Shown here one piece after another: positions 1 through 45,624 of a stretch of 45,624 nucleotides of DNA. The notes below the pieces were generated by a model, which had not been told where the DNA came from, ran no database searches, and worked only from the letters and a program-made list of their open reading frames with translations. Each line of letters opens with the position of its first letter. Positions within the stretch are counted from its first letter, which is position 1. A program made the position numbers and the translations under genes. The stretch is from positions 1-45,624 of the forward strand of contig JAQWZU010000065.1 of NCBI GenBank assembly GCA_029253285.1, written 5' to 3'. This DNA comes from Akkermansiaceae bacterium (GTDB lineage Bacteria > Verrucomicrobiota > Verrucomicrobiia > Verrucomicrobiales > Akkermansiaceae).

Positions 1-1033
1 GCATCGTTTCTGACGTCTCATTTCCCATGTTGGAAATACGGAAGGTTTTTCCTTTAATCTTTCCGTATCCGCCATTGATGAGGAGGTTGTGCTTTTCTTT
101 AACGGCTTTGATCCAGCCGGCTTGGTCGAGGTTTTCCGGGGTCTTAAAGCAGGAAAGTGACTTCGAGCGGAAGCCTTCGGCGGGGAGTAGTTCAAAGCCG
201 TGCTTTGCGCCCCAGGCATGCACCATGGCATTGTTTTCTTCGTGGCGGGCGTAGCGATGCTCGAGGCCTTCCTCGAGCATGGCATTTACGCGCTCACGCA
301 AGGCATAAAGATGAGGAATCGCCGGAGTGGAAGGAGTGTTGTTTTTGGCATCGTTCTTGGCGAATTCACAGAAGTCGAAGTAGTATCCACGATCTTTAAT
401 CTGGGCAGCTCTTTCTAGGGCTGCGTCAGAGGTAATGAAGACGGCCAATCCGGGAGGAAGAGCGAGAGCCTTTTGCACCCCGGCAAGGAGAACATCGATT
501 CCAAGTTCGTCGAAATTGATGGGCATTGCAGAGAGCGAGGAAACGGTGTCGACGACGAGAAGGACGTCCTCGAAAGAATTGACGACTTCAGCGATCTCCT
601 TGAGCGGGTTCAAGACGCCGGTTGATGTTTCATTGTGCACCAATGTGACGACATCGAAGCCACCTTCGGAGAGCTTGGCTCTGACTGCTTCCGGGGAGAT
701 CGGCTCTCCCCATTCGACCTGGATTTTGTCAGCTTTCTTGCCGCAGCTTTGCGCCACGGCATACCATTTGTCCGAGAACGCTCCGCAGCAGAGGTTAAGT
801 ACTTTTTTCTGAACGAGATTACGAATGGCTCCTTCCATGACGCCCCAGGCGGAGGAAGTGGAAAAGAAGACCGGGCGGGAGGTGCCGACGACCTGGCGAA
901 TGCCGGGTTGGATCGAGGCGTAAAGTTCTTCAAAATCTGAACCACGGTGACCAATGCCGTCCCCGGCCATCGCTGCGTAGGTTTCAGGGGCGACATCAAC
1001 GGGTCCGGGAGTGAATAGCTTGGGCTTCGACAT
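1..1033 (-). CDS. class V PLP aminotransferase, partial (C-terminus beyond window)
   Basis: About 344 codons are visible from an ATG at 1033; no stop is reached before the window edge. The N-terminus MSKPKLFTPGPV and the SGTS/AGXT-like layout place it among alanine-glyoxylate / serine-pyruvate aminotransferases, cytosolic PLP enzymes. Visible features are HNETSTG near residues 133-139, the VVDTVSS segment with Asp162 (expected to contact the pyridine nitrogen) and AGVQKAL with Lys188 as the likely Schiff-base lysine. The gene lies 74 bp downstream of the TPR protein gene on the same strand. Related family members can serve serine, phosphoserine or purine breakdown, so the substrate cannot be read from sequence. 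No Shine-Dalgarno precedes the ATG. Confidence 0.85.
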   Translation of the reverse strand, partial: MSKPKLFTPGPVDVAPETYAAMAGDGIGHRGSDFEELYASIQPGIRQVVGTSRPVFFSTSSAWGVMEGAIRNLVQKKVLNLCCGAFSDKWYAVAQSCGKKADKIQVEWGEPISPEAVRAKLSEGGFDVVTLVHNETSTGVLNPLKEIAEVVNSFEDVLLVVDTVSSLSAMPINFDELGIDVLLAGVQKALALPPGLAVFITSDAALERAAQIKDRGYYFDFCEFAKNDAKNNTPSTPAIPHLYALRERVNAMLEEGLEHRYARHEENNAMVHAWGAKHGFELLPAEGFRSKSLSCFKTPENLDQAGWIKAVKEKHNLLINGGYGKIKGKTFRISNMGNETSETM

Positions 1034-1107
1034 TGCGCGTGACGCTGTCTCGATCCGGGCTTTCTGTCGAGAGATTTTCGAAAGGGAATCGGTGGAATCG
1101 CCAGCTT

Positions 1108-3663
1108 CTAGTCCCAGATGAAATGATCCAGTCTCAGTCGTTTGGCACGATCAGCGGCGTCCTGAGCGGAGGGGCTTCCGCTCCGTGAGAGTTTTTCAGC
1201 AAGTTTGATGGCACCAGTCCATTGCTGTTTTTCTTCAAGAAGCTTGAGTGCTCCTTTGCCGCACTCGTCGAACCACTTCCATTCGAGGTCGCTCATTCGC
1301 TCCGGGTTGATCTGTCGATTGACCACAGCGTAAAATGTTTCGAGTGCTTCATCGAGCCGGTCGAGATTTTTGAGACTGCGTCCTTTGAGAAAGCTGGCCC
1401 GGTTTCTTGTGCCAATCGAGATGTCTTCCATGGCGAGAAGTTGGGCGTATGATTTTAACGCGTTTTCGTCATCATTGAGTTGATAGTGTGCTTCTCCTTG
1501 TAAAACCAGCGTCCGCCAGCGATGGCTGGTAGTAAGGTTTTTCTTTTCCAAAATTTCTTTGACGGCATCGAGGGCGTTGTCTTGTTTGGCTTGGTCGATA
1601 AACAATCGGGTTCGGAGAATCGCGGCCTCGGTAGCGAGGACACCTTTGGTGGCGATTAATTCTTCGAAGCGTTTAAGTGCGTCTGCTTTCGAGGCGTCTG
1701 TTCCCGTTGCCAGGGCGGAAATGGCGCTTTGCATGCGGGCCACTTCAGCCAGTGGGTCTTCGGGGTAAGTCGCGAGAAAGGATTCGTAGGTCTGATAGGC
1801 CTTGCCTGGTTCGTTGGTTCGTTGGTAGGCGCGGCCTTGCTGAAAGACAATTCTGGGGGCGAAAGGATGATCCGGGAGCTTCTTGAGGAACTCAGCAACA
1901 AACTCCATTCCCTCGTCCATCTGCAGGAATGCAAGGATGCGCCGGATTGCGAGATCTGCTTGATCATCGAGATCGAAATTGAGAGATTTTAAATGCTCTC
2001 GTGCCAGGGAGGTTTTTCGGGGGAGTGAGAATAGGTAGCTTTCCGCCAAGGAGAGTGAAGCCTCATGAGTGCGCGGGTGCTCAGGGTAACTGGCAAGGAA
2101 GTCATCAAGAAGAGCCCGGGCAGAAGAATCGTTTATGTCCGAGAGACGAAGTCCCCGCTCGAGGAGTAAATCGGCGCGTGAGCTTCCAGCTTCGAGACGC
2201 AAGGTGATTTCATCCAGCTCCTCGGAACCTGCAATGCTCAATAAACAAATGCCGGCATTGAGAGCGGTGAGGCGGGAGAGTTTTTCGCTCTTCGCTTCGT
2301 CGGCGAGTGATCGGGCATCAAGGAAGGCCTGACTTGCCATTCTCTTATCAAGAAGTGCGTAGGCTGCTTTTCCCATCAAAGCGCTGGCAGCAGATCGACT
2401 GGTGAGTGACGGGGATTTTTGCCGCAAGAAAGCAAAGGTTTGAAAAGCCTGTTCGAATTGGCGATCAGCCAAGGCCGCTAATCCGTAGGTTGTGAGAGCC
2501 TCGCTTATGATCTCCGGGTGGGAGGAGGGCGCGATGATCTGCAAACTTTCGAGTTGAGCCAATCCCAGTGGTTTACTTTCGAGTTCCTTAAGGTTTTCTT
2601 TGGCTGAAATCAACAGGGCGAATGCAGCCCGGGGAGGGAGGAAGCGACTGCTGGTATAATGGTAGGTCAAGGTGGATGCCGATTCACCCTCTGGTGCTCC
2701 CAACAGAGGCAGGAGAATTGGTTGGGGAACACTTTGAGTCACCCACTCATTGAGCTTTTGGCTGACTTCCCTGGATTCACTCTGGGTAATCCACTGGTCG
2801 AGACGCTGGAATAATTCGACAAGTCTTGGTGAGTTGGGGAATTTCCCAAGACTAGTCAAAATTGAATCAATACCCTCTTGAGTGTTTCCGCCGAGCGCGA
2901 GGCTGTCAGCAAGAGCCAGGTGTAGTTCGTGGACAAGTGGGGCTGATAACCCGTGCTTTTCTTCTTCGGTTTTTTTTAGAAGTGCTTGAAAAATTCCGAC
3001 CGCCGCGATCCGGTTCTTTTTTGCAAGTTCAAGTTGCCCCCGTAAAAACTGCCGATGAGAATCGTAGCGTTGATTGCTTAGTTTGAGAGATGACAATTTG
3101 TCCTCCGCTTCTTCAAGTCGATCGGATGAGAGTAGGAGGGAAACGAGGCGAAGCGCGGCTTCCTCTATTATCTCAGTATCTTCGGTTTTCTGAAGTTCCT
3201 CAAGTTCAGTCAAGGCGGCGTCATTGTTCCCAATCGCGATGTTGAGGATGGCGATCTGCAGCTTGGCCCGGGGAATCAAATTGCTCCGGTCTACTTTTTG
3301 GAAGGAATCAATCGCTTCCAGATAGTGACCGATTTGACTCAAGGCGTAGCCGCGCCAAATGTGAGCCGCGCTGAATTCGTCCAGTAATGGATCAGCCAGG
3401 GTGAAAAGGGCGGCTTCGTGCTTTTGTGCCCTCAATTGGGTTTCTCCGAGCTTGGAAAGGAGAGATGCTTTTGCTGTGGGGTCGAGTCCCTCGGTCTTGA
3501 GAAGTTTTTCAAGAATCGGGATGGCGAGATTGGGAAGGGCGTCCGCGAGGTGTTCCCGAGCGATTTGGTAATCCGGGCTGGACTCGATTTTTGACCAGTT
3601 GACGGATTGTCCCCACGACATCGAGCCGAGGAAGAGTAAGCCGAGCAAAGTTCGTCTGATCAC
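1108..3663 (-). CDS. secreted tetratricopeptide-repeat protein (about 851 aa)
   Basis: The reading frame is open further upstream to 3816, but that would run into upp. I chose the GTG at 3663 because it gives an immediate signal peptide (MIRRTLLGLLFLGSMSWGQ, cleavage probably after Gly or Gln). The mature part is alpha-helical, with many degenerate 34-residue TPR units, for example around LGETQLRAQKHEAALFTL and GYALSQIGHYLEAIDSF near the N-terminus and GEAHYQLNDDENALKSYAQL near the C-terminus. No catalytic motif was seen. Such proteins are usually scaffolds in the periplasm or outer-membrane assembly; the partner is unknown. It follows upp by 37 bp. A TATAAT box sits six bases before the GTG, so the mRNA may be leaderless. 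Confidence 0.8.
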   Translation of the reverse strand: MIRRTLLGLLFLGSMSWGQSVNWSKIESSPDYQIAREHLADALPNLAIPILEKLLKTEGLDPTAKASLLSKLGETQLRAQKHEAALFTLADPLLDEFSAAHIWRGYALSQIGHYLEAIDSFQKVDRSNLIPRAKLQIAILNIAIGNNDAALTELEELQKTEDTEIIEEAALRLVSLLLSSDRLEEAEDKLSSLKLSNQRYDSHRQFLRGQLELAKKNRIAAVGIFQALLKKTEEEKHGLSAPLVHELHLALADSLALGGNTQEGIDSILTSLGKFPNSPRLVELFQRLDQWITQSESREVSQKLNEWVTQSVPQPILLPLLGAPEGESASTLTYHYTSSRFLPPRAAFALLISAKENLKELESKPLGLAQLESLQIIAPSSHPEIISEALTTYGLAALADRQFEQAFQTFAFLRQKSPSLTSRSAASALMGKAAYALLDKRMASQAFLDARSLADEAKSEKLSRLTALNAGICLLSIAGSEELDEITLRLEAGSSRADLLLERGLRLSDINDSSARALLDDFLASYPEHPRTHEASLSLAESYLFSLPRKTSLAREHLKSLNFDLDDQADLAIRRILAFLQMDEGMEFVAEFLKKLPDHPFAPRIVFQQGRAYQRTNEPGKAYQTYESFLATYPEDPLAEVARMQSAISALATGTDASKADALKRFEELIATKGVLATEAAILRTRLFIDQAKQDNALDAVKEILEKKNLTTSHRWRTLVLQGEAHYQLNDDENALKSYAQLLAMEDISIGTRNRASFLKGRSLKNLDRLDEALETFYAVVNRQINPERMSDLEWKWFDECGKGALKLLEEKQQWTGAIKLAEKLSRSGSPSAQDAADRAKRLRLDHFIWD

Positions 3664-3697
3664 GAATGGATTATAACGGCAAATCGTGAAAATGAAA
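3664..3697 (-). promoter_or_regulatory. candidate promoter placing +1 at the TPR gene start codon
   Basis: On the minus strand a perfect TATAAT (plus coordinates 3670-3675) is followed by six bases and then the GTG start at 3663. A -10 box at that distance would start transcription at or within a base or two of the GTG. A -35 element is only weakly seen (TTTCAT with a 16-bp spacer). The site lies inside the short upp-TPR gap, so it could provide transcription independent of upp. Confidence 0.35.
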
Positions 3698-3700
3698 TGT

Positions 3701-4321
3701 TCAAAGTGTCCCAAAGGTTCTGTCGCCTGCATCGCCCAGTCCTGGAACAATGTATCCTTGCTCGTTGAGCCCATCGTCGATGGTTGCGCAGGTGATGATG
3801 ACCTCGGGATGGTCATGCTTCAGCAGAGCAAGGCCTTCGGGGCTGGCGACGAGACAGACAAAGTGGAGGTGTCGGGCTCCTCGTTCTTTGAGTCCGTTCA
3901 GAGCCGCGACCGCGCTGCCTCCGGTGGCGAGCATAGGATCGAGGACGATGACTTCGGCTTGATCCATCTTGGGAGGGAACTTTTCGAGGTAGATCTCCGG
4001 TTCCAAAGTTTCCTCGTTGCGGGCTATTCCGTAATGGGCGACCGATGCTTCTGGAATGATCTGATGGAAGGCATCGCTGAGTCCAAGGCCGGCTCTCAAG
4101 ATTGGAACGAGAACGACTGGGCGGGAGAGCTTTTGGCCCGTCATTTCCTGGAGAGGAGTTTCGATTTTGGTTGGTTCAGTGGCTAAACCTGCAGTTGCGG
4201 GGAGGACGAGGAGTTTTGCAATATCCGAAACATGCTGCCGGAATTCATGGGAAGGACAGGAACTATCGCGTAGCTTGGCCAGGCGATCGGCAACGAGAGG
4301 GTGGTCACTTAAATCAGACAT
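3701..4321 (-). CDS. upp: uracil phosphoribosyltransferase
   Basis: Cytosolic pyrimidine-salvage enzyme converting uracil plus PRPP to UMP. The 206-aa product has the usual family length. It carries the PRPP loop VIVLDPMLATGGSA, the LVPILRAGLGL segment and the C-terminal uracil-binding region ending YIVPGLGDAGDRTFGT, all hallmarks of Upp. The ATG at 4321 is preferred; a GTG one codon upstream (4324) is also in frame. The start overlaps the stop of the response-regulator gene by 8 bp, which suggests translational coupling. No PyrR or riboswitch element is visible because there is no intergenic space. Confidence 0.95.
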   Translation of the reverse strand: MSDLSDHPLVADRLAKLRDSSCPSHEFRQHVSDIAKLLVLPATAGLATEPTKIETPLQEMTGQKLSRPVVLVPILRAGLGLSDAFHQIIPEASVAHYGIARNEETLEPEIYLEKFPPKMDQAEVIVLDPMLATGGSAVAALNGLKERGARHLHFVCLVASPEGLALLKHDHPEVIITCATIDDGLNEQGYIVPGLGDAGDRTFGTL

Positions 4322-5705
4322 CACTTTCAGAGGGCATCCATTTGCGGAGGGTGGGAAGGGAAACGCCCAAGAGACGGGCTGCTTCCTTGGGATCGTCTTC
4401 CGATTGGTCGAGGGCGTGGCGAATCAACTCGTTTCGAGCAAAGCTCAAGGCACTTTGTCCGTTTTTTGCTGACGATTCGATGAGGACAGCAAGAGCGTCA
4501 GTTAGAGTCCCTCCACCGGTTGAGGGGCCTCGTCCGAGAGGGATGTCTTCAGGAAGAAGAATGTCATTAAGTGAGAGCGCGCAGGCCCGGGCCATGGTGT
4601 TCTCGAGTTCGCGGACATTGCCGGGCCAATTGTGTTTTTGAAGATGCTCGACAGCTTCGCCGGTTAGCCGCATCCGGGCAGTGCCGTTTTTTCGTGCGAT
4701 GCGATCAAGGAAAAACTCGGCCAGGATTCCAATGTCTTCCTGTCTCTCTCTCAATGAAGGAAGGGAGACTTCAACGACATTTAAGCGGTAATACAGGTCT
4801 TCACGGAACCGTCCGGCGGAGACTTCGGAAGCGAGATCCTTGTTGGTCGCAGTGACGATGCGGACGTCGCTTTTGAGAACCTCGTTGCTTCCAACCCGGG
4901 AGTAGGTGCCATCTTGAAGGACGCGCAGAAGCTTCACTTGAACACTTGGGGGCAGATCCCCGACTTCATCGAGAAAGAGTGTGCTTTCGTGGCAATCCTC
5001 GAAGCGACCCGGGCGTCTGGCGATCGCGCCGGTGAAGGAACCTTTCTCGTGCCCGAAGAGTTCGGATTCCAGCAGATTGTCCGGGATGGCTCCGCAGTTA
5101 ATCACGAGCATCTCCTTCTTTCGGCGCGGGCTGTATTCGTGCACCGAGCGGGCGATGAGTTCCTTGCCGGTGCCGCTTTCGCCGCTTACTAAAACCGGAG
5201 CGTCGGAGCGGGCAACACGGCCGACGATTTTCATCACGTCCTGAAGCGGGCGGGAAACACCGACGATGGAGGTTTTGCCAACCAAGCCCGGAAGCTCACG
5301 GGAAGAGGGGCCCAGTTCACGTCGTTGATCGATGGTTTGGAGACCTGACTCGACGATTTTTCTGAGTTCGAATCCGACAGACTCTTTTCTGAGAACATCG
5401 TGGGCCCCTTTTTGGGTCGCTTCGATGATCTGAATCGTGGAGGGAGACACCGCGGTCAACATCACGATGGTGTCCGGAGAGCGCGCGCGTATCTTGGTGA
5501 GAAGTTCCACTCCGTCGAATGGGTCCAATTTGATATCGGAGATGACGAGATCGACGGAAATTTTCTCGATTACCTTGAGCGCTTTGTCTGCACTATCACA
5601 GCGGAGGATTTTCAACCCGTCGGCAGCAAGGTGCTTTGTCGCCCAATCCAGATAGTCATGATCAGGATCGACCAGAAGCAGGGTATTTTCCGGGGTGTCG
5701 CTCAA
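4314..5705 (-). CDS. sigma-54-dependent response regulator (NtrC family)
   Basis: 463 aa with three domains. The receiver (about residues 1-120) has acidic residues near VDPDHD, phospho-acceptor Asp57 (VISDIKL) and conserved Lys107. The AAA+ domain (about 147-385) has Walker A GESGTGKE (175-182), GSFTGA (222-227; the GAFTGA loop that contacts sigma-54, with Ser for Ala) and Walker B LFLDEVGD. A Fis-type helix-turn-helix is at the C-terminus (EAARLLGVSLPTLRKW). It activates sigma-54 promoters upon phosphorylation. The start is TTG (no ATG fits the receiver). No histidine kinase or rpoN is nearby, so it is an orphan here. It sits between uppS (19 bp) and upp (8-bp overlap). Its regulon cannot be inferred. 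Confidence 0.93.
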   Translation of the reverse strand: MSDTPENTLLLVDPDHDYLDWATKHLAADGLKILRCDSADKALKVIEKISVDLVISDIKLDPFDGVELLTKIRARSPDTIVMLTAVSPSTIQIIEATQKGAHDVLRKESVGFELRKIVESGLQTIDQRRELGPSSRELPGLVGKTSIVGVSRPLQDVMKIVGRVARSDAPVLVSGESGTGKELIARSVHEYSPRRKKEMLVINCGAIPDNLLESELFGHEKGSFTGAIARRPGRFEDCHESTLFLDEVGDLPPSVQVKLLRVLQDGTYSRVGSNEVLKSDVRIVTATNKDLASEVSAGRFREDLYYRLNVVEVSLPSLRERQEDIGILAEFFLDRIARKNGTARMRLTGEAVEHLQKHNWPGNVRELENTMARACALSLNDILLPEDIPLGRGPSTGGGTLTDALAVLIESSAKNGQSALSFARNELIRHALDQSEDDPKEAARLLGVSLPTLRKWMPSESDV

Positions 5706-5724
5706 ATGGAAGTGGGGCTGGGCT

Positions 5725-6441
5725 CTAAACTCTCCCGAAGCGGCGGTGACGGCGAGAATAATTTTCGACGGCTTCCTGGAAGTCGCTCTTTCGGAAGTCG
5801 GGCCAGTTCTTCGAAGAAATAAAGATTTCGGCGTAGCTCAGCTGCCACAGGAGGAAGTTGGAAAGTCGGAATTCGCCGGAAGTTCGGATAAGGAGATCGG
5901 GATCGGGGAACTCGGCAGTGTCGAGGTGTTTGGAGATTGTGTCATTATCGATATCATCCGGAGAAAGCTCGCCTGATTGGACCTTGAGCGCGATCTGGCG
6001 GCTCGCGTCAGCGATTTCTTCCCGGCTGCCGTAGGAAAGAGCGAGGATCAAGGTGAGAGCTTTGTTATCCTTGGTTTCCTCGATGACTTTGTTGAGTTCG
6101 TCCCGGCAGGAGTCCGGAAGCAGATCCGTCCTTCCGATGGCGGTGAGACGTACGCCTTTTTTGGCGATCTCGCGCGCCTTTGTCTTCAGGAAACGCTCGA
6201 GCAATTTCATCAAGGCGTCGACCTCGGCTTTGGGGCGATTCCAGTTTTCGGATGAGAAGGCATAGAGTGTGAGAAACTCGACCCCGGCCTCGTTGCAATA
6301 GTCCACCGCTTCTCGAACCGCTTCCGCACCGGCGCGATGTCCGGCTTTTCGTGGGAGTCCCCGGGATTTAGCCCAGCGTCCGTTGCCGTCCATAATGACA
6401 GCCAGATGGCGGGGGATATCGTTTGGCGAGTCGTCGCCCAT
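5725..6441 (-). CDS. uppS: isoprenyl transferase (undecaprenyl diphosphate synthase)
   Basis: cis-Prenyltransferase that condenses IPP onto farnesyl diphosphate to make undecaprenyl diphosphate, the lipid carrier for peptidoglycan and other envelope polymers; acts at the inner face of the membrane. 238 aa, normal length. Signature motifs are complete: HLAVIMDGNGRWA with catalytic Asp18, LYAFSSENWNRP, and the C-terminal DLLIRTSGEFRLSNFLLWQ split across two IPP-binding elements. It lies 18 bp downstream of purA on the same strand. Unlike many bacteria, cdsA does not follow; a response regulator does. Confidence 0.95.
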   Translation of the reverse strand: MGDDSPNDIPRHLAVIMDGNGRWAKSRGLPRKAGHRAGAEAVREAVDYCNEAGVEFLTLYAFSSENWNRPKAEVDALMKLLERFLKTKAREIAKKGVRLTAIGRTDLLPDSCRDELNKVIEETKDNKALTLILALSYGSREEIADASRQIALKVQSGELSPDDIDNDTISKHLDTAEFPDPDLLIRTSGEFRLSNFLLWQLSYAEIFISSKNWPDFRKSDFQEAVENYSRRHRRFGRV

Positions 6442-6459
6442 ATCGGTTGAGGTAAGTCG

Positions 6460-8891
<2,432 letters not shown>

Positions 8892-8951
8892 GGCGGAGCG
8901 GATTAGAGATCAGGCGGAGTCAAGAGGCAAGAGTAAGTGTGGAATACCGGG

Positions 8952-8989
8952 GCTTTTTTGAGCCGGGAGCCCGGAGGCACGAAAAAAGC
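8952..8989. repeat. palindrome between ilvN and carA
   Basis: Outer arms GCTTTTTT (8952-8959) and AAAAAAGC (8982-8989) pair perfectly, and an inner CCGG-GAGC-CCGG hairpin lies between them. It shares its A-run with the ilvN terminator just upstream in transcription order. It may be part of a two-stage terminator or an alternative structure in the carA leader. Confidence 0.4.
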
Positions 8990-9013
8990 GACAGATTTTA
9001 GGTCCGCCGCTTT
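8982..9013 (-). terminator. Rho-independent terminator after ilvN
   Basis: On the minus strand, AAAGCGGC (9013-9006) pairs with GTCGCTTT (8992-8985) through eight pairs including one G-U, with a 13-base loop, followed by a T-run ending at 8982. It starts 27 bp after the ilvN stop and would separate ilvBN from carA. Confidence 0.6.
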
Positions 9014-9039
9014 GTGAGAAATGATCTAAATCCTTAATT

Positions 9040-9579
9040 CTAGGTTGCCTGACTGCCCCGGGCCATGACGACTTTTCCGGTACGGACAGTCTCGATGACT
9101 TCGAATTGCTCAAGCATGATGACGGCGGCGTCCAGCTTGCTGGTGGTGCCGGTGAACATGGCGATCATGGATTTCGGGCTGAGATCGACGGTTTTTCCAG
9201 CGAAATGCTCGATGACCTGGAGGGCCGAGGACCGCTCATCTTTGTCAGCGAGGATTTTCACGAGGAGCATTTCACGAACTACTGAGTTGGCAGCGGTGTG
9301 CTCGTAGCAGTGGATGACATCGATGAGCTTGTTGACCTGCTTGATGATCTGCTCGAATCCTTCCGGGCTGCCGGAAATGTCAATGGTCATGCGGGAAAAG
9401 GCGCCGGTGCGGCCTTCGGAAACAACAAGAGAGTCGATATTGAATGCGCGTCGGGAAAAGACCTGGCAAATGCGCATCAAGACTCCAGGGCTGTTTTTCA
9501 CGAGAATCGACAGGGTGTTTGAGGTCCCGCGTTGGGAGTCCTCAAGAGGTGTGTCTGTGGTGACGATAGTCTTGGGCAT
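9040..9579 (-). CDS. ilvN: acetolactate synthase regulatory (small) subunit
   Basis: Regulatory subunit of acetohydroxyacid synthase, which stimulates the catalytic subunit and confers valine feedback inhibition. 179 aa. The N-terminal ACT domain begins about residue 20 with TLSILVKNSPGVLMRICQVF and contains RRAFNIDSLVVSEG, the classic small-subunit signature. The C-terminal domain includes ILADKDERSSALQVIEHFAGKTVD-like family sequence and a region matching the second ACT-like lobe (SMIAMFTGTTSKLDAAVIML). It follows ilvB after 49 bp and ends at a terminator, so ilvBN forms one unit. ilvC is not adjacent. Confidence 0.94.
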   Translation of the reverse strand: MPKTIVTTDTPLEDSQRGTSNTLSILVKNSPGVLMRICQVFSRRAFNIDSLVVSEGRTGAFSRMTIDISGSPEGFEQIIKQVNKLIDVIHCYEHTAANSVVREMLLVKILADKDERSSALQVIEHFAGKTVDLSPKSMIAMFTGTTSKLDAAVIMLEQFEVIETVRTGKVVMARGSQAT

Positions 9580-9628
9580 TGGAAGTGGTTGTTGGTATTT
9601 GGATTGATAAATGATCCCTGAAAAATTT

Positions 9629-11359
9629 CTAGGTTGAGCCGACGGGCTTAGCCATTTGGGTTTTGGGAGGCTCTGTAATCATGTCCTCCAGAGCAGCGCC
9701 GGCGGGGATCATCGGGAAGACGTTTTCGGTCTTCACGCACTCAGCATGGATGAGGATTGGCCCGTCGTTGTAAGCGAGAGCTTCCTCGATCTTGCGGGCG
9801 CAATCGACAGGTCGTTTGAAGTGGACGCTCGGAATTCCGTAGGCTGCTGCGAGCTTGCTGAAGTCCGGGTTGCCGACGAGATCCACTCCGGATTCGCGGT
9901 TTTCGAAGAAGAGTTCCTGCCACTGCCGAACCATGCCGAGGTAGTGGTTGTTGAGAACAACAATCTTGATGGGCAATTTGTGAATCGCGGCGGTGGCGAG
10001 TTCGAAGAGGGTCATCTGGAATCCACCATCGCCTGAGATCGAAATGACGGTTTTCTCCGGATGCGCCAGCTGCGCTCCGATGGCGGCGGGGAAGCCGAAA
10101 CCCATCGTTCCAGCTCCGCCCGAGGAGAGCCAGTGGAAGGACTCGCTATTCTTGTAGAACTGCGCGGCCCACATCTGGTGCTGTCCTACGTCGGTTGAAA
10201 CGATGGCTTTCCCTTGGGTTTGTTCGTAGAGCTCTTCAATGACTTGCTGCATCCGCAAGCCGCCTTGCTTCTTGTAGGAAAGAGGGTACTTCTTTTTGTA
10301 GCCATCCAACTTGGCGCGCCATTCGGTTGTTTCGAGAGGAGTGGTGAGAATCTCATTCAGCTGAATCAAGGCCGCTTTGGCGTCTCCGACGATCTGGACA
10401 TCGGGACGGATCATTTTGTCCATTTCCGCAGGATCGATATCGATGTGAATAATCTTGGCGTCGGCGCAGAATTTGTCTGGCTGACCAATGATCCGGTCAT
10501 CGAAGCGAGATCCGACATTCAAGAGAAGGTCACACTCCACCATCGCCTTATTGGCGTAGGCGGTGCCGTGCATTCCCAGCATGCCGAGAGAAAGCTTGTG
10601 GGTTTCGGGGAAGACGCCTTTGCCCAGAAGAGTGGAAGTGACCGGGATATTGAGAGTTTCAGCCAACTGCATCAGTTCTTTGTCCGCGCGGGAAATCATG
10701 GTTCCCTGACCGGCGAGAATGACAGGGCGTTTCGCGCCGGCGATCATTGCGGCGGCTTCTTCAATGCCCATCGGATCGATGTTGTGAGCTTCGTATGGGT
10801 CGTAGCCGGGAAGATCGAGCTCAGGGTTCATCTTGGCGGTAAACATTCCCGAGGAAACGTCCTTTGGCACATCAATCAGAACGGGGCCAGGGCGACCAGT
10901 GGTGGCGATATGGTAGGCTTCCTTGGCAACACGAACGAGATCGTTGGTTTCCTTGACGAGGTAGTTGTGTTTCACTACGGGAATCGTGATTCCGAAAATG
11001 TCAGCCTCCTGGAAGGCGTCCTTGCCCAGCATCCAGGTGACTTGCTGTCCACAGACCACGATCATGGGGACGGAATCCATTTGTGCGGTCATGAGTCCGG
11101 TGACGGTGTTTCCTGCTCCGGGTCCGGAAGTGACAAGAACGGCAGCGGGCTTTCCGGTGGCGCGGGCGTAGCCGTCAGCCATGTGCACGGCGCCTTGCTC
11201 GTGACGAACGAGGATGAATTTCATCTTCGTTTTCATCGTTTCGAGGGCGTCGAAAATTGGAATCGCGGCTCCTCCGGAATATCCGAAGATGTATTCGATT
11301 CCCAAGTCATCGAGGGTTTTAATGAGAGCCTGTGCTCCGTCGAGTTGCTTCTTGCTCAT
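9629..11359 (-). CDS. ilvB: acetolactate synthase catalytic (large) subunit
   Basis: ThDP- and FAD-dependent enzyme that makes 2-acetolactate or 2-aceto-2-hydroxybutyrate for valine, leucine and isoleucine synthesis. 576 aa, usual length. The N-terminal ThDP domain has catalytic Glu54 in [16 protein letters not shown]. The central FAD-binding region includes [15 protein letters not shown]. The C-terminal domain has the GDGGF...[10 protein letters not shown] ThDP/Mg motif. ATG at 11359, no Shine-Dalgarno. A 165-bp upstream region separates it from the polysaccharide deacetylase gene and holds an inverted repeat that may belong to a leader or to the upstream gene's 3' end. Confidence 0.96.
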
Positions 11360-11462
11360 AAAGATTGCTGGTTACGGGCGAAATCTGCACTTTCCGCGCT
11401 GGTGAATCAAGGAAAATATCCCATCTCGAGGAGAGTTGGGTGATTTCTCTAATTAGCCTCTG

Positions 11463-11500
11463 TTGAAAATTGCCGCTTTTCTGTGAATAAGGCAATTCAA
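11463..11500. repeat. inverted repeat upstream of ilvB
   Basis: TTGAAAATTGCC (11463-11474) and GGCAATTCAA (11491-11500) are complementary apart from a two-base insertion, leaving a 16-base loop. No T-run follows on the minus strand, so it is not a standard terminator. It could be a leader hairpin of ilvB or a 3'-end structure of the deacetylase mRNA. Confidence 0.35.
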
Positions 11501-11524
11501 CGGGATTGGATCCGGTGAAGATTA

Positions 11525-12655
11525 CTATCTTCCTTGATAGGCAGCCTCACGATCGATTTTGAAGGTCCACTTCAACTCGGGTTCGAATGACTCAGCTTCG
11601 TTGAGCTTCCATTGGACGGAAACTTCGCAAAACTTCTGACGCAAGGGGCGGGAGACTCTCCAGGCGAGGGAGTGAGACGTCGCGTCAAAATCGGCCGGAA
11701 CCTGCCCAAATCCGGACACTTTCATTCTGAGGGATTTTGGATCGAGGTTTTCCACCTTTGAGAGGTCCGCATAAATGAGGGGCAAGCGGGCTGCCACAAG
11801 ATTGCCGGGGGCGGGTGACACGGGATGAGGGAGGGTGACCGGGGCATCAGCTACACGGCTGCCATTTCGGAACACAAGCGCGGCCTTGAAGGCTGAGTCG
11901 TGGTTCCCGAGCACGATGTAGCGGGGAAGAATATGTCCGTCGGTATCCCGGCGGACTTTTCCGGGTTTGACCGTGAAGAGGTTGTCGTAGCCCAGTGCGT
12001 CGGCGAGCTCGAACATCTCGTTGGTGTGATAACCACCGGGATAGGCGTAGGTCGTGACAGATTGATTAAATTTCTCCTCGAGGAAGGTTTTGGAATCTCC
12101 CAACTCGGTTCGGAGAAACTTGTCGTAGGGTTCCTTTCCGGCCCGCGCCGCTTTTTTAACTTTGCTGGGGAAAGGGTGGCTCACCGAGTGGGAGCCGATG
12201 GTGCAGAGATCACTTTGGATCATTTCCTGGATCATGGCGTAGGACATGGCGCGTCCTCCTCGGGAAGATCCGACGTAGTTCTTATAGAGGTAGACCGTGA
12301 AGGGAAATTGAAATTCCTTCATGATAGGGAAAGCCTCGGTGTAGACCGAGCGCCAGCCGTCATCCATCGTGAGGAGAATGGACTGCGGAGGAAGTTCGGC
12401 TTCCCCACGTCGCCACGCCAGAAATTTGGCCAGGGTGATGACTGGGATTTTTGAAGCTTTGACAGCCTCCATTTGCTCACGAAATTTTGAGGTCGGAATG
12501 AGCATCTCGGTGGCAGGCTTCGTGGGATGGAAGACATGGTAGCCAAGCACGGAGACTCTCGCGCCATCGTCTCCGATAATTTTGGCATCCTCTTGAGCAG
12601 GGCAGGAGGAAGCGAGGAAGAGTCCGCCAAGGATAAGAGAGAGGAGTTTTTTCAT
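11525..12655 (-). CDS. secreted polysaccharide deacetylase (NodB-type)
   Basis: 376 aa from the ATG at 12655; a longer in-frame extension upstream was rejected because it overlaps the lipoprotein gene and lacks a signal peptide. MKKLLSLILGGLFLASSC is a clear export signal; ASSC could be a weak lipobox or the signal may be cleaved after PAQ. The NodB domain (about 90-260) has the metal/acid motif LLTMDDGW (Asp98, Asp99), HSVSHP (His156, His160) and YAYPGG. These are CE4 deacetylases of N- or O-acetyl groups on chitin, PNAG, peptidoglycan or xylan; the substrate is not evident. The C-terminal 100 residues look beta-rich and are unassigned. It follows the small lipoprotein gene by 19 bp. Confidence 0.85.
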   Translation of the reverse strand: MKKLLSLILGGLFLASSCPAQEDAKIIGDDGARVSVLGYHVFHPTKPATEMLIPTSKFREQMEAVKASKIPVITLAKFLAWRRGEAELPPQSILLTMDDGWRSVYTEAFPIMKEFQFPFTVYLYKNYVGSSRGGRAMSYAMIQEMIQSDLCTIGSHSVSHPFPSKVKKAARAGKEPYDKFLRTELGDSKTFLEEKFNQSVTTYAYPGGYHTNEMFELADALGYDNLFTVKPGKVRRDTDGHILPRYIVLGNHDSAFKAALVFRNGSRVADAPVTLPHPVSPAPGNLVAARLPLIYADLSKVENLDPKSLRMKVSGFGQVPADFDATSHSLAWRVSRPLRQKFCEVSVQWKLNEAESFEPELKWTFKIDREAAYQGR

Positions 12656-12674
12656 ACGGGATGTGTTAATGATA

Positions 12675-13253
12675 CTACCATCCAAGCGTCCCCAATCGAG
12701 CGCGGAAGTTTCCTTCTGCACCTTCGGTGACAATTCGGTAATATCCCTTTCGGCGGTCGGGGCCTGATAGGGTGAAGCCTTCAGTTGAAAAGTAGGCTCC
12801 GTGAACTCCCGAGGGAAGTGATTCCTGAAACCAACGGACATTCTTTCCTTTGACCGTCGCGTTGCGCCATTTTTGTGGAGCATTAATGCCGGTGGGTTCA
12901 CTGTTGATTATCTCTCCGCCGGAGGTATCGGGTGGGGTGTTGATTGTGGGGAGTGGTTTGACATAGCCGTAGATGAGAAGCCGGGGGAATGGCTTGGTGG
13001 GAGAGGCATACGTCAAACGATAGCTTCCACCTGATGAGACCTCGATGGAAGGCTGGCCCCAGTTGTCGGACATCGATGATTTCAAGACGGGAATTTTAAC
13101 TCCAGCCAGGGAATCGACATTCTTAAGAGCAATGGCTCTGCCGCTAACATTTTCACGCCAAGATTCGACGGGGTCTTCTCCATTATTAACCGGAGGAGCC
13201 GAACTGCAGTTTACGAGAAGGAGGGTGGTGAATAGGAGTGAGAGTTTTTTCAT
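12675..13253 (-). CDS. small lipoprotein of unknown function
   Basis: 192 aa. MKKLSLLFTTLLLVNCSS is a lipoprotein signal with Cys16 in an LVNC lipobox. The mature part is rich in Gly, Ser, Pro and aromatic residues and appears all-beta. It contains PRLLIYGYVKPLPTI and ends with RRKGYYRIVTEGAEGNFRARLGTLGW. I recognise no family. It is co-directional with the downstream deacetylase (19 bp) and shares its KK-rich short signal; the two may act together at the cell envelope. Confidence 0.7.
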   Translation of the reverse strand: MKKLSLLFTTLLLVNCSSAPPVNNGEDPVESWRENVSGRAIALKNVDSLAGVKIPVLKSSMSDNWGQPSIEVSSGGSYRLTYASPTKPFPRLLIYGYVKPLPTINTPPDTSGGEIINSEPTGINAPQKWRNATVKGKNVRWFQESLPSGVHGAYFSTEGFTLSGPDRRKGYYRIVTEGAEGNFRARLGTLGW

Positions 13254-13307
13254 GGGTATTGATGAAGGTTGGAAAAGGTGCAGTCGCCTGTAGCAAGCGA
13301 AATGAAA

Positions 13308-14426
13308 TCAGTCGGACAGGCCGGCAATCAAGCGGCTAAACCATTCAGCGCCTTTTTCGAGGTCTGCAATTTTGATGAATTCGTCGGCGGTGTGGGCTTG
13401 GTCGATGGATCCCGGACCGAGGCAAATCGAGGGAATGCCGGCATTTGCAAGATGAGAGGCATCGGAAAACCATGGAGCGCCGGTGAGGACTAGGTCGGGG
13501 TGGATGGTTTTGAGGCGGTCAATCCAAGGATGGTCGGATTTGAGATCCATGGGAGGAAATTCCATGGCGTTGGTGATTTCCGCCTGCGTGAGGAAATCCC
13601 GAAGCTGGACGATTCCGGATTGATTCTCGACAAATGAGGGCACGGTGCGGATGTCGATCTCAGCGCTCGCTTTGTCGGGGACAATGTTTGCGCGGGTCCC
13701 TCCTTTGATTTTGCCGATATTGATCGTGGAGGATCCGAGAACCTGATGGCTGTGGTTGGCAAGCTGCTCGCCGAAGTCGTTGACGAGTCGGTTGAGCTCC
13801 TCAGTGAGCTTCATGATGGCATTTTCGCCCAAGTGGGGCTGGGAGGCATGAGTTGAGCGTCCTTGGGCCTCGATGGTGGCCCAAAGGCAACCCTTTGTGC
13901 AATAGACGGCCTCGAGCGAGGTCGGTTCGCCCGCGATGGCGAATTCGTATTCGTTAGCATGATGTTTGGCGAAGTGTTGGGAGCCCGGCTGACTTGATTC
14001 CTCGCCCATGAATCCCACGAAATCGACGGCGACCGTGAGATTGGCAAGATTGGCGGCATTTTCTTTGAGTCCCCATAGCATTGCGGCCATGGGGCCTTTA
14101 GTGTCCGAGCTGCCACGACCCCAGATCTTGCCGCCTTTGATTTCCGCTGAAAAGGGCTCGATGCTCATTCCGGCGATGCTAACGGTGTCAAGATGGGGGC
14201 CGAGGAGGATGCGTGGTCGATTCTCTGGACCTGGAGCGCGCGCGATGAGATTAGGGCGACCGGGAAGGGCTTCCTCTTGAGTGATCTGAAAACCAAGCGG
14301 TTCGAGAAATTCTCCGATAAAGGCGGCCATCGCGGATTCTCCCTCTGGCGAGACTCCCGGGTCACCATCGGGGTTTACCGAGGGAATACGAATGAGAGCC
14401 TGAAGGAGTTCGATAACGGAATTCAT
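13308..14426 (-). CDS. M20 metallopeptidase, ArgE/DapE/CPG2-like deacylase
   Basis: 372 aa dinuclear-zinc hydrolase. Metal and catalytic residues are all present: His78 and Asp80 in GPHLDTVS, Asp108 in GRGSSDTKG, the Glu142/Glu143 pair in GFMGEES, Glu in AGEPT and the late His in IDQAHTADEF. A dimerisation lid sits in the middle (about 180-290, starting AQGRSTHASQP). The family covers acetylornithine deacetylase, succinyl-diaminopimelate desuccinylase and carboxypeptidase G2; length and GRGSSDTKG fit the ArgE/DapE group, but no arg or dap gene adjoins to decide. It is the first gene of the minus-strand series and is divergent from the ThuA gene across 79 bp. Confidence 0.85.
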   Translation of the reverse strand: MNSVIELLQALIRIPSVNPDGDPGVSPEGESAMAAFIGEFLEPLGFQITQEEALPGRPNLIARAPGPENRPRILLGPHLDTVSIAGMSIEPFSAEIKGGKIWGRGSSDTKGPMAAMLWGLKENAANLANLTVAVDFVGFMGEESSQPGSQHFAKHHANEYEFAIAGEPTSLEAVYCTKGCLWATIEAQGRSTHASQPHLGENAIMKLTEELNRLVNDFGEQLANHSHQVLGSSTINIGKIKGGTRANIVPDKASAEIDIRTVPSFVENQSGIVQLRDFLTQAEITNAMEFPPMDLKSDHPWIDRLKTIHPDLVLTGAPWFSDASHLANAGIPSICLGPGSIDQAHTADEFIKIADLEKGAEWFSRLIAGLSD

Positions 14427-14505
14427 GGGGGAAACCTAACCTAAGATTGGGCATCTGGAAGTTTTTCGTCTTGGCAATTGAGGGGAAGATCGGTGACACT
14501 TCCAC

Positions 14506-15402
14506 ATGAGAAACAAACTAACTCTCGGATTAGCCGTTATGGCGATGTCTTGCCTTGCCTATGTCGGTCTCGCAAAGAAAATTGAAGGAGCAAACGATCA
14601 GCTTCTCAGAGTGCTCATTATTGACGGGCAAAATAATCATAAGTGGGAGGCTACCACTCCTGTGATGCAGGATGCTTTTAAGAGCAGTGGTCGCTACACC
14701 GTGGATGTCAGCACCAGCCCGGGCAAGAAAGGCACCGAGGAAGAGTGGGGCGAATGGCGTCCTGACTTTTCCAAATACGACGTCGTCGTAAGTAATTACA
14801 ATGGTCAGATGTGGCCTGGCGAAGTTCGCACCGCATTTGTAAACTTTGTGAAAAATGGCGGCGGATTTGTCGTGGTTCACGCGGCCGACAACGCTTTCGG
14901 GATGTGGCCTGAATATAACGAAATGATCGGCCTCGGTGGCTGGGGCGGACGCACCGAGAAAAGTGGCCCTTATGTTTACTACAAGGATGGCAAACTTGTC
15001 CGAGACACCTCCAAAGGAAAAGGCGGAGGCCACGGTCCCCAGCACGAATTTGTTGTGACCAATCGCGACAATGCCCACCCAATCACGAAAGGAATGCCGA
15101 TCGAATGGCTTCACACCAAAGATGAGCTTTATGACACTCTTCGCGGGCCAGCCACCAACATGAAAGTTCTCGCTACCGCTCCCAGCCAGAAGAGTAAGCG
15201 CGACGAGCCAATGCTGATGGCACTCGACTACGGAAAAGGTCGCGTCTTCCACACCACCCTTGGGCACGCCGATTATTCCATGAAATGCCGTGGTTTCTAC
15301 GACACCTTGAATCGTGGTGCCGAGTGGGCTGCCACTGGTGAAGTAACTCTTGAGTGGTCCAAGGACTTTCCAAGTAAGGACAAGCTCAGCCCCATTAAGT
15401 AG
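14506..15402 (+). CDS. secreted ThuA-domain protein
   Basis: 298 aa. A signal peptide ([23 protein letters not shown]) precedes a ThuA-like, class I glutamine-amidotransferase-like fold: [18 protein letters not shown] at the N-terminus, [13 protein letters not shown], then [18 protein letters not shown], and a [12 protein letters not shown] segment near the C-terminus. ThuA proteins were named after a trehalose-utilisation locus in rhizobia; in Planctomycetes and Verrucomicrobia they are abundant, usually exported, and thought to act on sugars. Biochemical function is not established. The DMT permease gene begins 6 bp after its stop, so both are likely one transcript. Confidence 0.85.
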
Positions 15403-15408
15403 GGCTGC

Positions 15409-16278
15409 ATGGATTGGTTGAGCGGGGCCATTTTGCTGCCATTTATTGGCGCGGTCCTCCACCCAATCCTCGGATGGTGTGTTCAGCAAGGAACCGCTGC
15501 GGGCGTCCGACTATCGATCATCGTTGCGGTTACCAATTTGGGAACCACGGCGGTTTTTTTTGCCTACTTTCAGCCGGACGAAGACTGGCGTATTTCCGGA
15601 AAAGATTGGTGGGCCATTGGGAATGGAGTCCTTTTTTTTATGGGCCAGTGGTTTTCCACGCAATCAGTGAAAAGTGGAGACCTTGCGGTTCATTCCTCAG
15701 CCCTCGGCGGAAAAGTTGTCGTGGTGGGGTTCTTCTCGGTCCTAGTGGGTTTGGAGTCTGCGTCCTGGAATCTTCTCACGGGAGTTGTTCTCGCTGTCAT
15801 CGCGGTTTTCCTCGCTGCCGGAGCTTCCTTGGAAGGATGGCGGAAACATCGTGCAACGGTTGGGCTTACCCTGCTGGCGTGTTTCTTTTTTGGGATTAAT
15901 GATTTTCTCACTGGTTGGCAGGCCCGCGAGATTGGTCCGGCCCGGTGGCTTATTTTGATGATGGGAACGGGGTCGGTGATATCGATTATGCTTCTCTTTA
16001 TTAAACGCTCCCAGATCAAGATCATGATTCAGGTGCCACGCGCCGGAATGATGGTGTTTGGCGCAGGCCTGGCATTGGGGCTCCAAGCCCTCGCGGTGAA
16101 TCTAGCCTTCAGTCAGTATGGTCAACCGACCTTGAGCAATGTTGTCTACAGCTCACGAGGAATAATGGCGGTCGGTTTTCTCTATCTGATCGGTAAACAA
16201 ATGGACCGGAAGTTTGCCCGAAAGCAAACCGCCGGGGCGATCCTGATGATGGCGGCTTTGGCGATTGTGCTTCTTTAG
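15409..16278 (+). CDS. DMT-family (EamA-like) permease
   Basis: 289 aa integral inner-membrane protein with about ten hydrophobic helices in two halves, the drug/metabolite transporter pattern. The first half starts GAILLPFIGAVLHPILGW. The second half follows the charged GWRKHRATVG linker near residue 145 and ends LMMAALAIVLL. Members export or import amino acids, nucleosides or sugars; the substrate cannot be told. It is 6 bp downstream of the ThuA gene, so a carbohydrate-linked role is a guess. Its TAG stop interlocks with the TAA stop of the convergent gene (TTAG at 16275-16278). Confidence 0.75.
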   Translation: MDWLSGAILLPFIGAVLHPILGWCVQQGTAAGVRLSIIVAVTNLGTTAVFFAYFQPDEDWRISGKDWWAIGNGVLFFMGQWFSTQSVKSGDLAVHSSALGGKVVVVGFFSVLVGLESASWNLLTGVVLAVIAVFLAAGASLEGWRKHRATVGLTLLACFFFGINDFLTGWQAREIGPARWLILMMGTGSVISIMLLFIKRSQIKIMIQVPRAGMMVFGAGLALGLQALAVNLAFSQYGQPTLSNVVYSSRGIMAVGFLYLIGKQMDRKFARKQTAGAILMMAALAIVLL

Positions 16279-16871
16279 CTGCCTTTGGGCGGAAGGACGT
16301 CAGTGGGAATGGCGTGTATGCGATACTTCTTCGGCTTGTTTTTGTAGAACCACTTGATGGAAATCGGAATCATCAGAATCAAGATGATGAGTTTCACGAC
16401 CGCAAAGCCGGGCAAGGACGCTCCTAGGAAAAGGATTAGAAATGCCAGGGTGAGCATCGAACCGATGAGGAAGGCTGCGATGAGGTATAATGAGGTCTTG
16501 GTAACTCCGGAGTGGAATACGCAGTTCGGACTCAGTTTGGCGAGCGCGACATGAAGAGCCACCACGAACTTTCGGTAATCAAGTGAGCGATCTTCAAAGT
16601 CAGCGACACCGCGGTAAAACTGATTGCCGATCTTGACCTTCATTCCCCCTTTCGCCTGCAATAAACACTCGAAGCGATTCAGTTGAGAACGGGTGGGGTA
16701 GTAGCGACAACGAACATCGACGATGTCGCTGAGCAATATCTCGGTAGTGCGACCTTCCTCTTCAATTCGTATTCTCGGCCCCTCGATAGTGAAAGTTCGC
16801 ACTTTCTCGAATAGGGTGAGACGAGCCTCGTAGGAAGTCGCAGCTCCAATTGGGGGGGGCTGTGAATTCAC
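16275..16871 (-). CDS. uncharacterised membrane protein, PH-like N-terminal part
   Basis: 198 aa from a GTG at 16871. Residues 15-105 are beta-rich (RTFTIEGPRIRIEEEG, then EILLSDIVDVRCRYYPTR) and look like a PH-like fold. Residues 125-170 form two adjacent transmembrane helices (SLYLIAAFLIGSMLTLAFLI and the FAVVKLIILILMIPI segment), followed by a basic cytoplasmic tail. No family name is assigned. It is monocistronic, between the convergent permease and the rho terminator. Confidence 0.65.
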   Translation of the reverse strand: MNSQPPPIGAATSYEARLTLFEKVRTFTIEGPRIRIEEEGRTTEILLSDIVDVRCRYYPTRSQLNRFECLLQAKGGMKVKIGNQFYRGVADFEDRSLDYRKFVVALHVALAKLSPNCVFHSGVTKTSLYLIAAFLIGSMLTLAFLILFLGASLPGFAVVKLIILILMIPISIKWFYKNKPKKYRIHAIPTDVLPPKGS

Positions 16872-16932
16872 ACCTGCTCAGATAGAGGGTTTATTTCGTG
16901 AGAGCAACGATGTAATTGAGAACGTAAACCAC

Positions 16933-16963
16933 AAAAAAAGACGAGCTGTTAGAAGCCCGTCTT
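16933..16963 (-). terminator. Rho-independent terminator after rho
   Basis: On the minus strand AAGACGGGCT (16963-16954) and AGCTCGTCTT (16947-16938) form a ten-pair stem with one G-U and a six-base loop, followed by seven T. It lies 30 bp after the rho stop. It is the strongest intrinsic terminator in the window. Confidence 0.85.
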
Positions 16964-16992
16964 ATGAGAAGAATATGATTCGATAATCTTTC

Positions 16993-18357
16993 TTACCCTT
17001 TGATTTCCATGAGCATTTGCGCATTGCTTGGAAACTTCTTCGTGAAGAAAAGGAGTCGCTCCATGGCTTCGATTGGCTTGTGCCCGGCGAGTCCACGGCG
17101 GATGAGGCGCAGCTTGTGGAGATTGTGCTCGGGAAGAAGGAGTTCCTCGCGGCGCGTGCCCGATTTGAAGATATCTACTGCCGGATAAACATAGTGTTCG
17201 GCAATGCGGCGATCGAGAACGAGCTCCATGTTGCCGGTTCCCTTGAACTCCTGGAAAATCGCTTCGTCCGCTTTGGAGTTGGTTTGGACGAGAGCAGTGG
17301 CGATGATAGTGAGCGATCCGGCCTCCCTGGTGTTTCGAGCGGCCGCGAAAAGACGACGGGGCATCTCCAAAGCTCCCGCGACGATACCGCCGGATTGATA
17401 TCCCCGGCCACGGCTCTGACGGCTGCCACCCATCGCTCCGTTGTAGGCACGGGCGAGGCGGGTGATGGAATCCATCAAGATGAAGACGTGCTTTCCTGAT
17501 TCAACGAGGCGTTTTGCCCGCTCAATGCAAAGCTCGGCGAGGCGGCAATGGTTGCGGGGGGATTCGTCGTTGGAGCTGGCGTAAATTTCAGCGTCCGGAA
17601 GTTGGCGACGGAATTCCGTGACTTCCTCGGGACGTTCGTCGACGAGGAGAACAATGAGGTGAAGAGTTTCCTCATGGAGTTCCTGTACGGCTTGGGCCAT
17701 GTGCAAAAGCATGGTCGTTTTTCCTGAGCGAGGAGGAGAGACGATCAAGCCGCGCTGGCCACGTCCCACTGGAGCCATGATATCGACGATTCGAGTGGTG
17801 TGGCGATCAGGGACAGTTTCGAAGGCGATCCGTTTGGAGGGATTGATTGCTTTTAATTCCTCGAAAGCGGGAAGTCTTCTCGCGTCCTCAGGCGCTTGAT
17901 CATTGATTGCAGAGAGTTCGACCAATTGCGGTCCCCGGGTGCTCTCACGGGCCACTCCCTTGATCCAGATTCCTGGACGGAGGGCGTTTTTGCGCACCAT
18001 ATCTGGGCTGACGAAGACGTCATCGCTGTTCTGTTCAAAGTCCTTGCCGGGCTTTCTCAAGAAGCCGAATCCTTTTGGGGCCATTTCCAGGAGACCATCG
18101 ACTTCGACGGGTTCTCCGGTGAATTCAAGAGGTTTGCGGTCCCGCTGTTCGCCACGACGTGGGCCGTAGCCTCTCACTCGTCCTTGTTTCTGCCCGTCTC
18201 CTTGACCGCCATCACTTTGGTTTCGGTTTCGGTTGCGGTTTCTATTGCGGCTCCGGTTGTTACGGCGTCGACGGTTACCGCCACCATTGGGGTCATCGGA
18301 GGAGTCGTGTTGGCGACGGGACGAGGTGTCCGGAGAATCGGAGTCTGGAGGAATCAT
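16993..18357 (-). CDS. rho: transcription termination factor Rho
   Basis: 454-aa hexameric RNA-dependent ATPase/helicase. Residues 1-77 are low-complexity and basic (an Arg-Asn dipeptide run near 37-46, then RG-rich sequence); the usual helical Rho_N domain is not recognisable. The cold-shock-type RNA-binding domain is at about 80-150 ([20 protein letters not shown]). The motor has Walker A SPPRSGKT (207-214), [23 protein letters not shown] (296-306), the Q-loop and the R-loop [10 protein letters not shown]. Compared with E. coli Rho, the Q-loop segment between AYN and the GG before the ALEMPRR stretch is about five residues longer ([16 protein letters not shown]). It has its own terminator and a long, structured upstream region. 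Confidence 0.95.
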
Positions 18358-18712
18358 ACGATTAGTTAAATATAAGAGGGGGTCGAGGGCGGATCTTACG
18401 GGGCCAGAGGAAAAGATCAGCGGAAGAAATTCCGAAGACTTGGCTCACAGCACCGTGTCATTTCGCCGAAAATCTTGGTTGGAAAACCGACGAATCGACC
18501 ACCGTGAATTGAATGAGGATCTTTCGGAAATGAAAGATTGTAGGAGCACTGCTGCGCTCACCACCTTCAACAGGACAGACCCTGCCTGTGAATACCTGTA
18601 AAATCAACGATTTTTTATAAACTTTCAGATGCCTTAACTTTCCTCGAATTTCCCTTGACGATGGGTGGGATTTCCATAACTTCCGCGTCCCGATTTCGAT
18701 CTTACCAGCATC
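18358..18712. other. 355-bp gene-free region between divergent rho and rpmG
   Basis: No ORF of note. The rho-proximal part (about 18358-18420) is pyrimidine-rich on the rho-coding strand, for example CCCTCGACCCCCTCTT just before the start. A seven-pair hairpin ATCTTTC/GAAAGAT is at 18519-18538. An ACAGG/CCTGT hairpin lies about 18570-18590, and a symmetric AAAATC-AAC-GATTTT element is at 18600-18614. The rpmG promoter is at 18655-18682. The C-rich leader could allow Rho to terminate its own transcription, as in E. coli; that is inference. Confidence 0.5.
18655..18682 (+). promoter_or_regulatory. sigma-70-type promoter of rpmG-rpsR
   Basis: TTGACG (18655-18660) and TAACTT (18677-18682) are separated by 16 bp, giving a start of transcription about 20-25 bp before the rpmG ATG. 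It is the only good -35/-10 pair in the region. Confidence 0.5.
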
Positions 18713-18886
18713 ATGCCACGCGACATTATCATTCTAGAATGCACTGAGGCCAAAGCCGAAGGCAAGCCGACCTCACGCTATACCAGCACTCGTAACAAGA
18801 AGAGCCTGAATACTCCGGGCCGTCTTGAGAAGAAGAAGTATAATCCTTTCTTGAAACGTCGCACCCTGCACCGCGAGCTTCGCTAA
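18713..18886 (+). CDS. rpmG: 50S ribosomal protein bL33
   Basis: 57 aa: [19 protein letters not shown]... through the typical [23 protein letters not shown] and RRTLHREL ending. Length and motif order match bL33. Only one of the four zinc-binding cysteines of the C+ form survives (in LECT); the partners are Ala, Asn and Leu, so this is a zinc-free C-minus form. It is the first gene after the promoter at 18655 and is followed by rpsR after 27 bp. Confidence 0.93.
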
Positions 18887-18913
18887 CCTCTGTAGCCCTT
18901 ACCTTTTTATACC

Positions 18914-19156
18914 ATGTCCGAACCAAAGACCGTTCAGCGCCGCATTAATTTCCGGAAGCACAACAAGGCGATGACCACCAAGCGTCTCGACCTTCCTTTC
19001 GAGAAGATTAGCTACCAGAATCCAGAGATTCTCGCCAAATTCACGACCGACACTGGTCGTATTCTTCCTCGCAAGGTCACCGGCGTTTCCGCCAAGATGC
19101 ACCGTGCCATCACTCGCGAGATCAAGCGTGCTCGCGCCGTGAACCTGATGCCGTAA
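18914..19156 (+). CDS. rpsR: 30S ribosomal protein bS18
   Basis: 80 aa small-subunit protein of the platform next to bS6 and bS11. The conserved core is clear: ISYQNPEILAKFTTDTGRI, then PRKVTGVSAKMHRAITREIK and RARAVNLMP at the end. It has no cysteine (zinc-free form). It forms an operon with rpmG; the usual neighbours rpsF, ssb and rplI are absent here. A strong terminator follows. Confidence 0.93.
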   Translation: MSEPKTVQRRINFRKHNKAMTTKRLDLPFEKISYQNPEILAKFTTDTGRILPRKVTGVSAKMHRAITREIKRARAVNLMP

Positions 19157-19193
19157 TCGGGCTTCTAATTTCCCAAGAAACGAAATTTTACAG

Positions 19194-19224
19194 CCTGTCC
19201 GGAATCATTTCGGGCAGGTTTTTT
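19194..19224 (+). terminator. Rho-independent terminator after rpsR
   Basis: CCTGTCC (19194-19200) pairs with GGGCAGG (19212-19218), with inner GAA/TTC pairs, and is followed by six T. It ends the rpmG-rpsR unit, 37 bp after the rpsR stop and before folE2. Confidence 0.8.
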
Positions 19225-19240
19225 GATTTAAAGCGAAAAG

Positions 19241-20035
19241 ATGAGTGAACTCAAAGATACCCAGAACGAACACGACGACCGCCAAATTGCGATCGATCGG
19301 GTTGGGGTGAAGGCCTTGAAGTTCCCACTGGTGGTGAAGGACAAGGGTGGGGACGAGCAACGAACTGTAGCAACTGTGGCTTTGGCCGTGGACCTTCCGC
19401 ACCAATACAAGGGCACTCATATGAGTCGCTTCGTGGAAGTTCTCAATGCGCACGGGAATTGTCTCTCGGTTCACGATATGGCCGGTCTTCCCGGGGCGCT
19501 TCTCGAACGGCTCGACGCTCAACGTGCTCACGTCGAGTTTCTGTTCCCTTTCTTCAAGAGCAAGCCTGCCCCCGTGACAGGAAACGAGGGGATGATGGAC
19601 TATGAGGTAAGGTTTGAGATAGAGGCCGAAAAAGATGGAGACACCGATTTCATCGTCACGGTGATGGTCCCGGTTGCCACACTTTGCCCCTGCTCCAAGG
19701 CGATCAGCGATTATGGTGCCCACAACCAGCGCGGAGTAGTGACCTATTCAGTTCGCTTTAAGGATCCAGTCTGGATCGAGGATCTCATCGCCCGGGTGGA
19801 ATCCTGTGCCAGCTGCGAACTTTACAGTCTCTTGAAACGTCCCGACGAAAAAGCGGTTACTGAGCGAGCCTACGATAATCCGGTTTTCGTAGAGGATCTT
19901 GTAAGAAATATCGCGCTGGCTTCAAATGCCGACGAGCAGCTCCGCTGGTATCGCGTGGAGGCTGAAAACTTCGAATCCATCCACAATCACAACGCTTACG
20001 CGGTGATCGAGATGGATTTGAAAAAGGGGGAGTGA
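19241..20035 (+). CDS. folE2: GTP cyclohydrolase I type 2 (FolE2)
   Basis: 264 aa, COG1469-type enzyme making 7,8-dihydroneopterin triphosphate from GTP for folate or queuosine-type products. The catalytic Cys149 lies in ATLCPCSKAISDYGAHNQRG, the family hallmark, and DLPHQYKGTHMSRFVE near residue 51 provides further active-site residues. FolE2 works with metals other than zinc and in several bacteria replaces FolE under zinc limitation (known for B. subtilis). No folE was seen in the window. It lies after the rpsR terminator, so it probably starts its own transcript. A second folate gene, folP, is 5 kb away on the other strand. Confidence 0.95.
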   Translation: MSELKDTQNEHDDRQIAIDRVGVKALKFPLVVKDKGGDEQRTVATVALAVDLPHQYKGTHMSRFVEVLNAHGNCLSVHDMAGLPGALLERLDAQRAHVEFLFPFFKSKPAPVTGNEGMMDYEVRFEIEAEKDGDTDFIVTVMVPVATLCPCSKAISDYGAHNQRGVVTYSVRFKDPVWIEDLIARVESCASCELYSLLKRPDEKAVTERAYDNPVFVEDLVRNIALASNADEQLRWYRVEAENFESIHNHNAYAVIEMDLKKGE

Positions 20036-20080
20036 TTGAACCTTGTCGAGTGAGGGTGTATCACTCAGAGTTCGCCGGTC

Positions 20081-21676
20081 ATGCAAAAGCTGTTTTGTCT
20101 ATTTGGACTCTTCCTCACCCTTTCAATCGGATCCTCCGTAGCCCAAGAGCTTTCTGCCGATGAACCCAAGCTCTCTGAGGAGCCTAACAAGGAGTTGGGC
20201 TGGATTGAAAAATTAGACGCCAGTATTGATGGCGCGTTTCAGCCTGTTTCCGAGTTTGTCGACAATACTGTTTTCTATTCCATTCCAGTTTCCACTGATG
20301 CGGAAGGAAACCCAATCAAGATGCCGTGGGTTCTCGCTTGGTTGGGGATCGCGGCTATTGTCCTTACGATCTATTTTAAGTTCCTCAATTTTCGTTCTTG
20401 GCGACTTGCCATGCGGACGCTTCGGGGGAAATACAGTCAGCCAAACGATCCGGGAGAAATTACCCACTTTCAGGCTCTTTCCGCAGCGGTCTCCGGCACG
20501 GTCGGTCTGGGTAATATTGCGGGGGTTGCGGTCGCCATCAGTATTGGCGGTCCCGGCGCGACCTTCTGGATGGTTTTGATGGGATTCCTGGGAATGGCTT
20601 CAAAGTTTTGTGAGTGCACGCTGGGTGTGAAGTATCGCCGTATTGAGAATGGAAAAGTTTACGGCGGGCCGATGCAGTATCTCACGAGCGGCTTGGGAGA
20701 GATGGGAATGAAGCCTCTTGGTGTCATCCTAGCGATCTTTTTTGCCATTATGTGTATTGGCGGATCATTCGGAGGTGGCAATATGTATCAAGCCAATCAG
20801 GCCTGCGAGCAGCTCGTGGGAGTGATGGGTGGTGATGGGTCCTTCTTCGATAACAATCGCTGGGTCTTCGGGTTGATTATGGCTGTTGCTGTTGGCATGG
20901 TGATCATTGGAGGAATTAAAAGTATCGCGACAACGACGGCGATGCTCGTTCCCTTCATGTGCAGCATTTACATGATTTGCGGAATAGTCGTAATCATTGG
21001 GAATATTGGTGAGCTTGGAAATGCCTTTGGATTGATCTTCCAGGGGGCTTTTGCTCCGACTGCAGTTGGCGGTGGTTTGATAGGAGTGCTCATTCAGGGA
21101 ATCAAAAGGGCGGCCTTTTCAAACGAGGCGGGAATTGGTTCTGCTCCCATCGCACACTCTGCTGTGAAAACGAAGCACGCCGCCAGTGAAGGTATCGTCG
21201 CTCTCCTTGAACCATTCATCGATACTGTTCTGGTTTGCACCACCACAGCCTTGGTCATCGTAATGTCGGGAACATATGCAGACACCAGCCTGTCTGGAGT
21301 TGCGGTAACTTCTGCGGCCTTTGAAAAGACCATTAGCTGGTTCCCGTTGATTCTCGCGGTTGCCGTGATTCTCTTCGCGTTCTCAACCATGATTTCCTGG
21401 TCCTACTATGGACTTCAAGCCTGGGCTCACTTGTTTGGGCACAGTAAGGGTGCGGAGTTGAGCTATAAGGTGATCTTCTGCTTCTTCATCATTGTCGGGT
21501 CGGCTGTGAGTGTGAAAAGCGTGATCAACTTCTCTGATGGCATGATTTTTGCCATGGCGATTCCCAATGTGGTCGCAATGTATCTCCTGATGCCGAAGGT
21601 GAAGGATGAGCTTGCGAAATATTTGGCCTTCACCCAGAAGGTTGATCAAGGTGTCCCTCCTGAAGATGCCGAGTAG
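20081..21676 (+). CDS. sodium/alanine symporter (AGCS family)
   Basis: 531 aa. A cleavable-looking signal peptide (MQKLFCLFGLFLTLSIGSSVAQ) and about 60 soluble residues precede roughly eleven transmembrane helices. The AGCS signature is complete: GEITHFQALSAAVSGTVGLG with GNIAGVA at about 125-150, then the GGPGATFWM segment, KYRRIENGKVYGGPMQYL and the AAFSNEAGIGSAPIAHS stretch. The family imports alanine or glycine with Na+ at the inner membrane. The periplasmic N-terminal extension is longer than in DagA/AlsT of Firmicutes. Its stop is 8 bp before the helicase start, so both may be co-transcribed. Confidence 0.9.
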   Translation: MQKLFCLFGLFLTLSIGSSVAQELSADEPKLSEEPNKELGWIEKLDASIDGAFQPVSEFVDNTVFYSIPVSTDAEGNPIKMPWVLAWLGIAAIVLTIYFKFLNFRSWRLAMRTLRGKYSQPNDPGEITHFQALSAAVSGTVGLGNIAGVAVAISIGGPGATFWMVLMGFLGMASKFCECTLGVKYRRIENGKVYGGPMQYLTSGLGEMGMKPLGVILAIFFAIMCIGGSFGGGNMYQANQACEQLVGVMGGDGSFFDNNRWVFGLIMAVAVGMVIIGGIKSIATTTAMLVPFMCSIYMICGIVVIIGNIGELGNAFGLIFQGAFAPTAVGGGLIGVLIQGIKRAAFSNEAGIGSAPIAHSAVKTKHAASEGIVALLEPFIDTVLVCTTTALVIVMSGTYADTSLSGVAVTSAAFEKTISWFPLILAVAVILFAFSTMISWSYYGLQAWAHLFGHSKGAELSYKVIFCFFIIVGSAVSVKSVINFSDGMIFAMAIPNVVAMYLLMPKVKDELAKYLAFTQKVDQGVPPEDAE

Positions 21677-21684
21677 GCTTTCCT

Positions 21685-23703
21685 ATGGCTCGTAAGTATC
21701 AGCTGGATCAAAAGCCCCGGGGAGGATCTTCGGGGATCGATTATGAGGTTGAATTAAATTCCCAGCAATACGCTGCGGTGTCGTCACCTCCCGGGCCGGC
21801 TCTCGTGATCGCGGGCGCTGGGTCTGGAAAAACGAGGACGCTAACCTATCGTGTGGCTTACTTGCTTGATCAGGGTGTTGAGCCCTCGAGTCTGCTCTTG
21901 TTGACCTTCACTAATAAGGCGGCCAAGGAAATGTTGGAGCGGGTGAGGGAGCTCATTCCGCAAGATCTCAGTGAACTATGGAGCGGAACTTTCCACTCTA
22001 TCGGGAACCGCATTCTTCGTCGTCATGCCGAGTGCGTCGGGTTGACCCGATCCTTTTCCATTCTAGATCGCGACGACCAGAAGTCCCTGATGAAGACCGT
22101 CATCGCCGAGTGTGACATCGATACGAAGCAACGACGTTTCCCCAAGCCGGATGTTCTTATCTCGATCTTCTCCCTGGTGGAAAACACCGGAGTCACTTTG
22201 GAAGAGCTTTTGGAATGGCGGTATCCCTATTTCGAAGAATGGCTCGAAGAGATTGCGCAGGTCGGGAAGGCTTACACCGCAAAGAAGCTGGAAACAAACT
22301 CTGCTGATTTCGACGACCTTCTCATTCTTCCGCTGAAGCTCTTTAAGGAGAACGAAGATCTTCTCGAGCTTTACCAAAAGCGATTCAATTACCTTCTCGT
22401 TGATGAGTATCAGGATACCAACATGGTCCAGTGTGAACTCATCGACCTTCTGGCCCAGCCCCGGATGTCTCTCATGGTAGTCGGTGACGATGCGCAATCG
22501 ATCTACTCTTGGCGGGGCGCGGACATGGACAACATTCTGACTTTCCCTGATCGCTATCCCGACGCGAAGACCTTCAAGATTGAAACGAATTACCGAAGTG
22601 TTCCCGAGGTGCTCCATCTGTCGAATGCTGCGATTGCTGCAAACACCAAACAGTTTCGTAAAACGCTTAATGCCGCGCGGGAGGGCGGCTCCATGACCCC
22701 GGCTCTCGTTCCCTTGGAAGATCCCCGCGCGCAAGCCAACTTTGTTGCGCAGCGGATTCTCGAACTGCGTGATGAAGGAATCGAGATGCAGGAGATTGCT
22801 ATTCTTTATCGGGCACACCACCAGAGCCTTGAAATCCAGATGGAGCTGACTTCGCGGAATATTCCCTTTCAAATCACTAGCGGACTCCGCTTCTTTGAGC
22901 AGCAACACATTAAGGATGTCGCAGCCTTTCTGCGATTCGTGACCAATCGTAAGGACGAGGTGAGTTTTAAGCGGTTTTGCCTTCTTCTTCCGGGAATCGG
23001 AGGGGTGACCGCAAACAAGCTGTGGCGTGCCTGGCTGAAAACCGGAAAGGCCGGGGATGAAAATCCACCCAAGAGCTTTTCCGACATCATGCTGAAATTC
23101 AGCATTCCGGCGAAGGCCAAGAAGGACTGGGAGCAGCTTTGCTACGTTCTCGATGAGTTGGCGCCGGGAGGTGAGTTTGCAAGGCCCGCGGAAATGATCA
23201 CGAGTGTCCAGGAGGGGATATACGATGACTTCATGCGGCAGAGTTTCGAGAACTACGATAATCGCCGACAGGATGTCGAACAACTCTCGCTCTACTCAGA
23301 AGGTTTTGAGGATATTCAGGAATTACTGGGGCAACTCTCATTGATGAGCTCGGTCGACGGAGAGCCAAGCGGAAGTCAGGCGGCGCAGGACGAGGAACAA
23401 GTCGTGCTCTCCTCAATTCATCAGGCGAAAGGTTTGGAGTGGAAAGTGGTTTTCCTGATTTGGCTTGCTGATGGCATGTTTCCCAATGGCCGGGTTCTTG
23501 AGGCGGATGATCTCGATATGCTGGAGGAAGAACGCCGCTTGTTCTATGTCGCCCTGACCCGCTCAAAAGACGAACTTTATCTCACTTATCCCATGGTGAA
23601 CCCGAAGAGCTATACCGGGGAGATTTTCCAGCGACCGTCGAGATTTTTGGAAGATTGTCCCGATGAGATGCTCGAAACATGGGAGGTGGGACCTGCATGG
23701 TGA
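21685..23703 (+). CDS. UvrD/Rep-family superfamily 1A DNA helicase
   Basis: 672 aa 3'-5' helicase for DNA repair or replication restart. Motifs in order: Q-motif LNSQQYAAV (24-32), Walker A GAGSGKT (44-50), motif Ia LLTFTNKAAKEM, motif II DEYQD (240-244), motif III GDDAQSIYSWRGAD, motif IV-like FKIETNYRS, motif V SSIHQAKGLEW and motif VI RRLFYVALTRSKDEL. It is shorter in the C-terminal region than PcrA/UvrD (about 720-730 aa) and closer to Rep in length. It lacks the C-terminal RNA-polymerase-binding Tudor region as far as can be seen. Exact orthology (Rep, UvrD or PcrA) is not settled. Confidence 0.93.
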   Translation: MARKYQLDQKPRGGSSGIDYEVELNSQQYAAVSSPPGPALVIAGAGSGKTRTLTYRVAYLLDQGVEPSSLLLLTFTNKAAKEMLERVRELIPQDLSELWSGTFHSIGNRILRRHAECVGLTRSFSILDRDDQKSLMKTVIAECDIDTKQRRFPKPDVLISIFSLVENTGVTLEELLEWRYPYFEEWLEEIAQVGKAYTAKKLETNSADFDDLLILPLKLFKENEDLLELYQKRFNYLLVDEYQDTNMVQCELIDLLAQPRMSLMVVGDDAQSIYSWRGADMDNILTFPDRYPDAKTFKIETNYRSVPEVLHLSNAAIAANTKQFRKTLNAAREGGSMTPALVPLEDPRAQANFVAQRILELRDEGIEMQEIAILYRAHHQSLEIQMELTSRNIPFQITSGLRFFEQQHIKDVAAFLRFVTNRKDEVSFKRFCLLLPGIGGVTANKLWRAWLKTGKAGDENPPKSFSDIMLKFSIPAKAKKDWEQLCYVLDELAPGGEFARPAEMITSVQEGIYDDFMRQSFENYDNRRQDVEQLSLYSEGFEDIQELLGQLSLMSSVDGEPSGSQAAQDEEQVVLSSIHQAKGLEWKVVFLIWLADGMFPNGRVLEADDLDMLEEERRLFYVALTRSKDELYLTYPMVNPKSYTGEIFQRPSRFLEDCPDEMLETWEVGPAW

Positions 23704-23748
23704 TTTGAGTGATTGCAGGAATGTCAACTGAGGTTAGCCTTTCGCTTC

Positions 23749-24738
23749 ATGTTTCTCTCTCGCATCGCTTTCCGCCTGCTGACCAGTGTCTTCCTTTGTC
23801 TCTTTCTGACCCAATGCTCGGGAATACCGGGCTTATCCGGGTCGAGCCGGAGTGCCACCCTCCATCGACTTGGCTATGAATCCGTGACTCTTCAAAAGAT
23901 CGGGGGCGATAAGCGTTTTTCCGCAATCTTCGAGGTCAATGGTAGTCCGATGAGATTTCTCATTGATTCCGGAGCAAACAGCACAGATCTCGATGAGCAT
24001 TTGGCTAAGGGGGTGGGATTGGAGCCAGATTATTCGGTGCGTGTGGTCACCCGCGGAGCATTGGGGCGCGAGGTCAAAAGCGGAAGGGGCTACGGCACTC
24101 TCGAAGTGGGTTCCATGGTTGCTCGGCGTTTCCCGTTCACAATTGCCCCGGATTTGAATCGGAAGACTTCAACAAGTCGCTATGCCGGTCAGGTGGGATT
24201 GGACGCTCTTTCTGCAACGGGAGCATTGATCGATATTCCGGCGGCCAGAATGTGGGTTCCTGGAAAGGGATCAGATCGAGCGATGGGGCGCAATGACGGA
24301 CAACTTGGACCAAGAACCGGACTGGGAACCTTCGCCCTGCAGATGGACACGGCCGCTCGCCTGCCTCATCTGATTTTGAGAGGATCAATTCACGGAAGAA
24401 CCGTGACGTGGGTGGTCGATACCGGAGCAGAGGTTTCGGTGATGGCTGCGGAGAGCTATGATCGTTTGGGACTGCCCAGCCGACCAACCAATACCAGAAT
24501 GATTGATGCCTCGGGTGATCGGGTCGCTCTGAGGACTGGTCGTTTGTATAATGTCCGATTCGGAAATGTTCATGTGACGGAATTCGATGTGTCCATTGCG
24601 CCACTTCGAACTGTCCGAAGCTTCTTTCGAGATTCGCAAGGAAGACCGGTGGATGGGATTTTGGGGATGGATTTCCTGACCCAGGGGAAAGCGTTGATGG
24701 ATTCAGGTTCGGGAATCCTCTACATGGGAAACCCTTAA
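23749..24738 (+). CDS. two-lobed retropepsin-like aspartic protease, putative lipoprotein
   Basis: 329 aa from the ATG at 23749; a TTG 36 bp upstream is in frame but would delay the signal sequence. The N-terminus MFLSRIAFRLLTSVFLCLFL followed by TQC23 is an export signal with an imperfect lipobox. Two aspartyl-protease modules follow: the first with FLIDSGANST (Asp73) and the distal GQVGLDAL, the second with WVVDTGAEVS (Asp224) and GILGMDFL. One chain can thus supply both catalytic Asp-Ser/Thr-Gly motifs. It is expected in the periplasm or anchored to a membrane. Substrate unknown. It ends tail-to-tail with folP, stops interlocked as TTAA. Confidence 0.75.
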   Translation: MFLSRIAFRLLTSVFLCLFLTQCSGIPGLSGSSRSATLHRLGYESVTLQKIGGDKRFSAIFEVNGSPMRFLIDSGANSTDLDEHLAKGVGLEPDYSVRVVTRGALGREVKSGRGYGTLEVGSMVARRFPFTIAPDLNRKTSTSRYAGQVGLDALSATGALIDIPAARMWVPGKGSDRAMGRNDGQLGPRTGLGTFALQMDTAARLPHLILRGSIHGRTVTWVVDTGAEVSVMAAESYDRLGLPSRPTNTRMIDASGDRVALRTGRLYNVRFGNVHVTEFDVSIAPLRTVRSFFRDSQGRPVDGILGMDFLTQGKALMDSGSGILYMGNP

Positions 24739-25589
24739 AGGGCCGAGAGAACCTTCAAGGCCCGCCAGCAGGCTTCGGTATTGTGCACACGAAAGAGGTG
24801 TGCTCCCTCGTGCACTCCGTGGGCAAGGAGAGCCAATGTTCCTGCATCCCTTTTCCTGGGGTCTTCAATATCGAGAGCTTCACCGATGACCGTTTTTCTT
24901 GAAATCGGAAGAAGGAGGGGGAAACCGAGATGGATGAGTTGATTCAGTTCTCTCAGCAAGAGAAGATTATCTTCCTTCTGTTTCGCGAAATCGAGGCCGG
25001 GGTCGAGGATGATTTGCTCTCTGCTTAAACCAGCCTCAATCGCAATCGCCGTTTTTTCTTCGAAGAAATCCGCCATCGATTTCATCAGCCCTTTCCACTG
25101 TTGATGCGTGTGTGGGATTTTTGGCTGACCAACTGAATGCATGATCAGCAATGATGTTTGGTGCTTTGCGCAGAGGAGAGCATTACGATTGTCCGGTAAT
25201 GCGCTCATGTCATTGAGAAGATCAACTTCCGGCCCCAAGATTTGCTCCACCACTTCAGGTCGCCAGGTGTTTACTGAGAGAAGAGGCGGCGATAATTGCT
25301 CTTTATCCTTGGGTTCGAGATCGCGTATGGTGTGCCATTGTTCGATAAAGGACCTTAGGCGCAAAATTTCTTCATCGATAGAAATTGCTTCCCGGTTTGT
25401 GCGGGCCGACTCCGCCCCGATATCGATGATGTCCGCTCCGTTTTGATAATGTGCTCGCGCTTGTTGAAGCGACATTCCCGGATCGAGAGAGCCATCTCCG
25501 CAGAATGAGTCGTCATTGATATTCACGATTCCCATCAGAAGAGCCCGACGGGGAAAAGTGATGGTTTGTGATGGAAACTTGAGCTTCAT
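24735..25589 (-). CDS. folP: dihydropteroate synthase, divergent
   Basis: 284 aa TIM-barrel enzyme joining pABA to 6-hydroxymethyl-dihydropterin diphosphate. The family skeleton is clear: MGIVNINDDSFCGDG (canonical MGIVNVTPDSFSDGG), GADIIDIGAESARTN (canonical GADIIDVGGESTRPG), DPGLDFAKQKEDN, PISRKTVIGEAL and RVHNTEACWRA. Several positions differ, including the Thr-Arg-Pro of the pABA loop, here Ala-Arg-Thr. This may mark altered pABA/sulfonamide contacts or a non-canonical role. The start overlaps the SDR stop (ATGA), so the two are translationally coupled. Folate synthesis is supported by folE2 in the same window. Confidence 0.85.
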   Translation of the reverse strand: MKLKFPSQTITFPRRALLMGIVNINDDSFCGDGSLDPGMSLQQARAHYQNGADIIDIGAESARTNREAISIDEEILRLRSFIEQWHTIRDLEPKDKEQLSPPLLSVNTWRPEVVEQILGPEVDLLNDMSALPDNRNALLCAKHQTSLLIMHSVGQPKIPHTHQQWKGLMKSMADFFEEKTAIAIEAGLSREQIILDPGLDFAKQKEDNLLLLRELNQLIHLGFPLLLPISRKTVIGEALDIEDPRKRDAGTLALLAHGVHEGAHLFRVHNTEACWRALKVLSAL

Positions 25590-26257
25590 GGTGCCGTGAC
25601 GGCCTGACCGTTTTGGCTAACGGTCAATTCCAGGAGGAAAGGCGCTGCGGTAATGGCCCAGGCCTCGGGGTTTTGGTAATCCTCGGCGTCCGGTCCATAG
25701 CAGGTTCGCAGCATATCGGTGGCGATGACGCCTGGATTTAAGGAAACTGCGGCGAGTCCTTCGGGTAAATCTTGGGCGAGGGATTTGGTGAGGCCTTCAA
25801 TGGCCCATTTACTTGCGCAGTAAGGAGCGACATCAGGAGATGTTGAACGCCCCCAACCGGATGAGAGGTTGACGATGATTCCTTTGTTGTTGGCGATCAT
25901 GGAGGGTAGGGCGTGGCGAAGAATGTTGGCAACTCCGTTGATATTGGTGGATGTGAGATTGTCGAATTCTTCGGCTGGAACTTCCCATAGCGGGGCGGGA
26001 TCGTTGATTGTCGCAGCATTGTTAATTAGAAGCTCCGGTTCGCCAGTGGCCAAGAGAGCCTGGTCGCAAAATTCTCGGACGCTTTCGTCGCTGGAGACAT
26101 CCGCTGCAAAAAAATGATCATCAGGGTAAGTGTTCCTGAGCTTTTGCAGTGCGATTTCATTGCGGCCGCAACCCACTACGGTGTGGCCCAAACCACTAAA
26201 TTCCTTGACGAGAGCTCTCCCGAGGCCGGCAGTGCATCCGGTAAGCCAAATAATCAT
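25586..26257 (-). CDS. short-chain dehydrogenase/reductase coupled to folP
   Basis: 223 aa from ATG 26257; an upstream in-frame extension was rejected because the Rossmann strand MIIWLTG should be near the N-terminus. Classical SDR: TGCTAGLG cofactor loop (6-13), NNAA (79-82), catalytic Ser in NLSSGWG (132-133) and YCASK (Tyr146, Lys150), PG motif NPGVIATDM. Cofactor is probably NADP(H), judged from GRNE after strand 2. The ATGA overlap with folP suggests a pterin or folate reductase (FolM and PTR1 are also SDRs), but the FolM-type TGxxRR motif is absent, so this remains inference. Confidence 0.8.
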   Translation of the reverse strand: MIIWLTGCTAGLGRALVKEFSGLGHTVVGCGRNEIALQKLRNTYPDDHFFAADVSSDESVREFCDQALLATGEPELLINNAATINDPAPLWEVPAEEFDNLTSTNINGVANILRHALPSMIANNKGIIVNLSSGWGRSTSPDVAPYCASKWAIEGLTKSLAQDLPEGLAAVSLNPGVIATDMLRTCYGPDAEDYQNPEAWAITAAPFLLELTVSQNGQAVTAP

Positions 26258-26308
26258 CAAGGCGACGCTAGCAAGCAATTCATCGGCTGACAATCGCGCT
26301 TCTTCAAA

Positions 26309-27319
26309 TCAATCTCCGGTTTCAAAATTGGCCAAGGGTGTCACGAGGGGAGCGGGCAGAGGAAACTGGCGTTCAAAAATGCCGGGCGCAACTTCATTGG
26401 CGCTGGCGTAGGCATCCTTCACCATTTCAAGTTTTGCATCGAGATTGTCAATGTAATGAAGGGCGTGCGCCTCCGGAGTTCGGGGTAAGGTTGGCGAGCC
26501 AAAATCATACTGCCCGTGGTGGGAAGCAATGAGATGGAGGAGGTGAAGACGAACATCTTCACTATTTGGCTCCAATTCCCGCCAGTTATCCAAGGGGAGT
26601 TCGCGCCAAAGTTTGTTTACGAGTTCAAGGCCCAAAGGAATGTGCCCAAGCATTTCCCCATGAAGAAGGTGGAGTTGATTGAAGCCACTTTCAGGGTAGG
26701 TGTTTTCCCAGAGCTTGCCGCAGTCGTGAAAGAGGACTCCAGACACGATGAGGTCACGATTGAGTTCGTGGTAAACCGAGCACACAGCCGTGGCACTCCG
26801 CATCATTTGGGCGACATGTTCGACCAGTCCGCCTCGTCGGGCATGGTGATTTCTCCGGGCCGCCCCGGTGCGACGGAAGCGCTTGCCAAACTGGGAAATG
26901 AATTCGTCATTCAGCGTCTTCAATCTTGGGTCGGTGACCTGCGAAAGCATTTTTAGGATGTCATCCCAGTCGGTGTCTTGCTTCTCACGGGTTTTTGGAT
27001 CGCCCGCCAGGAATTCCGAGGTCTCTGATTCATTGAGGAAGCGGAACTTCCATCCCATGCCATCGACGCCGTATTGGTTTTGTGTCCACTGGCCATGTAA
27101 GTGAATCAGCGTTTCGGGATCCAGTTCGCAAGCGGCGTCAAACTGAGGATGATTATTCCACACCTTCAATGTGAGATTTCCGGTGGAGTCGGCAATGGTC
27201 CATTCGAGAAACGGCTTACCTCCCTTGGTTTCCCGTTGCTTGATCGCTTGCAGTTGTGCGCAAAAGGAGGCTTCGAGTGGGCTCTCGCTCGTGGTGGAAA
27301 GGAGTTCGCTAATAGACAT
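26309..27319 (-). CDS. YhaM-like 3'-5' exoribonuclease (OB-fold plus HD domain)
   Basis: 336 aa. The N-terminal OB-fold (about 15-105, including GGKPFLEWTIADSTGNLTLKV-type strands) is followed by an HD hydrolase domain: NHHARRGGLVEHVAQM (about 157-172) with metal-binding His, VLFHDCGKLWE (His198, Asp199), and ASHHGQYDFGSP, a hallmark of the YhaM group. YhaM of B. subtilis is a Mn-dependent 3'-5' exoribonuclease; that is the family precedent, not shown here. It begins 3 bp after the stop of the membrane protein gene and lies 51 bp before the SDR gene. Confidence 0.8.
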   Translation of the reverse strand: MSISELLSTTSESPLEASFCAQLQAIKQRETKGGKPFLEWTIADSTGNLTLKVWNNHPQFDAACELDPETLIHLHGQWTQNQYGVDGMGWKFRFLNESETSEFLAGDPKTREKQDTDWDDILKMLSQVTDPRLKTLNDEFISQFGKRFRRTGAARRNHHARRGGLVEHVAQMMRSATAVCSVYHELNRDLIVSGVLFHDCGKLWENTYPESGFNQLHLLHGEMLGHIPLGLELVNKLWRELPLDNWRELEPNSEDVRLHLLHLIASHHGQYDFGSPTLPRTPEAHALHYIDNLDAKLEMVKDAYASANEVAPGIFERQFPLPAPLVTPLANFETGD

Positions 27320-27322
27320 GGT

Positions 27323-28141
27323 TCAGCAAAGCCGAATCATGTCCTTCATCGACTGAATCCAAAGAAAAAAAAGGCCTCTCGTCGAATATCGGAAGCGCCC
27401 GTCGTCAGTGAATTTGATTAAGCCACACTTTTCATTGTGCTGAATCTGTTGGCGCATCTCTTTCTCGATTTGATCGACGACATGGTCGGGGTCGGGAATG
27501 AGAAGATCATTGGTGGTCAGCTTTTTCCGGGCCAAGTGCTTTAAATGATCGTGATAGATCAACTCAAAACGATTTTTCTCACAGGGCAAATGGGCCCACT
27601 GGGAATTAGGACCCTTCTTGAGCGTTGGGGAGAACGGGTAATTGGTAGTGTGGATAATCTTACCGGAACTGGTTCGAGAAGTAATGGTCACGAAAGCAAA
27701 AGCGACATTTCCATGTTCGCACAGGCAGACCGAGGCGATGGCTTTGGCTTCGGCATGCCAGAAGATGCGGAAGTATTGCTGCATCCCGGCCCAGTCCCAC
27801 CCGCTGTCGGCAATGTGCTCAAAATCGGCCTCTTCAATTTCATTAATCATGCGGGCAGCATTGGGAAAGTGATCTTCGCGAGGGGCATTCCGGAATTTGA
27901 GACGATTATCGAGTGGAAGGCGGAGGCTTCTGATGCGGGTCAGGAGGTCGACCCATGGAAGAAGGAACCAAAACACTACCCCGATGAGTCCGGCCCACCA
28001 ACAACCGAAAAGAAAGAAGAAGGTGAGGAAAGAGGCCACCAGGAAGGTCAGGGCACCCAACTTGCGGAAGAAAAGGGTCCGACATGAGCGCAATGCTACC
28101 CCGATGATCAAGCAGGCCAGGACAATAAGAAACTCGCGCAT
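27323..28141 (-). CDS. uncharacterised membrane protein
   Basis: 272 aa. Three hydrophobic stretches occupy residues 1-65 (EFLIVLACLIIGVAL; LGALTFLVASFLTFFFLF; AGLIGVVFWFLLPWVDLL). A soluble C-terminal part of about 200 residues follows, with conserved-looking aromatic and His residues (DSGWDWAGMQQYFRIFWH, IIHTTNYPFSP, FELIYHDHL). No family is recognised. It is translationally close to the YhaM-like gene (3 bp), suggesting a shared role. No signal or catalytic motif is evident. Confidence 0.65.
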   Translation of the reverse strand: MREFLIVLACLIIGVALRSCRTLFFRKLGALTFLVASFLTFFFLFGCWWAGLIGVVFWFLLPWVDLLTRIRSLRLPLDNRLKFRNAPREDHFPNAARMINEIEEADFEHIADSGWDWAGMQQYFRIFWHAEAKAIASVCLCEHGNVAFAFVTITSRTSSGKIIHTTNYPFSPTLKKGPNSQWAHLPCEKNRFELIYHDHLKHLARKKLTTNDLLIPDPDHVVDQIEKEMRQQIQHNEKCGLIKFTDDGRFRYSTRGLFFLWIQSMKDMIRLC

Positions 28142-28261
28142 GTTATTGGGGAAAAACCGAGTGGTTCAATGAGGACTCAGAAGTTTTGCCTAGATTTCAG
28201 AAATTTCCAGTGGTTTAACGGCTTCTCTTGCGAAAAGGCGTCTTTTTTTTAAAGTCGCCCC

Positions 28262-28777
28262 ATGGCGATCGAACCATTCGAAGGCATTTGGCCTCAAATC
28301 CCTGATTCCGTTTTCGTAGCAGCCAGTGCTGATGTTGTCGGAAGGGTGACTCTGGAGGAGGAATCTAGTATCTGGTATAACGCTACTCTTCGCGGTGACA
28401 TTAACGAAATCAGCATTGGCCCCAAAAGTAACGTGCAGGACAATGCTGTGATCCATCTCGCCGACGACTATGGGTGCCACGTCGGGGAATTGGTGACAGT
28501 GGGGCATAGCGCGATTCTTCATGCCTGCACAGTCAAAGACGAAGTCTTAGTGGGAATGGGGGCTTGCGTGCTTGATGGTTGTGTTGTGGGAGAGCGTTCT
28601 ATCATCGGAGCAAACGCACTGGTGACCGGAGGGACAATTATTCCACCCGGATCACTCGTCCTTGGAAGCCCCGCTAAGGTTGTCAAAACCCTCGATCGCA
28701 AAGATCAGGGAGAGATCAAGAAATGGGCCGAGAAATACGTCGGGAATGCCAAGAAGTTTCTGGCCCGCAAGTTTTAG
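28262..28777 (+). CDS. gamma-carbonic anhydrase family protein
   Basis: 171 aa left-handed beta-helix of hexapeptide repeats ([LIV]GxxxxV...). The three zinc-ligand histidines of the gamma-class are His65 (NAVIHL), His82 and His87 (GHSAILHAC). The family includes YrdA, PaaY and CaiE; members range from active carbonic anhydrases to CoA-thioester-related proteins, so activity is not certain. It forms a homotrimer by precedent. It is divergent from the unknown membrane protein gene and convergent with ispF, with stops overlapping as TTAG. Confidence 0.88.
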   Translation: MAIEPFEGIWPQIPDSVFVAASADVVGRVTLEEESSIWYNATLRGDINEISIGPKSNVQDNAVIHLADDYGCHVGELVTVGHSAILHACTVKDEVLVGMGACVLDGCVVGERSIIGANALVTGGTIIPPGSLVLGSPAKVVKTLDRKDQGEIKKWAEKYVGNAKKFLARKF

Positions 28778-29265
28778 CGGTTGATCCATTCTTTCTTGGC
28801 GATCAAAGCGCTGGCGTAGGCAGCCATTCCTTCTTTCCTCCCAACAAAGCCCATCGTCTCATTAGTGGTGGCTTTGATGCCGACCTGCCCGGGATCGATA
28901 TCGAGTGCTTCTGCGATCTTTGCTTTCATCGCTTCGGCGTGAGGAAGTACCTTGGGCGCTTCTGCCACCAAAGAGGAGTCAACATTCATCAGTTGATATT
29001 TGTGCTCCTCACAAAGCTCGCGGCATTTTTCAAGGATACGCAGCGAGCAAATGTCCTTGCAGGACTCATCGCCGGGAGGGAAGTAGTAGCCAATATCGGG
29101 TAATCCGAGCGCGCCGAGAATGGAGTCGGCAATGGCATGACTCAAAACATCGGCGTCCGAGTGGCCATCGAGCCCGTGAGTGTGTGGGATTTCCACGCCA
29201 CCCAGAATCAAAGGGCGACCTTCGGCAAATTGGTGGACGTCGTATCCAATTCCAGTACGAATCAT
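28774..29265 (-). CDS. ispF: 2-C-methyl-D-erythritol 2,4-cyclodiphosphate synthase
   Basis: 163 aa zinc enzyme of the MEP isoprenoid pathway. Zinc ligands and active-site motifs are present: GYDVHQF (Asp9, His11), GHSDADVLSHAIADS (His35, His43) and the C-terminal KATTNETMGFVGRKEGMAAYA. Length is normal. A Shine-Dalgarno-like GAGGAAA precedes the ATG, one of few in the window. It overlaps the 3' end of the inositol-monophosphatase-family gene by 4 bp (28.8-29.3 kb minus-strand run). Together with uppS it points to MEP-derived undecaprenyl synthesis. Confidence 0.96.
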   Translation of the reverse strand: MIRTGIGYDVHQFAEGRPLILGGVEIPHTHGLDGHSDADVLSHAIADSILGALGLPDIGYYFPPGDESCKDICSLRILEKCRELCEEHKYQLMNVDSSLVAEAPKVLPHAEAMKAKIAEALDIDPGQVGIKATTNETMGFVGRKEGMAAYASALIAKKEWINR

Positions 29266-30011
29266 AAGATTTCCTCGATTGGGATTTTTCCGTTGGAGGC
29301 CACGATGGAATAGACATCGGGATTGTCGGAGTGGGGAACCAGGTCGACTTTTCCTCCCGTGGCCTCAACCATCAGTTGTCCAGCCGCGATGTCCCAAAGA
29401 GAGATGCGGGATTCGATATAAGCATCGAGTCGACCACAAGAGATATAGGCCATGCCCAGAGCTGCTGATCCCATCATGCGCATCTTGCGCGCACGGAGGG
29501 AGCCTCTCTTAAATCGTTCCAGGCCGGAGGTCATCGCTTCCTCGTCCTTTCCGCAACCGACGAAGAGGATCGACTCTTCGAGTTTCTCGCGGGAACTCAC
29601 TTCGGCCGGTTCTCCATTGAGGAGCATCGCGCCGCCTTTTTCGACGGTCCATAGCTCGTCGACCATCGGATCGTAAATGACCCCGAGAACCAATTCCTCA
29701 CTGACGCGTTTGGCGATCGAGATACAGAAATGAGGGATACTGTAGAAAAAGTTCACCGTGCCATCGATTGGGTCAACGATCCACTGATGGTCGGATGATT
29801 GATCTCCTGCCAGACCTTCTTCACCATAAATGGCGTGGGTAGGGAATTCCTTGAGGATGATTTCGGTAATGAGATCCTGGGATTCCCGGTCAAGTGCCAG
29901 TTTTAAGTCGTGATGGTGGGCCTCATCGACATCCTTGGGCCGATTGAAATTGGCGCGAAGCATCTTGCCCACTTCCTTGGCTGCGTGGACGGCGGTTTCT
30001 AGTTCAGTCAC
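29262..30011 (-). CDS. inositol monophosphatase family protein
   Basis: 249 aa from a GTG at 30011; no in-frame ATG fits. Mg-dependent phosphatase fold with GEEG (63-66), DPIDGTVNF (80-88) and the LWDIAAGQLMVEATGG motif near residue 200, the three metal-binding blocks. Family members hydrolyse inositol phosphates, histidinol phosphate, PAP or fructose-1,6-bisphosphate; SuhB is the closest named type but the substrate is uncertain. It sits between coaB (43 bp upstream) and ispF, which it overlaps by 4 bp. Confidence 0.85.
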   Translation of the reverse strand: MTELETAVHAAKEVGKMLRANFNRPKDVDEAHHHDLKLALDRESQDLITEIILKEFPTHAIYGEEGLAGDQSSDHQWIVDPIDGTVNFFYSIPHFCISIAKRVSEELVLGVIYDPMVDELWTVEKGGAMLLNGEPAEVSSREKLEESILFVGCGKDEEAMTSGLERFKRGSLRARKMRMMGSAALGMAYISCGRLDAYIESRISLWDIAAGQLMVEATGGKVDLVPHSDNPDVYSIVASNGKIPIEEIL

Positions 30012-30054
30012 GGGGGGAGATTGCCTCAAAGGATTGTAGATGCGAAGCTTTTCT

Positions 30055-30687
30055 CTAGAGTTGTTCGATGACCTCCACAAGGTTGTAGGCGAGGTGCTTC
30101 TTGCTATTCTGGGGTAAAGCCTCTGATCGATCCGTGTAGACCAGAGTGACTTCGTTTTCAGAGGAATCGAATCCGATGTCTTTTCGGGAGACGTCATTGG
30201 CGATGATCAGGTCGCAACCTTTGCGGGTGCATTTTCCACGGGCGTTTTCTTCGACGTTTTCCGTTTCCGCAGCGAAACCAACGAGAGTTCCCTTGAAGCC
30301 CATGACTTCGCGGGCTGCCCCAAGGACATCCTTGGTCTTCTTGAGAGTGAGAGTGAGAGTGAGTTCGTCGCCGGATTTTTTGATTTTTTGGTCGGCAACA
30401 GTCACCGGAGTGTAGTCTGCAACGGCCGCAGCAAAGATCGCGATGTCCATGCGGCCAATTTGCGATTTCACCGCTTGATAAAGGTCGTCGGCGCTTTCGA
30501 TCGGGATGAAATCCACCCCTTCGGGAATGTCGAGCGAAGTGGGCCCGGAGATCAGGAGGACGGAATGACCCCGTTTCTGCGCAGCCTCCGCCAATGCATA
30601 CCCCATCTTTCCGGATGAACGATTCGTCAGGTAGCGAGCAGGATCGATGGGTTCCCGGGTGGGACCGGCCGTGATGAGGACTTTCAT
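30055..30687 (-). CDS. coaB: phosphopantothenate-cysteine ligase, stand-alone CoaB
   Basis: 210 aa. It begins MKVLITAGPTREPIDPARYL and contains NRSSGKMGYALAEAA, AAAVADYTPV, GFAAETE and CDLIIANDV, the CoaB domain of bifunctional CoaBC. The flavin-binding CoaC decarboxylase half (about 190 aa) is missing: the upstream in-frame sequence does not resemble it and runs into the tRNA-Leu region. It ligates cysteine to 4'-phosphopantothenate in CoA synthesis. A six-base tandem (GAGAGT three times, 30343-30360) encodes a Leu-Thr run. coaC must be elsewhere. Starts at ATG 30687. Confidence 0.88.
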   Translation of the reverse strand: MKVLITAGPTREPIDPARYLTNRSSGKMGYALAEAAQKRGHSVLLISGPTSLDIPEGVDFIPIESADDLYQAVKSQIGRMDIAIFAAAVADYTPVTVADQKIKKSGDELTLTLTLKKTKDVLGAAREVMGFKGTLVGFAAETENVEENARGKCTRKGCDLIIANDVSRKDIGFDSSENEVTLVYTDRSEALPQNSKKHLAYNLVEVIEQL

Positions 30688-30834
30688 GGAAGGGCAAATC
30701 TTGGGCGAGAAGGGCGGGAGAACAAGCCTTCGTCTTTCGGATCTCTCGTTTGTTGTGGCGGATTCTCGATGAGGGCGTGAATCTTGCCGAAATTTGATTG
30801 CCAATTCGGCGGGACGGTGATTTCTTCGCGCCGA

Positions 30835-30921
30835 GCGCGCGTGGCGGAATTGGTAGACGCGCATGATTCAGGTTCATGTGGGGGCAACCCCGTGGAGGTT
30901 CGATTCCTCTCGCGCGCACCA
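30835..30921 (+). tRNA. tRNA-Leu, anticodon CAG
   Basis: Class II tRNA, 87 nt with encoded CCA. The acceptor stem GCGCGCG (30835-30841) pairs with CGCGCGC (30911-30917), discriminator A at 30918, CCA 30919-30921. The anticodon stem is CATGA/TCATG around loop TTCAGGT (anticodon CAG). A long variable arm (GGGGGCAACCCC) and T-loop GGTTCGATTCC are present. Confidence 0.95.
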
Positions 30922-31045
30922 CCCCAACGAATGGGTTCAAGGTGGTCAATTTGAAGCTCTTTTTGGGGTCAGTCAGTGCTCCAGACTTCTGTTTTCACTG
31001 AAAGGCGGGGTAGGTTTTTTTTGATGGGATTTGCTGGAAAACAGG

Positions 31046-31069
31046 ACTTTGTGAAAAAATTCACAAAGT
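31046..31069. promoter_or_regulatory. perfect palindrome before nuoB, Rex- or CRP-type operator
   Basis: ACTTTGTGAA (31046-31055) and TTCACAAAGT (31060-31069) are exact inverted repeats around AAAA. The inner 18 bp TTGTGAAAAAATTCACAA fit the Rex operator consensus TTGTGAA-N4-TTCACAA at every position; TGTGA-N6-TCACA is also the CRP core. It lies 44 bp before the nuoB ATG. Rex senses NADH/NAD+ and controls respiratory genes in other bacteria, so the position is meaningful. No regulator gene is in the window. Confidence 0.6.
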
Positions 31070-31112
31070 GGTTGAGGCCGGCGCAGGGACGGGTATTGTC
31101 CTTCCCGACGCC

Positions 31113-31655
31113 ATGGTGGAAGAAAATCTCACTGTCTCACACGCCGCTTACGATTCTAAGATCGAGGGCAATATCATTTTTACGCGCGTAGACGCCGCGA
31201 TTAATTGGATGCGCAAGAATTCACTCTGGCCCATGCCGATGGGATTGGCGTGCTGCGCGATCGAACTAATGGCGACGGCGTCGTCCCGTTTTGACATTTC
31301 CCGCTTCGGAGCGGAAGTCATGCGCTTTTCACCGCGTCAGGCCGATGTGATGATCGTAGCCGGCACGGTAACCTACAAAATGGCGCTGGCGGTGAAGCGG
31401 ATCTGGGATCAGATGCCCGAACCCAAGTGGTGCATCGCAATGGGCGCCTGTGCTTCCAGTGGTGGCATGTATCGCAGCTACGCAGTGCTTCAGGGAATTG
31501 ACCGGCTCATTCCGGTTGATGTCTATATTTCGGGTTGTCCGCCACGCCCGGAGGCCTTAATTGAAGGTCTTCTCAAATTGCAGGATAAGATTGATGAGGA
31601 AGAGTCATTGATGGCTCAGAAGAAGGACCCCGTGCACAAACCGATCAACGCTTAA
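31113..31655 (+). CDS. nuoB: NADH-quinone oxidoreductase subunit B
   Basis: 180 aa subunit carrying cluster N2 of respiratory complex I, on the cytoplasmic arm. The four ligand cysteines are present: Cys47-Cys48 (LACCAIEL), Cys113 (GACASSGG) and Cys142 (SGCPPRPE), with [21 protein letters not shown] between. I chose ATG 31113 over GTG 31068 because the GTG overlaps the palindrome. nuoC follows after 5 bp. nuoA is not upstream and nuoD is not downstream, so only this pair of complex I genes is here. Confidence 0.93.
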
Positions 31656-31660
31656 TTGAG

Positions 31661-32206
31661 ATGAGTCTAGCGGAAGATATCAGAGCGACTGGAATTCAGG
31701 ATTCCGTTGAATTTCGAGGCGAGACCACCGTGACGGTTGGTCTGAGCCGATTAAAGCAGACCCTCGAGAAGTTTGCGGAGCTGGGCTATGAGCTTTTGTT
31801 GGACATATCGAGTGTCGATCATATGGGCGAGACTCCTCGTTTCGAGATGGTTTATGAATTGGCAACGCTCGATGATTCGAAGCATGTTCGTGTGAAGGCC
31901 AGGGTGGCCGAGGATGTTGAGGTTCCCAGTGCGGTGAGCATTTGGAAAACAGCCAACTGGCACGAACGTGAGGTTTACGACATGATGGGGATCAAATTCA
32001 AAGGTCATCCCCAGATGGAACGTATTTTGATGTGGGAAGGCTTCCCACATTTTCCATTGCGGAAAGATTTCCCGCTCGCTGGAAAAGAGAGCGAGATGCC
32101 TGACGTGGCCTTCAGTGGCGTTGCTCCGCTGGAAGGTGGTCCGTTTGTGACCAGTCCCGGAAGCACTCGTGAGAGTGGCGAGCCACGGGCTAAGGGGGAG
32201 AGCTAG
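31661..32206 (+). CDS. nuoC: NADH-quinone oxidoreductase subunit C
   Basis: 181 aa 30-kDa-type subunit of complex I, sited near the quinone site with NuoB and NuoD. The C-terminal signature ANWHEREVYDMMGIKFKGHP with RILMWEGFPHFPLRKDFPL is clear; a thioredoxin-like alpha/beta N-terminal part precedes it. It is a separate protein, not fused to NuoD. It ends 48 bp before the stop of the convergent tatD. Confidence 0.92.
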   Translation: MSLAEDIRATGIQDSVEFRGETTVTVGLSRLKQTLEKFAELGYELLLDISSVDHMGETPRFEMVYELATLDDSKHVRVKARVAEDVEVPSAVSIWKTANWHEREVYDMMGIKFKGHPQMERILMWEGFPHFPLRKDFPLAGKESEMPDVAFSGVAPLEGGPFVTSPGSTRESGEPRAKGES

Positions 32207-32228
32207 GGGGCGTCAGTCTTGAATACTG

Positions 32229-32256
32229 AACGCTTAGCTGTCTGTTTTTAAGCGTT
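32229..32256. terminator. possible bidirectional terminator between nuoC and tatD
   Basis: AACGCTTA (32229-32236) and TAAGCGTT (32249-32256) are perfect inverted repeats with a 12-base loop containing five T. The element lies where two convergent genes meet and touches the tatD stop codon. There is no classical T-run after the stem, so termination is a weak inference. Confidence 0.35.
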
Positions 32257-33052
32257 ACAGGCGGAAGAAGGATTCCACGACCTCCTCGGTTTCCTGGATT
32301 AGGGATTCCAAAGAGATATTTCGCTGAGAGGCGATCGCTTCAGCGGTGTGTCGGGTGTAGGCTGGTTCACAGCGTTTGCCGCGATGGGGAACGGGGGAGA
32401 GATAGGGGGAGTCGGTTTCTAACATGAAGGAACCAGAGGGAGCGGCTTTGACGGTGTCGACAACGGCCTCGGCTTTCTTGAAGGTGGCGATGCCTGTGAA
32501 GGAGATGAGTCCTCCGGTGGCGAAGACGCGCTCGGCAAGTTCCGGTGGGCCGGGAAAACAGTGGAAGACAGCGCGAACGTCCTTGGCGTATTCTGCGTAG
32601 ATGCCCAAGGCGTCATCGAAGCTGGCGGTGCCAGATTTGTCGCGGGTATGAATGACGACATTAAGTTGGGCCGCTTTGGCTAATTCGAAATGACGTCGGA
32701 GGAAGTCGCGCTGACGTGCGTGGTAGTCTTCGTCGCTATGTCCGTCGGGCGCGGGATGGAAGTAATCGAGGCCGGTTTCACCAATCGCTACGACTTTAGA
32801 GTCATCGAGGTGCGGCTCGATGAGTTTCTCGAAGTCGTCGGGCGCATTGTGGACATCGCAGGGATGGATGCCAATGCAGGCGGAGACTTCGGGATGCTCG
32901 CGGGCGATAAGGAGATTGATCATGAGATCATCCGGAGCAGTAGCGAGGGTGATCATACGATTGACGCCGTGATCCTTCGCGCGCCCGATGATCTCCGGAA
33001 TTTCCTCGGGCGCAAATTTGTAAGAGCCAAGGTGGCAATGCGAGTCGGTCAT
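32255..33052 (-). CDS. tatD: TatD-family metal-dependent hydrolase / DNase
   Basis: 265 aa TIM-barrel metal hydrolase. Metal ligands: HCH in MTDSHCHLG (His5, His7), Glu in AIGETGLDY, His in VIHTRD, His in AVFHCF, and Asp in LETDSPYLSP. Members act as 3'-5' exonucleases or D-aminoacyl-tRNA-related nucleases; activity is not shown. PHRGKRCEPAY near the C-terminus is typical of the family. Downstream of the zinc-ribbon gene by 9 bp on the same strand. Confidence 0.92.
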   Translation of the reverse strand: MTDSHCHLGSYKFAPEEIPEIIGRAKDHGVNRMITLATAPDDLMINLLIAREHPEVSACIGIHPCDVHNAPDDFEKLIEPHLDDSKVVAIGETGLDYFHPAPDGHSDEDYHARQRDFLRRHFELAKAAQLNVVIHTRDKSGTASFDDALGIYAEYAKDVRAVFHCFPGPPELAERVFATGGLISFTGIATFKKAEAVVDTVKAAPSGSFMLETDSPYLSPVPHRGKRCEPAYTRHTAEAIASQRNISLESLIQETEEVVESFFRL

Positions 33053-33061
33053 GGATGATGA

Positions 33062-33442
33062 TTAGCCTTCGAGGATATACGGCTTGTGTGGTAAAGGATC
33101 TTCGCCACACAGGATGCAGATCTTATTGGAGGAGTTGCAATTTTCCCCACAGCGTTGGCAGGCAAAAATCAGTTGGCTGATTTCGCCATCAACTTTGCCG
33201 TCCCGGCTGTCAACTCCGGTAACCTTGGCGCGGAGTTCAGAGTCGCTTAGACCGATTTGCCCGCGGAGCCCCCCCCACATCGACTGGCAAAGAAAAGTTA
33301 AGTGTTCGATTTGCCTTTGATGGGTAAGAAGTTCCCGGGCAACAATTTCGGAATGTCTGAAAGGTTTCTCACTGTCCTCACGGGCGCTGGAAAGGAGCCA
33401 ACCTTCCCTTTGATTTTGGGTGCCGCTGATGAACTCGAACAT
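33062..33442 (-). CDS. small zinc-ribbon protein of unknown function
   Basis: 126 aa, predicted soluble. The C-terminal part has a C-x2-C-x3-C-x6-C-x2-C arrangement (ACQRCGENC and ICILCGED), fitting a zinc ribbon. The N-terminal 60 residues look helical (SEIVARELLTHQRQIEHLTF). No family recognised. It lies between the POT transporter gene (5 bp) and tatD (9 bp), all on the minus strand, probably one transcript. ATG at 33442 with no Shine-Dalgarno. Confidence 0.6.
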   Translation of the reverse strand: MFEFISGTQNQREGWLLSSAREDSEKPFRHSEIVARELLTHQRQIEHLTFLCQSMWGGLRGQIGLSDSELRAKVTGVDSRDGKVDGEISQLIFACQRCGENCNSSNKICILCGEDPLPHKPYILEG

Positions 33443-33447
33443 TATTG

Positions 33448-35286
33448 TTAACTCTGAAGGTAAGTCTTCTCTTTGCTAGAGATTGCATATGGCACGAAGA
33501 GGATCGCCGCAGCGAGCATTAGGCCTGTGAAAAACCAATAGTAGGCCGGGCCTTCCAACTTCGGTTGCCCTCCGGTATAGGCAGTAGTTGAGATGGGCGA
33601 ATCTGAATCAGAGGCTTTATCAGTCACGCCAAGCAGTTCCTTGCGTTTTTCCAGCCAAGTTTTCTTGGATGATTTTTCTTCGGAAGGAAGAGTTTTATCT
33701 GGGCCTTCGATGATATAGCCAAGGTCCCATTTGGTCCCTTGTTCTTTGTCCGGACCAATGCTGGTGATGCGAGCGGTTCGAGAGGCAAGTCGAGTATAAG
33801 TGATCTGAGATCCCCATTTGTCGGTGAAGCCAGAAAGTAGTGACTGAGCTTCTTCAGTAGTTGGTAAAACAAGATCATTTTCTTCAGCCCAAGAGGTGAT
33901 GGCTCTCGTTGCCTGATCGATTTTTTCTTGGTCAGGGAGTTGTCGTTTGGTTGTCTTTCCCTCTTTCCGGGTGATGACGATATCGTCGCCGCTACCAATT
34001 TTCTCATCAAATCCCGGGTGAGTGTGCTCTCCGTCTCCGAGTTCCTCTGCAAAAGCAACGACGGGATCGTCGACTTGAATCACCGAGTTTACAAACTCGG
34101 TGATTTGGTTTCCGAAAGATACCGAAAGTAAAAAGATCGCCATGATGAGCGATTTCATGTTTCGAGGAGCTTGAGTGTAAGAATACTCAAGACAAACGAT
34201 GGAAACCATCACTTCAGCAGCTGTGAGAATCAAGTAAGCAAGAAATTGCCATCCGATATTTGGTGTGTGTCCTTCAGAAATTGAAACCTGAATAAGGGCA
34301 ATGATCGCGAATGAAATAACGGTAATAAAGAGGCCGGCCCCGATCTTCCGGAGGGAAGTAAGCTTAATGTATTTCCCAAGTGTTGGGTAAATAACAAAGG
34401 TGAATAGCGGAACGAGCGTGAGAATGAGGACGGAGTTGATCGATTGAATTTGTGAGGGGAGCCAATCAATGACGAGGTGTCGGTCCATGTCCTGAGATTG
34501 AAAAATCCAGGAAGATCCAGTCTGGTCAAAAAGTGCCCAAAAGAATGCTACGAAGAAATAGAGAGGAAGAAGACGAAGGATGACTCCCAGGCCTTCCTTG
34601 GAGCAAAGCTCTCTCTTGAATTTTTCGCGATCAGGTTGGACATGGATAAATTTCCTCCGACCCAACCAGAAGAAGACAGTGGCCAGAGCCATAAGAATAC
34701 CCGGGATGCCAAAGGCTACATGGGGGCCGTGCCATTCCAAGAGCCAAGGAGTGGCAAGCATGGACATGAATGCTCCAAGATTGATAGAAAAATAGAACCA
34801 ATTGAAAACTTTGGTGAGTAGGTGTTGATTCGACTTGCCGAACTGATCTCCGACATGAGCTGAGACGCAGGGTTTGATCCCGCCTGATCCCAGACAAATC
34901 AGGGCAAGTCCTGCAAAAAGCCACCAACCTGCGGAGCCAGTAATTCCCATCAGGGCGAGGCAGGCATGTCCGACGCAATAGACAATGCTTAGCCAAATAA
35001 TGACTCGATACTTACCGAAAAAGAAGTCAGCCAATAGAGCGCCTAAGAAAGGCGTTGCATAAACCCACTTGTTAAACTTGTGGTAATTTTCACTAGCGAC
35101 AACTTCGGACATCTGCTCGGTCGGGGCATCGCCCATCAGCCAGAGATACTGCACCATAAAGATGGAGAGGATTGCTTTCATTCCGTAGAATGAAAATCGC
35201 TCGGCGGCTTCGTTGGCGATAATGTAAGGAATGCCTCCCGGCATTCCTTCGGTGTCGGTCGGGGTGGAGCGGTATTCTGAACTCAA
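33448..35286 (-). CDS. POT-family proton-dependent oligopeptide transporter with large periplasmic loop
   Basis: 612 aa from a TTG at 35286; an internal Met at residue 15 would also keep the core. The POT motif EAAERFSFYG (26-35; proton-coupling ExxER) and FNWFYFSINLGAF (161-173) identify the family, which imports di- and tripeptides with H+ at the inner membrane. Between the penultimate helix (about 378-400) and the last helix (about 580-601) lies a hydrophilic insert of about 175 residues absent in ordinary POT proteins. Part of it (about 475-530) resembles the C-terminal half of GspG pseudopilins. With an even number of helices and N-in topology, this loop faces the periplasm. Confidence 0.88.
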   Translation of the reverse strand: MSSEYRSTPTDTEGMPGGIPYIIANEAAERFSFYGMKAILSIFMVQYLWLMGDAPTEQMSEVVASENYHKFNKWVYATPFLGALLADFFFGKYRVIIWLSIVYCVGHACLALMGITGSAGWWLFAGLALICLGSGGIKPCVSAHVGDQFGKSNQHLLTKVFNWFYFSINLGAFMSMLATPWLLEWHGPHVAFGIPGILMALATVFFWLGRRKFIHVQPDREKFKRELCSKEGLGVILRLLPLYFFVAFFWALFDQTGSSWIFQSQDMDRHLVIDWLPSQIQSINSVLILTLVPLFTFVIYPTLGKYIKLTSLRKIGAGLFITVISFAIIALIQVSISEGHTPNIGWQFLAYLILTAAEVMVSIVCLEYSYTQAPRNMKSLIMAIFLLSVSFGNQITEFVNSVIQVDDPVVAFAEELGDGEHTHPGFDEKIGSGDDIVITRKEGKTTKRQLPDQEKIDQATRAITSWAEENDLVLPTTEEAQSLLSGFTDKWGSQITYTRLASRTARITSIGPDKEQGTKWDLGYIIEGPDKTLPSEEKSSKKTWLEKRKELLGVTDKASDSDSPISTTAYTGGQPKLEGPAYYWFFTGLMLAAAILFVPYAISSKEKTYLQS

Positions 35287-35345
35287 AATGGTGAAATGCG
35301 GTTGCAGGGCATTTCAGACGATCAGAGCGCTGGGTCAATGATCGA

Positions 35346-36332
35346 TTACCACTCAATCGCGGCCGCGGCCCAGGTGAGCCCTGCTCCAAAGGCGACCATG
35401 ACGACTTTATCGCCTTTTTTGATCTCGCCGGTGCGATGGGCTTCGTCGAGGGCAATGGCGATGGCGGCCGCCGAGGTATTGCCGTATTTGTGGAGATTAA
35501 CGAAAACCCGGTCGTTGGGGACATCAAGACGGCTGGCGATGGCATCGATGATGCGGAGATTCGCCTGATGGGGAATGACGATGGAAATGTCCTCAGCTTG
35601 AAGTCCCGCCCGCTCGATGACGGTATTAGCCGAATTTTTCATTCGGGTGACCGCGTGCTTAAAGACTTCCTTTCCGAGCATGGCCAGAGTCGCGAGACGC
35701 TCACCGGCATTATCGATCGTGATGGGGCATGCGGAACCTCCGCCGGGGATGTTGAGAAGGTGGGTTTGTTTTCCGTCGGTGCCAATATCGGTGGCGAGGA
35801 TGCGTCCTTCGCCTTTATCGGCAGCGCGGAGAACCGCTGCGCCTGCTCCGTCGCCAAAAAGAACGCAGGTGGTGCGATCCTCCCAGTTGACGAAGGATGA
35901 TAGTTTTTCAGCTCCGATAATGAGAGCGTTCTTAAAAGATCCGGATTCAATGAGATTCTTGGCCAGTTTCATGGCGTAGAGAAATCCGGAGCAAGCTGCG
36001 GAGACATCGAAGGCGACGGCTTTGTGGGAGCCAAGTTGTTGTTGGACGTAACAGGCTGTCGCCGGAGTGAGGGTATCAGGGGTGATGGTGGCCACGATGA
36101 TGAGTTCGACATCTTCAGCGGTGATGTTGGCTTGCTCGAGTGCTCTCCCGGCGGCCTTCGAGGCCAGGTGGGAAGTATGCTCGTCGTCAGCGGCAATGCG
36201 TCGTGCCTTAATCCCGGTGCGGGTAACGATCCATTCGTCGGAAGTGTCGACAAACTTGGAGAGTTCGTCATTGGTGAGAATTTTTTCAGGGAGATAGCTT
36301 CCTGTTCCTGCGATGGTGACGCCGTGACTCAT
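35346..36332 (-). CDS. fabH: 3-oxoacyl-ACP synthase III (KASIII)
   Basis: 328 aa thiolase-fold enzyme starting fatty-acid synthesis from acetyl-CoA and malonyl-ACP. The catalytic triad is present: Cys114 (SAACSGFLY), His255 (IPHQANLRI) and Asn285 (YGNTSAAA). The N-terminus GTGSYLPEKILTND and DTSDEWIVTRTGI are typical. No plsX, acpP or other fab gene adjoins. It is divergent from the redox fusion gene; a 9-bp inverted repeat lies between. ATG at 36332. Confidence 0.95.
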   Translation of the reverse strand: MSHGVTIAGTGSYLPEKILTNDELSKFVDTSDEWIVTRTGIKARRIAADDEHTSHLASKAAGRALEQANITAEDVELIIVATITPDTLTPATACYVQQQLGSHKAVAFDVSAACSGFLYAMKLAKNLIESGSFKNALIIGAEKLSSFVNWEDRTTCVLFGDGAGAAVLRAADKGEGRILATDIGTDGKQTHLLNIPGGGSACPITIDNAGERLATLAMLGKEVFKHAVTRMKNSANTVIERAGLQAEDISIVIPHQANLRIIDAIASRLDVPNDRVFVNLHKYGNTSAAAIAIALDEAHRTGEIKKGDKVVMVAFGAGLTWAAAAIEW

Positions 36333-36359
36333 TGCCGGAGTGAAAGTCAGGATGGCCGC

Positions 36360-36403
36360 TCCCGCAAGTCTCGAAAAATAAGTATTTAAGGTATCTTGCG
36401 GGA
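36360..36403. repeat. inverted repeat between divergent fabH and redox fusion gene
   Basis: TCCCGCAAG (36360-36368) and CTTGCGGGA (36395-36403) are perfect complements, separated by 26 A/T-rich bases that include possible -10-like sequences. It may be a dual operator for the divergent genes or a leader hairpin. Confidence 0.4.
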
Positions 36404-36428
36404 TTTGGAATGAGGCGTAAGCTGACGC

Positions 36429-37370
36429 ATGACGATTGAGTGCTCCGGAAGAAGCTGCCAGGCCCCAGATTGGATGGGCCCTGTGCTCAAATTGGCGGGA
36501 GTATACAATATTCTCTTTGGAATTTGGGTCATTGGCTGGCCGGGGGAGTGGTTTCGGCTCTCAGGGATGGAGGCGCCCCGGTATTTATTCCTCTGGCAAT
36601 GTATCGGGATGATTGTGGGGGTCTATGGAATAGGCTATCTTGTCGCTTCGAGAGCTCCTTACAAGCATTGGCCGATCGTGCTGGTTGGGTTTTTAGGGAA
36701 GGTTTTTGGTCCAATTGGCTTTTTTTACATGGCGTTTCAAGGGGAGATTCCTTGGCAGGCGGGTTGGATAAACCTGTTTAACGACGTGATCTGGTTGGTT
36801 CCGTTCGCGATGATTCTCTGGGGAGTGGTTCGACTCGCCGTCGGAAGACCGGTTGATGGGGCGCCCTTGAGCGAGGAGGTAGCGATGACCTCATTTCGCC
36901 TCTCCAGCGGAGAATCGCTTGTCGAGGCCTCGAAAGAGCGGACTTTGGCTGTCGTCTTTCTCCGGCATTTTGGCTGCACCTTTACCCGTCAATTCCTCCG
37001 AGGACTGGAAGAAATGCATGCGCGATCAAAAGAAGAAGGAGCACGGCTTGTTTTGGTTCACATGCTCGAAGAAGGAGACGAGCTCCCTTATGTGAAAAAC
37101 GAAGGAGTGGCTCGGATTGCCGATCCGTGGTGCGATCTTTACCGGGCCTTTGGGCTTGGAAAGGGTGGTTTCTGGGACCTTTTCGGTCCGCAAGTAATGT
37201 ATCGAGGTGCCGTGGCCTTTTTCAGGGGATGCGGAGTTGGTTTGATCCGAGGTGATGGCCTTCAAATGCCGGGGGCCTTCCTGGTCAAAAATGGGCGAAT
37301 CCTGCGGTCCCAGGTCGCTCGCAATGCATCGGATATGCCCAGGGTCGGCGGTCTCTTCGGTGAGGCTTAA
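36429..37370 (+). CDS. four-helix membrane domain fused to a thioredoxin-like (AhpC/TSA_2-type) domain
   Basis: 313 aa. Residues 17-138 hold four transmembrane helices (starting KLAGVYNILFGIWVIGW). Residues 150-305 form a thioredoxin-like domain whose FLRHFGCTFTRQF (177-189; Cys183, Thr186) matches the PRXL2/AhpC-TSA_2 motif FLRHFGCPFCRE but with Thr in place of the second Cys. SelL-related redox proteins have similar architectures. It is expected to have a cytosolic or periplasmic redox domain tethered to the membrane; function and partner are unknown. It ends 7 bp before the stop of the convergent oppD-like gene. Confidence 0.7.
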   Translation: MTIECSGRSCQAPDWMGPVLKLAGVYNILFGIWVIGWPGEWFRLSGMEAPRYLFLWQCIGMIVGVYGIGYLVASRAPYKHWPIVLVGFLGKVFGPIGFFYMAFQGEIPWQAGWINLFNDVIWLVPFAMILWGVVRLAVGRPVDGAPLSEEVAMTSFRLSSGESLVEASKERTLAVVFLRHFGCTFTRQFLRGLEEMHARSKEEGARLVLVHMLEEGDELPYVKNEGVARIADPWCDLYRAFGLGKGGFWDLFGPQVMYRGAVAFFRGCGVGLIRGDGLQMPGAFLVKNGRILRSQVARNASDMPRVGGLFGEA

Positions 37371-37377
37371 CCAGCCA

Positions 37378-38352
37378 TCAAGCGAGGCATCCGGGGCAGT
37401 TTTGCACCTGGTGCTTTGGAGCAACTTCGAAAAGTTGGGGGGCCTCATTAGTGAGGCACTGACTGGCGTCGCCCAGGGTGTTTCGCTCTTGAAAGGAACA
37501 GGACTTGGGAGGCTCGGAAAGATTGGGCGGTAATCCCGGAATGGTGTAGAGCTTGTCGCCTTTCTCGTGCGTTGAGGGGATGCTTTTCAGGAGCGCTCGG
37601 GTGTAGGCGTGACGGGGACGGGCAAAGAGGTCATCGGAGGCGGCGGATTCCACGATGCGTCCGGCATACATGACATTGACCTGATCGCAGCTTTGCGACA
37701 CGACGGCGAGGTCGTGGGTGACAAGGATGACGGCGGTGCCAAGTTTTTCCTGCCGATCTTTGATGAGATCGAGAACTTGCTTTTGCACCGTCACGTCAAG
37801 TGCGGTAGTCGGTTCGTCGGCAATGAGGATTTCCGGACGGGTGATGAGGGCCATCGCGATCATGACGCGCTGGCGCATCCCGCCGGAGAATTCGTGGGGA
37901 TAGGACTTAATACGCTTTTCTGGTTCGGGAATCCCAACTTCAGCGAGCGCATCGATCGCTTTGTGGAGAGCTTCCTTGCCTTTGATCCCCTCGTGAATCT
38001 CGAGCGGTTCGGTGAGTTGCTTCGAGATCTTCAGGTAGGGATTGAGCGAGGTCATGGGATCCTGGAAGATCATCGATATTCTCTTTCCGCGAATCTTTCG
38101 GAGTTCCTTGTCCTTGGCTTGAAGAAGATCGGTCCCCTCGAAGAGAGCTTTGCCCGAGTGGATTTTTCCCGGGGGCTGTGGGATGAGCCCAAGAAGAGAA
38201 TAACAGGTGACCGATTTTCCAGAGCCGGATTCGCCGACGATGCCAAGAGATTGGCCTTTTTCGAGTGAGAAGGAAACATCCTCAACGGCATGAACGATGC
38301 CGTTTCGGGTATGAAAACGAGTGGTGAGATTCTGGACGTCGAGCAGAGGCAT
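37378..38352 (-). CDS. oligopeptide/dipeptide ABC transporter ATP-binding protein
   Basis: 324 aa cytoplasmic ATPase of an OppD/DppD type. Walker A GESGSGKS (40-47), FSGGMRQR signature, Walker B ILIADEPTTALD, H-loop VTHDLAVV. The C-terminal oligo_HPY region (about 240-324) is Cys-rich (SCSFQERNT, then NCPGCLA), as in OppD. The matching permeases, second ATPase and binding protein are not here. It is 8 bp downstream of der and is the last gene of the prfA-prmC-murA-der series. Confidence 0.9.
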   Translation of the reverse strand: MPLLDVQNLTTRFHTRNGIVHAVEDVSFSLEKGQSLGIVGESGSGKSVTCYSLLGLIPQPPGKIHSGKALFEGTDLLQAKDKELRKIRGKRISMIFQDPMTSLNPYLKISKQLTEPLEIHEGIKGKEALHKAIDALAEVGIPEPEKRIKSYPHEFSGGMRQRVMIAMALITRPEILIADEPTTALDVTVQKQVLDLIKDRQEKLGTAVILVTHDLAVVSQSCDQVNVMYAGRIVESAASDDLFARPRHAYTRALLKSIPSTHEKGDKLYTIPGLPPNLSEPPKSCSFQERNTLGDASQCLTNEAPQLFEVAPKHQVQNCPGCLA

Positions 38353-38360
38353 GGCGTTTC

Positions 38361-39746
38361 CTAAACCCTGTCCTTTTGAGAGCGGGAACGGAAGGACAAA
38401 GGAATGGGGAGTCCGTCAGTGGGGTGTTTTTCCTGAATAATGTTGGTCAGGTAATTCGCGAATGATTCTACCACGAGTTGCTTGTTGTTTACGAAAAGCA
38501 CGTATTCCGGGACAGGGATACTCTGGTAGCGATCGTTGACGGCGGTGGTGGCGTAGAAGAGCTTGAGGCGCTTACGGTGGCGTTTGTGCTCGGGTGGAGG
38601 GTTCTTGATAAAGGCGTCCTGGAGGAGGCGGTTGAGCTGGCCGGTGCCAATGACCTCCTGGGCATTATCGCGAATGCGGGTGATTGTTTTGAAGATGTGC
38701 TGAATAGCGTGGCCTTTCATGGCCGATACACAGACAAAGGGAGCGTATTTCAGGAAGAAGAGCTCGTTGCGGATATGCTCTTCGGCATTCTCGATACGGG
38801 CCGATTTGGAAGCATCTGGATGATAGAGATCGAACTTGTTGGCGATGATCAGGCAGGGCTTCTTTTCATCCTGAATCATCCGGGCGATCTTACGATCCTG
38901 CGCGGCGACGCCTTCGGCAAGATCGACAACCAAGAGGCAAATGTCAGCGCGACGAATTGATCGCTCACTGCGCATCGCGGAAAATACTTCCACTGAATCC
39001 GCCATGCTTGAGCGTTTCCGGAGTCCCGCGGTGTCGATGAGGTTATGTTTTTCTCCTTCCCAAACGTAAGGGATGTCAACGGCGTCGCGGGTTGTTCCGG
39101 CGACATTGGAAACCATGGTTCGCTCGTCTTTAAGGATTGCGTTGATGAGAGATGATTTTCCGGCGTTGGGTTTTCCGACGACTGCGATCTTAAGTCCATC
39201 GGAGAGATCTTCATCGGATTCTTCGAGTTCCCGCGCTTCGAGTTGGGAGAGGTTTTCGTCGATGGATTCCAGAAGAGTATCCATGCCTCGACCATGCTCG
39301 GCTGAAGTGGGAATTCCGGTGCCAAATCCAAGGCGGGCAAAATCACTTCCAGCGTCATCGTGGTCCGCGCTGTCCGCTTTGTTAAGAACGAGAATCACTT
39401 TGGAGCTGGCCTTTCGAAGAAGTTTGGAGACTTGTTCGTCAATGGGGTTGATCCCGGCGCGGGCATCAACGACGAAAATAATGGCGTCAGCGGAATCCAT
39501 CGCGATGCGAGCCTCGATGGTGACCTGATCGGCAAATCCGTCGTCATCGAACGCCCCGATACCACCGGTGTCGATGAGTTCACAGGGAGACTCAGTGCCC
39601 GTGCAAGTCGCGGCAATACGATCCCGCGTGACTCCGGGCATATTGTGTACGATGGCAATGCGACGTCCCACAAGGCGGTTGAAAAGTGCGGATTTTCCGA
39701 CGTTGGGACGTCCAACGATGGCGACTTGGAATGGGCTGACTGGCAT
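38361..39746 (-). CDS. der: ribosome biogenesis GTPase Der (EngA)
   Basis: 461 aa. Two tandem GTPase domains: G1 GRPNVGKS (12-19), G3 DTGG (59-62), G4 NKAD (122-125); then G1 GKPNAGKS (191-198), G3 DTAG and G4 NKFD. The C-terminal KH-like domain ends about residue 450. It acts in 50S subunit maturation. Length and order are typical. It starts 12 bp after murA's stop. Confidence 0.97.
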   Translation of the reverse strand: MPVSPFQVAIVGRPNVGKSALFNRLVGRRIAIVHNMPGVTRDRIAATCTGTESPCELIDTGGIGAFDDDGFADQVTIEARIAMDSADAIIFVVDARAGINPIDEQVSKLLRKASSKVILVLNKADSADHDDAGSDFARLGFGTGIPTSAEHGRGMDTLLESIDENLSQLEARELEESDEDLSDGLKIAVVGKPNAGKSSLINAILKDERTMVSNVAGTTRDAVDIPYVWEGEKHNLIDTAGLRKRSSMADSVEVFSAMRSERSIRRADICLLVVDLAEGVAAQDRKIARMIQDEKKPCLIIANKFDLYHPDASKSARIENAEEHIRNELFFLKYAPFVCVSAMKGHAIQHIFKTITRIRDNAQEVIGTGQLNRLLQDAFIKNPPPEHKRHRKRLKLFYATTAVNDRYQSIPVPEYVLFVNNKQLVVESFANYLTNIIQEKHPTDGLPIPLSFRSRSQKDRV

Positions 39747-39758
39747 TGCTTGAAGATG

Positions 39759-41036
39759 TTAGGCGCTTCCACGCTGGCGCTCGACATTGGCGCCGAGTTG
39801 AAGCAGTTTTTCGTCGATCATCTCGTAGCCGCGATCGATATGGTAGAGGCGATTGATTTCGGTCACACCGTCCGCAGTCAGGGCTGCGAGAACAAGCGCG
39901 GCTGAAGCGCGGAGATCGGAGGCCATGACCGGGGCGCCACTCAGACTGGTAACACCATGAATGATAGCGCGACCATTATCGACCTGAATGTCCGCACCCA
40001 TGCGATTGAGTTCGGCGCAATGCATAAAGCGCTGTGGGAAGATGGTGTCTTCCACAATCGAGATGCCCGGAGTCGTCGCAAACATGGCAGTAAATTGGGC
40101 CTGCATATCGGTGGGGAATCCGGGGTGAGGGGCGGTGGTGATTTGGCATCCCTTGGCGGTGTCACCTCTGGAAACGCTCACGGAAGTTCCGCAGTCGGAG
40201 AATCTTACGAGGTGACCAGATTCGCGGAGTTTCTCGGTCGCGCCGAGTAGTTGATCCTTGCGGACCCGATTGAGGATAATCCCACTCTCGCTGGCCATTG
40301 AGCCGGCGACCATGAACGTCCCTGCTTCGATACGGTCGGGGATGACAGTATGATGGGTTCCGCCAAGTGAGGTAACTCCCTCGATAGTGATTTGCCGGGT
40401 TCCCGCGCCCGTGATTTTGGCGCCCATGCTGTTGAGGAAATCGGCAAGATCGACGACCTCCGGTTCACAGGCAGCGGATTCGATGGTGGTCGTTCCTTGG
40501 GCAAGAACGGCAGCCATCATGAGATTGTCCGTTCCGAGAACGGTAGGGCCGTGCTTTCCGCGAAGGTCTACGTGCTGTCCCTTGAGGCCGCTCCCAGCCT
40601 CAATAATCATATTGCCGCCTTCGGTGTCTATCTGGGCCCCGATGGCTTTGAGGCCCTTTAAATGCAGATCGATGGGGCGGTCCCCAATCACGCACCCGCC
40701 GGGCATCGAGACGCTGGCTCGTCCCAGTCGGGCGATGAGTGGGCCCATCACGCAAATGGAGGCGCGCATCTTACGCACGATCTCATAGGGCGCTTCAGAA
40801 ATAATATTGGCTGCGGTGATTTTGACAGTGCCGCTGTAACGCTCGACCTCGCAACCGAGGGCGCTGAGGATTTGCAGCATATAGTTGGTATCGGAAACAT
40901 CGGGGACGCGCTCGATGATCACCTGCTGATCGGTCAGCAAGGAAGCGGCGAGGATGGGGAGGGAGGCATTCTTGGAACCGGAAATATTGATCGATCCGGT
41001 AAGCTTAGAGCCGCCATGAACAATGAGTTTATCCAT
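39759..41036 (-). CDS. murA: UDP-N-acetylglucosamine 1-carboxyvinyltransferase
   Basis: 425 aa; first committed step of peptidoglycan synthesis, transferring enolpyruvate from PEP to UDP-GlcNAc. The active-site Cys is at 115 ([13 protein letters not shown]), the same number as in E. coli, so the enzyme should be fosfomycin-sensitive. The N-terminal [16 protein letters not shown] is characteristic. 35 bp downstream of prmC. Together with uppS it shows a peptidoglycan-type envelope. Confidence 0.97.
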
Positions 41037-41071
41037 AGAACAGTGTTAGCGAGGGGGGTTGGGTGACGGGT

Positions 41072-41911
41072 TTAGGGCTTTCGTGCAAGTGGAAAGCGCT
41101 TGATTCCACACAGGTCTTCCCGGACTTCGACGTCGTCCAGTCCGGCCTTTCGCAGAAGTTCGGCAACTACCTCGCCTTGCTGATGCCCGACTTCCAGTGC
41201 AACGACTCCCTTGGGGCTGAGATAATTGAGGCATTCGCAGGAAAAGCGTCGCAAGAGATCAAGTCCGTCTTCGCCGCTGAAAAGAGCCATTTCCGGGTCG
41301 TGCAGCACTTCTGGCTCGAGGGAATCCCGCTCGGTCTCAGGAATGTAGGGGAGATTGGCGACGATCAGGTCGAAGACTCCGTCGATTTCGTTGAAAAGAT
41401 CACTCTGTATGAACTCGGCTGGGATCTCGTGAGTCTCGGCGTTCTCCCTTGAGAGACTGAGAGCATCTGTGGATAAGTCCGCCAAAACGAGTTGTTCACA
41501 ACTTGTTCCCAGCTTGTTCACGATACTCAGCCCGAGGACGCCAGAGCCGCATCCCAGGTCGAGGATCCGCGCGGGTTTGGGGAAATCAAGCCCAAGAGCG
41601 ATCTCGACGAGTTCCTCGGTTTCTGGGCGGGGGATCAATGCCCGGTGGTCACACTGAAAATCGAGATGATGGAAGCTCACATTCCCGTTTAAGTGTTGCA
41701 GGGGAGTGTTTTGACCTCTTAATTTCAGTTTTTCTCGTAACTGAATAATTTGCGTTTCCTCGAGCGGCTGGTCGAAGCGGAGATAGAGATCCATCCGCTT
41801 CAATCCCAGTTCGTGAGCTACGAGAAGCTCCATATTGAGCCGGGCGTCCTTGATGCCCTTATTCTCCAGAAATTGGGCTCCTTTCTCTAAAACATCGAGG
41901 ATCGTCGTCAT
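41072..41911 (-). CDS. prmC: peptide chain release factor N5-glutamine methyltransferase
   Basis: 279 aa SAM-dependent enzyme that methylates the Gln of the GGQ motif in RF1/RF2. The N-terminal helical bundle (about 1-85) precedes a Rossmann domain with ILDLGCGSGVLGLSI and VANLPYIPE (NLPY instead of the commoner NPPY). It lies 53 bp after prfA, its substrate, a usual pairing. Two DnaA-box-like sequences are in the prfA-prmC gap, 11-30 bp before the ATG. Confidence 0.95.
   Translation of the reverse strand: MTTILDVLEKGAQFLENKGIKDARLNMELLVAHELGLKRMDLYLRFDQPLEETQIIQLREKLKLRGQNTPLQHLNGNVSFHHLDFQCDHRALIPRPETEELVEIALGLDFPKPARILDLGCGSGVLGLSIVNKLGTSCEQLVLADLSTDALSLSRENAETHEIPAEFIQSDLFNEIDGVFDLIVANLPYIPETERDSLEPEVLHDPEMALFSGEDGLDLLRRFSCECLNYLSPKGVVALEVGHQQGEVVAELLRKAGLDDVEVREDLCGIKRFPLARKP
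41468..41476 (-). promoter_or_regulatory. perfect DnaA box inside prmC
   Basis: TTATCCACA on the minus strand. It sits within the prmC coding sequence about 450 bp from the DnaA-box pair upstream of the gene. Confidence 0.4.
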
Positions 41912-41921
41912 TCAAATAGCC

Positions 41922-41941
41922 TGTGGATAAATTGTGAATAA
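41922..41941 (-). promoter_or_regulatory. tandem DnaA boxes before prmC
   Basis: On the minus strand TTATTCACA (one mismatch) is followed after two bases by a perfect TTATCCACA. The boxes lie in the 53-bp prfA-prmC gap and have the same orientation as the genes. Confidence 0.45.
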
Positions 41942-41964
41942 CTAGAGAACAAGGTGGGGAAGAG

Positions 41965-43041
41965 CTAGGAAATCTCCTCCTCCGCAAGACGTTGCTCCAT
42001 CTCTGCTTTTTGCAGGTGGTCGGTGAACTCGTTGATCTCACCGTTCATAATTCCCTCCATATTGTGGGAAGTGTGATTGATTCGATGATCGGTGACGCGG
42101 GATTGCGGAAAATTGTAGGTGCGAATCTTCTCTGAACGGTCTCCCGATCCCACGAGAGACTTACGTTGGGCCGAGTAGCTATCTTGTGCTTCGCGTTGCG
42201 CGATTTCGAAGAGCTTCGCGCGGAGAATCTCGAGGCCTAGAGCTTTGTTCTGGGTTTGGGAGCGTCCGTCTTGACACTTTACTTGGAGGCCGGTGGGTAG
42301 GTAGGTGATTTGGACGGCGGAATCGGTGGTGTTGACGTGCTGTCCGCCGGAGCCACCGGAGCGGGTGGCTTGAATGTGGAGGTCCTCTGGGCGGAGTTGG
42401 AAGTCGATCTCTTCGGCTTCGGGGAGTACCGCGACGGTAACTGTCGAGGTGTGGATTCGGCCCTGGGTCTCAGTGGCTGGAACCCGCTGAACCCGATGAA
42501 CACCGGACTCGTATTTTAGGAAGCGGAAAACCTCTTCACCTGTGACCTTGAGAATGACCTCTTTGTATCCGCCGACGTCGGAAGGGCTGCTCCCGAGGTG
42601 TTCACATTTCCAGCCTCTCCCTTCGGTGTAGCGTTGGTAGAGCTTCATCAGCTCGCCAGCAAAGAGAGAGGCTTCGTCACCACCGGCGCCCGCCCGGATT
42701 TCCAGTAAAGCATCACGATCCTCGGTAGGGTCGCTGGGAAGAAGGGCATACTGAACGTCTTGAGCGAGTTGAACATAGCGCTCGCGGAGTGGCCCGAGTT
42801 CCTCCTCAGCCATCTCGGCAAACTCTTCGTCGCCTTCCTTGAGAAGTTCCTCGTTCCCGGCGATTTCCTTTTCGGTTTGCTTGTATTCGTCCCAGAAGGC
42901 GATGAGCTTTTTGAGGTTCCGGTGTTCCCTCATGTAATTGGCCGAGGTCTTCTGATCGTTGAAGAATTCGGGGTCGCCCATGAGCGTTTCGATTTCAACG
43001 AGACGCTGGCTTCGTATTTCAATGAGTGGGGCGTAATCCAT
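41965..43041 (-). CDS. prfA: peptide chain release factor 1
   Basis: 358 aa from the ATG at 43041; a TTG 39 bp upstream is in frame but adds a non-family extension. It reads UAA/UAG stops through PAT (188-190) and triggers hydrolysis with GGQ (232-234) in RSGGSGGQHVN. The acidic segment AGAGGDEASLFAGEL is also characteristic. It is the first gene of the minus-strand series prfA-prmC-murA-der-oppD, with 168 bp up to the divergent tRNA-Gln. Confidence 0.97.
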   Translation of the reverse strand: MDYAPLIEIRSQRLVEIETLMGDPEFFNDQKTSANYMREHRNLKKLIAFWDEYKQTEKEIAGNEELLKEGDEEFAEMAEEELGPLRERYVQLAQDVQYALLPSDPTEDRDALLEIRAGAGGDEASLFAGELMKLYQRYTEGRGWKCEHLGSSPSDVGGYKEVILKVTGEEVFRFLKYESGVHRVQRVPATETQGRIHTSTVTVAVLPEAEEIDFQLRPEDLHIQATRSGGSGGQHVNTTDSAVQITYLPTGLQVKCQDGRSQTQNKALGLEILRAKLFEIAQREAQDSYSAQRKSLVGSGDRSEKIRTYNFPQSRVTDHRINHTSHNMEGIMNGEINEFTDHLQKAEMEQRLAEEEIS

Positions 43042-43209
43042 GAACGGGAGGAAACTCACGATTTCCACCCCCAAGGTCAAGGAAAGCGTGTCTTTGTTGA
43101 AAATAAGCCTGAGTTAAAAATTCCTGCCGGAAATGTCATTTCGGCCTTGCATGAAATCCGCTCGGAGACTAATTCTCCGCCGCGCGTGCGCAAGTGCGGG
43201 TAGAGCGCC

Positions 43210-43284
43210 AGTCCCATGGTGTAATTGGTAACACAGCTGATTTTGGTTCAGTCATTCAAGGTTCGAGTCCTTGTGGGACTGCCA
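43210..43284 (+). tRNA. tRNA-Gln, anticodon TTG
   Basis: 75 nt with encoded CCA. Acceptor AGTCCCA (43210-43216) pairs with TGGGACT (43274-43280), discriminator G 43281, CCA 43282-43284. Anticodon loop TTTTGGT gives TTG. D-arm TGGTGTAATTGGTAACA and T-loop GGTTCGAGTCC are normal. Confidence 0.95.
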
Positions 43285-43307
43285 CTCCCTCTAACAGGTT
43301 GAGTGGC

Positions 43308-43739
43308 TTACTTGATGAATTTGATGGAGACTAGATAGTCGAAATGTTCTCCGTTGGTCGCTTTGATCGTTCCGATGATTCCTAGTACAAATGATCCAAT
43401 GATCAGGATGCCGAATACCGGGATGGCGAGGATGAGCCCAAGACCTAGGGTGAATACACCAATAAGAATGGTGAGAATCGCGCATGCTCCATAATAGATG
43501 AGCATGGAAATCTGAAAGTTTAAGGATTCCCGGGAATGACGTTCAAGAAAGGCAGATTGAATAGTGTTGGTTTGCTGGATGAGCAGGGGGCCAAGAAAGC
43601 CAAGGATGCCCAATCCTGTTACCATGGCCAGAACTGGAATGAGATGACACCACATGGAAAGATTCACCTCGGTTCGCGTGAGACCGGAAGGGTGTAACAG
43701 AGGCTGGGGAGGTGTTGGGTTTTGAGGAGGGGTTTCCAT
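43308..43739 (-). CDS. DUF4870-like small membrane protein
   Basis: 143 aa. A proline-rich cytoplasmic N-terminus (about 1-20) precedes three or four hydrophobic segments, with the pattern WCHLIPVLAMVTGLGILGFL, then SRESLNFQISMLIYYGAC and a third block near residues 90-125. This matches the DUF4870/Tic20-like family of unknown function. It begins 13 bp after the S10 peptidase stop on the same strand, so they may be co-transcribed. Confidence 0.75.
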   Translation of the reverse strand: METPPQNPTPPQPLLHPSGLTRTEVNLSMWCHLIPVLAMVTGLGILGFLGPLLIQQTNTIQSAFLERHSRESLNFQISMLIYYGACAILTILIGVFTLGLGLILAIPVFGILIIGSFVLGIIGTIKATNGEHFDYLVSIKFIK

Positions 43740-43752
43740 AAGACGAAGGTAT

Positions 43753-45222
43753 TTAGTTGTTAATAAATTTCACTAAATCGAGGCGCATTTTTTCCAAGTC
43801 CGGTTGATTGAGATAGAACATGTGTCCCGCTTCATACCAAGCATACTCGATTGCTTTGCGTCGTGCCTCTGGAATTCGGAAGAGGTGATCCACACTATAC
43901 TGCATTCCCGAAGCCGGAGTGGCGAAGTCTCCGTAGCCAACCATGACGAGGACGCGGAGATTGGGGTTTTCCCTCAGAGCGTTTTCCAGCGGAGAGCTCA
44001 TGTTGAGGACGCGGTTATTTGAATTCCAGTCCCAAGGGTGCACATCACCAGTAAGGATTTTGTAGGGATGGTGTCCTTGCCAATTGAGAGTGCGGCTGAG
44101 GTAGTCGTTCATCCCGGTGGCAAAAGCGCCATAAACAACAGAGTAAGACGGGTCGTATCCGGCATAGTCGCTGTCCTGGGAAATCGCAGGCCACGCGGTG
44201 CGGGCGTCAAAGCGTCCAATCACCTTGCCCTCGGAACGCAGAAGTTCTTTGCGGTAGCGGGTCGGGGAGAGGCGCAGGTTTGTTTCTAAAAAGAGTTCTG
44301 CTGGAAGTCCGGTGAACTTGGCGAGCTCTTTGGCGACGGCGGTTTTTTCGTCTTTGGAAATCGCAGCCCCTTTCAGCAGGGCGTTAGCGTAGTCCCCGTG
44401 GGCATAGGCACGGGCTTTTTCGACCAGTTCATTGCGGTCACCGGCAACTTTCTTGTGATAGTGAGAGATGCCGGCCATCGCAGGAAGGAAGATTTGATAG
44501 CTGAGATCATCGCCCCGCTGCGTGCGGAGAGTTCTGAAGTCCAGGAGTGAGGAAAGCATGACGACGCCATTCAATGTCATTCCGTGTTCGTTTTGAAGGT
44601 GCTCGGAAAGCCCGGCCGCGCGAATTCCCCCGTAGCTTTCGCCGAGGAGAAATTTTGGTGAGGCCCACCGGTCATTCTCGCTAACCCATCGCCTGATGAA
44701 GTCTCCGACAGATTTAATGTCGCCATTGACGCTATGGAATTCACCAGACTTGGTGTTACCAGCGGTCCGGGAGAAGCCGGTCGAGACGGGGTCGATGAAG
44801 ACGAGGTCAACGAGATCGAGAATGGAATGGGGATTCTCGATAACGGCATTGGGTGGCGGCAGGGTCTGCGTGCCATCCTCTGTTGTGGGGACAATGCGCG
44901 GTCCCAGAGCTCCAAGGTGAAGCCAAACAGCTGAGGATCCGGGGCCGCCGTTGAAGGCGAACATGACAGGGCGTTTACTGCGGTCCTTGATGCCCAGACG
45001 CTCGTAGGAGACGTGGAAGATCGAGGCGCGATTTTCGTCTTTGGAATTTTTGAGAAGGAGATTGGCGGCAGTGGCGCGGTATTCGATTTTCTTACCGTCG
45101 ATCGTGACGCTGTCCTGATGGGTGGCTTTGGTGATCTCCTCTTTTTGAGGGTCCTTCTTTTTCTCTTCATCTTGAGCGTGGAGAGGACAAAGGGAAAGGA
45201 TTGCAATTAGGGCGAAGCGCAT
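43753..45222 (-). CDS. secreted peptidase S10 (serine carboxypeptidase-like)
   Basis: 489 aa from the ATG at 45222; a longer upstream frame was rejected because the signal peptide MRFALIAILSLCPLHAQ starts here. Alpha/beta-hydrolase with NGGPGSS (91-97; oxyanion region), nucleophile Ser196 in LLGESYGGI, Asp in GYGDFATPAS and His in EAGHMFYL. Expected in the periplasm or secreted, releasing C-terminal residues from peptides. A Lys/Glu-rich linker follows the signal. Confidence 0.9.
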   Translation of the reverse strand: MRFALIAILSLCPLHAQDEEKKKDPQKEEITKATHQDSVTIDGKKIEYRATAANLLLKNSKDENRASIFHVSYERLGIKDRSKRPVMFAFNGGPGSSAVWLHLGALGPRIVPTTEDGTQTLPPPNAVIENPHSILDLVDLVFIDPVSTGFSRTAGNTKSGEFHSVNGDIKSVGDFIRRWVSENDRWASPKFLLGESYGGIRAAGLSEHLQNEHGMTLNGVVMLSSLLDFRTLRTQRGDDLSYQIFLPAMAGISHYHKKVAGDRNELVEKARAYAHGDYANALLKGAAISKDEKTAVAKELAKFTGLPAELFLETNLRLSPTRYRKELLRSEGKVIGRFDARTAWPAISQDSDYAGYDPSYSVVYGAFATGMNDYLSRTLNWQGHHPYKILTGDVHPWDWNSNNRVLNMSSPLENALRENPNLRVLVMVGYGDFATPASGMQYSVDHLFRIPEARRKAIEYAWYEAGHMFYLNQPDLEKMRLDLVKFINN

Positions 45223-45624
45223 GCTGCGAGATTGAGGAAGATTTTGTGATGCGTATAGCAAGAAACAAAAATGTGGATAAAGAATGGCAAGAGGGGTTTT
45301 GAGCATTGCTTGGATCGGCCTGGCTAAAGCAATTGTCTCGGGATGACGCAAAATCGGGTTTGATTCCCGTCCGCCCCGCCCATTCTTTTAATGAGTAACG
45401 CCAAAAAGCGCTCCATTTCCTGACTCGCCCTGACAGGTCAACTTTCCAAGTGCACTCAGAGGTGAGCATCGCCAAACCTTCCCCAAAAGTAAGTCAACGC
45501 ATCACCAAAGGAATCCAATCAGCTCCAATTTATCGGAAAGACTTTGCGGGAGATTGGTAGGAAAAATGGACTGAACAGAGTGAAGTGAATCGCAAATTCA
45601 GTCGTAGTTTTCAAAAACTCAAGA
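45223..45624. other. 402-bp region without genes at window end
   Basis: No credible ORF. It holds a perfect DnaA box TGTGGATAA (45272-45280) upstream of the S10 gene, a degenerate tRNA 3'-end-like stretch at 45355-45382, and A/T-rich spacer sequence to the end. The S10 promoter is presumably in the first 50-80 bp. Confidence 0.5.
45355..45382 (+). other. degenerate tRNA 3'-end-like fragment
   Basis: CGGG-TTTGATT-CCCG resembles a T-arm, but the loop has T where C56 is nearly universal. It is followed by TCCGCCCCGCCCA, like an acceptor 3' strand ending in CCA. No 5' half (GGGGCGG or CGGGGCG) occurs nearby, so it is not a functional tRNA. It may be a decayed tRNA or an att-site remnant. Confidence 0.25.

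Follow-up and report, generated by a model that had tools for sequence, protein, structure and literature searches.

Does the peptide transporter encoded in this stretch of Akkermansiaceae DNA carry a pilin-like domain in its last periplasmic loop and, if it does, what could such a domain be doing there? The window, by which we mean the whole 45,624-nucleotide stretch that was analyzed, holds on its minus strand a POT-family gene for which a preliminary description had proposed a hydrophilic insert before the last helix (residues about 403-578) that resembles the C-terminal half of the pseudopilin GspG. The gene and its main divisions are as follows.

33448..35286, minus strand: POT/PTR2 peptide transporter gene, 612 amino acids, start codon TTG, stop codon at 33448-33450
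34078..35286, minus strand: transport core TM1-TM11, residues 1-403 (AF2 helices; invariant columns in 49 sequences)
33550..34077, minus strand: insert between TM11 and TM12, residues 404-579 (AF2 secondary structure and alignment with insert-less relatives; periplasmic by POT topology)
33478..33549, minus strand: TM12, residues 580-603 (AF2)

The transporter itself is readily recognized. Six of the seven near relatives inspected (L053, L054, L055, L057, L059, and L060; not L061) also have TTG where their sequence aligns with the first codon, and Pfam hmmscan matches the 612-residue protein to PTR2 (PF00854) with an E value of 3.5e-79 and 266.9 bits against a curated cut-off of 27. The closest solved structures by phmmer were PepTSo (2xut, 8.2e-99) and 6ei3, and the whole protein gave a fold match to 4uvm (E 8.8e-24); these POTs share its core. 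Both the ExxERF motif in TM1 (E26, E29, R30, and F31) and the TM4 lysine (K138) expected of the POT fold are present, and these residues, together with E358 and E367, are invariant in the 49 aligned sequences. We take the ExxERF residues and K138 to have in this protein the roles that these motifs have in POT function, and we infer from the sequence that the protein, as a member of the POT family, imports di- and tripeptides together with protons.

We located the insert with a full-length, template-free AF2 model made from a 49-row alignment (mean pLDDT 87, pTM 0.88), which contains twelve long helices. TM11 (helix 375-403) ends at residue 403 and TM12 (helix 580-603) starts at residue 580, in agreement with the limits first proposed. 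The TM11-TM12 loop faces outward in POT topology; consistent with this, TM6-TM7 is the most positive loop apart from the insert loop, with 7 K/R. The insert was present in 45 of the 52 relatives first aligned and absent from seven, namely six Planctomycetota/Oligoflexales homologues and L047, which have only a short linker. Ten insert-less relatives (L037, L038, and L151-L158) have a TM11-TM12 interval of 11-19 residues (13-19 in seven of them, 11-17 in the more distant L156-L158), and nothing in 2xut or 6ei3 is paired with the insert in the phmmer alignments. Of the distant insert-less proteins, L158 (G005:C154) is a second, more distant POT in the window's genus, and L156 (G028:C21) is a POT from one genome of genus g3.

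The comparison with GspG concerns the following elements of the insert.

33976..34017, minus strand: first GxDxxxGTxDD-like loop, residues 424-437, PGFDEKIGSGDDIV (conservation; segment match to the GspG C-terminal loop)
33880..33930, minus strand: helix 453-469, inferred counterpart of the C-terminal half of the pseudopilin helix (AF2; structural alignments)
33835..33867, minus strand: LPTTEEAQSLL, residues 474-484, counterpart of GspG YPTTEQGL (hhalign; marginal alone; P475 in 42/45)
33718..33822, minus strand: DKWGSQITY...ARITSIGPDKEQGTKWDLG, residues 489-523, GspG-like DPWG strand and second acidic loop (hhalign, segment 486-534)

When searched with hmmscan against Pfam and NCBIfam, neither the window protein nor its insert alone matched T2SSG, and thus the GspG-like call rests on the insert family. 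With E values up to 10 allowed, 16 of the 45 family members matched T2SSG, the best of them at 3.9e-6, and every other family was matched by two members at most. When 57 genomes of the order were searched with PF08334, hits above the curated cut-off lay inside POT frames, as identified by their coordinates, in G041 (27.2 bits), G036 (23.5), and G085 (21.8), with three more above it only when counted with neighbouring matches (G040 21.6, G069 21.3, and G053 21.1 bits); a 44-genome search added the POT frame of G035 (21.5 bits). Among nine chosen insert-bearing proteins, hmmscan put only L067 over the T2SSG cut-off (24.4 versus 21 bits), with L068, L070, L073, L065, and L060 below it at 14.1-20.7 bits and no match in the window protein, L061, or L063, nor in the insert-less L047. 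L068 was over the cut-off in one program and just under it in the other. The T2SSG search suggested in the preliminary description thus failed for the window protein and succeeded for part of its family, including several full POT proteins.

Profile comparison carries the relationship further. The 45-row insert profile aligned to 13 GspG proteins in hhalign with 96.9% probability, a score of 67.6, and an E value of 1.7e-10 over 53 columns, whereas the maximum was 23.4 among 200 column-shuffled controls and the reversed profile scored 18.8. Dividing the insert into segments (each with a null of 100) localized this signal: residues 486-534 (45 rows) scored 66.1 at 97.9% (null maximum 17.1), residues 410-452 (40 of the 45 rows) scored 34.6 (null maximum 18.4), the helix with PTTEE (452-488) was marginal at 15.0 (null maximum 13.6), and the tail (534-582) showed no relation to GspG (12.3; null maximum 19.8). 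The sequence relationship is therefore carried mainly by about 37 columns. We found that LPTTEEAQSLL (474-484), DKWGSQITYT (489-498), and ARITSIGPD (505-513), which had been read as following the GspG C-terminal half, hold up at the level of a family profile that beats its shuffled controls. GSGDDIV, which had been likened to the terminal calcium motif of GspG, has its position corrected from 432-438 to 431-437 and lies in the segment 410-452 that matches the GspG loop. A profile search of the PDB placed GspG in the top four rows, but with E values of only 0.03-0.7. In the reverse direction, we searched 145 genomes of the phylum with the insert profile, which recovered the window's gene and, more weakly, matched 29 genomes (4.1e-8 to 9.6e-4). 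Read by eye, all 19 of the loci inspected from this search show a strand that starts with D-x-W and also a G-x-D loop; a simple pattern found a prepilin-like motif in 11 and none in eight. Because the search reaches loci of both kinds, the relatives of the insert comprise filament pseudopilins and short T2SSG-like proteins that are not pilins.

The predicted fold was consistent with this assignment. When residues 401-580 of the full-length model are divided into 18 blocks of ten, 16 have a mean pLDDT of 80-92, the exceptions being 531-540 (48) and 551-560 (63); a model of the insert alone was poorer than the same region in the full-length model (mean pLDDT 74). Foldseek with the insert model returned nothing significant (best E 0.83), and we set aside its listed matches, mostly MreB, PI3-kinases, and ubiquitin E2 enzymes, as none was significant. 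As a structural second look, the top Foldseek chains were re-aligned with VIA-align 2 (993 aligned). Ranks 1-6 were PulG 1t92, GspG 3g20, EpsG 4lw9, 3gn9, a Thermus pilin, and 3fu1 (Z 6.5-6.8, 71-78 residues, rmsd 2.5-3.3; best Z 6.8 over 77-78 residues). Ranks 1-15 were all pilins or pseudopilins with Z 4.6-6.8, values for which, being below 8, the match may reflect a common arrangement, and we accordingly count the result as moderate support. Rank 15, a pilin (Z 4.6), was tied with rank 16, a kinase (Z 4.5); PI3K/VPS34 lipid kinases make up most rows below rank 15 (Z 3.9-4.5), and we took these as a common arrangement. Most of the GspG structural alignments begin at insert-model residue 51, which is residue 450 of the protein. 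The model therefore gives moderate support to a pilin-type alpha/beta fold, and the region that had been marked for structure prediction comes out folded rather than as a disordered loop, with GspG structures as its best structural re-alignments.

The insert and GspG (PF08334; 1t92, 3g20, and 4lw9) thus share a helix, a PTTE-like turn, a DPWG strand, and a GPDxxxxTxxD loop. Unlike GspG, the insert lacks a prepilin leader and an N-terminal assembly helix and sits inside a polytopic transporter: by inspection, neither the N-terminus nor the stretch ahead of the domain has a G-F-[ST]-x-x-E type site, and the domain follows TM11 and a loop instead of an assembly helix. It further differs in having Trp for the first Asp of the terminal DD (40/45), an extra first acidic loop, and a WLxxRK stretch.

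Could the resemblance have arisen without common descent? The acidic GxDGxxGTxDD motif is common in proteins of these phyla, and an unrelated alpha/beta domain that had converged on such loops would account for the missing T2SSG match of the window sequence, for a profile similarity concentrated in about 37 columns, and for the nonsignificant Foldseek result. We consider this very unlikely because the alignment extends to the DPWG strand and to the distance between this strand and the loop, because reverse profile searches reach pseudopilins, and because the 15 best VIA-align 2 rows, obtained with a template-free model, are pilins or pseudopilins. Homology of the insert domain with pseudopilins is, in our assessment, well supported, and we hold with still greater confidence that this is a POT transporter with a GspG-like domain in its TM11-TM12 loop. 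The idea of a GspG-like domain grafted into a transporter is therefore upheld at the level of the insert family.

Two further elements follow the GspG-like part and lead back to the membrane.

33628..33657, minus strand: WLEKRKELLG, residues 544-553 (model helix 544-551), after the GspG-like part (W544 and L545 invariant, 45/45)
33550..33573, minus strand: GGQPKLEG return stretch into TM12, residues 572-579 (G572, G573, L577, and G579 invariant, 45/45)

These six residues and G511 are the seven columns of the insert that are invariant in all 45 rows. The second acidic loop is also strongly conserved (G511 45/45, D513 44/45, T518 43/45, D521 44/45, and W520 40/45), as is R506 (44/45). We mapped onto this loop what we take to be the Asp ligand positions of the GspG C-terminal calcium site; by sequence, the loop with D513 and D521 is conserved, while W520 replaces one Asp in 40 of the 45 rows, so that most of them read WD where GspG has its terminal DD. 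The first loop is kept less widely (G425 and D427 in 38/45; D434 and D435 in 35/45) and is missing from five rows of one clade (L075-L079) and from L016. Its segment scored 19.2 against the second acidic loop (null maximum 10.95 of 200), and it may have arisen by duplication or, alternatively, by convergence as an ion-binding loop. Across L053, L054, L055, and L057, the insert diverged 3.6-4.0 times faster than the core (dN 0.133-0.163 versus 0.037-0.044). Whole-insert dN/dS was 0.033, 0.054, and 0.065 in the three computable pairs, rough values with dS near saturation at 2.5-4.0, and the two values for the 453-530 part were higher (0.112 and 0.336); synonymous divergence was saturated for most comparisons. 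The whole-insert ratios point to constraint on the insert.

The architecture is common to many related genomes and not an oddity of one, as the survey of relatives suggested at the outset shows. Of 386 genomes of the order, 288 had some insert-profile match at 1e-3 or better (at most eight candidates were scored per genome, and the rows were read from a table that omits 78 matchless genomes). Strong matches (E <1e-15) occurred only in families f1 (except genus g3), f2, and f6 of the six listed; the listed genomes of f3, f4, and f5 had no match better than 2.0e-6, and the listed g3 genomes had none. Named carriers are a Rubritalea sp. (L018) and Luteolibacter sp. (L015 and L026), as well as, judged by the span of the match, Rubritalea profundi (L048). 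The contig scan for relatives used short patterns of the query and could miss carriers in other phyla. A core-only tree was built from 61 insert-bearing and 16 insert-less rows, excluding L062 (partial) and L157 (divergent). The best tree requires two changes of the insert because the Planctomycetota/Oligoflexales branch sits, with weak support, among insert-bearing rows. A single origin was not rejected (p-AU 0.122) and appeared in 13% of 200 bootstrap trees, or in 28% of those from a smaller tree. The insert was probably gained once, in the ancestor of part of one verrucomicrobial order.

To look for partners, we read 19 transporter loci by eye. A gene that we take to be fabH lies upstream of the transporter in L004 and L005, as in the window, and a presumed TatD-like gene lies downstream in L004, L005, L013, and L020, again as in the window; the flanks differ elsewhere, and no recurring partner gene was found near the transporter in the 19 loci. 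In L012, what is presumably an aminopeptidase-like gene stands two frames downstream on the opposite strand, and none was seen next to the transporter in the other loci. The genome to which the window belongs also encodes a protein that passes the T2SSG cut-off (29.8 bits in the PF08334 search; L081:1435-2043, minus strand; G000:C6:3833-4105), which was found with PF08334 and not with the insert profile. Inspection shows this protein to have a membrane anchor at its N-terminus, and a simple pattern found no prepilin motif in it; a similar T2SSG match occurs in G005 (C2:6558-6845). Five further proteins (L117, L121, L123, L131, and L132) are short and apparently anchored, with a GspG-like domain and no prepilin motif by the same pattern. 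They may form a distinct family and are a possible source of the insert; outside POTs, only one protein matches the insert profile better than L117 does. Like the insert, the stand-alone Verrucomicrobiota proteins L117, L131, L121, and L081 have a GspG-like domain without a prepilin motif; unlike the window protein, they are short, with an apparently single N-terminal anchor by inspection, and are not transporters.

What might the insert do? We tentatively propose, by analogy, that it is an accessory docking domain. The core would import peptides with protons in the usual POT manner, and the insert, sitting in the periplasm beside the peptide entrance, would bring to the transporter a partner such as a peptidase of the periplasm or a component of the envelope. 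A divalent ion in the two acidic loops would possibly keep the insert in shape, and the insert would probably be dispensable for the transport step itself, acting like the unrelated PepT1/PepT2 ectodomain. Taken whole, our best explanation (a POT importer with an inserted GspG-like domain, probably gained once and serving an accessory docking role) has about an even chance of being right. Against it stand the missing T2SSG match of the window protein alone, the nonsignificant Foldseek search and the middling best Z of VIA-align 2, the two changes that the tree needs and the low bootstrap share of a single origin, and the lack of a conserved neighbour pointing to a partner; the faster divergence of the insert also fits a loosely constrained spacer.

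We favour docking over three other roles. The insert could instead be an ion-dependent structural clamp that bridges TM11 and TM12 on the outside and braces or regulates the outward gate, with ion binding setting its stiffness. Both acidic loops are conserved, as this would require, and the invariance of W544, L545, G572, G573, L577, and G579 near the membrane return is what one would expect if the insert touched the core. However, some POT relatives have no insert and solved POTs transport without one, Trp replaces one member of the GspG terminal Asp pair in most rows, and L075-L079 and L016 lack the first loop; we therefore regard a clamp as unlikely. A bolder form of docking, in which a PepT-like capture machine was independently invented, a filament-free pseudopilin fold held a protease or peptide-rich partner at the gate, and the acidic loops served as an ion-sensitive latch, is speculative and in our view also rather unlikely.

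If the domain had simply been inserted in a tolerant loop and kept because it can fold, with no specific role, its faster divergence relative to the core, its variable length, the partial loss of the first loop, and the lack of a conserved neighbour gene would all be expected. Its presence across f1 (except g3), f2, and f6, its invariant residues, and the low, if rough, dN/dS values at dS 2.5-4.0 argue against such neutral decoration, which we hold to be quite unlikely. Finally, pilin-like contacts tying the transporter to type II secretion or type IV pilus assembly, so that import takes place beside secreted proteases, are highly improbable: the known insert genomes among the 44 do have a separate PF08334 match (8.5e-10 or better), but so do genomes with an insert-less POT (G045, G046, G048, G049, and G055; 4.9e-17 or better), so that co-occurrence does not discriminate, and moreover the pilin assembly helix is absent, the likeness is confined to the globular part, and secretion genes were not recognized by eye beside the transporter in the 19 loci.

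The docking role that we favour has its closest parallel in mammals. In PepT1 and PepT2, a folded extracellular domain occupies an extracytoplasmic POT loop (PMC4597091). That domain consists of two immunoglobulin-like lobes between TM9 and TM10, whereas the verrucomicrobial insert is one pilin-like domain between TM11 and TM12; the TM9-TM10 loop of the window protein is seven residues long, with no PepT-type ectodomain. According to the 2015 ectodomain paper, bacterial members of the POT family lack such domains completely (PMC4597091). Contrary to that statement, a set of related bacterial POTs has an ectodomain, of another fold and in another loop. These bacteria thus seem to have equipped their peptide transporter with an accessory domain in a way that parallels the addition of a different one in mammals, and the globular domain of a pseudopilin would here be used outside filaments. 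If the insert docks proteases or envelope structures, it would offer a simple bacterial system for testing the purpose of transporter ectodomains. Our literature search found nothing on GspG/T2SSG in Verrucomicrobia, or on a verrucomicrobial pseudopilin with a peptide transporter.

Several minor observations concern individual frames. A 1038-residue frame in L032 was considered as a fusion and rejected, as the 400 residues at its upstream end look, by inspection, like fabH translated in a wrong frame. An apparent frameshift divides the POT homologue of Rubritalea profundi (L048, about 5001-6868) into open frames of 299 and 418 amino acids, and those of L045 and L035 are also split. In the window, a 126-residue frame (33062-33442, minus strand) with cysteine pairs near its end (ACQRCGENC and CILCG) lies just downstream of the transporter, ahead of the TatD-like gene.
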